The notes below the pieces were generated by a model. The model ran no database searches. It saw only the letters and a list, made by a program, of their open reading frames with translations, and was not told the origin of the DNA. 64,000 bases of DNA, taken from positions 1-64,000 of the forward strand of contig CALLOA010000008.1 of NCBI GenBank assembly GCA_938005265.1, written 5' to 3'. This stretch comes from an uncultured Granulosicoccaceae bacterium. GTDB taxonomy: Bacteria; Pseudomonadota; Gammaproteobacteria; Granulosicoccales; Granulosicoccaceae. The position numbers and the translations under genes were made by a program. Positions 1 to 64,000 of the stretch are shown here, piece after piece. Position 1 is the stretch's first letter, and each line of letters opens with the position of its first letter.

Positions 1-349
1 AAGTAAGTCCACAATACTTCCTCAGTAAAAGTTCAAGAAAAGGGAGAGTTCACAATAGGAGTGGTGAGTATAGATGATTGTGCACAACCTGCGTTTATTG
101 GAACTCAACCAAAAACAAGCACATAGCTGTCCAACTGACACAATTTAAATAGGGCAAATGTTATTGAATGATGTTTTTACCCGATTGAAATCAGTTCTTC
201 TACAGAATGTAACAATTGCGTCAAGCTAATTAAAGCTTGTAGCAAACGGACACTCCCCACCATCCACGGTAAAGCGTCTGCGTAGAAACGCTTCGTCTGT
301 TGCCGACGCACTTTCTATCCGGTCCATTCTAAAATGTCGAGACTCTGAC

Positions 350-769
350 CTAGGAGAAGAACAATGCCGGGCTGATATTGAAGCGCTGGCTGAGTGTCTC
401 GATATGCTGTCTGGTGAGCTGCCGCCCCCTTTCGTTCAGAATCTTTGACACCAGCGATTTGCTCCCGATCTCTGGCAGATCGGCCACGCCCAGGTCATGT
501 TGATCCATCAGCACACGCAGCATCGAAACGGCAGGATCCCCGCTACTGATTCGCTCGTTAAATTCAGCGAAATCGACACTCGAATTCTCCCAACGCTCGA
601 TGGATTTGGAGAGCAATTCGATCAGAATCTGCTGGTTGTCGTAGTCCTCGATCAACTCATCCATCAGAGCAAGTGCCTGCTCGTATTCATCGTCGTTGAC
701 GATCTCCACGACGAAGCTCGCCTGCTCACCCAGGCGCTGCGCGGTTTTCTTTAACGCTGAGAAACTCAT
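350..769 (-). CDS. higA: HigA-like antitoxin (XRE/HTH, type II TA)
   Basis: Internal ATG at 769 (MSFSALKKTAQRLGEQ...). C-terminal HTH-like segment; 4-bp overlap with the upstream HigB-like ORF. The longer ORF to 919 runs antiparallel-free but overlaps higB. Confidence 0.8.
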   Translation of the reverse strand: MSFSALKKTAQRLGEQASFVVEIVNDDEYEQALALMDELIEDYDNQQILIELLSKSIERWENSSVDFAEFNERISSGDPAVSMLRVLMDQHDLGVADLPEIGSKSLVSKILNERGRQLTRQHIETLSQRFNISPALFFS

Positions 770-1086
770 CGTCTCCCCTCCTTCTCGGATCGGTATTTTG
801 CTGTCAGTTTGTCGTATTCCGCATGTGTCACTATATGTCGCACATACAACCTGTTGTGCTTGAACTCGATGAAGGCCAACAGCCTCAAGTGATTGCCACT
901 GATATCGATTACCCACCAACGGTCGAGGTAACGGAAGTTATCCAGTGACGGGAAGACCTGACGGAGTTCATCGGGAGTGCGAAACCTGCCGTTTCTCAAC
1001 ACCCGATAACAATCCTCTATCGCTTGCCGTAAGTTCGGAAATTGCACGGCTGCATCGCGAAAGGGTTTGCGTGAGATGACATGCAT
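766..1086 (-). CDS. higB: HigB-like mRNA interferase toxin (RelE superfamily)
   Basis: MHVISRKPFRDAAVQFPN...RWWVIDISGNHLRLLAFIEFKHNRLYVRHIVTHAEYDK matches the HigB pattern; toxin-before-antitoxin order. Confidence 0.85.
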   Translation of the reverse strand: MHVISRKPFRDAAVQFPNLRQAIEDCYRVLRNGRFRTPDELRQVFPSLDNFRYLDRWWVIDISGNHLRLLAFIEFKHNRLYVRHIVTHAEYDKLTAKYRSEKEGRR

Positions 1087-1101
1087 CAGCTCATTCTATC
1101 G

Positions 1102-1118
1102 GTTGACAATATATCAAC
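1102..1118. promoter_or_regulatory. Putative HigA operator 1 (GTTGACAATATATCAAC dyad)
   Basis: GTTGA...TCAAC inverted repeat 16 bp upstream of the higB start; near-identical second copy at 1130. Confidence 0.6.
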
Positions 1119-1129
1119 TTTAGGCATTA

Positions 1130-1146
1130 GTTGACAATATGTCAAC
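1130..1146. promoter_or_regulatory. Putative HigA operator 2 (GTTGACAATATGTCAAC dyad)
   Basis: Second copy of the dyad, 28 bp from the first. Confidence 0.6.
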
Positions 1147-1343
1147 TTACTTTTGGCTGTATTATTGGAAGGTTGGAGCCAATAGACAATACACCACAGC
1201 CCTTGTGATTGAACCTTGCGATTCAACAGCCGTGCAAGAAATCCTCTGGATTCCAGATCAGCTAACTGCTGGCTTAGAATTTCACGAGCCGACCGCTCAG
1301 CATCACACCGTTCTTTGATCACCCTACTCCTTTCTTGAGCTTT

Positions 1344-1447
1344 TTATATTTCGCGTTTGCGAGCAGACAGGGATGCTTTCCACATCTCTGCATCTTTATC
1401 ATGTTTCCGCTTCTGGGGCGTTATCGCTTTAAGCTTTGCATATTCTA
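1344..1447 (-). pseudogene. C-terminal gene fragment abutting the truncated WYL regulator
   Basis: Open frame without a start encoding LEYAKLKAITPQKRKHDKDAEMWKASLSARKREI*, beginning where WYL homology stops. Confidence 0.35.
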
Positions 1448-1987
1448 ATAAGGGTCAGTTAGTCGGTTTGTTCTTTTTCCATTTCTACATTTGTAATTGA
1501 GTTTCATGCGTCTCGACTCCAAAAACCACACTTCGAATGTTTTCAATACATGCTTGCCAATCGTAGCTACCACCGGCAACGGCAATCTCGGGTTTGGTGT
1601 ACCGATATAGACGTTTCTCAATATTCTGCGCATCTGCAACATTCGATCACGAGGTATCGACTGTTCTATTTTCAGTAAAGCAGAATCAGCCAGATCAGCA
1701 AAAGGAATTGAATAAGTTTGTTTCACTACGGCATAGGACAAAAGAAGCGCAAATCCCTCAGAGGTAGTCAGCTTCGGAGTAAGCAGGATTGAAGCCGGGT
1801 CCAGCGACAACCCGCCACCGGGACCAGCAGACGAGTGAATTAGAAACCCCTCCTCTCGTAGAACTGCGATGTCGCGCAATACGGAGCGCTTTGACGTGCC
1901 AACTGACTCAACCAACTCTGAAACGGTTGTTGTGCCACGACGTCGTAATAGCCTGACTAATTCGTCTCGACGGGTGCGTGTATTCAT
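1445..1987 (-). pseudogene. DeoR/YafY-type HTH plus WYL-domain regulator, C-terminally truncated
   Basis: N-terminal DeoR HTH (RRDELVRLLRRRGTTTVSELVESVGTSKRSVLRDIAVLREEGF); the WYL-like segment ends abruptly after MKLNYKCRNGKRTNRLTDPY. Confidence 0.6.
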
Positions 1988-2100
1988 GTAAAGGAGAATA
2001 CTCTAAATTGGTGTCAGAAAATGGCACTGTTTGTTGGCAAACTTCCTAGCAGGAAATAGAACGACCAAAAGCCATACCATAGTACTCAGGAAATGAAACC

Positions 2101-2505
2101 ATGACGCACAAAAATATCAATCCGGATTCGCTTTATAACTCATTACCCATGGGCAATTCACAGGCCGTGAGGTCCGAACTCAGAGTTTCTATACACTGCT
2201 CAGGCCAAATCGCATGGGATATAAATGACACACTGGTTGGAGAAGGTGATATTGACCTACAAGCCAGGCAGGCATTGTCAAATCTTGAAATGATACTGAA
2301 GAAAAACGGTGCAACAATAAGTGGAGGTGTTCAAATACGGACCTATGTGGTCAATCACAATCTGGCATATCTTGAGCCTATTGGACAGGCAATATCAGAA
2401 TTCTACGGCGACATTACTCCAACGGCAGATACACTCATTGGCGTTCAGTCTCTCGCATTACCCGGATTGATGTTAGAAATCGAAGCTATCGCTGAGATTA
2501 TATAA
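2101..2505 (+). CDS. RidA/YjgF/YER057c/UK114 family protein
   Basis: HCSGQIAWD...GDIDLQARQALSNLEMILKKNGA...RTYVVN...PTADTLIGVQSLALPGLMLEIEAIA is a RidA-family pattern. Confidence 0.85.
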   Translation: MTHKNINPDSLYNSLPMGNSQAVRSELRVSIHCSGQIAWDINDTLVGEGDIDLQARQALSNLEMILKKNGATISGGVQIRTYVVNHNLAYLEPIGQAISEFYGDITPTADTLIGVQSLALPGLMLEIEAIAEII

Positions 2506-2608
2506 AATATCAGCAATTCTTCGTTTGTGGGTTTGGGTAATCACCAGTTGCTTAAAGCGTTCAGCGGCAGACAGATGCCCGGTTAATATTCCCGACAAAC
2601 CAGACATC

Positions 2609-2650
2609 GCTCTGCCAGATGCCAGCTAAAGCTGTCTTTTCTGGCAGAGC
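2609..2650. terminator. Putative terminator hairpin downstream of the RidA-family gene
   Basis: GCTCTGCCAGA / TCTGGCAGAGC, 11-bp perfect arms followed by TTTT. Confidence 0.6.
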
Positions 2651-2676
2651 TTTTACAACTGAAATGTTTGTATACT

Positions 2677-3327
2677 CTACAGTTGCTCAATTCTAATTAC
2701 TTCATGATCAGCTTCGAGCCCATTACCAGAAGTTCTATTAACGTACTTGACCGCCGCACTGAATTCAGGGCTGAAGTACCAGTATTGGGTTCGTGACCAA
2801 TCACCGTGTTTTTGGACACATCTCACTTTGTAAGCATCTACATTACCAATTGCCACATCGATATTAACTTGACTCATCACGTCACATTTACGTGTTCTTT
2901 TGCCTTGTGCCTGCCCATGAGCATTAGCCTGTACGAATCTAAAGCTGGCAACATTTCCTACTTTAAGCGGCCAGATCTCCCCTTTTTTAGTCAAATTTCT
3001 ATTCTCACCCTTAAACCAGTCTGGATTTTTGTTGCAGTCCCACCATGAAGCAGGCGGAGATATCGGATCTTCAAGACCCTCCCATGAACAACCATTACTG
3101 GCGCGGCCGGTGTGTGTGCCATCTGCATTGATGTTCAAAATTTCATAAAAACGTTCTTCTCCATTCTTTTTATCTAGCTGATGAATCCTACTGGAAGTCA
3201 GAGCAGGCTTTTCCATTGGCTCGAGTTCCACTGAAGACGGATTTTCCTGCACAGTGCTGGTTGTAGCACAACCAGTTAGCAGAGCAATGCCGATAAAGCA
3301 TGTTGTTTTAATCAGTATATTTTTCAT
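2677..3327 (-). CDS. Predicted lipoprotein of unknown function
   Basis: ATG at 3327; MKNILIKTTCFIGIALLTGCATTS signal with lipobox LLTGC. Confidence 0.7.
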   Translation of the reverse strand: MKNILIKTTCFIGIALLTGCATTSTVQENPSSVELEPMEKPALTSSRIHQLDKKNGEERFYEILNINADGTHTGRASNGCSWEGLEDPISPPASWWDCNKNPDWFKGENRNLTKKGEIWPLKVGNVASFRFVQANAHGQAQGKRTRKCDVMSQVNIDVAIGNVDAYKVRCVQKHGDWSRTQYWYFSPEFSAAVKYVNRTSGNGLEADHEVIRIEQL

Positions 3328-3510
3328 AATTATTTCCTTTGTCTTGTTTAATTTAAATATATGTTCAGGCCTGTCTGATTTTCTGCATCTCTGTTCCAAT
3401 AAGACTGACATGGACTAACACTTAAGCGCGCTCCAACATTTGCCCGGACCTTAGGTCAGCATTACTAATTGGATGTACGAGCCTTTGGAACAAAGGCCCG
3501 GGAGATCTAA

Positions 3511-5217
3511 TCAATACTTTCGTATCATTGAAAAGTGCGAGGAAGTGATAATCCTCAACAGCAATAGCATCAGCAGAACAAGGCCCGAAGCTCCTGATCC
3601 GCCACTTCCTCCGGTAACAGTCGCGCTCGACTGACTACGCTGTTCTTCTCGTGTTAGCGCATCAGGGTCGTTTCTCAGATTGTCACCAAAGGCGACAACC
3701 GTACCAACACCATTCTCCATTCTTGAGCGAATTGAATTGAATTGTCTATCAGGCCCTTCCTGAAATACTTCAGGTTCAGCGATTTGGTGTACTACACTTT
3801 CATCTCCAATCGTAAATACTACAATTCTTTCGTCTCGATTAGTTTCAATGGATGTAAGGTAGAATTCGTCCAGCAAGGGTACAGTCTGGAAGTTGTTACA
3901 TAACTCACCACTTGCAAGTAAAGGTGTTGAATCAAAATCAGGCGCGCCGGTATCAAAGCGCTGCAGGCAGTATCGAGCTCCCGTACTACGGTCAGGATTC
4001 ATAAATATTTCTATCCGTGCCCATGCCAAACCAACGCCAGTCTCATCTAAACCACCATCAGCAAAAACATCGTACTGACTACCGGAAAGCCGAACCATCG
4101 CCGTTGCAGGTTCAGCATCATTTACCACCTCAAAAACGGTCTCACTTCTAAGGCTCATTAGTGCCTCAAGATAATCGGCTTCTCCTTCAAGGTTCAGCCT
4201 TGATTGCACCACTTCACCATCAACCGAACTAACTGTCATATTCACAGTACCGTCGACTATCGAGGGCCGGCGGTCGCCAATACCTCTAATTATCCGTTGA
4301 TCTTCGTTATTACTCAGTAATGGTGCAAGCGGTGAGCCGTTAACACGAAAATCATCGACAAAACTGTCAGTTTCTACTGCGAAAATGTTTACTACAGACA
4401 CATCTCCTTCGCCTTCTGTTGATACGTCAATAATTGATGGCTGCTCAAACGAACGCAAATTTGTATCCGTAGGAAATTGCACAACCATTGATTCACCATT
4501 AACACTGGCGGTCAAAACAGAGGTTTCACGATTGATAGATAATGCCAGCTCATAAATGCCACCTAATTCGGGAATTGTTAACGGAAAACTGGCACAATCG
4601 TTAGAATTTCCATCCAATATCAAATATTCCTGCAAACGCCCGTCCGCATCACGCTCGTCAAAGCACAGTTGCACCTGACTACCTTCCGGCCTGATTTTTA
4701 TCCTCAAATCTGATCTGACATTCCCCTCTTCTTGCGTAACACCTTCACGATCCGGGAATCCTCCATCAACACGGGAATTATGAAAATAATGCAATAAACG
4801 AATTCTCAGTTCACCCGTTTCGCTGATCGTGCTTGACACATCAGGCTGAACAATTGCACTGAACAACGTATCGATCCCGCTATCAGTATTGTATGGTGAT
4901 TCGAATGTCATGGCGCGATGAGCTGAGTTTGAATCGCCCGCTGCTCTTAGCTGAATTGAATTATCAAGCCTGATTATTTCACTTCCCGCAGATAAGTCAC
5001 CTATTTCATCATCATCCCAATATCCAACAGTCCAGAGATTGGTTTCGTTACTGAAGTCTTCCGCAAACGGATCTGCCATTACAAACGTGGGTAAGGACAG
5101 AATGAAAAGCAAGAATGATTTAGTAGCTCTGTTGGTAAACAGTCGAGCCGATAATCGCAATAAAACAGTGCCGGTAAAGCACTTTTCGGTAGGGAAAAAA
5201 ACCATAGAAAACTCCAT
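3511..5217 (-). CDS. Secreted/surface protein paralog A with Gly-rich plus hydrophobic C-terminal tail
   Basis: Signal-like N-terminus; ends ...TVTGGSGGSGASGLVLLMLLLLRIITSSHFSMIRKY (GlyGly-CTERM-like). Shares GTVxxxxDNxRNDPxALTxEE with the 5486-7123 ORF. Confidence 0.7.
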   Translation of the reverse strand: MEFSMVFFPTEKCFTGTVLLRLSARLFTNRATKSFLLFILSLPTFVMADPFAEDFSNETNLWTVGYWDDDEIGDLSAGSEIIRLDNSIQLRAAGDSNSAHRAMTFESPYNTDSGIDTLFSAIVQPDVSSTISETGELRIRLLHYFHNSRVDGGFPDREGVTQEEGNVRSDLRIKIRPEGSQVQLCFDERDADGRLQEYLILDGNSNDCASFPLTIPELGGIYELALSINRETSVLTASVNGESMVVQFPTDTNLRSFEQPSIIDVSTEGEGDVSVVNIFAVETDSFVDDFRVNGSPLAPLLSNNEDQRIIRGIGDRRPSIVDGTVNMTVSSVDGEVVQSRLNLEGEADYLEALMSLRSETVFEVVNDAEPATAMVRLSGSQYDVFADGGLDETGVGLAWARIEIFMNPDRSTGARYCLQRFDTGAPDFDSTPLLASGELCNNFQTVPLLDEFYLTSIETNRDERIVVFTIGDESVVHQIAEPEVFQEGPDRQFNSIRSRMENGVGTVVAFGDNLRNDPDALTREEQRSQSSATVTGGSGGSGASGLVLLMLLLLRIITSSHFSMIRKY

Positions 5218-5320
5218 TGTTAATAAAACACAATGACTTCCATGTCGTTGAACTTTAATTATTTTGCTTTCGAGTTGATTCGTTCAACTAAAGTCTTATC
5301 GGCATAAATCAAATCACAAC

Positions 5321-5339
5321 CATCACCCTTTCAGGGGAA
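5321..5339. promoter_or_regulatory. Putative operator copy 1: CATCACCCTTTCAGGGGAA
   Basis: Dyad shared with 7219-7237 and 8378-8396; 104 bp upstream of the 5217 start. Confidence 0.45.
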
Positions 5340-5485
5340 AGGAAAAGCAATTTTCCACTTGTTGGAAAGAAATGTGATCTACTCACTATGTCGATTTGTA
5401 CCAACTGCTTTCCTGATATTGCATCAGAAAAACCAACCCCGAGCCAACATCGACCCGGGAGCTGGCATGGCATTTACTGCATACC

Positions 5486-7123
5486 TTAAAATATCTGCCG
5501 TCCGAGAATACGGAGAATTAGAACCAAATTTTTTCTGCGCCGGTAAAATAGATAAGTAGATGCAAACAACACTAAAGCTGGCAAGAGAGGATCGAATACT
5601 GACCTGTCTGCTATCGAACAGCCTCCACCACCCCCAGAGGTTAGGCTCGCTGCAAGTTCCTCGTCAGTGAGCGCTGCAGGATCGTTGCGTACATTATCGA
5701 ACAAACCAATAACGGTTCCTGTCGCGCCTCTCGCTATGCGGGATTGAGCCCGAACCGTTTCGCCGCGTGGAAAAATAGCAGAGTTTATAGGCAGCACCTT
5801 TGTTTCATTTCCAAGGGTAAAGATAAGAGCTCTAGCCTCTTGATCCAGATCAATTGACGCTTTATAAACTGTATCTTCCTCAACCTGCAGATCAAAAGTA
5901 GGACAACGATCATTATCTTCCCCGTCTGCCAAATCTGTAGTAACCGAGAAGTCAGCGGCATCAGAACGAATTGCACAATACTCCCCAACCAGAGCTCCGT
6001 CCGGATTTTTGATTAGCATGACGCTGGACCACACCTCGCCATTGCTGTCTTCCGGATCACTTGAGAATTCGTTATAGAAAACCCCGGAAATCCTAACCGC
6101 CGCAAAGCCTTCGCCCAGATCAACGTCTGAGTCGCTGGAGTAGAGCATTTCGGCCTCAAGGTATTCGGTCGCATTAGCCAATCGAAGAAAAGTATCGTTA
6201 TCAGAATTCGTGTCCGAGTTACTAACACTCAGCAATAGTTGCTCATTTACAATGCGTTTATCCCGTTCGGTATCAGCAGAAAAATCATCGAAGTCCCCGG
6301 TTCTGTAGCGCCCTTCCTCAGATGCCACAGCCAGCTCAATTGAACCCCAATTGGTAGAGATACTGTTTACAGAAAATTCGGCATTGTTGGCACCGTCTCG
6401 AACCCGAGCTCTGGCCAGATAGAATGGCGCTGCCACATCAAACATCTCTGTTGGTGCATCTATACGAATTTCTTCCTCATTTACACGCACAAACATCTGG
6501 CCGGCTTCCTCATCTATGCCCACCATCATGTTGTAGGTTGTATTTAGCTCTGGTACTAGCTCAAGGGTTGAGCAGTCTTCCATTCCCTCGACAGCTGGTT
6601 CGAATCCACCATCGGCCGTACGGTTTTCAAAGCAATACAGGAAGTGATCCTCACTGGGGTCTGCATACAGATAAACCTCAACATAGATGTTGACGTCTCC
6701 ATACCGGCGATCAAGTGATTCGTCGTCCTGTGCGGGACCACCGTCCGTAATGCTGTTATAAAACCTGCCCTGGATTGAATAACCTACCCTACCAGATTCC
6801 GGTCTTGTGGAGCTTGTCGTTACGCTGCTCTCTAACTGTTGCAGTACACCAGAGGGCTGGATATTAAATTCTCCTCTTTCATCATCAGTCGGATCAATAT
6901 CAACAATGGTCAATTGCAATTGACCGTTTGCGAACTTCGCCGGATCGACATTTTCGACAAGATTCCTGGCTTCGGTTCGAAAATTGATATTCACAAAATC
7001 TAGCGAGAAATCATCTGCAAAAACAGTATCTTGAGCTTGTACAGAGGTTACAGCACCTGTCAACAGACATGATGCTATTGCGACACCGGTAATTTTCGAT
7101 TGATATTTTTTTCTGACCTTCAT
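5486..7123 (-). CDS. Secreted/surface protein paralog B with JDVT-CTERM-like sorting tail
   Basis: Signal peptide MKVRKKYQSKITGVAIASCLLTGAVTSVQAQ; C-terminus GGGGGCSIADRSVFDPLLPALVLFASTYLFYRRRK (Gly/Cys motif, TM helix, Arg cluster). Confidence 0.75.
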   Translation of the reverse strand: MKVRKKYQSKITGVAIASCLLTGAVTSVQAQDTVFADDFSLDFVNINFRTEARNLVENVDPAKFANGQLQLTIVDIDPTDDERGEFNIQPSGVLQQLESSVTTSSTRPESGRVGYSIQGRFYNSITDGGPAQDDESLDRRYGDVNIYVEVYLYADPSEDHFLYCFENRTADGGFEPAVEGMEDCSTLELVPELNTTYNMMVGIDEEAGQMFVRVNEEEIRIDAPTEMFDVAAPFYLARARVRDGANNAEFSVNSISTNWGSIELAVASEEGRYRTGDFDDFSADTERDKRIVNEQLLLSVSNSDTNSDNDTFLRLANATEYLEAEMLYSSDSDVDLGEGFAAVRISGVFYNEFSSDPEDSNGEVWSSVMLIKNPDGALVGEYCAIRSDAADFSVTTDLADGEDNDRCPTFDLQVEEDTVYKASIDLDQEARALIFTLGNETKVLPINSAIFPRGETVRAQSRIARGATGTVIGLFDNVRNDPAALTDEELAASLTSGGGGGCSIADRSVFDPLLPALVLFASTYLFYRRRKNLVLILRILGRQIF

Positions 7124-7218
7124 TTTTTTCCCTTTCAGATAATTATTGTTTTCCGTGCTTCCAGCTCATTCATTCATCGGATAAGCGGTCTCAATTTTAA
7201 AAAACACAAAAAACAACG

Positions 7219-7237
7219 CATCACCCGATTGGGGGAT
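7219..7237. promoter_or_regulatory. Putative operator copy 2: CATCACCCGATTGGGGGAT
   Basis: Same dyad; 96 bp upstream of the 7123 start and inside the divergent region with the 7413 regulator. Confidence 0.5.
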
Positions 7238-7412
7238 GAAATCTGAATATGTGCTGCCTATCCTTATATCAGTACCGTTTTGATAGGCATCTGTGACGCA
7301 CCCTGGTTAACAACATTACTTTTTGTGACATTCAACCACAGACATTCTGTGAACAGGTCTCTATACAAATCACTAAAATATATAAATTGCAGCAGCTAGT
7401 TAAGGAAAACCA

Positions 7413-8054
7413 TTGCTTGAGAATAACTACCAGGCTATTTTGGCAGTACTTGATCAATTGTATTTGGGTTTGTGTATTACCCGTGTGGATAACGTTGTGA
7501 TAGTGCGCAATGCAATGGCAGAAAGGATTTTGTTTACACACAGCGCTATAAAATTGGCACAGGACAGCAGACTGATCTGCCGTGACGCCGACAAGCAAAG
7601 ATCTCTGGAGGAAGCTTTACTATCCGCTTGCTCTGACGAATCTAGCTCGAATCATTCAAATGAAATTTTGATATCTAATGACCAAAATTGCGAACAACAT
7701 CCGCTACTAATCGAAGTATCTCCACTAAAAGATACATCTGTTGTTCACGAAGATACCACAAGGCTCGCACTGATCTCACTGCTCGACCCACAACAGATTT
7801 TGAAGTCAGACCCTACGAAAACAGCTCTTGTATTTGGTCTTACAGCAGCAGAATCAGCTGTGTGCCAGATGTTGGTTGATGGGAACACCACATCCGATAT
7901 AGCAGACCAACGTGGCGTGAGTACGGAAACAATCAAGAGCCAGATAAAGGCGGTGTTAAGGAAGTGCCACTGTAAAAAACGTTCAGACTTGATCCGGCAG
8001 GTCTGGTCACTTACCAGCCCAATGACATGCCGTATGGTCGCTTCTAAACAATAG
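7413..8054 (+). CDS. LuxR-type HTH regulator, short paralog lacking the N-terminal region
   Basis: TTG start after an AAGGA; C-terminal LTAAESAVCQMLVDGNTTSDIADQRGVSTETIKSQIKAVLRKCHCKKRSDLIRQV; aligns to the C-terminal half of the 8878-10035 protein. Confidence 0.75.
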   Translation: MLENNYQAILAVLDQLYLGLCITRVDNVVIVRNAMAERILFTHSAIKLAQDSRLICRDADKQRSLEEALLSACSDESSSNHSNEILISNDQNCEQHPLLIEVSPLKDTSVVHEDTTRLALISLLDPQQILKSDPTKTALVFGLTAAESAVCQMLVDGNTTSDIADQRGVSTETIKSQIKAVLRKCHCKKRSDLIRQVWSLTSPMTCRMVASKQ

Positions 8055-8072
8055 AATTAAACTATTTAGAAG

Positions 8073-8177
8073 CTAAAAATGTGTATCTGGTTCAGCCGAT
8101 GTAACCTCAAGAGTAGTTTGGCAGGCTGTACCAACCAGAATGAATGAAACCATAAATCCGAGCATAATTCTTTTCAT
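8073..8177 (-). CDS. Small predicted lipoprotein (34 aa), not in the supplied ORF track
   Basis: Hand translation: MKRIMLGFMVSFILVGTACQTTLEVTSAEPDTHF*; lipobox VGTAC. Confidence 0.5.
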   Translation of the reverse strand: MKRIMLGFMVSFILVGTACQTTLEVTSAEPDTHF

Positions 8178-8223
8178 TCTGTATCCGCGGTTTCATGTTC
8201 AATCTGAACCATGAATATTTTTC

Positions 8224-8304
8224 AAAATATTTTGGGGATCACCTGTTTCCCTGACTATGAATAACCTACCATGGCTTGATTCCATGGCAATCCCCAAAAT
8301 TTTT
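8224..8304. other. Long stem-loop (putative structured leader or RNA)
   Basis: ATTTTGGGGAT (8229-8239) pairs with ATCCCCAAAAT (8290-8300), extendable by A/T pairs; inner CCATGG...CCATGG repeat. Confidence 0.45.
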
Positions 8305-8377
8305 ATAGCAATGCAATGTCTACGACACAGCTGCATGTAGTGTTCTATTTAAATCTAGCTAACTTGGTGTCTGGTTT

Positions 8378-8396
8378 CATCACCCACATGGGGGAT
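8378..8396. promoter_or_regulatory. Putative operator copy 3: CATCACCCACATGGGGGAT
   Basis: Same dyad as at 5321 and 7219; in the long intergenic region between 8177(-) and 8878(+). Confidence 0.5.
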
Positions 8397-8630
8397 ATGT
8401 TGAAGTAAATTTGTAAAGTAAATCGCAAAAAGCATTTTTAGTTGCAGGGCATGGCTGCAATAGAGGGAACATCCGACAACGAGCAGGGCAAAATTCGTAA
8501 TATTTTTGAAACCAGACAAAGCTAAGCAAGAAATGAGAAATTATTGATCAATAAATCTCAGGGTAATTCAGCTCACCATTAGACGAATGATTTATTCCAT
8601 GGCGCGTCCAAACTTGCTTTCCAAACCTTA

Positions 8631-8668
8631 TCTATACAAAATCTATACAAATCAAAATCTATACAAAT
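8631..8668. repeat. Three direct repeats of TCTATACAAA
   Basis: Copies at 8631, 8642 and 8658; CTATACAAAT also at 7361-7370 upstream of the paralogous regulator. Confidence 0.6.
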
Positions 8669-8877
8669 TCCGAATTATATACAGTTTGATAATGGTTTAA
8701 AATTGGGACGACAGATATTTGTAGTGTCTATAATATTTAAATAAGATTAGCTCTTGGTGATCAGAAAAGGAAACAGCATGCGTTTTCAGATAACGCATGG
8801 AACAACATAAATGATTAGAGTGGTGATGTAATTGTTGTAGGCCGCCTGTTTTGAATCAGAAAAGTAGGATTTTAACA

Positions 8878-10035
8878 ATGCTCGCCCACGAAGACTCACT
8901 TTCTGTGCTACCCGACATCTATGATTCCGCAGTTGAATCAAGTATTTGGGGAAACACTCTCGAAAAGAGCGCGCATGCCCTAGGGGCTAGAGGCGCAATT
9001 CTCTTAATCATTGATCAGCGCCCTGAGGGACGATATCAGGTTAATCACTTCAGTAGAATCTGGTCTCGGGCACCCGAAAGAGCAGCTATGTACACTGAGA
9101 AATATGGGCACTATGAGAAACCTGTGTGGGACCATTTATTTACCAATCCCAAACAGAATTTAATCCTCGATACGGATTTCTGGGCGAATGAACCAGACTT
9201 GAGGAACAGACCTGACTACCAATATCTGAGTGAAAACGTTGGAATAGTCCATAAGTGTGCTGCACGCTTAAACGACAATATGAGCTGGTGGGACACACTC
9301 GTCGTACATTTTGACCAGAAATTAAAAGCCATCCCAGCCGATAGTGTCGCCGGCATCAAACAATTGCTTCCCCACGTTGCCAAATCAGTCGAACTATCTC
9401 GCACGTTCGATATATTGAAAGAACAATACAATGCAGTTTTAGCTGCTCTGGATCATGTAGAGATTGGTATGTGTATCGCCTTACAAAACGGTGATCTTGT
9501 GGTGCGCAATGCCGAAGCCAATCGTATACTGGGAGAAAAAGACGGGCTTCGCTTGTCGTCTCAGGGCAAGTTGTTCAGCCATCAACCAGAACGAAATGCT
9601 CAACTTCAAAAAGCCATTGAAGAAGCCAGTCAAACTGCTATCGGTAAAAATTTGACACACGAATTTCTGTTTGTAAATGAGAGGAAATCAACAGAGGATC
9701 CCCTACTCATTGAGGTTGCACCTTTGACTGATTATTCCGGTGAACTGGAAAATCAAATGAAAGGAGCCCTTGTTACCTTGATCGATCCGGCCAACACTCA
9801 ACCTTTTTCTGTTGACAGGGCCGTAATCGCTTACCAGCTGACAAAAGCTGAAGGCGAAGTCTGCCAATTGCTCGTTGAAGGGAATGCCACCTCAGTTATA
9901 GCCGAGATCCGGAGTGTGAGTCCGGAAACAATAAAAACACAGGTCAAATCAATTTTCCGCAAGACGGCCTGCACTCGTCGCTCCGATCTGATTCGGCTTG
10001 TACTTAAAACCACGCCACCAATTAGTCAATCATAA
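8878..10035 (+). CDS. LuxR-type HTH transcriptional regulator, full-length paralog
   Basis: ATG at 8878 with upstream AGGA (ORF opens at TTG 8851); C-terminal LTKAEGEVCQLLVEGNATSVIAEIRSVSPETIKTQVKSIFRKTACTRRSDLIRLV. Confidence 0.8.
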   Translation: MLAHEDSLSVLPDIYDSAVESSIWGNTLEKSAHALGARGAILLIIDQRPEGRYQVNHFSRIWSRAPERAAMYTEKYGHYEKPVWDHLFTNPKQNLILDTDFWANEPDLRNRPDYQYLSENVGIVHKCAARLNDNMSWWDTLVVHFDQKLKAIPADSVAGIKQLLPHVAKSVELSRTFDILKEQYNAVLAALDHVEIGMCIALQNGDLVVRNAEANRILGEKDGLRLSSQGKLFSHQPERNAQLQKAIEEASQTAIGKNLTHEFLFVNERKSTEDPLLIEVAPLTDYSGELENQMKGALVTLIDPANTQPFSVDRAVIAYQLTKAEGEVCQLLVEGNATSVIAEIRSVSPETIKTQVKSIFRKTACTRRSDLIRLVLKTTPPISQS

Positions 10036-10164
10036 GACTGTACATATATAAATACTTGTAGGCAAAGATCAGTAGAACCCGAAATTACCATTTTTATCAA
10101 TATGGCGCGGCAATGATTCGCAGCACTGTTTAGATTGCCATCATGTTTGAAGCTGTTTCCCGGT

Positions 10165-10662
10165 TCAATCCGCCTTTTGCAGCGTTTTCCAGTTTTTGTC
10201 CGCCTTTTCTATAATTTGCTCTGCACCTGCTGCTAGCTCGTCCCGCACCTTCTTATCATAGTTAAGGTAGAGTTTGCCCTCAACGATAAGCCAGGCTTCC
10301 GGGTCAATAGGTGCTTTTTGCCCGATCGAAATTCCACCAGCACAGAATCCACCAAATCGCGGTGCATACTGATCTGGACTAGTCTCGAACATCTGCTGGT
10401 GTTTCTTCGATGCAAAGCGCCATCGGGCACCATGCCATCTGAATTCATACTTTGAACTCCCTTTAACTGCCTTGCCTACAGTAAAATATGCAACCGGGTC
10501 ATAGCCCTTTATCGCGATGGAACGCCAGTTCTTGTTAACCGCCAACTCTTCACCTATAGCGATTGAACAAAGCCCAAAATAAATTGCGACGAGCAAAAAA
10601 CCAAACCTTGAGGAACTCGTCCGAGCACTTAACCGATGCGCCAAAGCAAATTTTGCGTTCAT
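10165..10662 (-). CDS. Secreted YHS-domain family protein
   Basis: Hydrophobic N-terminus; GYDPVAYFTVGKAVKGSSKYEFRWHGARWRFASKKHQQMFETSPDQYAPRFGGFCAGG. Confidence 0.8.
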   Translation of the reverse strand: MNAKFALAHRLSARTSSSRFGFLLVAIYFGLCSIAIGEELAVNKNWRSIAIKGYDPVAYFTVGKAVKGSSKYEFRWHGARWRFASKKHQQMFETSPDQYAPRFGGFCAGGISIGQKAPIDPEAWLIVEGKLYLNYDKKVRDELAAGAEQIIEKADKNWKTLQKAD

Positions 10663-10720
10663 TTTGATAAATTCTCCCTGAATTCCCCAGACTTGCGATG
10701 CTCAGAATTATAGCGATTGC

Positions 10721-12100
10721 CTATTCCAAACCGGCCTTGGCCAACGAGTCCCTAAGACGACTTCGCTGCTCTTCGGTGCGAAATAAAGAATAACGGGAGA
10801 ATTCCTGACTGTCAAAAAACGGGGCTATTTGCAATACTCGCTTGGCTGATTTTTTGGCATGCTCAAGCTTGCCAAGTTCCGCGTAACCTGCCGCCAGCAT
10901 CACATGCACGTAGGCCATGTGAGGTATCACCGACAATCCACGCTCAAAGGTAAGAATTGCGTCCTCAACATCACCATTCAGATAATAAAGGCCGCCCAAC
11001 TCGGTCCAGCCAGATTTAATTTCCGGGTCAAATTGCCGTGCATATTCAAGGTGCTCAATAGCTTCTGAAAGCAGACCTTCACGCGACAATAACAACCCCT
11101 TCAATATATACAGATCGGGATTATTGGGATTAAGCAACAGAGCACGATCTACTTCAATAGTTGCAAGATCGAACTTATCGTGCCGAAAGTACACAAGAGC
11201 AAGAAAACCAATAATTTCTGCATTAGTATCATCCAATTTGACAGCCTTGTGCGCAAGTTCCAACGCTTTGGTAAGGGCTTCATCCGGCCACTCGGTATAG
11301 CCGAACATCGCTTCTTCAACATAAGTATCACCCAATCCTGCGTAGGCTTCTGCATAGTCAGGATCCAGCTCAATTGCTTTGTTGAACTGAGCCCGTGCCT
11401 CAAGATTATCATTGCGGTTACGTAGCCTGAATTTACTCCTACCTGTAAGAACATAGTCGTAGGCTTCCATGTTCTCAGTCGGCTGCCTAAATATTCGCTG
11501 CATTTCAATAGCAGAAAGATTAACTGATAAAGCAGTAGCAACATTCCTTGCAATCGTCTGCTGTAGTTCAAAAACATCTGTAAGAACTTCATCATACCGT
11601 TCTGACCACATCAATCTACCATTGTCCGTCTTTGTAAGTTCGATATTCAGACGTACTCGATCAGCTTCCCGCCATACAGAGCCCGTGAGAGCATACTGCG
11701 GATCGAACTCATCAACTATGGCCTGGGAATATTGAGAGCCCACTTGGTATTTCTGGATGATATGAAATGGCAACACCCGAAGATTCGATAATCGATTCAA
11801 AGCGAGAATGATATCTGCAGAAACACCTTCACTAAAATAGTCAGTTCCTTGTTGATTTACACTCTTTAAGGGGTAAACGATAATTGAAGGGCCTATATTA
11901 TGAGCACACTTCAACGAAACGCTGCCTTTATAAGATAAAACTCTTACCGTAGTAACCTCAACAACGAATACTGGCAAGAAGTCACTCGTCAAACGAAACA
12001 ACAAATGGAACCAGGACTGGATTTCAGTCCTGCGCAACACTGCCGAATTCTTCCGAGCATTAATCCGGTTACGCGAGAGGAGTATAAACCTCCTTTTCAC
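10721..12100 (-). CDS. TPR protein with TolB-like (cyclase-associated) N-terminal domain
   Basis: DYFSEGVSADIILALNRLSNLRVLPF...YALTGSVWREADRVRLNIELTKTDNGRLMWSERYDEVLTDVFELQQTIARNVA followed by TPRs; no cyclase domain. Start uncertain. Confidence 0.7.
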   Translation of the reverse strand: MKRRFILLSRNRINARKNSAVLRRTEIQSWFHLLFRLTSDFLPVFVVEVTTVRVLSYKGSVSLKCAHNIGPSIIVYPLKSVNQQGTDYFSEGVSADIILALNRLSNLRVLPFHIIQKYQVGSQYSQAIVDEFDPQYALTGSVWREADRVRLNIELTKTDNGRLMWSERYDEVLTDVFELQQTIARNVATALSVNLSAIEMQRIFRQPTENMEAYDYVLTGRSKFRLRNRNDNLEARAQFNKAIELDPDYAEAYAGLGDTYVEEAMFGYTEWPDEALTKALELAHKAVKLDDTNAEIIGFLALVYFRHDKFDLATIEVDRALLLNPNNPDLYILKGLLLSREGLLSEAIEHLEYARQFDPEIKSGWTELGGLYYLNGDVEDAILTFERGLSVIPHMAYVHVMLAAGYAELGKLEHAKKSAKRVLQIAPFFDSQEFSRYSLFRTEEQRSRLRDSLAKAGLE

Positions 12101-12591
12101 TTATAAAAACGTTCCCAATTCTTCTTTTCGTTGCAGGGATAATCTTTTGAGGCTGTGTTCACCAAGTCGTTCCGGCTCATAGCCGACTGACAGGATCTAC
12201 TGGCACCTACCAAGTCATTTGCATACTCGCTGATTCAAACTCCACTGCCAGTAGCCATCCCATTACCTTTCCTGATCATTGAATTTAACGCCCAATCATA
12301 TAAAAGCAGTTGCAGCATTCCAAGGAAAATACAGACAATCAAAGTACTTGTGATTTTGTGAAAATCCCATTCACGATACGTCTGTACAAAAGGCTACTTT
12401 CATTGCATCCTCTCGTTGTGTTAAATAATTGATTTTCAACTTTAAAACGCATAAAGTCGCCACTAATTACGACGCTTAGCTGCTCCTCAGAAGAACCAGA
12501 CGTTTTATAACCTGCATCGCTAAATAGCGGAACCACACATCCTGAAAATAGTAGCTCCTTCACCGCTACGAATTCATAGAAAAATCAAAAA

Positions 12592-13749
12592 ATGGCTCTA
12601 CATTTTACAAAACAGGAATTTCAACAACGACTTGAATCCGCTCAACGTCTAATCCAGAAACGGGATTTTGCGGCGCTGTTGCTGTTTGCACCTGAAAGTC
12701 ACTACTATATCAGTGGTTACGATACCTTCGGTTTTGCCATGTTTCAGTGCATGGTTGTGCCCGCCACAGGCAATCCACATCTTCTTACGCGCGCACCGGA
12801 CCTTCGACAGGCACAGCAAACGTCAACACTGAATGACGACGAAATACACATCTGGCGTGATCGCGAAGGTGTTGAACCGGTAAGTGATCTCGAGGTGCTG
12901 CTGCTTGAGCTGGGTATCAGTAGCGGCCAGCTTGGTATCGAACAGCAAACTGCTGGTTTAAATGCCTGGTATGGTGCTCAAATAAACCAGCAGTTGGGCA
13001 AGAGGTTCTCTCTGGTTGAAGCAACCGATCTGGTAAGAACGCTGCGAAGGGTTAAGAGCCCTGCCGAAATTGAATACTGCCGTCACGCAGCGACCTTGTC
13101 AGACCAGGCACTGGATGCCGGTACGGCGGTTACCAGAGGTGGCGCGTTTGAAGGTGATATTCTAGCCGCCATGCAAGGCGCTGTGTTTGCCGGGGGTGGT
13201 GATTACGCGGGTAATGAATTTATTATCGGTTCCGGCGAAGGCGCTTTACTGTGCCGCTATTTTTCCGGACGGCGTACGCTGGATACAAACGATCAACTGA
13301 CGCTTGAATGGTCCGGTGCATGGCGGCGCTACCATGCAGCCATGATGCGTACACTACTGGTTGGCAAAGTAGCAGAAAAGCAGAAAGAAATGCACCAGGC
13401 TGTTGTTGAAGCACTCTTAGCCTGCGAAGCGGCCATCAAGCCCGGGGCCCCAATGGGCGATGTTTATGCCGCACATGCAAAGGTTTTCGATGAACGTGGT
13501 TTGCAACATGCCAGGCTAAATGCCTGCGGATATGGCATGGGTGCCGTGTACAATCCGATCTGGGTTGAATTCCCGATGTTCTATGAAGGTAATCCCTTGC
13601 CCATGCAAGCTGGCAATGTCTTTTTCCTGCATATGATTCTGCTGGATTCAACGACCGGTCTCGCGATGTGCTGGGGGCATTCGGTATTGGTGACTGAAAC
13701 CGGCGTCGAACGACTGAGCCGCCACCCACAGGATTTGATTGCGCTGTAG
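12592..13749 (+). CDS. M24-family peptidase (Xaa-Pro aminopeptidase/creatinase-like)
   Basis: N-terminal creatinase-like domain, then RVKSPAEIEYCRHAATLSDQALDAG and an M24 fold C-terminus. Confidence 0.8.
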   Translation: MALHFTKQEFQQRLESAQRLIQKRDFAALLLFAPESHYYISGYDTFGFAMFQCMVVPATGNPHLLTRAPDLRQAQQTSTLNDDEIHIWRDREGVEPVSDLEVLLLELGISSGQLGIEQQTAGLNAWYGAQINQQLGKRFSLVEATDLVRTLRRVKSPAEIEYCRHAATLSDQALDAGTAVTRGGAFEGDILAAMQGAVFAGGGDYAGNEFIIGSGEGALLCRYFSGRRTLDTNDQLTLEWSGAWRRYHAAMMRTLLVGKVAEKQKEMHQAVVEALLACEAAIKPGAPMGDVYAAHAKVFDERGLQHARLNACGYGMGAVYNPIWVEFPMFYEGNPLPMQAGNVFFLHMILLDSTTGLAMCWGHSVLVTETGVERLSRHPQDLIAL

Positions 13750-13794
13750 TCAGGCAATATCATTAACTGTCAAGAAAATTGGAGGAGAAAACCG

Positions 13795-14670
13795 ATGAAA
13801 AAGCAGCCAATACAGCTGATCAAGCATAGCAATACAACTAACCAGACCACCCGACTGGCGCTGGCCATAACATTAGCATTCAGCAGCCTGTTTGCAGCTT
13901 CTCATTTGCAAGCTGAAACGTGCGCTACGGGCAAAACACTAAAAGACGGAGTGCTAACAATAGCTACTGGTAACCCGGCTTATTTCCCATGGGTTATGGA
14001 CAACGACCCTGCTTCCGGCAAAGGGTTTGAAGCAGCCATTGCTTATGAAGTGGCTAGCCGCATGGGCTTTGACAAAGATGCCGTTGCATGGACATCAGCC
14101 TCCTTTGATCAATCCATCCAACCGGGTGCCAAGGATTTTGATTTTAACCTGCAACAATTTTCAATTACAAAAGAACGCGAAAAAGTGGTCGATTTTTCCA
14201 CACCCTACTACTCTGCCGCCATGGCGGTGCTGGTTAACAAGGCAGCAGCAGATTCAGGTGCCACTGCAAGTATCGATTCCCTGAAAAAACTCAAATGGGG
14301 GGTTGATGCAAACACAACCGCGCTGCAGATGTTGCAGGAAAATATTGAGCCGGATAGCTCACCATTACTCTATGACGATAACACCAACGTCACCGAAGCA
14401 ATGAAAGCAAACCAGATTGATGCTGCACTGTTTGATTTACCCACAGCGCTGTATCTGGGTGCGGTTGTACTGGAAGATGGTGTTGTTATCGGTCAGTTTC
14501 CGGCCGATCGCACAGCGACACCTGATCAGTTCGGGCTTTTAATGGAAGATGGCAATCCGCTCAAAGCCTGTGTTGACGAGGCATTGGCCGCCATGGCTGA
14601 AGACGGGGCACTGGCTGAAATAGAAGCACAATGGTTACAGGAAACAACCGGGGTGCCGGTAATCCAATAA
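13795..14670 (+). CDS. ABC transporter substrate-binding protein (family 3, polar amino acid type)
   Basis: Signal peptide; GFEAAIAYEVASRMGF...FDFNLQQFSITKEREKVVDFSTPYYSAAMAVLV. Confidence 0.85.
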   Translation: MKKQPIQLIKHSNTTNQTTRLALAITLAFSSLFAASHLQAETCATGKTLKDGVLTIATGNPAYFPWVMDNDPASGKGFEAAIAYEVASRMGFDKDAVAWTSASFDQSIQPGAKDFDFNLQQFSITKEREKVVDFSTPYYSAAMAVLVNKAAADSGATASIDSLKKLKWGVDANTTALQMLQENIEPDSSPLLYDDNTNVTEAMKANQIDAALFDLPTALYLGAVVLEDGVVIGQFPADRTATPDQFGLLMEDGNPLKACVDEALAAMAEDGALAEIEAQWLQETTGVPVIQ

Positions 14671-14735
14671 ACGGGCTGCCGGTGTGCGTAAAACCCGGCA
14701 TAAAACCCCGCATACAACCCGGCAAACAATAGGGC

Positions 14736-15557
14736 ATGCAAGCACGTAGCGACGAGAGGCAACAATACGAACGCCGCCAGCAACGTAAGGGCTTTGCGAT
14801 AGCGGCTGCCAGTTCACTGGCGGTCGTGGTCGCACTTATTTACTTTGTTCCAAAAACTCCCGGCTGGCAGAAAGTCAGAGCGAGTTTTTTTAACGGCGAA
14901 ATTCTGCTGTCAACGTTCCCGTCGCTGCTCAAGGCGTTTTTGCTCGATATAGCGATTTTTATGTGGTCGTTACCCGCTATTGCTATTATCGGCTTACTGA
15001 TTGCCCTGTGTCGCGACCAGCGCTCAGCCGTTATGTTCCCGCTACGAATATTTGGTGTTTTATATACTGATATTTTTCGCGGCGTTCCGGTAATCCTGAC
15101 GGTATTCCTGATTGGTTTCGGCATCCCCGGACTGGGCTTGCCGCGTCCCTGGAACAGCCCTTACATTTGGGGGTCACTGGCACTGATACTGACCTACTCC
15201 GCCTATGTGGCGGAGATTATTCGAGGTGGCATTAACTCGATTCATGATAGTCAACGCGCAGCCGGCAAGTCGCTAGGCCTTTCCAATACCGACACCATGC
15301 GCTTCATCGTATTACCCCAGGCTTTACGGCGTGTCGTACCAGCCAATATGAATATGCTGGTTGCATTGCAGAAAGATGTCGCCCTGCTGTCCTTTATCGG
15401 CCCCGTGGAGCTACTGCGCCAGGCCGGCGTTCACAAGTCCCTGCTGGCCAATTTCACGCCTTATGTTGGCGCTGCCCTGATTTTTCTGGCTGTCACAGTA
15501 CCTGCAACCCGTTATGCAGATTACTTACTGGCACGGCAACATCGAGAGCGCAGCTAA
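14736..15557 (+). CDS. Amino acid ABC transporter permease (HisMQ/GlnP type)
   Basis: GVLYTDIFRGVPVILTVFLIGFG...YVAEIIRGGINSIHDSQRAAGKSLGLSNTDTMRFIVLPQALRRVVP (EAA loop). Confidence 0.85.
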   Translation: MQARSDERQQYERRQQRKGFAIAAASSLAVVVALIYFVPKTPGWQKVRASFFNGEILLSTFPSLLKAFLLDIAIFMWSLPAIAIIGLLIALCRDQRSAVMFPLRIFGVLYTDIFRGVPVILTVFLIGFGIPGLGLPRPWNSPYIWGSLALILTYSAYVAEIIRGGINSIHDSQRAAGKSLGLSNTDTMRFIVLPQALRRVVPANMNMLVALQKDVALLSFIGPVELLRQAGVHKSLLANFTPYVGAALIFLAVTVPATRYADYLLARQHRERS

Positions 15558-16300
15558 TGCCTAAAGAAAAGTTGCGTCTTAGCGGAGTGCGCAAGGCCTT
15601 CGGTGATGTACCCGTACTGAATGGCATAGACTTGTCAGTCAGCGAAGGTGAAATGGTTTGCCTTATTGGATCATCGGGTTCTGGCAAATCGACATTGCTG
15701 CGTTGCATCAACCTTCTTGAGCCCATCGATAATGGCAAAATTATCTTCAACGACGAAGACATTTCACAACCCGGGCTTGATCCTCAACCGGTGCGCCAAA
15801 GGATAGGTCTGGTATTTCAAAGCTTTAATCTGTTCCCGCATATGACGGCATACGAGAATGTGATATTGGCACCTCGGCGAGTGTTCAAGCGCTCAGGTAC
15901 AGAGTTGCACTCGGAAATCAAAGCATTGTTTGAGCGATTCGGTCTTGCGCAGCGGACGCAACACTACCCTGACCAGCTATCCGGGGGCCAACAGCAACGT
16001 GTGGCAATAATCCGTGCACTGGCTATGGAACCGCAGATCATGCTTTTTGATGAGGTTACTTCGGCGTTGGATCCGGAGCTGATTGGTGAGGTGCTGGATG
16101 TACTTAGGCAACTGCGCATGCAGGGTATGACGATGATACTTGCCACCCACGAAATAGAATTTGCGCGCGAAGCGGCTGACTATGTATGTATGCTGGATGA
16201 AGGTCGAATCATTGAAAAGGCAACACCTGATGTAATTTTTTCCAATCCACGGGAAGAGCGTACAAAACGATTCCTTGCCTCAGTGTTGAACAAAAGTTAA
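15557..16300 (+). CDS. Amino acid ABC transporter ATP-binding protein
   Basis: Walker A GSSGSGKST, signature LSGGQQQRVAIIRALAMEP, Walker B IMLFDEVTSALDPE; TAATG coupling to the permease. Confidence 0.9.
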   Translation: MPKEKLRLSGVRKAFGDVPVLNGIDLSVSEGEMVCLIGSSGSGKSTLLRCINLLEPIDNGKIIFNDEDISQPGLDPQPVRQRIGLVFQSFNLFPHMTAYENVILAPRRVFKRSGTELHSEIKALFERFGLAQRTQHYPDQLSGGQQQRVAIIRALAMEPQIMLFDEVTSALDPELIGEVLDVLRQLRMQGMTMILATHEIEFAREAADYVCMLDEGRIIEKATPDVIFSNPREERTKRFLASVLNKS

Positions 16301-16363
16301 TCAATAACTAACGAGCAAAAAATGAACATCAATGAGCATAAAAGAGAAAAAGGAGTCAACCAC

Positions 16364-16882
16364 TTAACAGGGTAAATGATCTCTTAACCTGGCCATTGCC
16401 AATGAATCAGCGTATTCGCCATTGCGAAAAGCATACTTCTCATGCGTACCTTCGATTCTGAAACCGTTCTTTTCGTAGAGTTTTATAGCTGTTTGATTGT
16501 CTGCAAAAACAGTCAATTCCACGCGCAGTATATTGAGCCAGTTATCGGCTTTATCAAGCGTCGCTTGCAGTAGTGCTGAACCTACACCCTGGCCGTGCCA
16601 GTCGTCATGCACTCCCATACCCAACCACGCGCAATGACGCCGCCTTGCCGAATGCTGATTGAGCAGAAGAGCGCAGTTACCCACAATTTGCCCCTCAACC
16701 AGTGCGACCAGGGAAAAGCCTTTGTCCGGATCAAGCAACAATCGATCTTTCCAAATCTCGGCGGAAGTTAAGGGAAGTTGCAAAGTGCCGGAAATAGCTT
16801 CCGGTTGTTCAAAAATGACGTGAACCGCTTTGTAGTCATCAGGTTCTGCATGACGTATTTTAATGACTTGCCCATTATTCAA
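16364..16882 (-). CDS. GNAT N-acetyltransferase
   Basis: WLGMGVHDDWHGQGVGSALLQATLDKADNWLNILRVELTVFADNQTAIKLYEKNGFRIEG. Confidence 0.85.
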   Translation of the reverse strand: MNNGQVIKIRHAEPDDYKAVHVIFEQPEAISGTLQLPLTSAEIWKDRLLLDPDKGFSLVALVEGQIVGNCALLLNQHSARRRHCAWLGMGVHDDWHGQGVGSALLQATLDKADNWLNILRVELTVFADNQTAIKLYEKNGFRIEGTHEKYAFRNGEYADSLAMARLRDHLPC

Positions 16883-16999
16883 TTTGCTTGCTCCATACTG
16901 TTGTCACAACATAACCGTGCGCTATTTAATATTCGTTGATTTTTATGCTTGAACCATTCCTGATGGTCTACACAGCTGCCAGCCAACTTCCTTGGTGGA

Positions 17000-17794
17000 T
17001 CATGTGATAACAGCAAATGCATCACCAAATGCCGATGACGTAACTTCAACCCGGTGATGATTCTGTACAGGGATTGGCGGGCCCCAGGCACTGGTGAGCA
17101 CGAAATCACCCCGCTTTAAATGCAACCCCTGAGATTCCAGGGATTGTGCAAGCCAGCCCAGCGCTTTGAGTATATCGTGCGGCCATTTTAACTTCTCCCA
17201 GGAATCAACCAACTTTCCGTCGTAAACGAGCTGCAAACTGGTCTCACAGGGTTTTTCAATTGCCGTTACAGCGGCACCTTTGACAACACCACAATTGATG
17301 CAATTATTAGCAATCAGCTCCGGCCCATGTGGCTGTGCGCTGCATAATCGGAGGTTGTGGAGCTCTAATGTCGGATATACCGAACCGACACAGGCAGCTA
17401 ACTGCTGCATACTCATTCCTGGCTTCACTGATTGCGAAAGCTCAATCCCGAATTCAGCCTCCAGCGACAACTCCGCATAAGCCGCGCGATCAAGTCGTAC
17501 ACCGCTGTCATAAAATTCAGATTGCCACAATCTGCCCCAAACCGGTTGCGTCAAACCCAGCATCTGCTGGTTACCGGGTGTTACCGCGCCAATCTTGTAG
17601 CCAGCCACAAGCTCACCCCGTGCCTCCCTCAAGCGTGTGACTGCAGCTTGCAAATGCCATGCATCATCCAGATCAAGGCGTAATCCGTTGGCAAACACAT
17701 CACCCGGGCAAACCGCATCGTAATCAGCCAGCAGGCGCTCTGCCAGATCAGACAGTTCAGATTCATGCAGGGTCAATACGCTTCTCCGCGTCAA
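17000..17794 (-). CDS. 2-keto-4-pentenoate hydratase/FAH-family protein (MhpD-like)
   Basis: VAGYKIGAVTP...AELSLEAEFGIELSQ...TLELHNLRL...ANNCINCGVVKGA hydratase-like pattern; overlaps the monooxygenase by 4 bp. Confidence 0.75.
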   Translation of the reverse strand: MTRRSVLTLHESELSDLAERLLADYDAVCPGDVFANGLRLDLDDAWHLQAAVTRLREARGELVAGYKIGAVTPGNQQMLGLTQPVWGRLWQSEFYDSGVRLDRAAYAELSLEAEFGIELSQSVKPGMSMQQLAACVGSVYPTLELHNLRLCSAQPHGPELIANNCINCGVVKGAAVTAIEKPCETSLQLVYDGKLVDSWEKLKWPHDILKALGWLAQSLESQGLHLKRGDFVLTSAWGPPIPVQNHHRVEVTSSAFGDAFAVIT

Positions 17795-19410
17795 CTTACA
17801 GATATTTTTGAAACAAACTGCCTACTGTATTCAAGTAGTTCGCAAAGGCCAGTCAGATTTTTAGCCGTTTTCACAACATAGCGATCAGGGCGAATCAATA
17901 CTGCAATAACGCCATGGTCATCCAGTTGGTTTTGAAGTTTTGAGTGCTCCCGGGTATTCATCACAAACAGGCCGACAGGTGGGGAGCCAGGCAGATCGGT
18001 TTTAGTCAACAGCAAGTACCGATGCCCTACAGCATCGTCAAGACGCTCACCAGTGGATAGCAGCGGTTGCGGGAATTGTCGCCCCGTCAATGGTTCTGAC
18101 GTTTTGATCTGATTATCGGCTGCCTGCACCGTATCAAGGCAGCGGTCAACTGGCATATAACGGCTTGCTCCCAAGCGTGGTCTGATTGACTGCATGCGCC
18201 GGTTATTGGGCATATGCACTTGCTGAGGGTCTGACTGAAGGCTTGTCATTAAACGCCCTAGCTGCATCGCCGTTTCGATATATGCACGCACATGCGGGCT
18301 ACGCTCAGCCTGATAGGAATCGAGCAATGCCGCTTTTGCGTCACTCTCCTGCAAGGCACTATGATCACGGCAACATCGAGCCAGCTTCCAAGCCAGATTG
18401 GCTGCATCACGTATGCCGGCACACAGCCCCTGCCCCATAAAGGGAGGTGTCAAGTGAGCAGCATCACCAGCAATCAGGCAGCGACCGGATCGCCAGTGAC
18501 GCGCGATAGCTGAACGAAAAGTGTACACAGCACTTCGTTCGATAATGGCATCACCCGGATTGAGCCAATCAGCCAGCAATGATTCGATACGCTGCGGTTG
18601 CATCATCACTTCATCCGGCTCGTCATCACGTAGAGCTACTTCCCAACGACGTCGTATACCCGGGTTACGGCAGTAAGTCATTGCACGTTCCGGACTGCAA
18701 ATTTGCAACGTATGGTCACCCAGATCAGGCCGTGGGCGCTCAAGTAAAACATCAATAACCAACCAACGTTGCTTGAAACCCAGATCTTCCATGTCGCCAT
18801 TGATTTGAGTAGCTTGCAGCTCCTGCTGCATGTACATACTCTGCCGCACCACTGACCCGGCACCATCGCAACCCACTACATAATCGCAGCTGATCGATGA
18901 ATTGTTATTTCCTGCTTCGTTGTTGAACTGAATCTCGACGTGGTGTGCTTTTTCACACACCGCTTGCACAAGGCGACCGTTCAGAATATCCACATCGGTC
19001 TGCGATTCCAGTGCGTCGCGCAACAGAGTTTCAAGATCGGGTTGGTGCAAGCGATAGCTCGGGTACCAGCCAGATGCTGCGACTGTGTCGGGGCGTGGCC
19101 AGTCCAGCAACAGTTCGCCATCGGCTCGAACAAAACGCATGCCAGGGTTAACACGCAGCTTGTCACTGAGGCTGTCCGCGATGCCGACCGATTGAAACAC
19201 CCGCATGGTTTCATCATCGATATGAACAGCGCGGGGCAAGGGGTAAATGCCTTGCTCGCGCTCGAGCACAATCACTGAAACACCCTGCTGGGCCAACAAA
19301 AGAGCGAGTGTTGCACCTGTTGGCCCCATACCAACAACAGCGACATCGTAATGCTGCCGTACAACACGATCACCCGCTGCGGGCCTGCCGCTTATTGGCG
19401 ATACAACCAC
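17791..19410 (-). CDS. FAD-dependent aromatic hydroxylase (MhpA-like)
   Basis: DVAVVGMGPTGATLALLLAQQGVSVIVLERE (GxGxxG), GDAAHLTPPFMGQGLCAGIRDAANLAWKLA. Confidence 0.85.
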   Translation of the reverse strand: MVVSPISGRPAAGDRVVRQHYDVAVVGMGPTGATLALLLAQQGVSVIVLEREQGIYPLPRAVHIDDETMRVFQSVGIADSLSDKLRVNPGMRFVRADGELLLDWPRPDTVAASGWYPSYRLHQPDLETLLRDALESQTDVDILNGRLVQAVCEKAHHVEIQFNNEAGNNNSSISCDYVVGCDGAGSVVRQSMYMQQELQATQINGDMEDLGFKQRWLVIDVLLERPRPDLGDHTLQICSPERAMTYCRNPGIRRRWEVALRDDEPDEVMMQPQRIESLLADWLNPGDAIIERSAVYTFRSAIARHWRSGRCLIAGDAAHLTPPFMGQGLCAGIRDAANLAWKLARCCRDHSALQESDAKAALLDSYQAERSPHVRAYIETAMQLGRLMTSLQSDPQQVHMPNNRRMQSIRPRLGASRYMPVDRCLDTVQAADNQIKTSEPLTGRQFPQPLLSTGERLDDAVGHRYLLLTKTDLPGSPPVGLFVMNTREHSKLQNQLDDHGVIAVLIRPDRYVVKTAKNLTGLCELLEYSRQFVSKISVS

Positions 19411-20351
19411 GGGCAGTTAATCAAATGAGGTGTACGCTGCCCATCTGCCGCTGCTCGCAATCGCATGTCACGAAACCGGACACGCTCCTCTTCATTCAGA
19501 TAAAGACGCTCATGCCCCCAGAAGCTTGGGCCAACAGTTGTTTCATGCGGCTGCCAGCGAGCCGTATCAATAAGCCGCCCACCCCAACCACTTTCTACAA
19601 AAAAATCCGAAGGCGTGCGGGCATAAAAACTGGTCATGTAATCATTGGTATGGCGACCCAGAGTGTAGGCCACTTTGTCCTCTTCTAGCAGTGCAAGATC
19701 ATAGCCCTGACCAACATCATCGAGGTTTTCATACTCCACCATAAAATGGTGAAAACCGCCTTTACCGGAACCAACGATAGCAAAGCTGTGGTGACGTTCG
19801 TTGATGTGAAAGAAATAGAGTGGCACAGGTTTCAGCCCATAATCGGAGACTGAAAAATCCAGAAGATCACAATAGAATGGGGCTATTCGTTCGGCATCCG
19901 CAACATGCAGTACAACATGCCCCATACCCAGCGGCCCGGTTTTGAAACCTTCAATAGCGCGCTGCGGGCTAAACGGTTCCTCAACTTTATGAGGTTTGAA
20001 AACAAGCTCGGTACGGTAACCAGCCGGGTCACGGCAGATCAACAGTTCATCCACAAACCGGCGTTCAGCCAGATCACGATTGCCATAGGTTACCGCATGG
20101 CCCGCCGCCTCAAGTCGCGCCCCATAGTGATTGAGATCAGCAGAAGACTCTACTTCCCAGCCTATGAACGCGATAGTTTCACCAGGTTCATCAGAAACAA
20201 CCAGACGCTGCGCATGATCATCCATACGCATCGCCAGGGTCTTGCCGGCCCGTTCAAGACATTGCATGCCCAATAAGGAACCGGCAAAACTACTCCAATC
20301 GTTTAGATTGGATGATCTGACACCGATGTAGGCCAGCGATGAAATCGCCAT
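19392..20351 (-). CDS. VOC-family extradiol dioxygenase (BphC-like)
   Basis: ATG at 20351 (MAISSLAYIGVRSSNLNDW); GMGHVVLHVADAERIAPFYCDLLDFSVSDY...HHFMVEYENLDDVGQGYDL. Confidence 0.8.
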   Translation of the reverse strand: MAISSLAYIGVRSSNLNDWSSFAGSLLGMQCLERAGKTLAMRMDDHAQRLVVSDEPGETIAFIGWEVESSADLNHYGARLEAAGHAVTYGNRDLAERRFVDELLICRDPAGYRTELVFKPHKVEEPFSPQRAIEGFKTGPLGMGHVVLHVADAERIAPFYCDLLDFSVSDYGLKPVPLYFFHINERHHSFAIVGSGKGGFHHFMVEYENLDDVGQGYDLALLEEDKVAYTLGRHTNDYMTSFYARTPSDFFVESGWGGRLIDTARWQPHETTVGPSFWGHERLYLNEEERVRFRDMRLRAAADGQRTPHLINCPWLYRQ

Positions 20352-20422
20352 GTTATAAGCGCCACACACATGGCAGGGCCATGGCAAGAGCCCGCGGCCA
20401 GCATGGCACTACCGACTGCGAA

Positions 20423-21130
20423 CTAGGGTGCGTATACCCAACCACCATCAACATCCAGTGTCGTACCAGTGACATAATCATTTTCTACCAAAAATACGAT
20501 TCCCTGAGCACATTCAGCAGCAGTTCCAGCGCGATTGATCACGTGATTAGCAGTCATTTTGTTATAGAAATCCACCCGCTCCTGACCTTCCAGGGCAACC
20601 ATCGGAGTGTCGATCTGACCAGGTGACATGGCATTTATACGCTTTGGGGTTATCTCGGGAGCAACAGCGCGCACCAGATTTTCAACAGCGCCACCCACCG
20701 AAGATATAGCTACCTGACCTGGCTTGCAGCGCCTGGCCGGAGCACCACTGACCAGAACTATTGCACCGTTATCGCTCAAATGTTGTGTGCCATGCCGCAC
20801 CACATTGGCGTAGCCCCACAGTTTTGCAAATGAGCCTTTGTAGCCTTCCATGTCCATTGATGTGAAGGGACCTACTGCCCGGCTACCACCCGTTGCTGCA
20901 CTGATCAGGATATCAAATGGCGCACACTCTGCCAGCAATTTTTCAACAGCTGACTCATCAGTGGTGTCACATTGTTTTAAGGTGACGCCAGCCGGCACAT
21001 CACCTGCCTTATCCGGTTGACGACTCACAGCGATAACTTCAGCACCCTTTTCTACCAGCTGTAAGCAGGTAGCCAGGCCTATTCCTGAGGTGCCGCCAAA
21101 AACAACAGCTTTTTTTCCTTTAATGTCCAT
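20423..21130 (-). CDS. SDR-family oxidoreductase
   Basis: VVFGGTSGIGLATCLQLVEKGAEVIAVSR; C-terminal VTGTTLDVDGGW. Confidence 0.85.
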   Translation of the reverse strand: MDIKGKKAVVFGGTSGIGLATCLQLVEKGAEVIAVSRQPDKAGDVPAGVTLKQCDTTDESAVEKLLAECAPFDILISAATGGSRAVGPFTSMDMEGYKGSFAKLWGYANVVRHGTQHLSDNGAIVLVSGAPARRCKPGQVAISSVGGAVENLVRAVAPEITPKRINAMSPGQIDTPMVALEGQERVDFYNKMTANHVINRAGTAAECAQGIVFLVENDYVTGTTLDVDGGWVYAP

Positions 21131-21264
21131 AAACGTTTCTCATTAGTATTATCAACCCGCTCATCTTAGCAGCAGGATTCGTGGTAGTTACATGATGTGG
21201 CGATTAACCGTCATGCATAAAGCCGTTAGTTCAGCGTCACTGGTTCGCAAAAACACCTGCACAG

Positions 21265-23223
21265 CTAGTTATGACCTTGTGTAAAACCGAGCCAGGCATC
21301 AACCATGGCTGTGTAGTTAGCCGCAACACGACCGACGAGTTCATTATCGTTTATTTTGTTGGCAAGCCAAAGTTCCGCAGCTTCAGCGAACAATGTTCTG
21401 CCCACCGCAAAGCCTTTAACCAAAGGTTCTTGTGCAGCAGCTTCAAGACCTGCCACCACGTTCTCAAAAGGCGCGTTCAATCCCAATATCACAATACCTC
21501 TGCACCAGCTGTCACGCTCGTTTATCAGGTCACACAACTTTTTCGTACTGTCAGTGCTGAGCGCCGGCAGCTTCCACCAATCCGGCCTGATGCCAAGATT
21601 GTAGATATGGTCAACACTCATCCACAATGATTCACTGGCAGGCAAAGCTTCACGTGGTGGAATAATCTCCAGCATTAGCTCGTGCCCACTGTGACAACAA
21701 GCGTCATAAAGTTCAAGTAAGCGGCTATCCTGTTGCTGCAGGATCTCAATATCGTCCGCAGCACTATAGAATAAAAGGCACTTGACGACCTGCTCTTGTG
21801 GCCATGATTCCAATATGCTGCCGATACTGCGGCCACCTTCGAACCGCAAGGGTCTTGACTGGGGTTCTTCCACCGGCCTTGCGACCCACAGACCCTGGCC
21901 GCTAGCATGATTTAATGCTTCCTGCCCGTATTTACCATCGCATAACAGCCCTGCCTGCCCCTTGATATTCCTCTTCTCGATCACTTGAACGGTGGCCTGT
22001 AACAGTAAGAGCTTCAACTGTTCCAAACGCTCAGTCGTGGCTCCAACCTTGGAAGCCATTTTTTCAAATTGCAAGCGATGATCAAACGCATGCACCATTA
22101 ATTGTGGCCACTCAACGCTGCGCGTGGAAACCCGGTGCAGAAAGTTAAGTTCCGGATCGAGATCCGGGCGGGCTATGCGATTGGCATTCGCCAGATAATA
22201 GTCAAGCTCGGGCCGCGTCGGCATGGCTGGCGTACAACCATGGCGGGATACGACCAATGCACCACAGGCGTTGGCATAAGTCAGCGCCTGTTCGTGGCTT
22301 TCACCATTTATCCAACCGCGAAGAAAACCGGAAATAAAACCATCGCCAGCACCCAGTACATTTAATACATCAACACTCACGCCTTTTACTGTAACGCCCT
22401 TGTCCAGATCATCCGGAATCGCACCCTCATAGACACTAGCGCCATACGGTCCGCGCTTCAACACCAGAGTGGCATCACTTAATTCTCGAATACGATTCAA
22501 GGCCTGCAACGTGTCAGTCGTTCCACCGGCAATATGAATTTCCTCTTCTGTACCTACGATCAAATCAAAGTCGGCCACAATCGATTGCAAGTGTTTGCTT
22601 ACATTGTCGTTAGCTACAAAACGGGTTTCACCATCACCCTTGCCGGTAAGCCCCCAAAGCACCGGCCTGTAGTCGATATCCAGTACCGTTTTAACACCCC
22701 GCTCTCTTGCAATAGCCAAGGCATGTTTACAGGTTTTGTAGACGTTGTCTGTTGAGAAATGTGTACCCGTAATCAGCAGTGCCCTGGCACTGGCAATAAA
22801 ACCGGCATCGATATCATCAACACTGATCGCCATGTCAGCGCAATTCTCGCGATAAAAAATGAGCGGAAACGTCTCTCGGTCCTTGATGCCCAGAACCACC
22901 AACGCGGTTAACCGTTCCGGGTCGCTTATTACATAGCTGGTATCAACACCTTCGCGCTTCAATTGTTCACGGATAAATTCACCCATATGCTCATTGCCAA
23001 CACGAGTGATGAGAGCTGTCTTCAATCCCATACGGGATGAACAGGCAGCAATATTGGTTGAGGAGCCGCCGATGTACTTGGCGAAGCTACCAACGTCTTC
23101 CAGCCGGCTACCCACTTGTTCGGCATAAAAATCAACACCAGCACGGCCAATACAAACCAGGTCGAGCGAAGGGTTGCTCACAGCCCCGGGAGCTGCACAC
23201 ACGTGGTTCGAGCTTTCATTCAT
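21265..23223 (-). CDS. iolC: IolC-type bifunctional 5-dehydro-2-deoxygluconokinase/aldolase (PfkB plus DUF2090)
   Basis: PfkB kinase half (DLVCIGRAGVDFY...VDVLNVLGAGDGFISGFLRGW) plus DUF2090-like C-terminal half; ATG at 23223 overlaps the end of puuD. Confidence 0.8.
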   Translation of the reverse strand: MNESSNHVCAAPGAVSNPSLDLVCIGRAGVDFYAEQVGSRLEDVGSFAKYIGGSSTNIAACSSRMGLKTALITRVGNEHMGEFIREQLKREGVDTSYVISDPERLTALVVLGIKDRETFPLIFYRENCADMAISVDDIDAGFIASARALLITGTHFSTDNVYKTCKHALAIARERGVKTVLDIDYRPVLWGLTGKGDGETRFVANDNVSKHLQSIVADFDLIVGTEEEIHIAGGTTDTLQALNRIRELSDATLVLKRGPYGASVYEGAIPDDLDKGVTVKGVSVDVLNVLGAGDGFISGFLRGWINGESHEQALTYANACGALVVSRHGCTPAMPTRPELDYYLANANRIARPDLDPELNFLHRVSTRSVEWPQLMVHAFDHRLQFEKMASKVGATTERLEQLKLLLLQATVQVIEKRNIKGQAGLLCDGKYGQEALNHASGQGLWVARPVEEPQSRPLRFEGGRSIGSILESWPQEQVVKCLLFYSAADDIEILQQQDSRLLELYDACCHSGHELMLEIIPPREALPASESLWMSVDHIYNLGIRPDWWKLPALSTDSTKKLCDLINERDSWCRGIVILGLNAPFENVVAGLEAAAQEPLVKGFAVGRTLFAEAAELWLANKINDNELVGRVAANYTAMVDAWLGFTQGHN

Positions 23224-24442
23224 TAGCGCGTGCCCCATACCATGCGGCGACCGACCCACGTTCCTCTTCAGTCATTCCCGAGAGGTTGCCCAGAGGCATG
23301 GCTCGCGTGACCACACTTTGCTGGTGTACCGCATCTGCGTGTCGCTGCAGATCCTCCATAGTTTCAAGCACTATTCCTTTCGGTGCGGCAACAAAACCTT
23401 TTTGGCTGGGGACATTGGCATGACAGGTCGCGCAGCGTGCCAGAACGATGCCATGAACATTTTCTTGTAACGCTTGAAGCTCAGATGAAGAAACTGTTTT
23501 CGTATCGTTTGCTACTGATGAAACGGTTGAGGACGGGCGAGGCACCATTGCTGCTGCCAGTGCCGCCAGCAACAATCCCGCAATCACTATAGGTACCAGG
23601 GATGCCGTCCCACGATGCCTGGCGACAAAATAGACTCGCACCAGCGCGCCGATCAACGATATGACAATCAACACCAACCAATTGTAACGATGACCGTAGG
23701 TCATCGCATAATGGTTGCTGATCATCACAAATAGCACAGGCAAAGTGAAATAAGTATTATGTACTGAACGCTGTTTGCCACGGATGCCGTGTATCGGGTC
23801 GGGAGCACGGCCTTCACTTTTGGCAAGCACCAGATCTTTCTGCCCGGGTATGATCACGAAGGCAACGTTGGCAACCATAATGGTACCGAGCATTGCCCCA
23901 TAGTGAATGAAGGCGCCACGACCACTAAACACCTGACACAACAAAAACGCAGCCAATGATGAAAGAACAAAAATAATGATCGACAACCGTGTTTCGTCCT
24001 CACCCATTTTTGAGCGACAAAGAGCATCGTACCCAAGCCACCCTCCGACAATAGTGGCCAAACCAATCACAATGGCAAGCGGTTTACTCAGCGCCATAAC
24101 AGCCGGATCTATCAGATACAACTCAGCGCTGTACCAGTACATCAACACCAGCATAAACATACCTGATAACCAGGTGCTATAAGCCTCCCATTTGAACCAG
24201 TGTAGTGTCTCGGGAAGTTTTTCAGGGGCTACCTGGTATTTTTGCGAGTTATAAAACCCACCTCCGTGTACGGCCCATAACTCGCCGGCGACCCCCTTTT
24301 GCTTGTCGTGATCAAATTCCGGCTCTTGCAGATGATTATCCAGCCAGATGAAATAAAACGAAGCGCCTATCCAGGCGATGCCGGTTATAACGTGGATCCA
24401 ACGCCCTAGCAGGTTGAGCCACTCAAGAATATACCCTTCCAC
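23216..24442 (-). CDS. puuD: Urate hydroxylase PuuD with C-terminal cytochrome c
   Basis: MEGYILEWLNLLGRWIHVITGIAWIGASFYFIWLDNHL; CATCH haem motif near the C-terminus. Confidence 0.85.
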   Translation of the reverse strand: MEGYILEWLNLLGRWIHVITGIAWIGASFYFIWLDNHLQEPEFDHDKQKGVAGELWAVHGGGFYNSQKYQVAPEKLPETLHWFKWEAYSTWLSGMFMLVLMYWYSAELYLIDPAVMALSKPLAIVIGLATIVGGWLGYDALCRSKMGEDETRLSIIIFVLSSLAAFLLCQVFSGRGAFIHYGAMLGTIMVANVAFVIIPGQKDLVLAKSEGRAPDPIHGIRGKQRSVHNTYFTLPVLFVMISNHYAMTYGHRYNWLVLIVISLIGALVRVYFVARHRGTASLVPIVIAGLLLAALAAAMVPRPSSTVSSVANDTKTVSSSELQALQENVHGIVLARCATCHANVPSQKGFVAAPKGIVLETMEDLQRHADAVHQQSVVTRAMPLGNLSGMTEEERGSVAAWYGARANE

Positions 24443-24453
24443 CAGTGAGCCCC

Positions 24454-24846
24454 TTAGCTGCCGCGATAAGTTGAATAAGCAAACGGGGATACCAGTAACG
24501 GTACGTGGTAGTGCTCCTCCGGGCTACTTATGCCAAAACGGATAAGTACCGTATCCAGAAACCGGGGGCCTGCAGATGTAGAAGCTTCGCCTGTTTTGCC
24601 GAAGTAATCGCCAACCCCGAATTCCAGCTCATACGTGCCAGGGATGAATTGCAAACCTTCCAGTAACGGTGCATCACAACGCCCATCGCTGTTGGTTGAG
24701 GTCACCACCAGCTCTTTGCGAGTAGCACCCTCAACCCTGAACAGTGATAGGGCCATGCCCGCACCGGGCTTGCCGTTAGCGGTATCGAGCACATGAGTGG
24801 TTAATTTGCCTTGTGCGTTTTCAGAAGATACAGGGTTTGCGGCCAT
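24454..24846 (-). CDS. uraH: 5-hydroxyisourate hydrolase (transthyretin-like)
   Basis: LTTHVLDTANGKPGAGMALSLFRVEG...HYHVPLLVSPFAYSTYRGS (C-terminal YRGS). Confidence 0.9.
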   Translation of the reverse strand: MAANPVSSENAQGKLTTHVLDTANGKPGAGMALSLFRVEGATRKELVVTSTNSDGRCDAPLLEGLQFIPGTYELEFGVGDYFGKTGEASTSAGPRFLDTVLIRFGISSPEEHYHVPLLVSPFAYSTYRGS

Positions 24847-25047
24847 AGTGGAGCGATGTCTTGGTTGTTTATTTCGTCAGGATGATTAACAACCTGCAGC
24901 ATATTGGTCCATTCTACAAGCAGCTACTTGTAATTGTAGTTTCAGTTTCAGGCTGATGTAATATTATACCGGATTCGCAAGCAATGATTTGATGGTTTGG
25001 TTTAAAATGCCGTCCCCTGACAGCCACTATTCACACTGGAGTCCCTC

Positions 25048-25371
25048 ATGCTGGAAGACGCACAAAATTTATGGGCCCGCTTCGAGGCGCTGGAGTATTC
25101 CTATGAAATACTGATGGGTATCGGCGGCTTGCTCATCATTATTGCCGCCTTAAAAATTATCCGCAGTAGCCTTAAGGTCTTATTCTGGGTCATTCTAGGC
25201 GCCATCGGATTTGCCTCATTCTCCTACGGCATGAATCGAGGCGACAGCCAACTGACGCGTGAGCTGGATGGCAAAATAGACATCGCGGATATTATCCGTG
25301 ATGGTAAAGAAGATGTGCTGCGAGTACTCTGCGAAAAACTTCCCGGTTACCTGCCCCCCGCAGGCGGCTGA
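25048..25371 (+). CDS. Small predicted membrane protein, unknown function
   Basis: Two hydrophobic segments; ORF spaced between genes. Confidence 0.5.
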   Translation: MLEDAQNLWARFEALEYSYEILMGIGGLLIIIAALKIIRSSLKVLFWVILGAIGFASFSYGMNRGDSQLTRELDGKIDIADIIRDGKEDVLRVLCEKLPGYLPPAGG

Positions 25372-25427
25372 AAGTTCTTTCGCGTACTTTCATCAGCAAG
25401 ATTTAATTACCAGGATCCCGCAACGAC

Positions 25428-26594
25428 ATGAGCCGAGAAAACTCGATATCGACTGAACTCGTTAACGATATGATCGGCTGGCGGCACGATTTTCACCGTC
25501 ATCCCGAAACTGCGTTCGAAGAAACACGCACCGCTGCAAGTGTCGCGACTTTACTGAAAAGCTGGGGTCTGTCGGTTACCACCGGCGTGGGTGGAACAGG
25601 CGTGGTTGCAACCCTGAGCAAGGGCGATGGCAAGCGCCGCATTGGTTTACGTGCAGACATGGATGCGCTGAATATCGAAGAAGCAAGCAGATTCGAATAT
25701 CGCTCTAACGTTGCAGGAAAGATGCATGCTTGCGGTCATGATGGCCACACCAGCATGTTACTTGGTGCAGCATCCCATTTAGCCCGGCATGGCGACTTCA
25801 ACGGTACGCTCGTATTTATCTTCCAGCCGGCAGAGGAACACGGCGAAGGGGCGCTTGCCATGCTGGAGGATGATCTGCTGGAGCGTTTCCCGCTGGATGA
25901 AGTCTATGCGCTGCATAATCTGCCCGGTCTGCCCGCCGGTGCATTTGGCGGGAACACCGGTTCCATTATGGCCGCTGAGGATAACTTCCAGATTACGCTA
26001 CGCGGCACGGGCTCGCATGCAGCCATGCCACATCGCGGCCGTGACCCGCTGGTCGCTGGAGCTGAACTGGTCATGGCTATGCAGACGCTGGTCGCCAGAA
26101 CCGTCGATCCGCTTCACAATGCCGTAGTCTCCTTCACCGAATTCAATACCAATGGAACGGTCAATGTCATTCCGGGAGAAGTTACGCTTAAAGGCGATAC
26201 CCGCTCCCTGTTACCTGAAGTGCAGGAACACATCGAGGCAACAATGCAACGTATTGCGCAAGGCGTTGCCGCTACTCATGGAATTGAGTGTGAATTCGAG
26301 TACAAACGAAATTTTATACCGACCATCAACACAAAGAATGAAGCACTTGGTGCTTTGGCGGTTGCTAGTAATGTAGCTGGCGACAACAACGTTCAAAATG
26401 ATCGCCCACCGCTAATGGGCTCTGAAGACTTTGGCTACCTGTTAGAAAAAGTACCCGGAGCTTACCTGTTTATCGGTAACGGCTGCGACGGCGCTAATGG
26501 AATGAGTCTGCATAATCCGGAATACGACTTCAACGATTCCATCCTGGAGACCGGCGCCAGATTCTGGGTTGAACTCGCCTACTCGCGCTTGTAG
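25428..26594 (+). CDS. M20-family amidohydrolase (hippurate hydrolase-like)
   Basis: WRHDFHRHPETAFEE...MHACGHDGHTSMLLGAA...GSEDFGYLLEKVPGAYLFIGNG. Confidence 0.9.
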   Translation: MSRENSISTELVNDMIGWRHDFHRHPETAFEETRTAASVATLLKSWGLSVTTGVGGTGVVATLSKGDGKRRIGLRADMDALNIEEASRFEYRSNVAGKMHACGHDGHTSMLLGAASHLARHGDFNGTLVFIFQPAEEHGEGALAMLEDDLLERFPLDEVYALHNLPGLPAGAFGGNTGSIMAAEDNFQITLRGTGSHAAMPHRGRDPLVAGAELVMAMQTLVARTVDPLHNAVVSFTEFNTNGTVNVIPGEVTLKGDTRSLLPEVQEHIEATMQRIAQGVAATHGIECEFEYKRNFIPTINTKNEALGALAVASNVAGDNNVQNDRPPLMGSEDFGYLLEKVPGAYLFIGNGCDGANGMSLHNPEYDFNDSILETGARFWVELAYSRL

Positions 26595-26656
26595 CGGATA
26601 GCCTACCTGGCTCTAACAAACACTGCTCTAATGAATACTGCCCACGCACATCTTAT

Positions 26657-26684
26657 TGCAAGTTAGATTCTGCAAGTTAGATTC
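26657..26684. repeat. Perfect 14-bp tandem duplication (TGCAAGTTAGATTC x2)
   Basis: Directly visible. Confidence 0.9.
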
Positions 26685-26796
26685 GGCCAATTAAATGTGC
26701 AGCAGACACTCCATCACTAACAGCTGCACACCCCCCAACACAAACCGCTCGAAGATAGACCGAAGAAATCACATGTGAGGTGATTGCACGTTGGGT

Positions 26797-27219
26797 TTAA
26801 ATATCTCCGCTGTAAGGGACGATTGCCCAACGTTCGAGGTTAGTAGTGCCCTCTACACCAAACCGTATTACTCCATCTACCGCGTAGATTGATACGCAAG
26901 GGTAAGCACCTTCATTTTCGCGACAGAGTTTATCGCCATCGATTTCCCACTTCTGATCCTTGATTTCCCAAGACCCGTCAAACGCTCTCGCGTGAGCGGT
27001 TCCACGGGCTCCAAACACCCACGTCCATTCACCGCCATGGCTCCTGAATGCGGTGCCACGAAACATCTGCTCAATTTCAGGGCCTGACAGTGGAACCAAC
27101 CCATCAGTCGTGGCACGACTCCTGAAAGCTGCCTTGCCGTCCGGACCTGTACCGGAGGCGGCACAGGCGGCAACGAGCTGTACGAATATAATCAAACCCA
27201 ACAACTTCAACATTCTCAT
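26797..27219 (-). CDS. Predicted lipoprotein, unknown function
   Basis: MRMLKLLGLIIFVQLVAACAASG lipobox VAAC. Confidence 0.6.
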   Translation of the reverse strand: MRMLKLLGLIIFVQLVAACAASGTGPDGKAAFRSRATTDGLVPLSGPEIEQMFRGTAFRSHGGEWTWVFGARGTAHARAFDGSWEIKDQKWEIDGDKLCRENEGAYPCVSIYAVDGVIRFGVEGTTNLERWAIVPYSGDI

Positions 27220-27446
27220 TGCATCTCCATGTTTCGCTCTAGCAATCATAAATTTTGTTTCGCAACCCGCTGAAAAGTTTCAAACCACAGGTCTCGAGTA
27301 ACTTCCCTGTTTATGCCACTACAAACGCACAGCCACTAGGATAGTGTAGACCAGCCAGCTAAAATAGGTATACAAGCACGGCCTGTTAGACCATTTAACC
27401 CTATTGTGCAGCAGGATTTCTATGTTACTGCACGCATTCCTCACAT

Positions 27447-28706
27447 CTATTCGACCTGTTCTTCAAAATCAACAAAATCCAGTGTTGGAGTATTCCCTGA
27501 CAGGGTTCTGGCATGCCCCAGGCTACTGGCCCGCACCACCGCACCCTGACCGAACTTTTGCGCTGCAGCGTCTATCGTTCTCTCAAGTTCGTTTTGCTGG
27601 CTGTCAAAGCTGAACAGATCGAGCTGGCACGGATCACCCTGCTCCACCAGGCCAAACACTGCCAGACCAACCAGGCGATAAGTCGAATCCTCTCTACGTG
27701 CTTCATGGGCCGACGGTTCATCAAATCGCTGCAGCAAGTTCAACCCGCATTGGTACAACAAATCAGAGCAACAGGTCGGTTCCGGTAAAGAGACCTGCCT
27801 GGTCAACAACTTGAATTCGCTGGTCTTTAATCTTACCCGCACACCACCTGCCAAAAGGCCTTTAGACCTGAGACGGCTACCCAGACGTTCGGCTGACTGA
27901 CGCAAATGCATGGCGATATCCTCTTTTGATGATACATCACCAAGTAAAGTGCGTTCAGACCCCATGCTGCGAGCAGTGCGTCGTCTGGCCACGCGCCGCG
28001 GATCACGAGCGTTCGCCAATGACTGGAAATGCAGACCATAGCTACCCAACATACGCTTTAACCAGTGCGGGCAGGCTTTGCGAACATCACCGATGGTATA
28101 CAGCCCGATACGGTGCAGGCGCAATACAGTCTTGGGACCAGCTCCCCATAGCCGTGATACCGGCATAGGATCCAACCATTTCACAGCATCAGCAGGTTCT
28201 ACAATGGTCAGACCATCCGGCTTGTTAAAATCACTGGCAACCTTGGCTACATATTTGGATGACGCGACGCCTACCGATACCGTCAGCCCACCCGTAGCTT
28301 CTTTAACACTGGACTTCAGCTTGCGGGCTATTTGCAATGGCGTTCCAAATATTCGCTCGGCTCCAGTCATATCCAGAAAGGCTTCATCCAGTGAGATAGC
28401 TTCAACATCAGGCGAAAAATCTGCAAAAACATTCATCATGCAGCAGGACAGTTCCTGGTAGCGATCAAAGCGCGGCGGCACAGTGTGAAGGTTGGGGCAA
28501 CGCTGCAATGCTTCGGCCATTGGCATCGCGCTTTTAATTCCAAAGCGCCTGGCTTCATAACTGGCCGTGAGCACCACACCGCGATTGCTGCGTGGACCGA
28601 CAACTAACGCGCGCCCGCGTAGCGTGGGGTCATCCAACTGTTCCACCTGTGCATAAAATGCATCCATATCAGCGTGTACAATTGTCCTGGGCCATGCAAG
28701 CTTCAT
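27447..28706 (-). CDS. dinB: DNA polymerase IV (Y-family)
   Basis: HADMDAFYAQVEQLDDP...SLDEAFLDMTGAERIFGTP...SVGVASSKYVAKVASDFNKPDGLT; clamp-binding-like QLDLF. Confidence 0.9.
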   Translation of the reverse strand: MKLAWPRTIVHADMDAFYAQVEQLDDPTLRGRALVVGPRSNRGVVLTASYEARRFGIKSAMPMAEALQRCPNLHTVPPRFDRYQELSCCMMNVFADFSPDVEAISLDEAFLDMTGAERIFGTPLQIARKLKSSVKEATGGLTVSVGVASSKYVAKVASDFNKPDGLTIVEPADAVKWLDPMPVSRLWGAGPKTVLRLHRIGLYTIGDVRKACPHWLKRMLGSYGLHFQSLANARDPRRVARRRTARSMGSERTLLGDVSSKEDIAMHLRQSAERLGSRLRSKGLLAGGVRVRLKTSEFKLLTRQVSLPEPTCCSDLLYQCGLNLLQRFDEPSAHEARREDSTYRLVGLAVFGLVEQGDPCQLDLFSFDSQQNELERTIDAAAQKFGQGAVVRASSLGHARTLSGNTPTLDFVDFEEQVE

Positions 28707-28821
28707 AAGCTCAGTTTACTATAATTTCATACAGGTATCATAAAACCCCACTTGTAGAAAAACTACAACGGCCGGTGCAAACAACCTGTATATTAAAACA
28801 CCTGCGAAAAAGGAATCATCC

Positions 28822-29676
28822 ATGAGTCAAGCAGCAAGTGTGGGCATACTCCACCCCGGCATGATGGGCAGTAGTGTTGCGGCCGCGCTTATCAGCAATG
28901 ACCACTCGGTCAGTTGGGCAAGTGAAGGGCGCAGTCAAGCGAGCGCACGTCGAGCCGGTGAACACGGAATCAGTGATGCGGGTAGCTTGCGAGAACTCGG
29001 AGAAGCTTGCGAAATATTGTTCTCTGTGTGCCCGCCTGATCAGGCACTGACACTCGCAACCACCGTTGTACAATCAGGTTTCAGCGGCACGTATGTAGAC
29101 TGCAACGCCATCTCACCGGGCACCGCACAGGCCGTAGCCGGGTTGCTCGATGACAACGAAATAGAAGTAGTTGACGGCGGTATCATCGGCCCGCCAGCCT
29201 GGCAAGAAGGCACGACGAGACTTTATCTTTCAGGTAAGCAGGCATCGTCAGTCGCCACCTTATTTGAGGGGTCCAAAATGGAAGCGATCACTATCGGCGA
29301 TGAGATCGGTGCCGCTTCAGCAATGAAGATGGCCTATGCCGGCTGGACCAAAGGCTCGGCAGCACTGTTACTAAACATGGTTGCTTTGGCACAACACCAC
29401 AATCTGGGCACTCATCTTGAATCGGAGTGGACACTCTCGCAACCACAACTGCACGCTGCTTTGAAGAACGCCAGTACAGGCAACGCTCCTAAGGCCTGGC
29501 GCTTCAGTGGTGAAATGCAAGAGATAGCTGAAACTCTTCGCCAGGCTGGTTTGCCCGCTGGAGCGTTCGACGCAGCAACCAGTACCTACCAGGCATTAAC
29601 ACATTTCAAATCTGTGGAAACGCCACAGACCAAAAATGTTATTGAAGCCTTGTTAGAAGCGGCGTCAGGCAAATAA
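28822..29676 (+). CDS. NAD(P)-binding dehydrogenase with DUF1932-like C-terminus
   Basis: GILHPGMMGSSVAAALISNDHSVSWASEGRS; AASAMKMAYAGWTKGSAALLLNMVALA. Confidence 0.75.
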   Translation: MSQAASVGILHPGMMGSSVAAALISNDHSVSWASEGRSQASARRAGEHGISDAGSLRELGEACEILFSVCPPDQALTLATTVVQSGFSGTYVDCNAISPGTAQAVAGLLDDNEIEVVDGGIIGPPAWQEGTTRLYLSGKQASSVATLFEGSKMEAITIGDEIGAASAMKMAYAGWTKGSAALLLNMVALAQHHNLGTHLESEWTLSQPQLHAALKNASTGNAPKAWRFSGEMQEIAETLRQAGLPAGAFDAATSTYQALTHFKSVETPQTKNVIEALLEAASGK

Positions 29677-29709
29677 CTGAAATAAATAATAACCGGTACA
29701 GCCAGGAGT

Positions 29710-31680
29710 TCAACCAGCCGGTGAAAACTCACGATTGGCGCGGCGTATGGCCCGCGAGCGGCGATGTCGCAAAATCAGCGCTGCAATGGTGATCAGAAAA
29801 GGCACGAGAACGATATTCAACAACTTGATGCGTCCCCCCAGCTTCTCAATATCCTGGCCAAGCTGGTGCTGAACCTCACGTAACTCACGGCGAATCGTCA
29901 GCTGTTGGGCGCGAAAGTTATCAACTTCCTGCTGCTGTTCAGCACTCAGCGACAGAACATCACCCCCTTCTTTGTTCTGCTGCAATGCAGCTAGTCGCGC
30001 TTCAGTCTCGTTCAACCGCTCCTGTAACTCTCGCTCCTTGTCCTGGAAGCGAGACGCAGCATCACGCTCAAGATCTTCAACCACGTGGAACGGGCGTGCA
30101 TATGTTCCGCGACTGCGTAAGCTCATCAGGTCCGAACTGCCCAGTATATTTTCAGCCGCGTTGATAAAGAAATTACCGTTATCAGCAAATGGCTGTGCAA
30201 TTTCACGACCGAAAAAATTCTGTAACCTGACCCACAAAGGATCATTCAGTACATCTGTATCAGCAACAAGGAATACGTTAATCCCGGACTCCACTGAATC
30301 ACTGACATGTTCCTTTAAAACAGCTTCAGGTGCAGATTCTTCATCGGTGTCGCCTTGTGCAGAATCGGAGTCTGCACCGGCCTCTTCGGCAGATTCCGCT
30401 TCATCTGCAAGTGGACGTCCCTCAGGATAAGCTGTACTGGCCGAGCCAGTAACATGAGCAGCAATTGTGTAACGCTCTCCAGTCGCGGTAAATTGATCAG
30501 CCAATTGTGCCGGGTCAAGCAAATTTTTCAATAATGACGCATCGATGAGCCCGGCACGATCACTGGATTGAATCAATGGTTCAAAGTTGGTTTTCGCATC
30601 TGTTGTGGGCCTGACCACACTGCCACTGGAAAAGATAATATTGTTCAGCTGACTGAGCACTGGATGATCAGTAGCAACAAAATTGGCCTGCCCATAACCA
30701 AACACACCAAGATGCGGCGTCGGGCGTTGCGTAGCGCCTCCGCCTACACGCAATGCATGCGCTTCATCAGCCAATATCTTGTCGGCAACCAATTCAACAC
30801 CCCACTGTTCAAGTACCGGCAAAAACCTTGAAGGAATAGATGTCGTGTCCATTTGCGGCCCCATTGAAAGCAAAGGATCCGTCTGCGCAAATTCATCAAC
30901 AAACGCCATGATACTGCCACCGCGCAAGGCGAACTGATCTATCGCATACAGTGTTTGATCGGATACATTGTCCGGGTGTATCAGGAGCAGAAGATCAATA
31001 TCATCGGGTATTTCTTCGATATCAACGCCCAGGTTGTCTATTTGGTAGAGCTGGCGCAGTTGAGTGTAGGTTTGCCAAGGGGTCACGGCTCGCCGCTGCC
31101 CCTGATCAAAACCACCGGCAACCTGCAAACCTGAAATCAGGCCGATTTTCTGTTCCTCGCTACGCCCTACTTTGGAAAGCATACGCGTTACATCGTATTC
31201 AAGGAATTCCTCACGATCAGGATGCAAAAATTCAATAGTCTCTTCTGCTCCATTGGCAGCAACCGCAACTATCCCGAAAAATATCGGATCTTCACCGAAG
31301 CCCAGACCAACGCGCTGGATACCATGTTCAGACGCTTCGTCCTCCTGCTCGGAAAATGCTTCAGGATCTATCACTTCAAGAGAAAGTTTGCCATCAGAAC
31401 GTAGCACATATTCTTGTAATAAATCCGTTATGCGCCGGGCGTAGTCACGCAAAAATCCAAGTTCAGAAGAATCTTCTTCTGAATAAAAAAACTTCAATCT
31501 GACATTGGATTCCAGACCGGCAACGATATTTTCAGTTCCTGCCGAGATGCTGTAGGTTTTATCTTCAGTCAGGTCTATTCGCGAGCCTTTGAATATAAAA
31601 TTATTGGCGGTTATCAGGCCAAGAGACACCACTGCGAGAAGTATCAACGCCACCTTGGAAGTCAGTTTTTTCATAGTCAA
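29710..31680 (-). CDS. Gldg-family ABC transporter auxiliary protein
   Basis: N-terminal TM; DLTEDKTYSISAGTENIVAGLESNVRLKFFYSEED; large extracytoplasmic region and C-terminal TM; 4-bp overlap with the permease. Confidence 0.8.
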   Translation of the reverse strand: MTMKKLTSKVALILLAVVSLGLITANNFIFKGSRIDLTEDKTYSISAGTENIVAGLESNVRLKFFYSEEDSSELGFLRDYARRITDLLQEYVLRSDGKLSLEVIDPEAFSEQEDEASEHGIQRVGLGFGEDPIFFGIVAVAANGAEETIEFLHPDREEFLEYDVTRMLSKVGRSEEQKIGLISGLQVAGGFDQGQRRAVTPWQTYTQLRQLYQIDNLGVDIEEIPDDIDLLLLIHPDNVSDQTLYAIDQFALRGGSIMAFVDEFAQTDPLLSMGPQMDTTSIPSRFLPVLEQWGVELVADKILADEAHALRVGGGATQRPTPHLGVFGYGQANFVATDHPVLSQLNNIIFSSGSVVRPTTDAKTNFEPLIQSSDRAGLIDASLLKNLLDPAQLADQFTATGERYTIAAHVTGSASTAYPEGRPLADEAESAEEAGADSDSAQGDTDEESAPEAVLKEHVSDSVESGINVFLVADTDVLNDPLWVRLQNFFGREIAQPFADNGNFFINAAENILGSSDLMSLRSRGTYARPFHVVEDLERDAASRFQDKERELQERLNETEARLAALQQNKEGGDVLSLSAEQQQEVDNFRAQQLTIRRELREVQHQLGQDIEKLGGRIKLLNIVLVPFLITIAALILRHRRSRAIRRANREFSPAG

Positions 31681-32414
31681 TCTGCCTTCTTCATATTGAT
31701 TATCAGCACAGTAGCGATCAGCCAGGTGATAATCACCAAAACGAAAAAGAAAATATCGCGTAAATCAAGCACTCCGCGTGATATCGCCAGGTAGTGTGTA
31801 AGGAAACTAAGACTTGAGACAGCATCCAGTACCACATTTGGCGCCCAACTTCGGAATGCCCCCTGCACCAGTGGGAAACCTGCAACAACAAGAATAAAAC
31901 AGACAACAACAGTCAGTATAAAAGCGATCACCTGATTATTGGTTGTGGCTGATATAGCACTACCTACGGCAAGAAAAGCACCCGCCATTAACCAACTACC
32001 CAAGTAGCTTGCAACGATAACCCCATTGTCCGGATCACCCAGATAGTTCACCGTGAGCCAGATGGGAAATGTCAGCAGCAAAGCAAGACCAACAAAAGCC
32101 CAGGAAGCAAAGAACTTTCCGAGTACCGCTTGTGTTGTGGTAACAGGTAGAGTCAGCAACAACTCAATTGTGCCGCTTTTACGCTCTTCAGCCCATAGGC
32201 GCATGGCTATGGCAGGGACCAGAAACAGATACAACCATGGGTGAAAAGAGAAAAACGGTAACAGATCGGCCTGACCGCGCTCGTATAGCCCACCCATATA
32301 AAACGCAAACCCGGCCGACAGCATCAGGAATATGACTATAAAAATATAAGCGAGAGGAGACGCAAAATAGCTATACATTTCCCGCCTGAAAACAGACACG
32401 CAACTATTCATCAC
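31677..32414 (-). CDS. ABC transporter permease (GldF/ABC-2 type)
   Basis: REMYSYFASPLAYIFIVIFLMLSAGFAFYMGGLYERGQADLLPFFSFHPWLYLFLVPAIAMRLWAEERKSGTIELLLTLPV. Confidence 0.85.
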   Translation of the reverse strand: MMNSCVSVFRREMYSYFASPLAYIFIVIFLMLSAGFAFYMGGLYERGQADLLPFFSFHPWLYLFLVPAIAMRLWAEERKSGTIELLLTLPVTTTQAVLGKFFASWAFVGLALLLTFPIWLTVNYLGDPDNGVIVASYLGSWLMAGAFLAVGSAISATTNNQVIAFILTVVVCFILVVAGFPLVQGAFRSWAPNVVLDAVSSLSFLTHYLAISRGVLDLRDIFFFVLVIITWLIATVLIINMKKAD

Positions 32415-32462
32415 ACCCGGCCTTGCATTCGAACTGCTGTATTAACAAATCAAACATGCTAT

Positions 32463-33413
32463 TCACGATCGTTGGCCACCTGTAATATCCATAAACACAT
32501 CATCCAGCCGGCCGGTTTCAACATAAACGGAGGCATTATTCCAACCTTGCATCCCGAGTAAACCCGCTACTTCTTCATGAACCCTGTTTCTGTTTTCAAC
32601 AGACTGCTCTGCGACAGCCGTTATACGGCGGGGTTGATCATGGGCGACTTCGGCAACGCCCACTGATGGCAGTGTCTCAAGCAGGTTTTTTACATTGGCG
32701 ATATCGACGTCTTGCGGAAACTGCACAGTAACGGCCTGGTGGTAGCGTGATTGGGCTTGTAATTCGCTGGGAGAGTTATCTGCAAGCAATTTTCCGTTCG
32801 CGATAACCACAGCACGGTTGCAGACTGTCGAAACTTCTTCGAGAATATGTGTGGACAGTATGACAATCTTGTCGGTTGACAGATTTTTTATCAGCTGCCG
32901 GACCTGATGTTTTTGATTCGGATCCAGACCATCGGTAGGCTCGTCCAATATCAGCACGGCAGGGTCATGCAAAATCGCCTGGGCGATACCCACACGTCTT
33001 TTGAAACCTTTCGAAAGTTCTTCTATACGTTTGTGGGCAACACTTGCCAATTCAAGTTTCTGCATCGCATCGGCAATTGCATCACCGCGTTGCTTTTTTC
33101 CCAGACCACGCATGCGTCCAACAAACTGAAGAAAATCAGGTGGCGTCATATCTGAATACAAAGGCGCACCTTCGGGAAGGTAACCAATTTGTTTGCGCGT
33201 GGCAATTGGCCGCAGCCTGACGTTTTTGCCCATCACCCTGACTTTGCCACTTGTGGGTTTAATGAAGCCGGCTATCATTTTCATGGTTGTGGACTTGCCC
33301 GCACCATTAGGTCCCAGAAACCCGAGAACTTCACCGGGCGAAACTGAAAATGAGATGTCGTCAACCGCCCTGAATCCCGAGAAATCCTTACTCAAATTAC
33401 TTATTTCGATCAT
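32463..33413 (-). CDS. ABC transporter ATP-binding protein (GldA-like)
   Basis: Walker A GPNGAGKST; LSKGFKRRVGIAQAILHDPAVLILDEPTDGLDPNQ. Confidence 0.9.
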   Translation of the reverse strand: MIEISNLSKDFSGFRAVDDISFSVSPGEVLGFLGPNGAGKSTTMKMIAGFIKPTSGKVRVMGKNVRLRPIATRKQIGYLPEGAPLYSDMTPPDFLQFVGRMRGLGKKQRGDAIADAMQKLELASVAHKRIEELSKGFKRRVGIAQAILHDPAVLILDEPTDGLDPNQKHQVRQLIKNLSTDKIVILSTHILEEVSTVCNRAVVIANGKLLADNSPSELQAQSRYHQAVTVQFPQDVDIANVKNLLETLPSVGVAEVAHDQPRRITAVAEQSVENRNRVHEEVAGLLGMQGWNNASVYVETGRLDDVFMDITGGQRS

Positions 33414-33790
33414 GGTAGATAGTGTTGCGAATAATTGACGCGAGCAAAAAATAATACGGATACGTATTCCATCAGGCTAGTACCATACGCCGGTTCGACC
33501 ACTTTGACGAATTGAATTTGCCAATTCGCCAAACAACGCCGAATACAACACCGAATACAACGCATCAGGAACGATCAGGCGATCAAAAATTTAATAAAAA
33601 AAAGTGGCTTTTTCAAGCCTTTTACATGACGAATTTTTTAGCTTATCCCGGGCCCCATGAAGAGCTGCTGACTGACGCTTCCCCTGAATTACCCACTGTG
33701 AGGTTTCACTGGAGTATGATTAACCTGAATACATCATACAAAAGCGCAAAATCTGAGCTTTCAACAAAAAGGAGCCTGACGGAGACTTGC

Positions 33791-34705
33791 ATGCAATGGG
33801 AAAAAACCGGATTTATCGGACTCGGGCAGATGGGTCACGGCATGGCGCTGAATCTGCTGAAGACCAATGGTCAACTGGCAGTCCATGATATTGACACAAG
33901 TCGAACCGCGTTGCTTGTTGAGCAGGGTGCGGAGTTAGCCGATACACCGGCTCAGATGGGCAATGAATGTGACTTGTTGTTCCTATGTCTGCCATCCAGC
34001 AAGGAAGTTGATTCACTCTTATTTGGTGATGCGGGGCTTGTGAACGGCGGCAACGCCGCTGGCAAGCTCACCATCGTGGATACCACGACGCTTCCCAGCC
34101 AGGATGCCGTAACATTTGCCGAGCGTGCAAAACAGTACGGCGTGGATTATTTTGACAGCCCTGTTTCGGGTTTGCCAAAACGAGCAGACGAAGGCAGCCT
34201 GACCATCATGTTCGGGGGCACTGAAAACGCTTTTTCCCGGATATCTCCTTATCTGGCAAGCATGGGAAACAATCCGATCTATTGCGGTGTAACCGGCAGC
34301 GGCCAGGCGATGAAATCCATAAATAATATTATCTACAATATCAACATAGCAGCGCTATGCGAAGTCATACCATTAGCTTTGAAGAGCGGGCTCGACAAAG
34401 AAGCCGTCACCCGTGTTGTGCTGGATGGCAGTAGTCGCAGCTTTGCGTCAGAGCACTTTGTGCCAAAAATGAAGCAACGCATCTTCGATGGTGATTTTTC
34501 CCTGCAAAGCGCCTACAAGGATATTGAGAATTTTCGCAGTCTGATTGCTAAAGCGGGTGACGCAGGGGTTAAAGAGGACAGTTTTCCCTTATCAACAGCT
34601 ATGACCTCGGTCTACGAACATGCCCTGCAGGCAGGGCATGGAGAAGAAGCTAAAAGCTCGATGATCAAGCAGTACGAATCTCTGCTCGATGTTGAATATT
34701 CCTGA
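33791..34705 (+). CDS. 3-hydroxyisobutyrate dehydrogenase-family oxidoreductase
   Basis: Internal ATG at 33791; GFIGLGQMGHGMALNLLKTNGQLAVHDID...VDYFDSPVSGLPKRADEGSLTIMFGG. Confidence 0.85.
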   Translation: MQWEKTGFIGLGQMGHGMALNLLKTNGQLAVHDIDTSRTALLVEQGAELADTPAQMGNECDLLFLCLPSSKEVDSLLFGDAGLVNGGNAAGKLTIVDTTTLPSQDAVTFAERAKQYGVDYFDSPVSGLPKRADEGSLTIMFGGTENAFSRISPYLASMGNNPIYCGVTGSGQAMKSINNIIYNINIAALCEVIPLALKSGLDKEAVTRVVLDGSSRSFASEHFVPKMKQRIFDGDFSLQSAYKDIENFRSLIAKAGDAGVKEDSFPLSTAMTSVYEHALQAGHGEEAKSSMIKQYESLLDVEYS

Positions 34706-34727
34706 ACCAAAGGTACTCTGAGAAGAA

Positions 34728-34748
34728 TGGCAGGAAGCTTTCCTGCCA
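34728..34748. terminator. Stem-loop downstream of the dehydrogenase gene
   Basis: TGGCAGGAA-GCT-TTCCTGCCA perfect hairpin between convergent genes. Confidence 0.5.
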
Positions 34749-34806
34749 ATTTCAGGATCCGGTTAGTACGCGTTGCCTAACCAGACAAGGCTACCCTGCA
34801 GTCAAA

Positions 34807-35529
34807 CTACCTTCGACTCATAAACGCACGTAGCAAGCCACTGCGATGCAGGTAATACAACAGTGTCATGATAGAGGCTATTGCTGAAGCTAAATAGGTC
34901 AGAAAAGCCGCATTTAGAACCTTGGACGCTCCACGTGCTTCCTCGCCGTTAACGATATTGGCAGCAACCATGGCCTTTTTGGCACGAGCACTGGCATCCC
35001 ATTCTACCGGCAGCGTCACTACAGAAAATACAACAGCCGCGGAAAAAAGTGCCACGCCCAGCAGCACGACCGGTGTGCCCAGAGCTGGCGCCAGCGACAT
35101 TAACAACATGCCGCCCATGAGTACCGGCATTGACATCTTACTGGAGATATTTGTTACCGGCACCAGCTTGGAACGCATTTGCAAAAACTTGTATCCCTGT
35201 GCGTGTTGCAACGCGTGCCCTGCTTCGTGACAGGCAACTCCGATGGCAGAAATCGAACGGGCATTGTATACCGGTTCCGATAACCGCAGCGTCTTGTCTC
35301 GCGGATCGTAGTGATCGCTCAGACGACCCGACACAGGCTCGATGCGGCAATCCGTTACACCTTGGCGTTGCAGCATCAGTTGCGCGGCTTCAGCGCCTGT
35401 CATATTGCTGGAGGTTCCCACCGTTTCAAATCGCTTGAAGGTACTTTTCACCAGAAACGAGGCCAGACCCGAGAGAACCATGCCCGGCAACATCACCATA
35501 AGCATATAACTCATATTAAAATAACCCAT
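34807..35529 (-). CDS. Membrane zinc metallopeptidase (YugP family)
   Basis: ACHEAGHALQHAQGYKFLQMRSKLVPVTN (HExxH) with multiple TM helices. Confidence 0.85.
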   Translation of the reverse strand: MGYFNMSYMLMVMLPGMVLSGLASFLVKSTFKRFETVGTSSNMTGAEAAQLMLQRQGVTDCRIEPVSGRLSDHYDPRDKTLRLSEPVYNARSISAIGVACHEAGHALQHAQGYKFLQMRSKLVPVTNISSKMSMPVLMGGMLLMSLAPALGTPVVLLGVALFSAAVVFSVVTLPVEWDASARAKKAMVAANIVNGEEARGASKVLNAAFLTYLASAIASIMTLLYYLHRSGLLRAFMSRR

Positions 35530-35714
35530 TTTTGTCTTTTTACTCCCGATAAAGCGTTACACTGCTGGCCACAGCGTCTGGCAGCCAGAAATTTAATGTA
35601 CATACAGGCTATGGTTGTGCCCGCATCGTCACAAATATGGCGACTTGCGTGTAATTCATCAAGGCTGCATAGCCAGTTGTTGACAATCTATTGCGTAATC
35701 TGCAAGAAAAGCCA

Positions 35715-36629
35715 ATGAAAACCGCGATCATGTACATTATGGCCTTCGGATCCGGCATGATCTGGGGCCTGACATTTTCATTGGCCAGAATCGCGACAGA
35801 AGCCGGCAAAGCTCCCTTGGGGCTGGCATGGTGGCAGGTCTTTGGTGGCGGTATTGTACTACTTGTTTACTGCATCCTGAAATCGGAATTTGGCCGCCGA
35901 CAACGCCCTGGTCTGAGCCAAATGTTCGTGGTCGGTACCATTGGCAATGTCATACCGGGTACTTTGTTGTTTTATGCAGCCCTTTACGTGCCTGCCGGCG
36001 TGTTGGCGATCACTATCGCTATTGTGCCCATGCTCACTTATGCCAGTGGCACAGCACTATCGCTTGAACGATTTGCCTGGCCCAGATTCAGTGGCGTTTT
36101 ACTTGGCTTCAGTGCGATTTTGTTGATTATGCTACCCAACGGGGTCATAGGCCTCCAGGCTGCCCAATCAGGCACATTATTGACCGACACCCGGTTCTGG
36201 ATAGGCGCATCTCTTATTGCTTGCTGCTTTTATACCATTGAAAATCTTTTTGTGGAGACTCGCGTATCGTCGGATACATCAATTCCCGTACTTTTAAGCG
36301 GCGGGATGTTACTGGCCGCAACCGTGCTACTGCCTTTGGTAATAATAAACCGGGATTTCGTTACCATCACCTTGCCACTAGACAGAGTTGATTGGTCGAT
36401 CATCGCCATGATGTTTGTCAGCGCAATTGCCTACCTGATGTATCTGTTGCTAATTAAATTGGCCGGGGCAATTTTTGCGAGCATGTCCGGGTATGTCGTC
36501 ACGCTTTCAGGGGTGTTCTGGGGAATGATAATTTTTTCGGAAAAACACTCATTGCTTATATGGGCTGCACTGGCTCTGATGTTACTGGGAATGGCACTGG
36601 TTACTCCGCGCTCGCAACAAGAACAGTAA
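35715..36629 (+). CDS. EamA/DMT-family transporter
   Basis: Ten hydrophobic segments; YVPAGVLAITIAIVPMLTY duplication typical of EamA. Confidence 0.8.
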   Translation: MKTAIMYIMAFGSGMIWGLTFSLARIATEAGKAPLGLAWWQVFGGGIVLLVYCILKSEFGRRQRPGLSQMFVVGTIGNVIPGTLLFYAALYVPAGVLAITIAIVPMLTYASGTALSLERFAWPRFSGVLLGFSAILLIMLPNGVIGLQAAQSGTLLTDTRFWIGASLIACCFYTIENLFVETRVSSDTSIPVLLSGGMLLAATVLLPLVIINRDFVTITLPLDRVDWSIIAMMFVSAIAYLMYLLLIKLAGAIFASMSGYVVTLSGVFWGMIIFSEKHSLLIWAALALMLLGMALVTPRSQQEQ

Positions 36630-36843
36630 CAAATTCGTCGCCCTCTTCACCCTGATCGTCCGCTATGGCAATAACATCCCGAGCCATAATTTTTCTGCGC
36701 TTGCGCGTCTCAATATCACCATTGACACGGACAAGTTGATCCTCAATCATTTTTTTTGATTCACCACCGCTGTTTGCAAAACCGGCAAATTTAACCAGTT
36801 TGAATAGCTCCACCGGTTCCTGGTTAATTAGCACTTCACGCAA
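36601..36843 (-). CDS. S4-domain RNA-binding protein (YbcJ-like)
   Basis: VELFKLVKFAGFANSGGESKKMIEDQLVRVNGDIETRKRRKI; convergent overlap with the DMT gene. Confidence 0.8.
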   Translation of the reverse strand: MREVLINQEPVELFKLVKFAGFANSGGESKKMIEDQLVRVNGDIETRKRRKIMARDVIAIADDQGEEGDEFVTVLVASAE

Positions 36844-36892
36844 AATTCTTGTCTACACCCTTTGCAAATCCATTGAACACGCCTGAATGGTA

Positions 36893-37801
36893 CTAGCCAG
36901 CTTTATTGGGGCTTTCTCGCATTATCGACTGTCGTTGGGGAGATTGCCCGATAGCACGCCAAAGCTTCACTTGCCGGTAGTCATTGCGGGCACCACCGGC
37001 GACTACAATTGGTTCCACCGACTTACCCAACTGACTATCAAACCGCTCGGCAATCCAGTCATAAAGTTTTATATCAAGTTTATTCAACTGTTTAAGCCGT
37101 TTTCTCTGGTTGGTATCCAGCTTTTGTTTGCTGCGGCGTTTGTCTGTACCTGTATTGATATGAAATTCGGTTAAATTAACATTGAATGCCAAACGCGCCA
37201 TCTTGATACTTTCCTGATAGCGCTCCTGCATTCCTACCACCGTATAGTAATTTTCAATATTTGCCATGGCTAGCTCCAAAGCGCTGTCAGGACAGGCTTC
37301 AGCTTGCAGGCCAAAACCACTGAAACGCCTGACCATGCCATTATCTAGTTCAGGTGAGGGACATCTCAGAAAACCATTCAACGTTTCAGCAGCTTTAATC
37401 CAGGGCATAAAGTCACGATAAAAGTCTGCGGCCACTCGATTTTCGAATAGCTCATCGGGGGAACAACTGCGACTTTTGCATTCATGGCGAATAAAATCCC
37501 GATACTGAATGGAATAATAGTAAAGCGACATAATACGATCAGCCGGTTTACGCACTATCGCCATATAGCATGACGGCCGGGAAAGCCACTCATGCAAGCC
37601 GAACGGAAAGTGGCCGGCATAAACACATTTATCAGCATCCTTCAGCTCTGCTTCAACCTCATCCCATTCCTCGTAAAAGGCCGACATGTTGTACATATCC
37701 GCCATTTTCATCCCGTGATACTCACACATACTTGCAAACAGGGACATGCCCCCTGTTTTAGGGATATGGGTAAAAATAAGCGGACAGTCTTTTCCGATCA
37801 T
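36893..37801 (-). CDS. Sulfotransferase-family protein
   Basis: CPLIFTHIPKTGGMSLFASM (PAPS-binding-like 5'-PSB motif) and AIVRKPADRIMSLYYYS (3'-PB-like). Confidence 0.75.
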   Translation of the reverse strand: MIGKDCPLIFTHIPKTGGMSLFASMCEYHGMKMADMYNMSAFYEEWDEVEAELKDADKCVYAGHFPFGLHEWLSRPSCYMAIVRKPADRIMSLYYYSIQYRDFIRHECKSRSCSPDELFENRVAADFYRDFMPWIKAAETLNGFLRCPSPELDNGMVRRFSGFGLQAEACPDSALELAMANIENYYTVVGMQERYQESIKMARLAFNVNLTEFHINTGTDKRRSKQKLDTNQRKRLKQLNKLDIKLYDWIAERFDSQLGKSVEPIVVAGGARNDYRQVKLWRAIGQSPQRQSIMRESPNKAG

Positions 37802-37830
37802 ACTTGCGCAAAAATATTAAACGCCAAAAA

Positions 37831-37861
37831 AAAACCCGAATCAGATATTGATTCGGGTTTT
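37831..37861. terminator. Strong intrinsic terminator hairpin, probably bidirectional
   Basis: AAAACCCGAATCA-GATAT-TGATTCGGGTTTT, 13-bp perfect stem. Confidence 0.8.
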
Positions 37862-37964
37862 ATTATCCAATAGCAGCATCATTTCTGCCAATGGCATCAG
37901 ACGTTAACCAATGTGGCCGGTCGGACCAAGCGGTCAAATCGGCTCTTAGCCTGCAACAAGGCTG

Positions 37965-38894
37965 TTAACCTCCAACGATTTTGAAATCACGCTTGAGTGT
38001 TGCACGACCAATTGTGGTCTCGTCTCCACCAGAGTCGAGCTGCTGGATTTCGAAATACATTAGCGTACTGTCGGCTATGTTCCAGGTATAACCGAGCGTG
38101 AGGTTTGACGAACCTTCACCTGACGTATCAGCGTTAGTAAGAAGGCCGTAGAAACCCGCGTAGGTACCGGTGAGAGTTAACACTGTATTCTCTTCAGTGT
38201 CGCCAGCAAAATCTTCATCAGCAATCTGTAGAACTGCAGACAGCCCAATACCAGCTACTTTTCCAGATGCGGCCAGTCCAAGAAGCACACCGTCATCCGC
38301 AAGAGCACTTACACCAGCTCCGAAAGACCATCCAGCAACCGAATATCCGATTCCGAGTTCAACGTTATCCAGCGCGTCGTTATCTTCATCACCGCGATTG
38401 GCCTCGATTGATGCAGCATAGGATAGGCCACCGCTACTTCCAGAATATTTCAGTACTGCAGGAACTCGAGAACATTCAAATTCTACAAAACAGCTTCCCC
38501 ACCATGCGATATCGCCTTTGCTGGTGACCGTGTCATAAAAAGCGGCGTACTGAGCTCCAATTTTGATTGTTCCAAAACCACCCGACAGACCACCCCAGGT
38601 CTGGCGTGTTCGGTCAAAACCGCCAAACTCTCTGTTGCCTTGCGTCGTGTTCGCATTTACCCCAACTTCAATTCGACCAATACCGGTCAAACCACCACCG
38701 ATGTCTTCGCTGGTAGACATGATGAATCGCGAACCGAAACTATTAATCCCAAGATCATCTTCACCGCCATCAGGCCCGGTGAAGAGGCCACCGATTCGCA
38801 TACTGCCGGTGATGGAAGTTTCTGCCAAAACCGGGGCCGACATGCCTGCTGTCACAGCCAAAGCGACAGCACTTCTTACCAGAATATTTTTCAT
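37965..38894 (-). CDS. Gram-negative porin
   Basis: Signal peptide MKNILVRSAVALAVTAGMSAPVLAETSITGSMRIGG; beta-barrel-like repeats; GRIEVGVNANTTQGNREFGGFDRTRQTWGGLSGGFGTIKIG. Confidence 0.8.
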   Translation of the reverse strand: MKNILVRSAVALAVTAGMSAPVLAETSITGSMRIGGLFTGPDGGEDDLGINSFGSRFIMSTSEDIGGGLTGIGRIEVGVNANTTQGNREFGGFDRTRQTWGGLSGGFGTIKIGAQYAAFYDTVTSKGDIAWWGSCFVEFECSRVPAVLKYSGSSGGLSYAASIEANRGDEDNDALDNVELGIGYSVAGWSFGAGVSALADDGVLLGLAASGKVAGIGLSAVLQIADEDFAGDTEENTVLTLTGTYAGFYGLLTNADTSGEGSSNLTLGYTWNIADSTLMYFEIQQLDSGGDETTIGRATLKRDFKIVGG

Positions 38895-39147
38895 TGTTTA
38901 TCTGCTCCTAAGAGTGAGAGAGACCGTCGAAATTACGCTTGCCTGCGCAAAAAAAATTCAGTAGCAAAGTAAATCATTCAGTAACGAAGTAAATTGTTCT
39001 TCAGTTTCTTGCAACCGTTTGTCTGAATTGCTGAGACGGTAGTTAATACTCCTGTTATGTTAATGCTCCTGCTATTCATCTAGGTAATGCACCGGTTTCG
39101 TAAGTTCTTGGTGTGTAAACGGTCAATCACCTTAGGGTAAGTATATG

Positions 39148-39176
39148 TAAAAGTTGTAACCTTTTGACAACTTTTA
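39148..39176. repeat. Inverted repeat TAAAAGTTGT-N9-ACAACTTTTA
   Basis: 10-bp perfect arms followed by T-rich sequence, about 250 bp upstream of the porin start. Confidence 0.55.
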
Positions 39177-39658
39177 TTTTTATAAAAATTGGGAAGTCAA
39201 CTTACACGTAAATAAGTTCACTCTTTTTTTCACCTATATACGCCGCTTAATGGTTCGAACGCGTCTTTTTGGTCCAATAAGGCACCAAAAAAAACAGAAA
39301 AAACAGAAAAAAAACAGAAAATTTCTGTATTTCTATTCACGAAAATTGTGTCTTTTTTGCGACACTCGACGAAAACTCCTGAATTTTGTGAGCTTGATCA
39401 TGAGATTGAGGCCCAGAATCGCACGCACTAAACGACAGAAAATTGGCTTTTAAGAGACATTCCACTCAGCTTACACTCGAACATTGCCACTCACATTGTT
39501 TCCCGCGCGAAGAATTTCTTGCGCCCACCAATCAAGCATTCAAACTGATGAGACAATCGGGCGGACAAACGGTGCGCTTTGTGATCACTGATTTAAAGCT
39601 CAACCGTGTTACGCAGCGACCTCCAAACTATAGTCGGCATCAATTGGCGCAGAACAAG

Positions 39659-41401
39659 ATGACTACTTTTTCTACTCTGAAGAAAACAACGAGCTTATCT
39701 TGCGTGAAACAACCGCGCTTTCGCGTATTAAGGTATTTCACCCTCCTCTGCGGACTTTCTTTACTGCAGATAGAGCAGGCTCAATCGCAAACGCTTACCC
39801 AACTGGCTCAGTTTGAACAATGGCCTGCTGTTTCACAGCTCATCGCGTTTAAAAATAAAATCTGGTTTGCCAATAGCCACCCTTTCAAAGACACAAATGT
39901 CGCAGATATATACAGCTACACGCCTGCATCTTCCACGACCCGCTATGAAAGAAGCTTGTTCTCGCAAGACGCTGGCAACCCCGTGGTATTTGAAGGAGCA
40001 CTCTATTGGCCTTTTGAAGATCCGCGAAGAAGTGCCGGAGCGGGTGAATATGTTGTAACCGATGGCAATACGTGGCGCTGGAGAGTTATACAGGACGGCC
40101 GGGCTATGCACGTTCACGCGATGGGAATTTGTAACCATCAACTGGTTGCCGTTACCGGCTCATGGACGGGGGAATTTTTGGCACAGCAAGCTGATAACTC
40201 CTGGCAATCTCAATTCACATACCCGGCAGGCTCTGCTTCTTTCAGTCGCCTTGTCAATGTTGCTCAATATAAAGATCGTTGTATGCTCGGTGCTTCCGCC
40301 AATGGCAAACATGAAGCCAAAGTTTTCAGTCTTAGCAACAACAGCACAAAAGCACTGTCAGATTGGCCCAGCAGCGACAGAGTGGACGAACTCACAGTCC
40401 ACAATAACAGTTTGTTCGCGTTCGTTGACAACGGCAATCAGCGGCAATTACTGCACTACAACGGCCAAACAACACAAGAGATTGAGTTGCCTGCAAGTGA
40501 TCGACCGCGCTCCCTGCATTCAAATGGAGAAACCTTATGGCTTGCCACACAAATACGTAATGACACTAATGACCGGGGGAGACTTTGGCGCTACGACAAC
40601 AAGGGAAACTTTACACAACTGGCCAAGCTAAAACAGACTCCTGTTTCTGTAACGAGTCATGAAGGACAGATTTATATCGGCACATACAATAAAAACGGAG
40701 GTTCGTTGTGGGTTTACAATGAAGAAAAAATTGCCAGTGCTGATACTAAAAGATCAGGTTTGCAAGACCTTTCACGGCAATCTGGTGTACGTAATACAAC
40801 ATCAAGCATACAAAAACCTTCAGTAACACCGGACACCTCAGTAACACCGGACACACTATTAGCCGCCAGAATAGTTGATGAGCTGCTACCGATTATAAGT
40901 CAAGCGGAACGCATAGGAGAATATGCAAGTGCCTTGCGTAATACTCTGGCCCGCCATCCAAACCTGTACACACCAGAATTCGGCTTGGCAATCACACAAC
41001 TACTCGACCATCCTCTACCCGACACAACGGTAACAATGTTTACCAGACAGGCCGTTACTTACAGAGAACTCGTACACTGGTATCTGATAAGCACATTAGC
41101 TATCAACGGTTATGGACGAGTTGACCCGGCGTTGATTAACCGTGAAGACACGAGCAACACAAAAACCGCCTCGACTCACGGTAGCGGCAAAATCTTTGAT
41201 CCATCGATTGCGAGCATTGTAGCGATTGGATGGCTTGGCCAGAATGACAAGGCAAGCGTTAAAGCACTTATCCAACGATTGAACAAGCAGAGCGACCCTC
41301 TTTGGGTGAAAGCTGATGTCATCGGTGCGCTAACCGCTATCACAGGTCAACGCCACGCCTACGACATAAATAAATGGAATCAGTGGTGGAACGCACAATA
41401 G
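39659..41401 (+). CDS. Secreted hypothetical protein, beta-propeller-like region plus C-terminal HEAT-like region
   Basis: Internal ATG at 39659 followed by a signal-like hydrophobic segment (YFTLLCGLSLLQIEQAQSQ). Confidence 0.6.
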   Translation: MTTFSTLKKTTSLSCVKQPRFRVLRYFTLLCGLSLLQIEQAQSQTLTQLAQFEQWPAVSQLIAFKNKIWFANSHPFKDTNVADIYSYTPASSTTRYERSLFSQDAGNPVVFEGALYWPFEDPRRSAGAGEYVVTDGNTWRWRVIQDGRAMHVHAMGICNHQLVAVTGSWTGEFLAQQADNSWQSQFTYPAGSASFSRLVNVAQYKDRCMLGASANGKHEAKVFSLSNNSTKALSDWPSSDRVDELTVHNNSLFAFVDNGNQRQLLHYNGQTTQEIELPASDRPRSLHSNGETLWLATQIRNDTNDRGRLWRYDNKGNFTQLAKLKQTPVSVTSHEGQIYIGTYNKNGGSLWVYNEEKIASADTKRSGLQDLSRQSGVRNTTSSIQKPSVTPDTSVTPDTLLAARIVDELLPIISQAERIGEYASALRNTLARHPNLYTPEFGLAITQLLDHPLPDTTVTMFTRQAVTYRELVHWYLISTLAINGYGRVDPALINREDTSNTKTASTHGSGKIFDPSIASIVAIGWLGQNDKASVKALIQRLNKQSDPLWVKADVIGALTAITGQRHAYDINKWNQWWNAQ

Positions 41402-41555
41402 AAACCAGGCCGCTATAAGCACCAATTTCTTCTAACACCCGAATCAGTATTAAATCTCCCCGGGAATTAAAATAATACCTGAGCCCCGGCTTGTTGATTC
41501 GTGGTTCTTATTGATCATGCCTCAGCTGCCAAAATAGCTGGTACCAGTAAAATTG

Positions 41556-42404
41556 CTAGTACCAGTAGTAAGCTGTAGGGCGCTCACCGTCAACAGTTAC
41601 TCGATGCATCACCCGACGAACTCCTTGGTAATCATTAACCGGGTAATGCAAAGTGCAGCGATTATCCCAAATCGCGAGTGTGCCCGGGCTCCAGCGAAAA
41701 CGGCATTTAAAATCATCCAGAAGTGCGTGCTGAAATAGCTGCTCCAGCAGCGGCTTACTCTCCTCATCACTCATTCCTCGAATACCGGTCGTGTGTGCCG
41801 GACTGATATAAAGGGAAGGTTTTTGAGTTCGAGGATGTTTCCGAACTATTGGGTGCCAGGCTTCATGCACCTTTTGCATGGCATCTTGTATCGCAGGCAT
41901 CTTGCCGTTATCCAGATGTTCGGCCCGCAACTTGGCCCGGTTTTTATCAGACGAGTGCAAAGCTGATTTTGTTTTTATCGTTTCCTTCAAGTCGTCATCC
42001 AGATTTTCCCAGGCCAGATACATATTGGAGAACAAAGTATCACCGCCCACATCAGGCACTTCCAGCGAATAAAGCACTGATGCAGCTGACGGTTCCTGCA
42101 AATAGGCACTATCTGTATGCCAGATTCCACCAAATACTGTTTTTTGTTCAGGCTCTTTAATTATTGCGATTACTTCCGGATGATCGGGTAACGGTTTGGC
42201 GAAAGGGTAAGCTCCTACAGGGCCGAACAGCTTTGCAAAGCCTACGATATCTTGTGGCTGCAAGGACTGGTTACGAAAGAACAAAACAAGGTGCTGCTTG
42301 AACGCAGTTGAGACGGCTTCAAACTGAGCATCGTTTAATGGCTGCGATAAATCGACACCCTCTATCTCGGCACCAATAGCAGAAGTTAATGGCTTTACAT
42401 TCAA
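41556..42404 (-). CDS. TauD/TfdA-family 2-oxoglutarate/Fe(II) dioxygenase
   Basis: IWHTDSAYLQEPSAASVLYSLEVPDVGGDTLFSNMYLAWENL; RFRWSPGTLAIWDNRCTLHYPVNDY. Confidence 0.9.
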   Translation of the reverse strand: MNVKPLTSAIGAEIEGVDLSQPLNDAQFEAVSTAFKQHLVLFFRNQSLQPQDIVGFAKLFGPVGAYPFAKPLPDHPEVIAIIKEPEQKTVFGGIWHTDSAYLQEPSAASVLYSLEVPDVGGDTLFSNMYLAWENLDDDLKETIKTKSALHSSDKNRAKLRAEHLDNGKMPAIQDAMQKVHEAWHPIVRKHPRTQKPSLYISPAHTTGIRGMSDEESKPLLEQLFQHALLDDFKCRFRWSPGTLAIWDNRCTLHYPVNDYQGVRRVMHRVTVDGERPTAYYWY

Positions 42405-42463
42405 GAAATTTCTTTACTCGCAGATCAATTAGAATTTAAGTTTAGTTGGAGCTTATCACCCGA

Positions 42464-43981
42464 TCATACAGCTAGATGACACTTCGGGTCTCGTGGGCAT
42501 GCACCACTTCGCGGACAAATCAGGCGAACTTCTTTTTCGATACCGCGCAGCATCCAGTCAATATTCAGAATCTTTGCAATAGAAGTCATATCCTTTCGGA
42601 TGGACTCCGGCATCGGCGCCATGCCTCCTGCTTTGCCGCAAGCTTGCTTTAACATCAAAGCGACCTCATTCGCATCAATACCTTGAGCCTCCAACGCGGG
42701 ATTGATATCAATACCCGCACATAGCACCTGTGATGCACCGGCAATATTCTGGGTTTTTAGTGATTCACAGCAATAAATACGGGTGTCGTTGCCACTATCC
42801 AGCAATGAAATCTGCGCCGACGTGCCGGTTTCTGCTGATTCCAGCATTCTGAATACTGCCCAGTGCTGACAAGGGTCCTGCACAAGACGCATATTCCCCC
42901 ATGGCAAGGGAATTCCGTTACCCCTATAAACAGCATTTAAACGACCCGGTGGCAAGGCATCAAAGTAGTGCCAATGCGGATAGGAAGACACCGCTGTCAT
43001 GCGCCGCATCGTCACTGACGGGCTGACATCAATCAGGCTTCCCACTGTGACTTCGTGTGCATTACGCTCGATCAGTCGGCGAAAAGGAACCTTGGGGCAC
43101 AACAAGGCACCGGCGAAAAAACTGCATTCAAAATCACGCCAGGCATTGACAATATCCTGTGCATCCAGTGCATGTTCCTGTTCTATATCCAGCGTTTCGC
43201 TGCGCGTTTTTCCAGGCTGGCGCCGGTCGGCGATCATCGGCGTTTTTATACCATCACCGCTGTGCAACACCATGTGTCCGATGTAGACCGCCAGATCGTA
43301 CTTGTGCCTGACGGGGTGTTCCTGCAGGACCTTGTTGAGATATACCGTTCCCGGTTTTTCAAAATACGAACGCACAAATGTGTTTTCGCGCAGGCCCAGT
43401 TTTTTTGCCTTCGGCTTTGTCAACTTATCAAACCAGACTATCTTGAGGCCGACTTTTTTGGCAAATTCTTCCATCACACCCAGGGTCACCGGCATTTGTT
43501 TTTCACCGATACTTTCAGCAGCACGCTCAAGTTCGGGAAAATTGTTCTGGTGACGCTCCTGGTGAGCCCTGATCAGCAAGTGCGCAAACTGTCTGCCTGT
43601 GACACCAGCCTGTGACAGTAACTCGGGAATGGCTATCTGTAAAATATCCGGGCTGAACAAGAAACCCGGCTCCAACGGCATACCGCGAAGACCACCGCTT
43701 GCACCTTTATCAGGCAGGATGGTGTCGTTATCTGGAATGTCACTCAGGAACCAGTCAGCATCTTTCTGAAAAACAGAGGCAATTACATCCAGCATGTCCG
43801 CGCTGGGATAACGTTTCCCCCGCTCAATCATCGATAAATACGAGACCGACGGCGCATTGTTGGCGTCCATTTTGACACAGCGCGCAGACAAGTCTTCCAT
43901 GGTCAGATTGTTACTTTTTCGCAGATTTCTAACCCGCGGCCCCAGAAAATGGGCGTTTCTTATTAAATTCGGTTTCTTCAT
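42464..43981 (-). CDS. ScfR/RamB-like XRE transcriptional regulator
   Basis: N-terminal XRE HTH (RVRNLRKSNNLTMEDLSARC...SYLSMIERGKRYPSADMLDVIASVF) plus long C-terminal domain; divergent from aceA. Confidence 0.75.
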   Translation of the reverse strand: MKKPNLIRNAHFLGPRVRNLRKSNNLTMEDLSARCVKMDANNAPSVSYLSMIERGKRYPSADMLDVIASVFQKDADWFLSDIPDNDTILPDKGASGGLRGMPLEPGFLFSPDILQIAIPELLSQAGVTGRQFAHLLIRAHQERHQNNFPELERAAESIGEKQMPVTLGVMEEFAKKVGLKIVWFDKLTKPKAKKLGLRENTFVRSYFEKPGTVYLNKVLQEHPVRHKYDLAVYIGHMVLHSGDGIKTPMIADRRQPGKTRSETLDIEQEHALDAQDIVNAWRDFECSFFAGALLCPKVPFRRLIERNAHEVTVGSLIDVSPSVTMRRMTAVSSYPHWHYFDALPPGRLNAVYRGNGIPLPWGNMRLVQDPCQHWAVFRMLESAETGTSAQISLLDSGNDTRIYCCESLKTQNIAGASQVLCAGIDINPALEAQGIDANEVALMLKQACGKAGGMAPMPESIRKDMTSIAKILNIDWMLRGIEKEVRLICPRSGACPRDPKCHLAV

Positions 43982-43983
43982 TT

Positions 43984-43996
43984 TGTAAAATTTACA
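43984..43996. promoter_or_regulatory. Dyad TGTAAAATTTACA in the regulator/aceA divergent region
   Basis: Odd-centred 13-bp palindrome immediately upstream of the 43981 start. Confidence 0.35.
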
Positions 43997-44159
43997 CTGT
44001 GAAGTTTTTATTGTGCAATTTTAATGAATAAATTTCTACACTTGCCACCAAGTTAGATACAGGCGATGCGTTTGTTTTCCGCAATGAGAACCAGTTCACA
44101 CATCCCTTGCATCTACAGATTTTACTCAATAACTAATTGCAGATAAGAAGATAACAACC

Positions 44160-45761
44160 ATGTTGAACTACCAGAACGAAATTTCATCAGCTGCCGACAG
44201 CATCGCCCTATACAGCGACCAGTGGAAATCCATTGATGCGGAGCGTGTCTCCCGCATGCGCCTGCAAAACCGCTTCAAGACCGGTGTTGATATCGCTCGC
44301 TACACAGCGAAGGTCATGCGCGACGACATGGCAGCTTATGACAAAAACTCCGATGCATATACCCAGTCGCTGGGCGTATGGCACGGATTTGTAGCGCAAC
44401 AGAAAATGATTTCGATCAAAAAGCATTTTGGCGGTTCCACCAAAGGCCGTTACCTGTATTTGTCAGGCTGGATGATTGCAGCCTTGCGCTCAGAATTTGG
44501 CCCCTTGCCTGATCAATCAATCCATGAAAAAACCGCCGTACCGGAATTGATACAGGAAATCTATACGTTTCTGAAGCAAGCTGATGCGCGCGAGCTGCGG
44601 CATCTTTTCACAGCACTGGATGATGCAAGAGCCGAAGGAAACCAGGTTCTGGAACGTTCCATTATCGATAAAATTGATAATTTTGAAACACACGTTGTGC
44701 CTATCATCGCAGACATTGATGCTGGATTCGGAAACGAGGAGGCAACTTATCTGCTCGCCAAAAAAATGATTGAAGCAGGCGCTGGTTGTCTGCAGCTGGA
44801 AAACCAGGTATCCGACGTCAAACAATGCGGTCATCAGGACGGCAAGGTTACTGTGCCCCACGAAGACTTCCTCGCCAAAATCAATGCGGTGCGTTACGCC
44901 TTTCTTGAAATGGGTGTTGATGATGGCGTTATAGTCGCCCGTACTGATTCATTGGGCGCAGGCCTCACACAAAAAATTCCGGTGTCCCAGGAACCGGGAG
45001 ATCTGGCAGACCAATACAATGCCTTTATCGATGGTGAGGAAATCTCATCAGCAGCTGACATCGGCCCGGGTGATCTGGTGATTCGTCAGAACGACAAAAT
45101 GGTCAAGACAACACGCCTGCCAAACGGCTTGATTAGCTTTAAAAAAGATACCGGTGAAGACCGCGTTGTCCTGGATTGTGTTACCGCCCTGCGTAACGGC
45201 GCTGATTTGCTTTGGATAGAAACTGAAAAGCCTCATGTTGGCCAAATCGCCAGTATGGTGGATCGTGTGAAAGCGGAAGTGCCCGACGCCAAACTGGTTT
45301 ATAACAATAGCCCGTCGTTTAACTGGACATTGAACTTCCGCCAGCAGATTTTCGACGCTTGGAAAGAGGAAGGCCGTGATATGGCTCAGTATGATCGTGA
45401 TTCACTGATGGATGCCCAATACGACGATTCGGCTCTGGCCATTGAGGCAGATTCTCGCATCCAGAGTTTCCAGGCAGATGCAGCCAAGCATGCAGGTGTA
45501 TTTCATCACCTGATTACACTACCCACTTATCACACAGCTGCACTGTCAACCGACCTTCTCGCTCGTGATTACTTTGGCGACAAAGGTATGCTGGCCTATG
45601 TCAAAGAGGTTCAGCGACGTGAAATTCGTGAAGGTCTTGACTGCGTCAAGCACCAGGATATGGCTGGCTCAAATATCGGTGATGACCACAAAGAATACTT
45701 CTCAGGAAGCCAGGCTCTGAAGGCATCTGGCAAAGACAACACAATGAATCAATTCGGTTAA
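44160..45761 (+). CDS. aceA: Isocitrate lyase
   Basis: PIIADIDAGFGNEEATYLLAKKMIEAGAGCLQLENQVSDVKQCGHQDGKVTVPHEDFLAKINAVRYAFLEMGVDDGVIVARTDS; aceA family, long form. Confidence 0.95.
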   Translation: MLNYQNEISSAADSIALYSDQWKSIDAERVSRMRLQNRFKTGVDIARYTAKVMRDDMAAYDKNSDAYTQSLGVWHGFVAQQKMISIKKHFGGSTKGRYLYLSGWMIAALRSEFGPLPDQSIHEKTAVPELIQEIYTFLKQADARELRHLFTALDDARAEGNQVLERSIIDKIDNFETHVVPIIADIDAGFGNEEATYLLAKKMIEAGAGCLQLENQVSDVKQCGHQDGKVTVPHEDFLAKINAVRYAFLEMGVDDGVIVARTDSLGAGLTQKIPVSQEPGDLADQYNAFIDGEEISSAADIGPGDLVIRQNDKMVKTTRLPNGLISFKKDTGEDRVVLDCVTALRNGADLLWIETEKPHVGQIASMVDRVKAEVPDAKLVYNNSPSFNWTLNFRQQIFDAWKEEGRDMAQYDRDSLMDAQYDDSALAIEADSRIQSFQADAAKHAGVFHHLITLPTYHTAALSTDLLARDYFGDKGMLAYVKEVQRREIREGLDCVKHQDMAGSNIGDDHKEYFSGSQALKASGKDNTMNQFG

Positions 45762-45799
45762 GCCGCGATTTAGCAGCATACCAATTGGAGGAGACAGAC

Positions 45800-46003
45800 A
45801 TGACCATGATGATAAAAGCCAAAGATGCGGAATGCCGTAACGGTATGGCCCAAGCCGAGCTTCGCTACCAGGCAATAGCCAAGGCTTTCGCGGCCCCCGG
45901 GCCTGTCGCAACCGTTCATGTGTTGCATAGCTCTGCAACCAAAAAGCCCGTTTGTAACTACAACCCGAATGGGCGTGGCGAACAGCTGGTGGCTGCACGC
46001 TAA
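45800..46003 (+). CDS. Small protein of unknown function downstream of aceA
   Basis: ATG at 45800 after GGAGGAGA; 67 aa; followed by a strong terminator. Confidence 0.6.
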   Translation: MTMMIKAKDAECRNGMAQAELRYQAIAKAFAAPGPVATVHVLHSSATKKPVCNYNPNGRGEQLVAAR

Positions 46004-46055
46004 CAGCAGCGATTAGAGGCTCAGAACAGCCGTGTAATAGAAAGGCTACATGCAG

Positions 46056-46084
46056 AAACCGGGGCTCCGCACCCCGGTTTTTTT
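46056..46084 (+). terminator. Intrinsic terminator of the aceA operon
   Basis: AAACCGGGG-CTCCGCA-CCCCGGTTT followed by TTTT. Confidence 0.85.
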
Positions 46085-46166
46085 GCATGTTCGATAGTTT
46101 TCGTTACTGCCTCCGTGCTTGTATCAGCAACGAGAAATCGAACCATGAGTTCTTGGTTCCTGGAGC

Positions 46167-46646
46167 TTAAGTATCGGCGAGCAACTCAAGGCCTAGTGTT
46201 GTCGTCGAGATAATCTCCTGCATGGAAAGCAAGGAAGTGACATTAAAAATACTGATATCCGAGACCAGCTCCTGGTAAAAGCGATCGTAATCAGCCGGGT
46301 CCTTTACTCGTACTTTCAACAAATAATCCACATCCCCTGCAAGTCGATGCGCTTCCTGAATTTCAGGCCGTTTCTGCAATGCATCCAAGAATTTCTTCTG
46401 CCAGCCTTTGTCATGTTCTGCGGTACGGATAAGTACAAAGAAGCAGGCCGTTAAACCGAGTGCCTGTGGGTCCAGTATCGCAACCTGCCTGGTAATGTAG
46501 CCCAGCTTCTTCAACTTCTTCAAGCGGTTCCAGACAGGCGTTTTCGACGAGCCAAGCTGCTTTGCCAACTCGTCAATAGAGATTTCTGCATCAATCTGGA
46601 CCTGGGAAAGAATTTTCAGATCAAGGGAGTCTAATGACGGCCTCAT
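46167..46646 (-). CDS. Lrp/AsnC-family transcriptional regulator
   Basis: LDSLDLKILSQVQIDAEISIDELAKQLGSSKTPVWNRLKKLKKLGYI plus Lrp ligand domain. Confidence 0.9.
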   Translation of the reverse strand: MRPSLDSLDLKILSQVQIDAEISIDELAKQLGSSKTPVWNRLKKLKKLGYITRQVAILDPQALGLTACFFVLIRTAEHDKGWQKKFLDALQKRPEIQEAHRLAGDVDYLLKVRVKDPADYDRFYQELVSDISIFNVTSLLSMQEIISTTTLGLELLADT

Positions 46647-46837
46647 ACCTACTAATACTCCTAATTTAGTATTTTTTCCTATTAAAATTGATTTAGAGCT
46701 AAAAATATACCTATTTTACGATTTATGTTCCATTTTATTGGAATATTATTCTAAAATTGCGATCAACAGGTAACAAGCAGAGGCAGCTTATCAATCCAGC
46801 TGCCAAACATTTGTTTAACGAAGGAACTCAGCAAGCC

Positions 46838-47170
46838 ATGCCAAAAAATGAAAAAAAATCAACGTTCTGGATGATTACTGCTAATGACCTGCGGCAAGGT
46901 AATGTGGTTTATCTAACCAGAGAATCAGGCTGGGAAAACGATATCACTAGAGCCCAACGTCTACCGGACAAGGAAGCAGCAGGACAAAGATTACCCGCCG
47001 CAACAACGCAACAGTTACAAGTTATCGATCCTTACCTGATTGAGGTCGAACAACTTGAGGACGGCAGCATTTTTCCCGTTCACTTCAGAGAACAGTTCCG
47101 GGTCACAGGCCCGACGCACCAGCTAGCAGCAAAGGCTGCAGTTATTGCCAGCGCAAGAGTTGCAGCCTGA
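46838..47170 (+). CDS. DUF2849-like protein, cysI-associated
   Basis: ATG at 46838; MITANDLRQGNVVYLTRESGWENDITRA upstream of cysI. Confidence 0.7.
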   Translation: MPKNEKKSTFWMITANDLRQGNVVYLTRESGWENDITRAQRLPDKEAAGQRLPAATTQQLQVIDPYLIEVEQLEDGSIFPVHFREQFRVTGPTHQLAAKAAVIASARVAA

Positions 47171-47234
47171 TAAACAGATGCAATACACAATCGAGACAGC
47201 CAGGCAATAGCCACAACAGGCAGACGCGTCAGCC

Positions 47235-47270
47235 GCCGCAGCGACGGCTGCCGCAGCGACGGCTGCCGCA
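47235..47270. repeat. 15-bp tandem repeat (GCCGCAGCGACGGCT, 2.4 copies)
   Basis: Directly visible between DUF2849 and cysI. Confidence 0.85.
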
Positions 47271-47347
47271 ACAACTATTGTCTGGCACCCTGGCTTGTAC
47301 AGAGATTGCACCCAGGCTTCTACACCTAAACCGGCAACAATAGACGA

Positions 47348-49036
47348 ATGTACCGATACGACGAATTTGATTCAGCTTATGTTCGTGACCGCGTAACACG
47401 GTTTCGCGGGCAGATTAATCGCCGGCTTGAAGGCGTGTTGACTGAAGATGAATTCAAACCGCTGCGATTACAAAACGGTCTTTACCTGCAACTTCATGCC
47501 TACATGCTGCGCGTTGCTATCCCTTACGGCACGCTCGATAGTCGCCAGATGCGTCAACTGGCACTTATATCGGAGAAATACGACCGTGGTTACGGTCACT
47601 TTACGACTCGGCAGAACATTCAGTACAACTGGCCAACGCTGGACAATATCGCGGACATCCTTGATGCGCTGGCGGATGTTGGCATGCATGCCATCCAGAC
47701 CTCAGGAAATTGCATAAGAAACGTTACTGCCGATCACTTCGCTGGCGCTGCTGCTGATGAAGTCGAAGATCCGCGACCAACCGCTGAACTTTTGCGACAA
47801 TGGTCCACCGATCATCCCGAATTTGCACACTTGCCACGCAAATTCAAAATTGCGATTACCGGCTCACCGAACGATCGCGCAGTAACTAAAGCGCACGATA
47901 TCGGGCTCAGAATCACACATTCTGTCAACGGAGAATCAATCTATGAAGTATTGGTTGGCGGTGGCCTTGGCCGCACACCGCACATAGCAGAAGTGCTTCA
48001 CCCGGGCCTTCCCGCCAGTAAGTTACTTGAATACATTGAAGCGATCATGCGCGTCTACAATTTACACGGGCGGCGTGACAACAAATACAAAGCGCGTATA
48101 AAAATACTGTTGCGCGCAATGGGCGTTGATGCGTTTAGCGATGCTGTAGAGGCCGAATTCAAACGGATTTGCAGCCGCACTGATGAAGCCTCTCCACTAG
48201 TCACAGATGCTGAACGCAGCAGAATTGCCGAGTACTTCCAGCCACCTGCTTTTATCAACGAGCCGGTAGATAATAATCTGATCGATAAGCACAAGGCTGA
48301 CGATCCAGAATTTGCTCGCTGGTGTATTCACAATATTGATAAACATCGGCATGCCGACTATGACATTGCCACTATATCGCTCAAACCGTATGGAAAAGCA
48401 CCGGGGGATGCCACTGCTCAACAAATGCGCGTGGTCGCCGAGCTTGCAGAGCAATACGGGCATGACGAAATTCGCGTAAGTCATGAGCAAAACCTGGTTC
48501 TCCCGCACATTCACCGCTCGCATCTTTATACGGTGTACAAGCAACTGCGAGAGCACGGACTGGCAACTTCCAATGCCGGTTTGATCAGTGACATTATTGC
48601 CTGCCCGGGAATGGACTACTGCAGCCTCGCAACCGCCCGATCAATTCCCATTGCGCAGGAAATTAGCGAACATTTTTCCGATTCAGAACGCGCCAGTGAC
48701 ATTGGCGATATGAAGATCAAGATTTCCGGCTGCATTAATGCCTGCGCTCACCACCATGTGGGCAACATTGGCATTCTGGGCCTGGAAAAAGGTGGCACAG
48801 AATATTACCAGTTTACCTTCGGCGGTGATCACCGCGAAACCATGAAGCTGGGCAAACGCGCCGGGCCAGGCATTGAGGCCGGGCAAGTCGTGCCGGCACT
48901 GGAACGCGTTGTCAGTCTTTACCTTGATAAACGTACCGATAGTGAAGAAACCTTTCTTGATACGTGCAATAGACTCGGCCCGGACACCTATAACGATGCA
49001 TTGTATGACAAGGGCGATCAAGCGCCTGCCACCTGA
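47348..49036 (+). CDS. cysI: Nitrite/sulfite reductase haemoprotein (CysI-type)
   Basis: GYGHFTTRQNIQYNWP...TSGNCIRNVTADHFAG...CPGMDYCSLATARS...KIKISGCINACAHHHVGNIGILG (Cys motifs). Confidence 0.9.
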   Translation: MYRYDEFDSAYVRDRVTRFRGQINRRLEGVLTEDEFKPLRLQNGLYLQLHAYMLRVAIPYGTLDSRQMRQLALISEKYDRGYGHFTTRQNIQYNWPTLDNIADILDALADVGMHAIQTSGNCIRNVTADHFAGAAADEVEDPRPTAELLRQWSTDHPEFAHLPRKFKIAITGSPNDRAVTKAHDIGLRITHSVNGESIYEVLVGGGLGRTPHIAEVLHPGLPASKLLEYIEAIMRVYNLHGRRDNKYKARIKILLRAMGVDAFSDAVEAEFKRICSRTDEASPLVTDAERSRIAEYFQPPAFINEPVDNNLIDKHKADDPEFARWCIHNIDKHRHADYDIATISLKPYGKAPGDATAQQMRVVAELAEQYGHDEIRVSHEQNLVLPHIHRSHLYTVYKQLREHGLATSNAGLISDIIACPGMDYCSLATARSIPIAQEISEHFSDSERASDIGDMKIKISGCINACAHHHVGNIGILGLEKGGTEYYQFTFGGDHRETMKLGKRAGPGIEAGQVVPALERVVSLYLDKRTDSEETFLDTCNRLGPDTYNDALYDKGDQAPAT

Positions 49037-49055
49037 AGCTATAGCGAACTCCACG

Positions 49056-49493
49056 ATGCCACTCATCACTAAAAATGTTCAAAGCGAAGGCTTTCAAGAA
49101 GCCCCTGCCGTAAATTTTATTTCGGTAGACAGTCTGGCTGGCAATACAGAACCTGGAGATTTGCACGTCGAGCTTGAAGTCGAAACTGACGTAAATATTC
49201 TGCGAAAAGATCTGAACAGGATCAGTATCGTAAAGATTCCCTTTGACAAATTTACTGATGGTCGCGGTTACAGCCTGGCTCGCCAGCTACGCGAGCTGGG
49301 ATTTGCAGGCCGTATCAGAGCATCCGGCCATGTGCATAGCGATCAGTTCGCCTTTATTCTGCAAAGTGGTTTTGACGAAGTTGAAATTGATGACGCCATG
49401 GCCAAACGACAACCCGTCAATTTTTGGCAGGAAGCAGCCATTGTAGACTACGGCTACCGAAACAAACTGGCGCAACGTAGCGCAGGCAACTAG
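49056..49493 (+). CDS. DUF934-like protein
   Basis: ATG at 49056; FTDGRGYSLARQLRELGFAGRIRASGHVHSDQFAFILQSGFDEVEI. Confidence 0.85.
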   Translation: MPLITKNVQSEGFQEAPAVNFISVDSLAGNTEPGDLHVELEVETDVNILRKDLNRISIVKIPFDKFTDGRGYSLARQLRELGFAGRIRASGHVHSDQFAFILQSGFDEVEIDDAMAKRQPVNFWQEAAIVDYGYRNKLAQRSAGN

Positions 49494-49528
49494 CTCAATC
49501 TGCTGGCAACACGCAGACAGCTGAGCCT

Positions 49529-50806
49529 TTATTCATCCACATTTCGCTCCGCACTACCTTCCTCCGCACTACCTTTTTGAGTGCTATCAAAACGTCTGTT
49601 ACTACCCGCGCCACGCATAAAGGCTAAAGCACTGGCCGTAGCGAGTAAGGCGGCTAGCAAAAACGGCGCACCAGGCAAGTCGAAGTTTCCGCTATCTGCT
49701 GTAAAGGTATAGAAAATCTGAGTCATCAACAATGGACTGATAATCGTGGCCAAGGCGACCAACCCGGCACTGACACCTTGCAACAACCCTTGCTCATCAG
49801 CAGGAACCGCGTTGGATAAAATGCCATCCAGCGCTGGTGTTAGCAAGGCCCCTAATGACACCAAAGGCAGAGTGGCGTAAACCAGCACAGGGTTTCTCAC
49901 CAGACCATAGAAAACCATCGGCAGAATCGTCAGCACAAACGCCAGCACAGCCGTGCGGGTTTCGCCCAGCAGAGGTATGGCCTTTCTGATCAACCACCCC
50001 TGCACGACGGCAAAACCCACACCAACCATAGCCAGTGATATACCGATCTCAAAAGAAGACCATTCAAAAGCGGCGTTACCCCAGTAGGACCACACTGCCG
50101 GATACACCGCATGTGCTATCTGAAATAGGAAAAAAGCCAGAAATATCCAACCCAGAGCCGGGAACCGCGTAATAAGCACAATACCGGAGAATGGATTTGA
50201 TTTACGCCAGGAGAATGAACGACGTTTATCAACAGGTAGCGATTCTGGTAAGACAAAATAGCCGTAGAGAAAATTCAGCGCTGCCAATGCTGCTGCTGTA
50301 AAAAAAGGTGCGCGCGTACCGAATGTACCCAAAAGACCGCCAATGACCGGCCCCAGGATAAATCCGATACCAAACGCGGCACCGATCATACCAAAGCTTG
50401 CAGCTCGTTTATCAGCGGACGATATATCGGCTATGTAAGCTTTGGCTGTGACTATAGTTGCACCCGCAGCGCCTGCCAGTATGCGTCCCAGCAACAGCAA
50501 CACAATGGAACCTGCAAATCCCATGATCAGGTAGTCGACACACAGGGCTGCCAGCCCAACCAGCAGCACGCGCCGCCGTCCGTAACGATCTGACAAAGAA
50601 CCCAAAAACGGCCCCATGACAAATTGCATAATGGCATAAGCCGCAGCCAGCAAACCTCCCCACCGGGCAGCTGCACCTATTCCGCTACCACTGACCTCTT
50701 TGAGTAAATCCGGCAATACCGGAATAATGATACCCAGCCCGATGGCATCAAGACAGACCGTGCCAAATATAAATAACAACGCATTGCCTTTAAAACCTGG
50801 CATCAA
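49529..50806 (-). CDS. MFS transporter (TetA-like)
   Basis: FIFGTVCLDAIGLGIIIPVLPDLL...GPFLGSLSDRYGRRRVLLVGL (MFS motif A). Confidence 0.85.
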   Translation of the reverse strand: MMPGFKGNALLFIFGTVCLDAIGLGIIIPVLPDLLKEVSGSGIGAAARWGGLLAAAYAIMQFVMGPFLGSLSDRYGRRRVLLVGLAALCVDYLIMGFAGSIVLLLLGRILAGAAGATIVTAKAYIADISSADKRAASFGMIGAAFGIGFILGPVIGGLLGTFGTRAPFFTAAALAALNFLYGYFVLPESLPVDKRRSFSWRKSNPFSGIVLITRFPALGWIFLAFFLFQIAHAVYPAVWSYWGNAAFEWSSFEIGISLAMVGVGFAVVQGWLIRKAIPLLGETRTAVLAFVLTILPMVFYGLVRNPVLVYATLPLVSLGALLTPALDGILSNAVPADEQGLLQGVSAGLVALATIISPLLMTQIFYTFTADSGNFDLPGAPFLLAALLATASALAFMRGAGSNRRFDSTQKGSAEEGSAERNVDE

Positions 50807-50869
50807 AAATTGTCCGGTATTGAAAGTAAATGGTTAGTCAGCCAAGCAAACAATGAGCTGACAAAAAGC

Positions 50870-51691
50870 TCACGAAAACATTAAACGACGAATACTGGAA
50901 GGCTCACCCGCCCGCTCAATCACTGTATCCAATGGCTCAAGACGACAATCCATGCTGTGCGCATTGGCGTGAAGGAGTACATCCGGTTCCTTTAACAAGC
51001 CGACATGACCAGGCCAAAAGACCAGATCCCCCGCCTGACGTGACGCGAAATCAATCACGCAATCGACAGCCTGCTCCTGTGGACCGCTGTCTCGCGGCAA
51101 GGCGATACCAACCAGAGTCGCGGCACTTTGCAGCAAACCGGAACAGTCACAGCCATCCGGCGTACGCCCACCCCAAAGATACGGCGCTCCTGTAAAAAGC
51201 GTCTCTGCCAACTCAAGCAACGTTGAATTATCGACACAGCGAGCCGATGACGGCAAATTCAGGTGGTTTCTTAGCGCATAATACCCACCCTGTGTGCGCA
51301 CAAAACGATCTCGCTCTGCCAGGGGTAATTCGTGATCAGGCGAGTGATGCAACTCAATCTCGGCCAATAAAGGCAATCTCGACACCACAGGGCTTTTAAT
51401 GTCAGGAGCACTGAACAACAGAGTCGCACGGGCAGTCACCCGTATTTTCTCAGGCAGGTTACCACTGACAAACCCGGTCTCTTGCACTTTTAATGATTCC
51501 CTGGCCGATGACAAACCGGCAACAGCAACGTATCCCGGGTACCCGTCAGTCGCTCGCTCGCAATAACAGAACCCATCGATCTGTTCATCGCGAAGAATTA
51601 CATTTTCACCCCACAGACATTCATTGACCTGACAAGCGTCCGGATCAGGCCCTTCGAGCATGGGTAGATGTGGGACGTTTACTATTGGCAT
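50870..51691 (-). CDS. NlpC/P60 (C40) peptidase with SH3-like N-terminal region
   Basis: GAPYLWGGRTPDGCDCSGLLQSAATLVGIALPRDSGPQ...RQAGDLVFWPGHVGLL. Confidence 0.85.
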   Translation of the reverse strand: MPIVNVPHLPMLEGPDPDACQVNECLWGENVILRDEQIDGFCYCERATDGYPGYVAVAGLSSARESLKVQETGFVSGNLPEKIRVTARATLLFSAPDIKSPVVSRLPLLAEIELHHSPDHELPLAERDRFVRTQGGYYALRNHLNLPSSARCVDNSTLLELAETLFTGAPYLWGGRTPDGCDCSGLLQSAATLVGIALPRDSGPQEQAVDCVIDFASRQAGDLVFWPGHVGLLKEPDVLLHANAHSMDCRLEPLDTVIERAGEPSSIRRLMFS

Positions 51692-51766
51692 GGGTTACAG
51701 AATCAGACAACTAAAATTATATTCGGCACTTGCATTACAGGTCTCCGGCACTCTACCATCATTGCC

Positions 51767-52975
51767 ATGACAACAGACACCCGCCCCGCTTTCAGAGATC
51801 GTGAGTTTCTGCAGCAACATATCCAATTCATACTGGATTTTTATGATGAACGCGTAGTTTCACCAGAAGGTGGCTTCTACCAATGCTTTCGCGATGATGG
51901 CAGCGTCTACAACAAGAACACCCGCCATCTGGTCAGTTCGACCCGATTTGTCTACAACTATGCCACAGCATACCGCCTCTACGGCGACCCACGCCACAAG
52001 CTATGGGCAGAACAGGGGCTGCAATTTCTGAACACCAGTCACCTGCAGGCGTCCGGGCATTATGCATGGGAGCTCTCCATTGGCAACAATGGCGAAATCA
52101 CAATCAGCGACGGCCGCGCCATGGCCTACGGCCACGCCTTTGTCGTGCTGGCTGCAGCTTCTTGTCTACAGGCCGGAATCACTTCCGCCAACACGACATT
52201 AGCACTTGCCTGGGAATTAATGGAGACCCATTTCTGGGAAGAAAAACATCAGGCATATGCGGACGAGCGCAATACCGACTTGACCGAGCTCGACCCTTAT
52301 CGCGGACAGAACGCCAATATGCATACCTGCGAAGCCTGTATTGCGGCTTTTATTGCGACTGGTGAAACCCGGTACCTGAGCCGTGCTCAGTTACTCGCAG
52401 AACGTTTCACAATCGACCTGGCAGCACAAAGCAAAGGCTTGATCTGGGAACACTACGACAGCAATTGGCAAGTTGATATGGAGTACAACATCGATAAACC
52501 TGATGACCTGTTCAAGCCCTGGGGCTTCCAACCCGGCCACCAGGTGGAATGGAGTAAACTGCTGCTGCAACTCAATGATTTAAGTCCTGATAGTCGCTGG
52601 GTAACTCGGGCTTGCGAGCTGTTTGATACTGCTGTGTTGCATGGCTGGGACAAACGATACGGAGGCCTGGTATACGGATTTGCACCAGACTACTCGTTCT
52701 GCGACAGCCACAAATATTTCTGGGTTCACGCAGAAGCATTTGCGGCTGCCTGGCGCTTGCACGCGGTGACAGGTGACGATAAATACTTGCGTGAATACGA
52801 TCGCATTTGGGACTGGTCATGGCAGCATCTAGTTGACCATAACCATGGCGCCTGGTTTCGCATACGAAATCGCGACGGTTCGGCTTTTGACGACTTGAAA
52901 TCCCCTCCGGGGAAAACCGATTACCATACACTGGGCGCTTGTTGGGATGTTCTCTCAGTAAACACAAACAACTAA
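51767..52975 (+). CDS. AGE-family epimerase/isomerase
   Basis: ATG at 51767; RHLVSSTRFVYNYATAYRLYGDPRHKLWAEQGLQFL...WGFQPGHQVEWSKLLLQL...KYFWVHAEAFAAAWRLH. Confidence 0.85.
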   Translation: MTTDTRPAFRDREFLQQHIQFILDFYDERVVSPEGGFYQCFRDDGSVYNKNTRHLVSSTRFVYNYATAYRLYGDPRHKLWAEQGLQFLNTSHLQASGHYAWELSIGNNGEITISDGRAMAYGHAFVVLAAASCLQAGITSANTTLALAWELMETHFWEEKHQAYADERNTDLTELDPYRGQNANMHTCEACIAAFIATGETRYLSRAQLLAERFTIDLAAQSKGLIWEHYDSNWQVDMEYNIDKPDDLFKPWGFQPGHQVEWSKLLLQLNDLSPDSRWVTRACELFDTAVLHGWDKRYGGLVYGFAPDYSFCDSHKYFWVHAEAFAAAWRLHAVTGDDKYLREYDRIWDWSWQHLVDHNHGAWFRIRNRDGSAFDDLKSPPGKTDYHTLGACWDVLSVNTNN

Positions 52976-52989
52976 CAGAATTTTAACTA

Positions 52990-54357
52990 TTGATGGCTAA
53001 ACTGACTCATACGGAAGGCGAAGCCAACACCTCTGATCTGCGCAAACAATGGCAGCAAAACAGTCATCGACCTCAATCTGAAAACTTATTGGCACGAGAC
53101 GCGAAAGCCTTTTTGCATCAAAGCCTTTCAACGCCCTGCCTTTCCACCATTGCAAAAGCCGAAGGCAGCTGGATTGAAGACCATGATGGTAATCGTTACC
53201 TTGATTTCCATGGCAACACAGTACATCACATAGGCTATGCGCATCCGCGCCTGGTTGCAGCACTTAAACAACAACTCGATGACCTGACATTTGCGCCACG
53301 TCGCTATACTGCAGAGCCAGCCATCGAACTGGCTGAGAAACTCGGAGCGTTAGCACCGGGCGGCCTGTCGAAGGTGCTTTTCACCACAGGCGGATCAGAC
53401 GCCAATGAGGTGGCGATACGGTTGGCACGTGCCGCCACCGGCCGATTCAAAACACTGTCATTCTGGGATGCTTTTCATGGCGCTGGATTCGGCTCTTCAA
53501 GCGTTGGTGGTGAAGCCACATTTCGATCACATGTCGCAGGGCCTTTGCTGCCGGGTAGCGAACATGTAGCACCTTTCGCATGTTATCGCTGCCCTTATGG
53601 TCATACAGGTCCTGACGTTTGCGGGCTCGCCTGTGCCAATATGGTTGAGTATGTGCTGGAAAAAGAAGGCGATATTGCTGCTGTGATCGCCGAACCCATG
53701 CGCGCAGTTCCCTATGTACCACCTGCCGGATTCTGGAAACAGGTACGTCAGGCCTGTAACCGTCACGGTGCATTGCTGATTATGGATGAAATACCCACCG
53801 GCCTTGGCAAAACGGGACGTTTCTTCGCATTTGAACATGATGAGATCGTGCCCGACATTGTTACACTGGGCAAAGCTCTGGGGGGCGGCATTTTACCGAT
53901 CGCAGCTTGCCTGGCACATCGCGATCTGGACGTCTGTGGCGATTATGCCATCGGCCATTACACCCACGAAAAGAACCCGGTCAGCGCCCGCGCCGCACTG
54001 ACGACACTGCAAATCATCGAAGAGGAAAATCTGGTTGAACGTGCAGCAATCCTGGGGAAAAGTACCATGGAACGATTGCAGGCATCTTTTCAGCACTCAA
54101 GCATTGTTGGTGATATTCGCGGAAGAGGTCTTATGTTGGGTGTGGAAATTGTCAGTGACAAGAGTCTCAAGACCCGAGGTAATGAGCTGGCAGAAAAAAT
54201 ATTCTATCGCTGTCTTGCCAAAGGTTTGAGCTTCAAACTTTCGCAAGGGTGTGTCATCACCCTGTCACCACCATTAAACATCAGTAAACAGGATTTGGAC
54301 CAGGCGTTAACGGTTGTGGAAACTGTCATACAAGAAGCAGAAAAGAGCACTATATAG
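52990..54357 (+). CDS. Class III aminotransferase-family PLP enzyme, resembling PbfA-type (R)-1-hydroxy-2-aminoethylphosphonate ammonia-lyase
   Basis: NRYLDFHGNTVHHIGYAHPRLVAAL...FWDAFHGAGFGSSSVGGEATFRSHVAGPLLPGSEHVAPFACYRCPYGHTG...GHYTHEKNPVSARAAL. Confidence 0.75.
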   Translation: MMAKLTHTEGEANTSDLRKQWQQNSHRPQSENLLARDAKAFLHQSLSTPCLSTIAKAEGSWIEDHDGNRYLDFHGNTVHHIGYAHPRLVAALKQQLDDLTFAPRRYTAEPAIELAEKLGALAPGGLSKVLFTTGGSDANEVAIRLARAATGRFKTLSFWDAFHGAGFGSSSVGGEATFRSHVAGPLLPGSEHVAPFACYRCPYGHTGPDVCGLACANMVEYVLEKEGDIAAVIAEPMRAVPYVPPAGFWKQVRQACNRHGALLIMDEIPTGLGKTGRFFAFEHDEIVPDIVTLGKALGGGILPIAACLAHRDLDVCGDYAIGHYTHEKNPVSARAALTTLQIIEEENLVERAAILGKSTMERLQASFQHSSIVGDIRGRGLMLGVEIVSDKSLKTRGNELAEKIFYRCLAKGLSFKLSQGCVITLSPPLNISKQDLDQALTVVETVIQEAEKSTI

Positions 54358-54456
54358 AGGGTTGCACAAAAATAATCACATTAATAGCACGCTATATGGC
54401 CACTTCTTCACCGATAACATCCGACGTAAACTCATAATCATACAAAAGGGCACAAA

Positions 54457-54798
54457 ATGACCGGAAGCATGCTGATAAAAGAAAATGACGCAGAAAAAAT
54501 AAAACAATTTGATGCGGAGAATTCTGGCGAATTTTTAACACTGCAACTCGCATCATTACTAACACTGGATTTCGTTGTGATAGCCGGAGATGCCAATCTG
54601 GAATGGACTTCAAAGCAACCTGTATTCAGGGATGTGGACAAAGGCTGCTGCCTGTTTGAAATCGACCCGGCTGGTTTAGCCCATATTACGTCAGAAGATT
54701 GCAAACTGAACGCTAAGCAGCAAAGCGATCAAAACCTCATTAGAAAATTTATTGAAGAAAATGGCTCGGACAACATCTACGAGTACGCAACTTTCTAG
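54457..54798 (+). CDS. Hypothetical protein
   Basis: 113-aa ORF in a gap between convergent neighbours; no family recognised. Confidence 0.4.
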   Translation: MTGSMLIKENDAEKIKQFDAENSGEFLTLQLASLLTLDFVVIAGDANLEWTSKQPVFRDVDKGCCLFEIDPAGLAHITSEDCKLNAKQQSDQNLIRKFIEENGSDNIYEYATF

Positions 54799-54855
54799 AA
54801 CGGAAATTCGCCAGAAAACCGGATTAAATCCGGTAAAAAACGCCAGGCGGAACTA

Positions 54856-55818
54856 TCAACGTTCCAACACTGACGAGCTAATGCAGTCGCGAATTGTTTC
54901 AGCCGATATCTCGCCGATTCTGCCTATACAGACCAAGCCAGCCGTCGCGTCTCGTGGCGCTTGCGACACTGCCCATCTGGATCCGACAATCTGCAATGTC
55001 TCAAGCTGACCATTTTCCCCGGGAACAAAGCCCTTGGCACGTACAAGTCCGGAATTAGCATCAGCTAGAACAGTAGCCAATTTTTCAACATGGAAACGTT
55101 GTGCCATCGTGAACTCGATGGCATCAAACACGGCCGGCCCATGCACACTTGGTCCTGTGACTAGCTGATCCTGGCTTTCTTTCTCAACAGCATACCCGGA
55201 TGCCGAAAATCCGCTGCAGTGCGACCCATCGCTATCCAGAATGATTGCCGGAGTGACCTGCGCCTGAACAGTTTCCAGTTGACGTGCTGCCGCATTTTTT
55301 GTTGCTATCCACTGCTGAGCAGCAAGGCAATGCTCTTCATCAACCAGATCCACTTTGTTAAGTAATATCAGATCTGCATCTGCCAATTGGCGATTAATCG
55401 TATCGCTAAGATACCTGTCAGCTTCGTGTTGCCTGATCGTTTCAACATCAACCAATACCGCAATACAATGTAAAGTGAAGTCACGTAACAAGCTAAGCGA
55501 TGAGCCAATTGCACCCGGTAGTGCGACCCCGCTTGATTCTACGATCACTTGATCAATCGGCGTCTCACCCACTTGCAGACTGACAAGCGCATCACCCAGG
55601 TCATTGCCGTAACTACAGCAGATACAGCCACCTGCTAGACTGATAACGTCACCTTGTTGTGACTCAATCAGATCGGCATCTATCGGCAAGGCACCAAAGT
55701 CGTTGACCAACACCGCCAGCCGCATGCCTTCGCTGTTACGTAACAGGTGATTGACTAATGTGGTTTTTCCACAACCGAGGTAGCCACCTATCACGGTAAC
55801 CGGCAGAGGCTTGGTCAT
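54856..55818 (-). CDS. COG0523/CobW-family G3E GTPase (putative metallochaperone)
   Basis: VTVIGGYLGCGKTTLVNHLLRN (Walker A), GGCICCSYGNDL (CxCC), LLNKVDLVDEE. Confidence 0.9.
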   Translation of the reverse strand: MTKPLPVTVIGGYLGCGKTTLVNHLLRNSEGMRLAVLVNDFGALPIDADLIESQQGDVISLAGGCICCSYGNDLGDALVSLQVGETPIDQVIVESSGVALPGAIGSSLSLLRDFTLHCIAVLVDVETIRQHEADRYLSDTINRQLADADLILLNKVDLVDEEHCLAAQQWIATKNAAARQLETVQAQVTPAIILDSDGSHCSGFSASGYAVEKESQDQLVTGPSVHGPAVFDAIEFTMAQRFHVEKLATVLADANSGLVRAKGFVPGENGQLETLQIVGSRWAVSQAPRDATAGLVCIGRIGEISAETIRDCISSSVLER

Positions 55819-57455
55819 TAAATTTCTGCCGCAGCAAAAATACGACCATCCTGTATCGTACCCCACACGGATATATCCTTTATGGCCAGCGGTTCAACAC
55901 TGTAGGGGTCATCCTCCAGTACAGCAAAGTCAGCTCGTTTACCCGCTTCGACAGAGCCAATTTCACCGTCCATGTGCAGTGTGTAGGCAGCACCAAGCGT
56001 AATAGCTCGCAAGGCCTCATCGACTGTAATCTTTTCGTATTCACCCTGTGTTCGCCCACTTACCGTCAGACGATTAACTGCACACCAGGCGGTAAACAGT
56101 GGTCCCAACGGTGTAACCGGTGCATCGGAATGTATCGCCAAGGGTATATTGTTATCAAGCGCTGTTCTGCAAGCGTTCATCCGCTCGGCACGCTCCGGCC
56201 CCACAGTCATATTGTAGTGTTCATCGCCCCAGTAAAAATGATGATTGGCAAAATGATTGATGCACATGCCAAGCCGTGCGATGCGCTTGTACTGTGCCGC
56301 ATTGACCATCTGGCCATGCTGGATAGTGAAGCGATGATCTGATCTAGGATATTTTTTTAATGCCTGTTCCAGCATATCCAGCGCCAGATCGGTTGCTTCA
56401 TCGCCATTGGTATGAGTATGTACCAAAATGTCATTAGCCAGCGCCAGTTCGTAGATTTCAAGCATCTGAGGTGGTGCGATATACCATAAGCCGTTGTCAG
56501 CACCGTTGTAATAACCGGGTGGATTCAGACGGGCCGAAAAACCCTGAATACTGCCATCTGCAACCACTTTTATACTGCCCAGACGTAAACGGTCGGTGGA
56601 TTGCCCGGCTAGCTTTATCACGCGCTCGACCAACTCTTTCGGCCCTATCCCGTGATGCATCCGCAGCGGAACTATCCTTGCCGGAAATTGTTCGTTAGCA
56701 GTAACACGCAGGCCGATATCCACAACATCGTCATCCAGACGTGCAGCCAGATCAGTTGCAGTAGTCACTCCCGTTCTGACGCATAAGCGTGCAAAATCAA
56801 TCAGACCGTTTTCATCAAAATCGAATAGATTCTGGTCAAAACCAGCAAAGCGCCCAACCGGCATCATCGCATCCGGGCCTTTCAACTCTCCTGTGGGCAA
56901 GCCATCTTCACCCAGTGGTACACCGTCATGTTCAATACCCTGGCGCATAAAGTCGGCAAGCTCCAGAGCTTTGGTATTTACGTTCAATATGTGCCCTGAT
57001 GCGTGCATCACCGCGACCGGGCGCGTGATCGAAACACGATCCAGGTGATGACGGGAAATCACTTTGTCCTCATAGTAAATAGGGTCGATCGCCCATGCAG
57101 TCAGTGGTTGAGAATCATCGGCAAGACTTTTTTCAGCCTCACACAGGCGTTCAATGACCTGATCAATATTTTTCAATCCTGACCACACTTTTCCGTGCGG
57201 GTCCATACGGTCGAAATAGCCACAGTAAACATAACGCCACCATTTACCTTCAACTGCATGACAATGGCCTTCAACAAACCCCGGCATTAACACCTTGTCA
57301 GCAAACTGCTCATTCAGTGTGTATTCACCGAAGCCACTTAGTTCTTTCAATGACCCGGCGGCCAGGATAAATCCGTCTTTCACCGCGACGTGTGTCACCG
57401 CGGGGCGAGCCGGATTCATCGTGATGATCTTCTTGCAACGGTAAATAACAGTCAT
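55818..57455 (-). CDS. Amidohydrolase-family protein (YtcJ-like)
   Basis: KVLMPGFVEGHCHAVEGKW...VHTHTNGDEATDLALDMLEQAL...AIHSDAPVTPLGPLF...GSVEAGKRADFAVLEDDPY; TAATG coupling to the GTPase. Confidence 0.9.
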   Translation of the reverse strand: MTVIYRCKKIITMNPARPAVTHVAVKDGFILAAGSLKELSGFGEYTLNEQFADKVLMPGFVEGHCHAVEGKWWRYVYCGYFDRMDPHGKVWSGLKNIDQVIERLCEAEKSLADDSQPLTAWAIDPIYYEDKVISRHHLDRVSITRPVAVMHASGHILNVNTKALELADFMRQGIEHDGVPLGEDGLPTGELKGPDAMMPVGRFAGFDQNLFDFDENGLIDFARLCVRTGVTTATDLAARLDDDVVDIGLRVTANEQFPARIVPLRMHHGIGPKELVERVIKLAGQSTDRLRLGSIKVVADGSIQGFSARLNPPGYYNGADNGLWYIAPPQMLEIYELALANDILVHTHTNGDEATDLALDMLEQALKKYPRSDHRFTIQHGQMVNAAQYKRIARLGMCINHFANHHFYWGDEHYNMTVGPERAERMNACRTALDNNIPLAIHSDAPVTPLGPLFTAWCAVNRLTVSGRTQGEYEKITVDEALRAITLGAAYTLHMDGEIGSVEAGKRADFAVLEDDPYSVEPLAIKDISVWGTIQDGRIFAAAEI

Positions 57456-57488
57456 GGGTATTCCTGAATCACTTGTTGTTGTGCATAA

Positions 57489-58220
57489 CTATTCTGTGAC
57501 AGGCGGATAAGCAAGGGCTGCAACTATATGCACACGCTGCGTTTCCCCACCATTCAGGGCAGTATGATAGCCACGAGTGTCGGTAAAATAGACCGAGCCA
57601 TCAGCTGGCAAGTGTGTAACATGATGGTTAACAACGAACAGAGAACCCGGGTTTGATAACACCGGAATGTGTAAACGAGGCTCTGGATCGCGGTGCCAGG
57701 AATTACAATTGTAGAGGCCTTTAGCCAATACACGGGTTCGACCGATAGGAAAACGCTGGCTTAGCTCTCGATGTACCTGTTCAAAATAGGTACCCTTGAA
57801 CGCAGGATTAAATTCAGAAAAAGCCGATTCATCAACCAGTTCTTCACGAGGCTCTTCTGTGTAGCTTTGCGCGTTACGCAGCCAATACCTACCGGACAGA
57901 TCATTCTCGGTCCACTTGGTTTGCCCGGGTCGTTGTGTCAAAGGCAGTGCGGCAAAACCCTGTTCCTGCATCCCACCTTTGAATTCTTCACGGCTCAGAC
58001 ATTCCGCTAGCGCCTCTTGCAGTTTGTTGATATCAAACGTCAGGGATAATCGAAATATTCCAGGCCCGGGGGTAAAATGCGCGACAGAGCTTGTGTCCGG
58101 CTTTTCCCGGAGGGCCTGCAGTACCGCTTCTACATCAGCGTCAACGCAGCTCTGGCGAGTATCGTCAGGGTAGTTTTCGGAGCGGCTGTGTGGGCGGCTG
58201 TCGGAGTAACTCGTAGTCAT
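57489..58220 (-). CDS. Aspartyl/asparaginyl beta-hydroxylase-like cupin protein
   Basis: CNSWHRDPEPRLHIPVLSNPGSLFVVNHHVTHLPADGSVYFTDTRGYHTALNGGETQRVHIV (HxD...H). Confidence 0.6.
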   Translation of the reverse strand: MTTSYSDSRPHSRSENYPDDTRQSCVDADVEAVLQALREKPDTSSVAHFTPGPGIFRLSLTFDINKLQEALAECLSREEFKGGMQEQGFAALPLTQRPGQTKWTENDLSGRYWLRNAQSYTEEPREELVDESAFSEFNPAFKGTYFEQVHRELSQRFPIGRTRVLAKGLYNCNSWHRDPEPRLHIPVLSNPGSLFVVNHHVTHLPADGSVYFTDTRGYHTALNGGETQRVHIVAALAYPPVTE

Positions 58221-58419
58221 ACCTGGCGTAATATTTGAGAGTTCTTCCCTGAATTATCCCAGAAATCAATGCCGTGTGGAGCACTAATGCAGCACTGGGG
58301 CAGCACTGAGCGGTCAGATAAAGAAATGCCCGACTGTGAGGAGCAGGAATGACAGCTAATTACAGTTGAGCCAGGACAGCAAAACCGACGACAGGACTAA
58401 AAAAGATGGGCAGACCTGC

Positions 58420-59280
58420 TTAAGCAATCGACTGTTTGTCGGTTGCCAACGCTACAAAAGCTGCTTTTCTTTTCCGAAATCCAAACAAACCGAAAGCAAT
58501 CAAAAGCGCAGGTAAGACCCATTTCATCACATAGCTGGCTCGCTCAAAATAGTAGCGGGTCGTCATATAGCCTACTGTGCCTTCGTAGATATCCCTACCG
58601 GTTTTCAAGGCATAGGTGTCAATAATACTGGCGGTCTCCCCAGTCATAACATACCCGGCCTGCACATAGGCATCTGATACCCTATCCAGACTACCACGCA
58701 ATTCATCCAGACTTACTCCAAGGTCAACACCAAAATCCGGATCCAGCAAATGAGATTGGCCATTCTCATCGAACATTTCGACAATAACGTGCCCGTTCAT
58801 GGCGATGATATTGTTTTCGATGGAATATTCGGTCAACAAGCTACTGAGTGCCACCGATGCATCACCACACATGCCTATCCCCCGCTCAAGCGAACGACGA
58901 TAGTCTGTAAAGTGATACCGATTAAACTGCGGCATTGATGTGTACTTGCCAATAGCATAGAGAAAGAAATTTTCCCAAACAGGTACCAGTTGCCGGTAAC
59001 GAGACGGGTCAACCCGTGTCCACTGCACATGTGTGATGGCACTATTGACAAGCTTATTCAGCTTACGAGCTGTATCGAGTTCACTGGATTCAGGCTCGAA
59101 TTCATCGAGTGCCTGCAAGGCTTCGTCAAAGGTAAAGTTGCCTTCAGTCGGAAATCGCAATAGTTCTTCTTCTGTCTGAAAAAGACCCGGGTAGCGTAAT
59201 GGCTGAGTCAAACCATAGAGATTCAACCCCATCAATAACAATCCGGGAATCAGAAACAAAAGTGTAAAAATGGTTCGCAT
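58420..59280 (-). CDS. Membrane-anchored transglutaminase-like protein
   Basis: RGIGMCGDASVALSSLLTEY...IAMNGHVIVEMFDENGQSHLLDPDFGV (Cys-His-Asp arrangement) with terminal TM helices. Confidence 0.6.
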   Translation of the reverse strand: MRTIFTLLFLIPGLLLMGLNLYGLTQPLRYPGLFQTEEELLRFPTEGNFTFDEALQALDEFEPESSELDTARKLNKLVNSAITHVQWTRVDPSRYRQLVPVWENFFLYAIGKYTSMPQFNRYHFTDYRRSLERGIGMCGDASVALSSLLTEYSIENNIIAMNGHVIVEMFDENGQSHLLDPDFGVDLGVSLDELRGSLDRVSDAYVQAGYVMTGETASIIDTYALKTGRDIYEGTVGYMTTRYYFERASYVMKWVLPALLIAFGLFGFRKRKAAFVALATDKQSIA

Positions 59281-59620
59281 AGTAGCAGTTCAAATCAGCA
59301 GCAAGCTGTTCAATGTTTTTATATTTTTGGAACAACCGCCGCCTGCGCAACCGACTAATTTGTTTAGCAATCAGGAAGAGATTTTAAAACGTCAACGTAC
59401 TCTTCAAAAAAATATAGAACAGTGATACTCCGCAAAGTTCCAGAATTTTCTTCCGATTCCAGCAGCTTACTTAGAACTTACTTTATAAATTATCTAAGTT
59501 GATGCAACGCAGACAATCAGCATGTCACAGCCAAATAACACAAATAGTAGCTCTAGCAACCGCTATGTTACGTTAAATAAACTCAATAACGTCATATGCT
59601 ACACACTAGTTAACATAAAT

Positions 59621-60376
59621 TTATAACGCTGCCAGAGCAGTAGCAGTTAACTCACTGAGCCGGGATTTTTGCTGGCCGTCGGCATCAAAATTTTGTGGGC
59701 TAAGCCACTGCTTGTAAACGGGCTTCAGCACGACCCAATCGTCATCGATCATGGAAAACCAGCTGGTATCCCTGTTACGCCCGTGCACCACGCCAGCACG
59801 ACGAAAATGCCCCTCATATGAGAACCCCAACCGAGACGCCGCTTGTCGTGATGGTTGATTCAGGGCGTTGCATTTCCATTCAAATCGTCGATAACCCCAG
59901 TGGTCAAAAGCCATTTCTGCGAACAGGTAATTGGCTTCGGTTGAGACTCTGGAGCCAGCAATAGCAGGCCCCCAATAGATATGCCCGATTTCAATACTCC
60001 GTTGTCCCGGTGAAATATTCAGGAAGGACTGGCGCCCGGCCACACGACCCGTGGCGAGATCTATTACAGCATAGAAGCGTGGATCTTCCAGAGCGGATAC
60101 ATGATCGACCCATTCTTGCATTTGCTCGATCGATTGCGGTGCTTTATCTGGCAAATAGAGAAAACGTCGCACGGCATCAGCAGGCGTTGATGCTATGAAA
60201 AGATCGTTAGTATGAACTCTTGCCAGCGGTTCTAATCGACAGTAACTGCCCTCGATAACTTCTCTATTTGGCAGCAAAGCGGGTTCCGGCTTTGAAACCA
60301 GCGGGCCAATCGGCAGACCGGTTACAGGATCTGCTTCAACTGGAATCCTTGGTTCCACAAAGGTTGTTTCACTCAC
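59621..60376 (-). CDS. GNAT acetyltransferase (RimJ/RimL-like)
   Basis: GTG at 60376 overlapping the GT2 stop; GHIYWGPAIAGSRVSTEANYLFAEMAFDHWGYRRFEWKCNALNQPSRQAASRLGFSYEGHFRR. Confidence 0.8.
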   Translation of the reverse strand: MSETTFVEPRIPVEADPVTGLPIGPLVSKPEPALLPNREVIEGSYCRLEPLARVHTNDLFIASTPADAVRRFLYLPDKAPQSIEQMQEWVDHVSALEDPRFYAVIDLATGRVAGRQSFLNISPGQRSIEIGHIYWGPAIAGSRVSTEANYLFAEMAFDHWGYRRFEWKCNALNQPSRQAASRLGFSYEGHFRRAGVVHGRNRDTSWFSMIDDDWVVLKPVYKQWLSPQNFDADGQQKSRLSELTATALAAL

Positions 60377-61577
60377 GTATATGGTCCCACATGGCGTAAC
60401 GCTCACCGGTAAAGTTCTGGATGATACCTGCAAGGGCCGCTACCGCTGCGAGATAAAAATAATAGGCCGGAGATAATATCCCGGGTATTTCTTTACCCTG
60501 CCTTGCCATAGCATGCGCCACTACTGCGGCGACTATCGATGCCAGTATTGCCAGCAGCGAAAGTATATAGAAAACACTACCTGTTTTAGCCACGATATAT
60601 AGATTGGCAATTAATGCGAGAATGATAAACAACAAAGTGTGCCAACGAATAAACTTATGAGAGATCAGCATAAAAATAAACTTCAGGTTACGCTTGAAAC
60701 CGAGCAGTTTTCGATGCTTGACGACAGCTCGCCAAGACTGATTAACAATTCGACGTTTGCGGCCATACTCTTCACCAAAGGTGTCACCCGCGCTCTCGTA
60801 ACACTCGGCTTCCGGTACAAAAACACCGCGGTAACCCTTGGCAACAATCTGTATTGGATTGACAAAATCGCTGACGTCGGCAGGATCCATTCGCTCATAT
60901 AAATGAGTTCGAATGGCATATATAGCACCATCACCACCCACGACCGAGTCAAAATCAGACTCGCTCTGTTTTATACCCAACTCGAGATCCCAGTAAGCAG
61001 TTTCATTTTTCGAAGCATCTGTCGATGCATCTTCGTAGTAACGCGCAGCCCCAACAGCATAACCCACTTCTTCATTTCTGAATGCCTGAACAAGATGCAG
61101 TATTGCATCAGGTTTGTACATCGCGTTGGCATCAGAAAAAACAGTGATATCTGTTTGAACTGAGGACATCACTTTGTTCAGCGCATCGGTTTTACCTGAA
61201 CGTTCATTAACCCGTACAAGTTTGATACGTGGATTTTTTTCAGCGAAGGTTTTAACCAGTTCATCCGTACCATCGTCACTGGCATCAGATGCAATCACAA
61301 CATCCAGACTATCACTGCAGTATTTAATGGCAGCAGAATTTTCCATCTTTGCCTGTATCACCGGTGCTTCATTGAATGCCGATACTATCTGAGTTACGGA
61401 AGGACAATAGTCGTCATCCAGATTGGCTTCTGACCCGCGATGCACCGGATTGCGCGGAAAAAACTTTGCCAGCGCCTTCACCAGCAGTGGATAAATAACA
61501 TAAGGGTAGATCGTAAGAAACGATGCAACCCAGAAAATAACAATGGCAGTGCCAGGCGAATTAACTGTTTCGTTCAT
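60369..61577 (-). CDS. Family 2 glycosyltransferase with TM helices
   Basis: VTQIVSAFNEAPVIQAKMENSAAI...DVVIASDASDDGTDELVKTFAEKNPRIKLVRVNERSGKTDALNKVMSSVQTDITVFSDANAMY; RRIVNQSWRAV. Confidence 0.85.
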   Translation of the reverse strand: MNETVNSPGTAIVIFWVASFLTIYPYVIYPLLVKALAKFFPRNPVHRGSEANLDDDYCPSVTQIVSAFNEAPVIQAKMENSAAIKYCSDSLDVVIASDASDDGTDELVKTFAEKNPRIKLVRVNERSGKTDALNKVMSSVQTDITVFSDANAMYKPDAILHLVQAFRNEEVGYAVGAARYYEDASTDASKNETAYWDLELGIKQSESDFDSVVGGDGAIYAIRTHLYERMDPADVSDFVNPIQIVAKGYRGVFVPEAECYESAGDTFGEEYGRKRRIVNQSWRAVVKHRKLLGFKRNLKFIFMLISHKFIRWHTLLFIILALIANLYIVAKTGSVFYILSLLAILASIVAAVVAHAMARQGKEIPGILSPAYYFYLAAVAALAGIIQNFTGERYAMWDHIRE

Positions 61578-61603
61578 AGTGTGTGCTGTTCGGTGCTTGC
61601 GAT

Positions 61604-63313
61604 TTAGAAGGAGCTACCTGTTCGGACAATTTCTCTTGCTTCGGTGATTTTATCCTCAGCCAGGCCATAGGTGTCTCGCGCCTGCGATTCGGATATATAG
61701 CCCAGTACAAGATCACGCTTGACCAATTCCGGGTCGCGCTCAGCGGGGTCACCGTAACCGGCACCACCCGGGAAAGCCATCAATACCTTACGCCCATGGG
61801 GTACGAACTGCTTACCCTTGCCCTGCATTTTGCTTCCATCATCCTGCTCTATGGTGGTTTTAGCGCCATCATGGCCGCCGCGTCGCCCTCTAGCCGGGTA
61901 CTTACCGCGATCAAACATTGCCGAGATATCAAATTCATGCCCTCCCAAGGCACCAATGTCCATAAACTGCCCCAGCCCGCCTCGCTGACGACCCGCCCCG
62001 CCACTATCCGGCCGCAACTCTTTGCGCCAGATGATAATGGGCCCGGTATGTTCGGTTGCCTCGGCCGGCATAGTCATAACACCTGAGGGAAAGGCCGTCG
62101 CGCTCAGGCCATCCAGGTCAGGGCGCGCACCGGCACCTCCGGAATTAAAGGTGAGCACCTCGGCCCGTACCGCATCGTCTGGTGCTTTTTCATCGGTACG
62201 AGGACGAAGTGACACCTGAAAATTGCACAGACTGCCCGCACCTTCGGCCGGCACCAAACCGGGTAATAACTCGTCCAGTGCGCCGTATACCGTATCCGGC
62301 ACCAGATGGCCCATCACATGGCGCAGCGCGACCGGCGCTGGATGCAAAGCATTGAGAACACAATTTTCGGGTGCAGTAGTTTCGAACGGTTGCAGTGATG
62401 CGGCATTGTTAGGAATTTCAGGCGCGATAGCACACTTCAAGGCATAGCAGGCATAGGCTTTGGTATACACCAATGGACAATTAATACCCTTTTTATCGAC
62501 AGGTGATGTGCCATCAAAATCGCAAACAATCTTTTCATCTTCAATCGCCAGACTGACTTTCAGCGTGATGGGTGTTGCGAAACCATCGACCGTCATCTCG
62601 GCATTGGCAGTACCATTTTTTAATGCAGCAATACGCTCAACAGTTGCACGCTTTGAATTTTCCAGTATGAATTGACCTATGGCATCCAGATCCCCAATTC
62701 CATATTCATTCATCATATCTACCAGACGTCGCTGGCCGATTTCATTGCAAGTTGCCAGCGCATAAATATCGCCCACCACCTGTTGCGGCTCGCGAACATT
62801 ACCGCGAACGATATGCACCAGCGACTGATTAACTTCACCGCGTTCGGCAAACTTCATAATGGGTATATAAAGCCCTTCTTCGTAGACACTGGCAGCATCT
62901 GCTCCAAAACCACGACCACCGATATCTACAATATGCGCGGTACAGGCAAAAAACCCAACGCGATTACCATTATGGTATGTGGGTGACACTACGGTGATGT
63001 CGTGCAAATGTCCCGTGCCTTCCCAGGGGTCATTAGTGATATAGACATCACCCTCGAACATGTTGTCTTCACCGATGCGGCGGATAAAGTGACTGACAGC
63101 ATCAGCCATAGCATTGACATGTCCTGGTGTACCCGTGACAGCCTGTGCAAGCATGCGACCCTGAACATCATAGACACCCGCAGATAAATCGCCCGCCTCC
63201 CTGACCGATGTGGAAAAGGCTGTACGTACCAGAGCCTGGGCTTGCTCCTCAACCACTGAGATCAGCCTGTTCCACATGACCTGGTTTGCTACATCTGAAA
63301 ATTGCTTTGACAT
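61604..63313 (-). CDS. Hydantoinase B/oxoprolinase-family protein
   Basis: ATG at 63313; DVYITNDPWEGTGHLHDITVVSPTYHNGNRVGFFACTAHIVDIGGRGFGADAASVYEEGL. Confidence 0.9.
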   Translation of the reverse strand: MSKQFSDVANQVMWNRLISVVEEQAQALVRTAFSTSVREAGDLSAGVYDVQGRMLAQAVTGTPGHVNAMADAVSHFIRRIGEDNMFEGDVYITNDPWEGTGHLHDITVVSPTYHNGNRVGFFACTAHIVDIGGRGFGADAASVYEEGLYIPIMKFAERGEVNQSLVHIVRGNVREPQQVVGDIYALATCNEIGQRRLVDMMNEYGIGDLDAIGQFILENSKRATVERIAALKNGTANAEMTVDGFATPITLKVSLAIEDEKIVCDFDGTSPVDKKGINCPLVYTKAYACYALKCAIAPEIPNNAASLQPFETTAPENCVLNALHPAPVALRHVMGHLVPDTVYGALDELLPGLVPAEGAGSLCNFQVSLRPRTDEKAPDDAVRAEVLTFNSGGAGARPDLDGLSATAFPSGVMTMPAEATEHTGPIIIWRKELRPDSGGAGRQRGGLGQFMDIGALGGHEFDISAMFDRGKYPARGRRGGHDGAKTTIEQDDGSKMQGKGKQFVPHGRKVLMAFPGGAGYGDPAERDPELVKRDLVLGYISESQARDTYGLAEDKITEAREIVRTGSSF

Positions 63314-63381
63314 GTTGGTGTTCTCTGGATGATCACATTGCTTTTGAACCAGGGTTTGATCAGTCAATTGCGAATATAGAT

Positions 63382-64000
63382 TCAACGTTCACGACGCAGA
63401 TCCATACAGCCGTCACTTTGACTGACCCCATTAAAGCCCGCAGGCAGGATTATCGTTGTCTCATCTTCTGTAATTACCGCTGGACCGCTAACCTGGTTAC
63501 CCGATTTGATCGCATTTCGCTCGACCACCACAGCCTCATCCATATTACCTGTTGCCGGATTATGCAGTCGTCTAGTACCAGTGACTGTTGCTGCATCAGC
63601 GCCTGCATGTTCGGCCAGGCGCTCAACCGCTTGAGGCGGTGTGGTCGCGTTAACAGACCATACTGTTATTTCCACATCAATTCCTTCCACGGGGCGGCCG
63701 AATAATTTTGTGTATTCGGTATCGAACAATTGCTGGAATAGTTCTGCATCAGGATTTTTTGCCTGTTGCGGCGTCAGGCTGACCGGGATTTCCCAACCTT
63801 GACCGCTGTAGCGCATGTACATTTTTGTATCAGTGAGTATGTTGGCATTGCTGTCACAGCTCCTGACAAACCGTGTGGCCTCAACCTCCAGTTCCTGCAG
63901 AATCTTTTTGATCAACGGTGCATCAAAATCTGACAGCTTCATATAAACAGAGCGCGTTGCTTCAAAACTAAAAGGTGCACGCAGAAACCCGATTGCCGAG
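63382..64000 (-). CDS. Hydantoinase A/oxoprolinase-family protein, 5' end beyond the window
   Basis: Frame remains open to 64000 (AIGFLRAPFSFEATRSVYMKLSDF...); C-terminal GPAVITEDETTIILPAGF. Confidence 0.85.
   Translation of the reverse strand, partial: SAIGFLRAPFSFEATRSVYMKLSDFDAPLIKKILQELEVEATRFVRSCDSNANILTDTKMYMRYSGQGWEIPVSLTPQQAKNPDAELFQQLFDTEYTKLFGRPVEGIDVEITVWSVNATTPPQAVERLAEHAGADAATVTGTRRLHNPATGNMDEAVVVERNAIKSGNQVSGPAVITEDETTIILPAGFNGVSQSDGCMDLRRER

Follow-up and report, generated by a model that had tools for sequence, protein, structure and literature searches.

A conserved palindrome beside LuxR-type regulator and surface-protein genes in Granulosicoccaceae

Genes and dyads of the window

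The window, a stretch of 64 kb belonging to contig C8 of a 4.9-Mb marine Granulosicoccaceae genome that is 91% complete (G000), holds two paralogous genes for secreted proteins (A and B), a lipoprotein gene, a putative gene for a 34-aa lipoprotein and two LuxR-type regulator genes, together with three dyads that are candidate operators (Table 1). All three dyads were found exactly where an earlier sequence-only reading had located them, and the distances that it gave for the first two, 104 and 96 bp to the ATGs of the secreted proteins, were also correct.

When the whole genome was searched with ATCACCC-N4-RGGGGAW, the three window dyads were the only exact matches. Allowing one mismatch gave 8 places, mostly in or beside unrelated genes, which is close to the number that we estimate to be expected by chance (~5-6). 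The palindromic form, ATCMCCC-N4-GGGKGAT, was matched exactly only at sites 2 and 3, and the motif is thus neither frequent nor randomly placed in the genome; site 1 differed from this form at 2 positions, both in the right half. These genome-wide tests were pattern searches. A weight matrix, trained on the sites of other genomes with no window site included, was scored on the 64 kb and recovered the three dyads as ranks 1-3 (25.0, 25.0, and 13.7), the fourth place scoring 7.0. From the pattern counts and the matrix ranks and scores, we concluded that the dyads exceed chance and that the first copy is clearly weaker. With a loose pattern, no other good match turned up in the window, in line with the sequence-only reading, and no convincing further target was found in the rest of the genome, either among the one-mismatch places or in a search for a site plus a -10 hexamer with 2 mismatches. 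Rfam had no match at 4800-10300. A perfect 12-bp inverted repeat, TGTCTGGTTTCA (8368-8379 / 8507-8518), has a left arm that touches the start of site 3.

Table 1. Features of the window, with four-domain homologs of the secreted proteins in relatives
Feature	Position	Strand	Remarks
Lipoprotein, ~215 aa	2677..3327	-	downstream of protein A; lipobox LLTGC, read from sequence
Secreted protein A, 568 aa	3511..5217	-	paralog of B, 28% identity; Gly-rich hydrophobic C-terminus without the Cys
Site 1, degenerate candidate operator	5322..5339		upstream of secreted protein A; 2 mismatches; matrix 13.7, third in window
Terminator-like hairpin after protein B	5437..5460	-	consensus match only; separates B from site 1 and protein A
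Secreted protein B, 545 aa	5486..7123	-	two predicted beta-sandwich domains and JDVT-CTERM sorting signal
-10-like hexamer TAAAAT, secreted protein B promoter	7194..7199	-	20 bp past site 2
Site 2, exact candidate operator	7220..7237		between secreted protein B (-) and short LuxR regulator (+)
-10-like hexamer TATCCT, short regulator promoter	7259..7264	+	21 bp past site 2
TCTATACAAA, single copy	7360-7369		52 bp before short regulator
Short LuxR-type regulator, 213 aa	7413..8054	+	PAS-like region and GerE HTH; TTG start; GerE 1.8e-9
34-aa ORF, lipoprotein-like signal	8073..8177	-	lipobox VGTAC, less typical; sequence only, putative gene
-10-like hexamer TAGATT, toward 34-aa lipoprotein	8352..8357	-	21 bp past site 3
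Site 3, exact candidate operator	8379..8396		between 34-aa lipoprotein ORF (-) and full-length regulator (+)
TCTATACAAA, three tandem copies	8631-8640, 8642-8651, 8658-8667		219-246 bp before full-length regulator
Full-length LuxR-type regulator, 385 aa	8878..10035	+	N-terminal alpha/beta domain, PAS-like, GerE HTH; GerE 3.3e-8
Four-domain secreted homologs	L059 10929-14117; L063 1354-4407; L094; L106; L109		relatives

The sorting signal of protein B scored 47 bits against the JDVT-CTERM model NF033191 (cut-off 27), and MrtJ is encoded on another contig of the genome (NF033192, 102.8 bits, cut-off 75). By these two signs protein B is a predicted JDVT-CTERM sorted protein, while protein A had no match in Pfam or NCBIfam. 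A second JDVT-CTERM protein of the same genome, a 618-aa ORF (contig 32: 32028-32126; L013, L118), had no good operator copy in the stretch fetched. AlphaFold2 followed by Foldseek indicated that the sandwiches of protein B resemble galectin, laminin-G, legume-lectin, and alginate-lyase folds, with modest TM-scores; this model makes a beta-sandwich fold class likely, and to propose carbohydrate binding is no more than a guess. The window has two genes with two domains each; in relatives, the secreted protein is often a single four-domain chain of ~1000 aa. One of these four-domain homologs (L094) scored above the MYXO-CTERM cut-off and just under the JDVT one, and the tails of the other homologs were below the cut-offs or absent.

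Judging from the hairpin after the gene of protein B, protein A would need a promoter of its own. The lipoprotein gene behind protein A is a probable extra member of the regulon, as judged by sequence comparison: its product shares 27-31% identity with site-bearing lipoproteins of relatives (L098, L108, L109), and a similar lipoprotein in G018 (L223) has a site ~90 bp upstream. The N-terminus of the 34-aa ORF is similar to that of a 72-aa site-bearing lipoprotein (L218 in G017). A 15-bp inverted repeat (8225-8239 / 8290-8304) lies between site 3 and the 34-aa ORF, whose putative leader folds better than shuffled sequences (z -2.6); the repeat may be either a leader structure or a terminator.

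Occurrence of the palindrome in relatives

The exact palindrome occurred 31 times in 48 Granulosicoccaceae genomes, versus 1 time for the reversed pattern. Because hairpins raise the background of palindromes, the reversed pattern understates it, and we used the density in the class as a second control: 365 gammaproteobacterial genomes from outside the family contained 46 sites, which per Mb is, by our estimate, roughly one third as dense as in the family. The neighborhoods of the family sites, judged by reading, placed 22 of the 31 upstream of regulator orthologs, secreted-protein homologs, or lipoproteins, including one (L095) that lies 490 bp from its gene. As a baseline, these loci contain 386 ORFs with a length of 120 aa or more, of which 16 were lipoprotein-like, regulon members counted in.

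About ten orthologs of the full-length regulator carry the palindrome upstream, mostly at 80-140 bp and in two cases at 310-370 bp, and the motif is thus conserved before orthologs; several other full-length orthologs in the family have no upstream site. The site-bearing orthologs fall into at least five branches of the regulator tree. Several of these branches are deep, and the operator is therefore probably ancient and was lost in places. Short regulator paralogs with a site were found in G008, G029, G006, and G023, the copy in G006 being weak. Two other families have strong full-length relatives, which lacked the site, and the named records with relatives of the regulator were only Granulosicoccaceae/Granulosicoccus MAGs. 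The sites of one genome outside the family (G168) were considered as true members and were not convincing. Taken together, the dyads are almost certainly a conserved operator of a small cell-surface regulon.

Position of the sites relative to -10 hexamers

We looked for -10 hexamers on both sides of every site, blind to orientation. TANNNT was found exactly 21 bp past the exact sites on 9 of 61 sides (background 0.013, p ~1e-7 before correction for 70 positions). With six near-sites added, which had been picked for adjoining regulator or target genes, the count was 13 of 73 sides (same background, p ~1e-11). Both p-values are optimistic, as some of the genomes are closely related. If TANNNT is the -10 element, the site extends from -51 to -34, with its center at -42.5. 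This is the classical activating position, at which the lux boxes of activators are centered (PMC3376562).

In the window, site 2 has -10-like hexamers on both sides, at 20 bp (-) and 21 bp (+), and therefore appears to serve both protein B and the short regulator; lying between two divergent promoters, it adds the short regulator to the targets. The interpretation given by the sequence-only reading is mostly supported, with the short regulator, and probably the ~215-aa lipoprotein, to be added as targets. Site 3 does lie, as had been noted, between the 34-aa ORF (201 bp to its ATG) and the full-length regulator (481 bp), but a correctly spaced -10 was found only toward the lipoprotein. No well-placed -10 was present between site 1 and protein A. 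The micro-regulon that had been proposed, of secreted paralogs, a lipoprotein, and LuxR regulators, is strongly supported by footprinting in relatives, site 1 being degenerate.

A search for a site plus a spaced -10, with one mismatch allowed, gave about 50 matches in the family versus 2 control matches. Applied to other genomes, the pattern has already pointed to additional target genes: 7 of 16 newly fetched places were typical, being upstream of secreted-protein homologs (L217, L224, L225), lipoproteins (L218, L223, L227), or a short regulator (L222).

That the dyads are terminator hairpins or chance palindromes is most improbable. There is a real background of palindromes in other gammaproteobacteria (the 46 sites mentioned above), and a few family copies are terminator-like or lie inside genes (L088, L093, L102, L107). 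Against this, a matrix from other genomes recovered the window sites, and the target classes and the -10 spacing are conserved. At sites 2 and 3 terminator hairpins were ruled out, since both sites lie between divergent genes and no gene ends into them; this explanation does fit L088, L093, and L102 in relatives.

Activation and repression have to be weighed as well. The deduced position, -51 to -34, overlaps the -35 region, and a protein bound there could block RNA polymerase as a repressor. We consider this unlikely, because lux boxes have their textbook activator position at -42.5 (PMC3376562), and the -35 region is where PAS-LuxR activators bind (PMC9774167). Furthermore, in a promoter scan the -10 hexamers beside the sites were not part of any good sigma-70 promoter, which also argues against a repressor.

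LuxR-type regulators and related systems

Both regulators scored above the gathering cut-off for GerE (PF00196) and are thus of the LuxR/GerE type. The short one aligns to residues 178-382 of the full-length one and has no N-terminal domain. The AlphaFold2 model of the full-length regulator (pLDDT 83) comprises an N-terminal alpha/beta domain, a long helix, a PAS-like domain, and an HTH, and its Foldseek matches included VqmA, EL222, bacteriophytochromes, and the ligand-binding domain of CepR2. Pfam gave nothing besides GerE in the two proteins, with neither an autoinducer-binding nor a PAS match, the PAS-like fold being seen in the model only. A luxI-type synthase (PF00765) was not found in the genome at its 91% completeness. 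In G011, the ortholog of the regulator is a fragment (L063 859-1203, ~69% identity over 118 residues) that adjoins the secreted-protein gene and appears to be a decayed copy or an assembly error.

We think it likely that the dyads are read by the local LuxR-type regulators, and that these activate a small surface regulon. Binding and activation upon binding are inferred from co-occurrence, adjacency, the GerE HTH, and the -42.5 position. Exact sites were commoner in genomes with the full-length regulator (25 of 31 sites, Fisher p = 0.008). The main weakness of this model lies in four genomes (G014, G018, G068, and G003) in which typical targets are preceded by good-looking sites and no full-length ortholog was detected. 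Such genomes would be expected if the palindrome were the conserved operator of another GerE-type regulator of the family, with the two local LuxR genes as targets rather than readers. This seems improbable to us: sites repeatedly adjoin regulator genes, as autoregulation predicts, the size of the dyad suits a GerE dimer, the co-occurrence is significant, and some of the genomes with a site only are incomplete MAGs.

With the local regulators as readers, the dyads would be operators of the LuxR-type (GerE HTH) family to which the 385-aa and 213-aa proteins belong. Bound as a dimer to ATCMCCC-N4-GGGKGAT, centered at about -42.5, a regulator would contact RNA polymerase in class II activation, at promoters that have a -10 and in which the bound site would replace a good -35. 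The regulon would be local in this genome: protein B and the short regulator would share the divergent site 2, site 3 would act on the 34-aa lipoprotein, and the weak site 1 would probably act on protein A and the lipoprotein behind it. Its products would be cell-surface proteins, namely lipoproteins and lectin-like sandwich proteins that carry a sorting tag at the C-terminus. As the full-length regulator of relatives often has a site in its own promoter, feedback is implied.

The regulon is an undescribed one of a known kind. LuxR, TraR, and CepR2 also combine a GerE HTH with an inverted-repeat operator, and the -42.5 center deduced here would agree with that of their lux boxes (PMC3376562). 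The CepR2 ligand-binding domain matched part of the full-length model with a TM-score of 0.63-0.67 by target length. In contrast to the acyl-homoserine-lactone (AHL) receptors of the LuxR type, the window operator has a sequence different from the lux box, the regulator has an extra PAS-like domain, and neither a Pfam autoinducer-binding match nor a luxI-type synthase goes with it. The PAS-LuxR regulators of Streptomyces (PimM family) likewise have a GerE HTH and a G/C-tract palindrome at the -35 region (PMC9774167), and their PAS domain would correspond to the PAS-like region predicted by the model; however, the PimM operator, CTVGGGAWWTCCCBAG, runs from GGG to CCC, whereas the window operator is CCC-N4-GGG with ATC and GAT outside. 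VqmA of Vibrio, among the best Foldseek matches, has PAS and LuxR HTH domains and a G/C-rich palindromic operator, AGGGGGGATTTCCCCCCT (PMC8284805), but its half-sites are oppositely directed and it has no counterpart of the N-terminal extra domain. As in known JDVT-CTERM/MrtJ systems, signal and protease are both above cut-off. The known neighborhood consists, however, of two genes, MrtJ and one JDVT-CTERM protein (PMC11980579), while here MrtJ is on another contig and its predicted target, protein B, lies beside LuxR genes. For an uncharacterized LuxR-type family in Granulosicoccaceae, the present data supply the sequence of an operator, the geometry of its promoters, and a list of targets, and they tie this family to surface proteins of the little-studied JDVT-CTERM sorting system.

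Granulosicoccus is much discussed as a kelp-associated bacterium, and kelp is a frequent habitat of the Granulosicoccaceae; the strain of the window may live on kelp. We would tentatively entertain, as a possible though doubtful scheme, a surface switch with two regulators that is nearly confined to Granulosicoccaceae, in which a sensor LuxR and its truncated paralog act on the same operator and their balance sets the display of lectin-like proteins and lipoproteins, perhaps when settling on algae.

Finally, the only four exact copies of TCTATACAAA that the 64 kb contains all lie upstream of the two regulators (Table 1). This sequence was not seen upstream of regulator orthologs, and from its placement in the window it is possibly a second control element.
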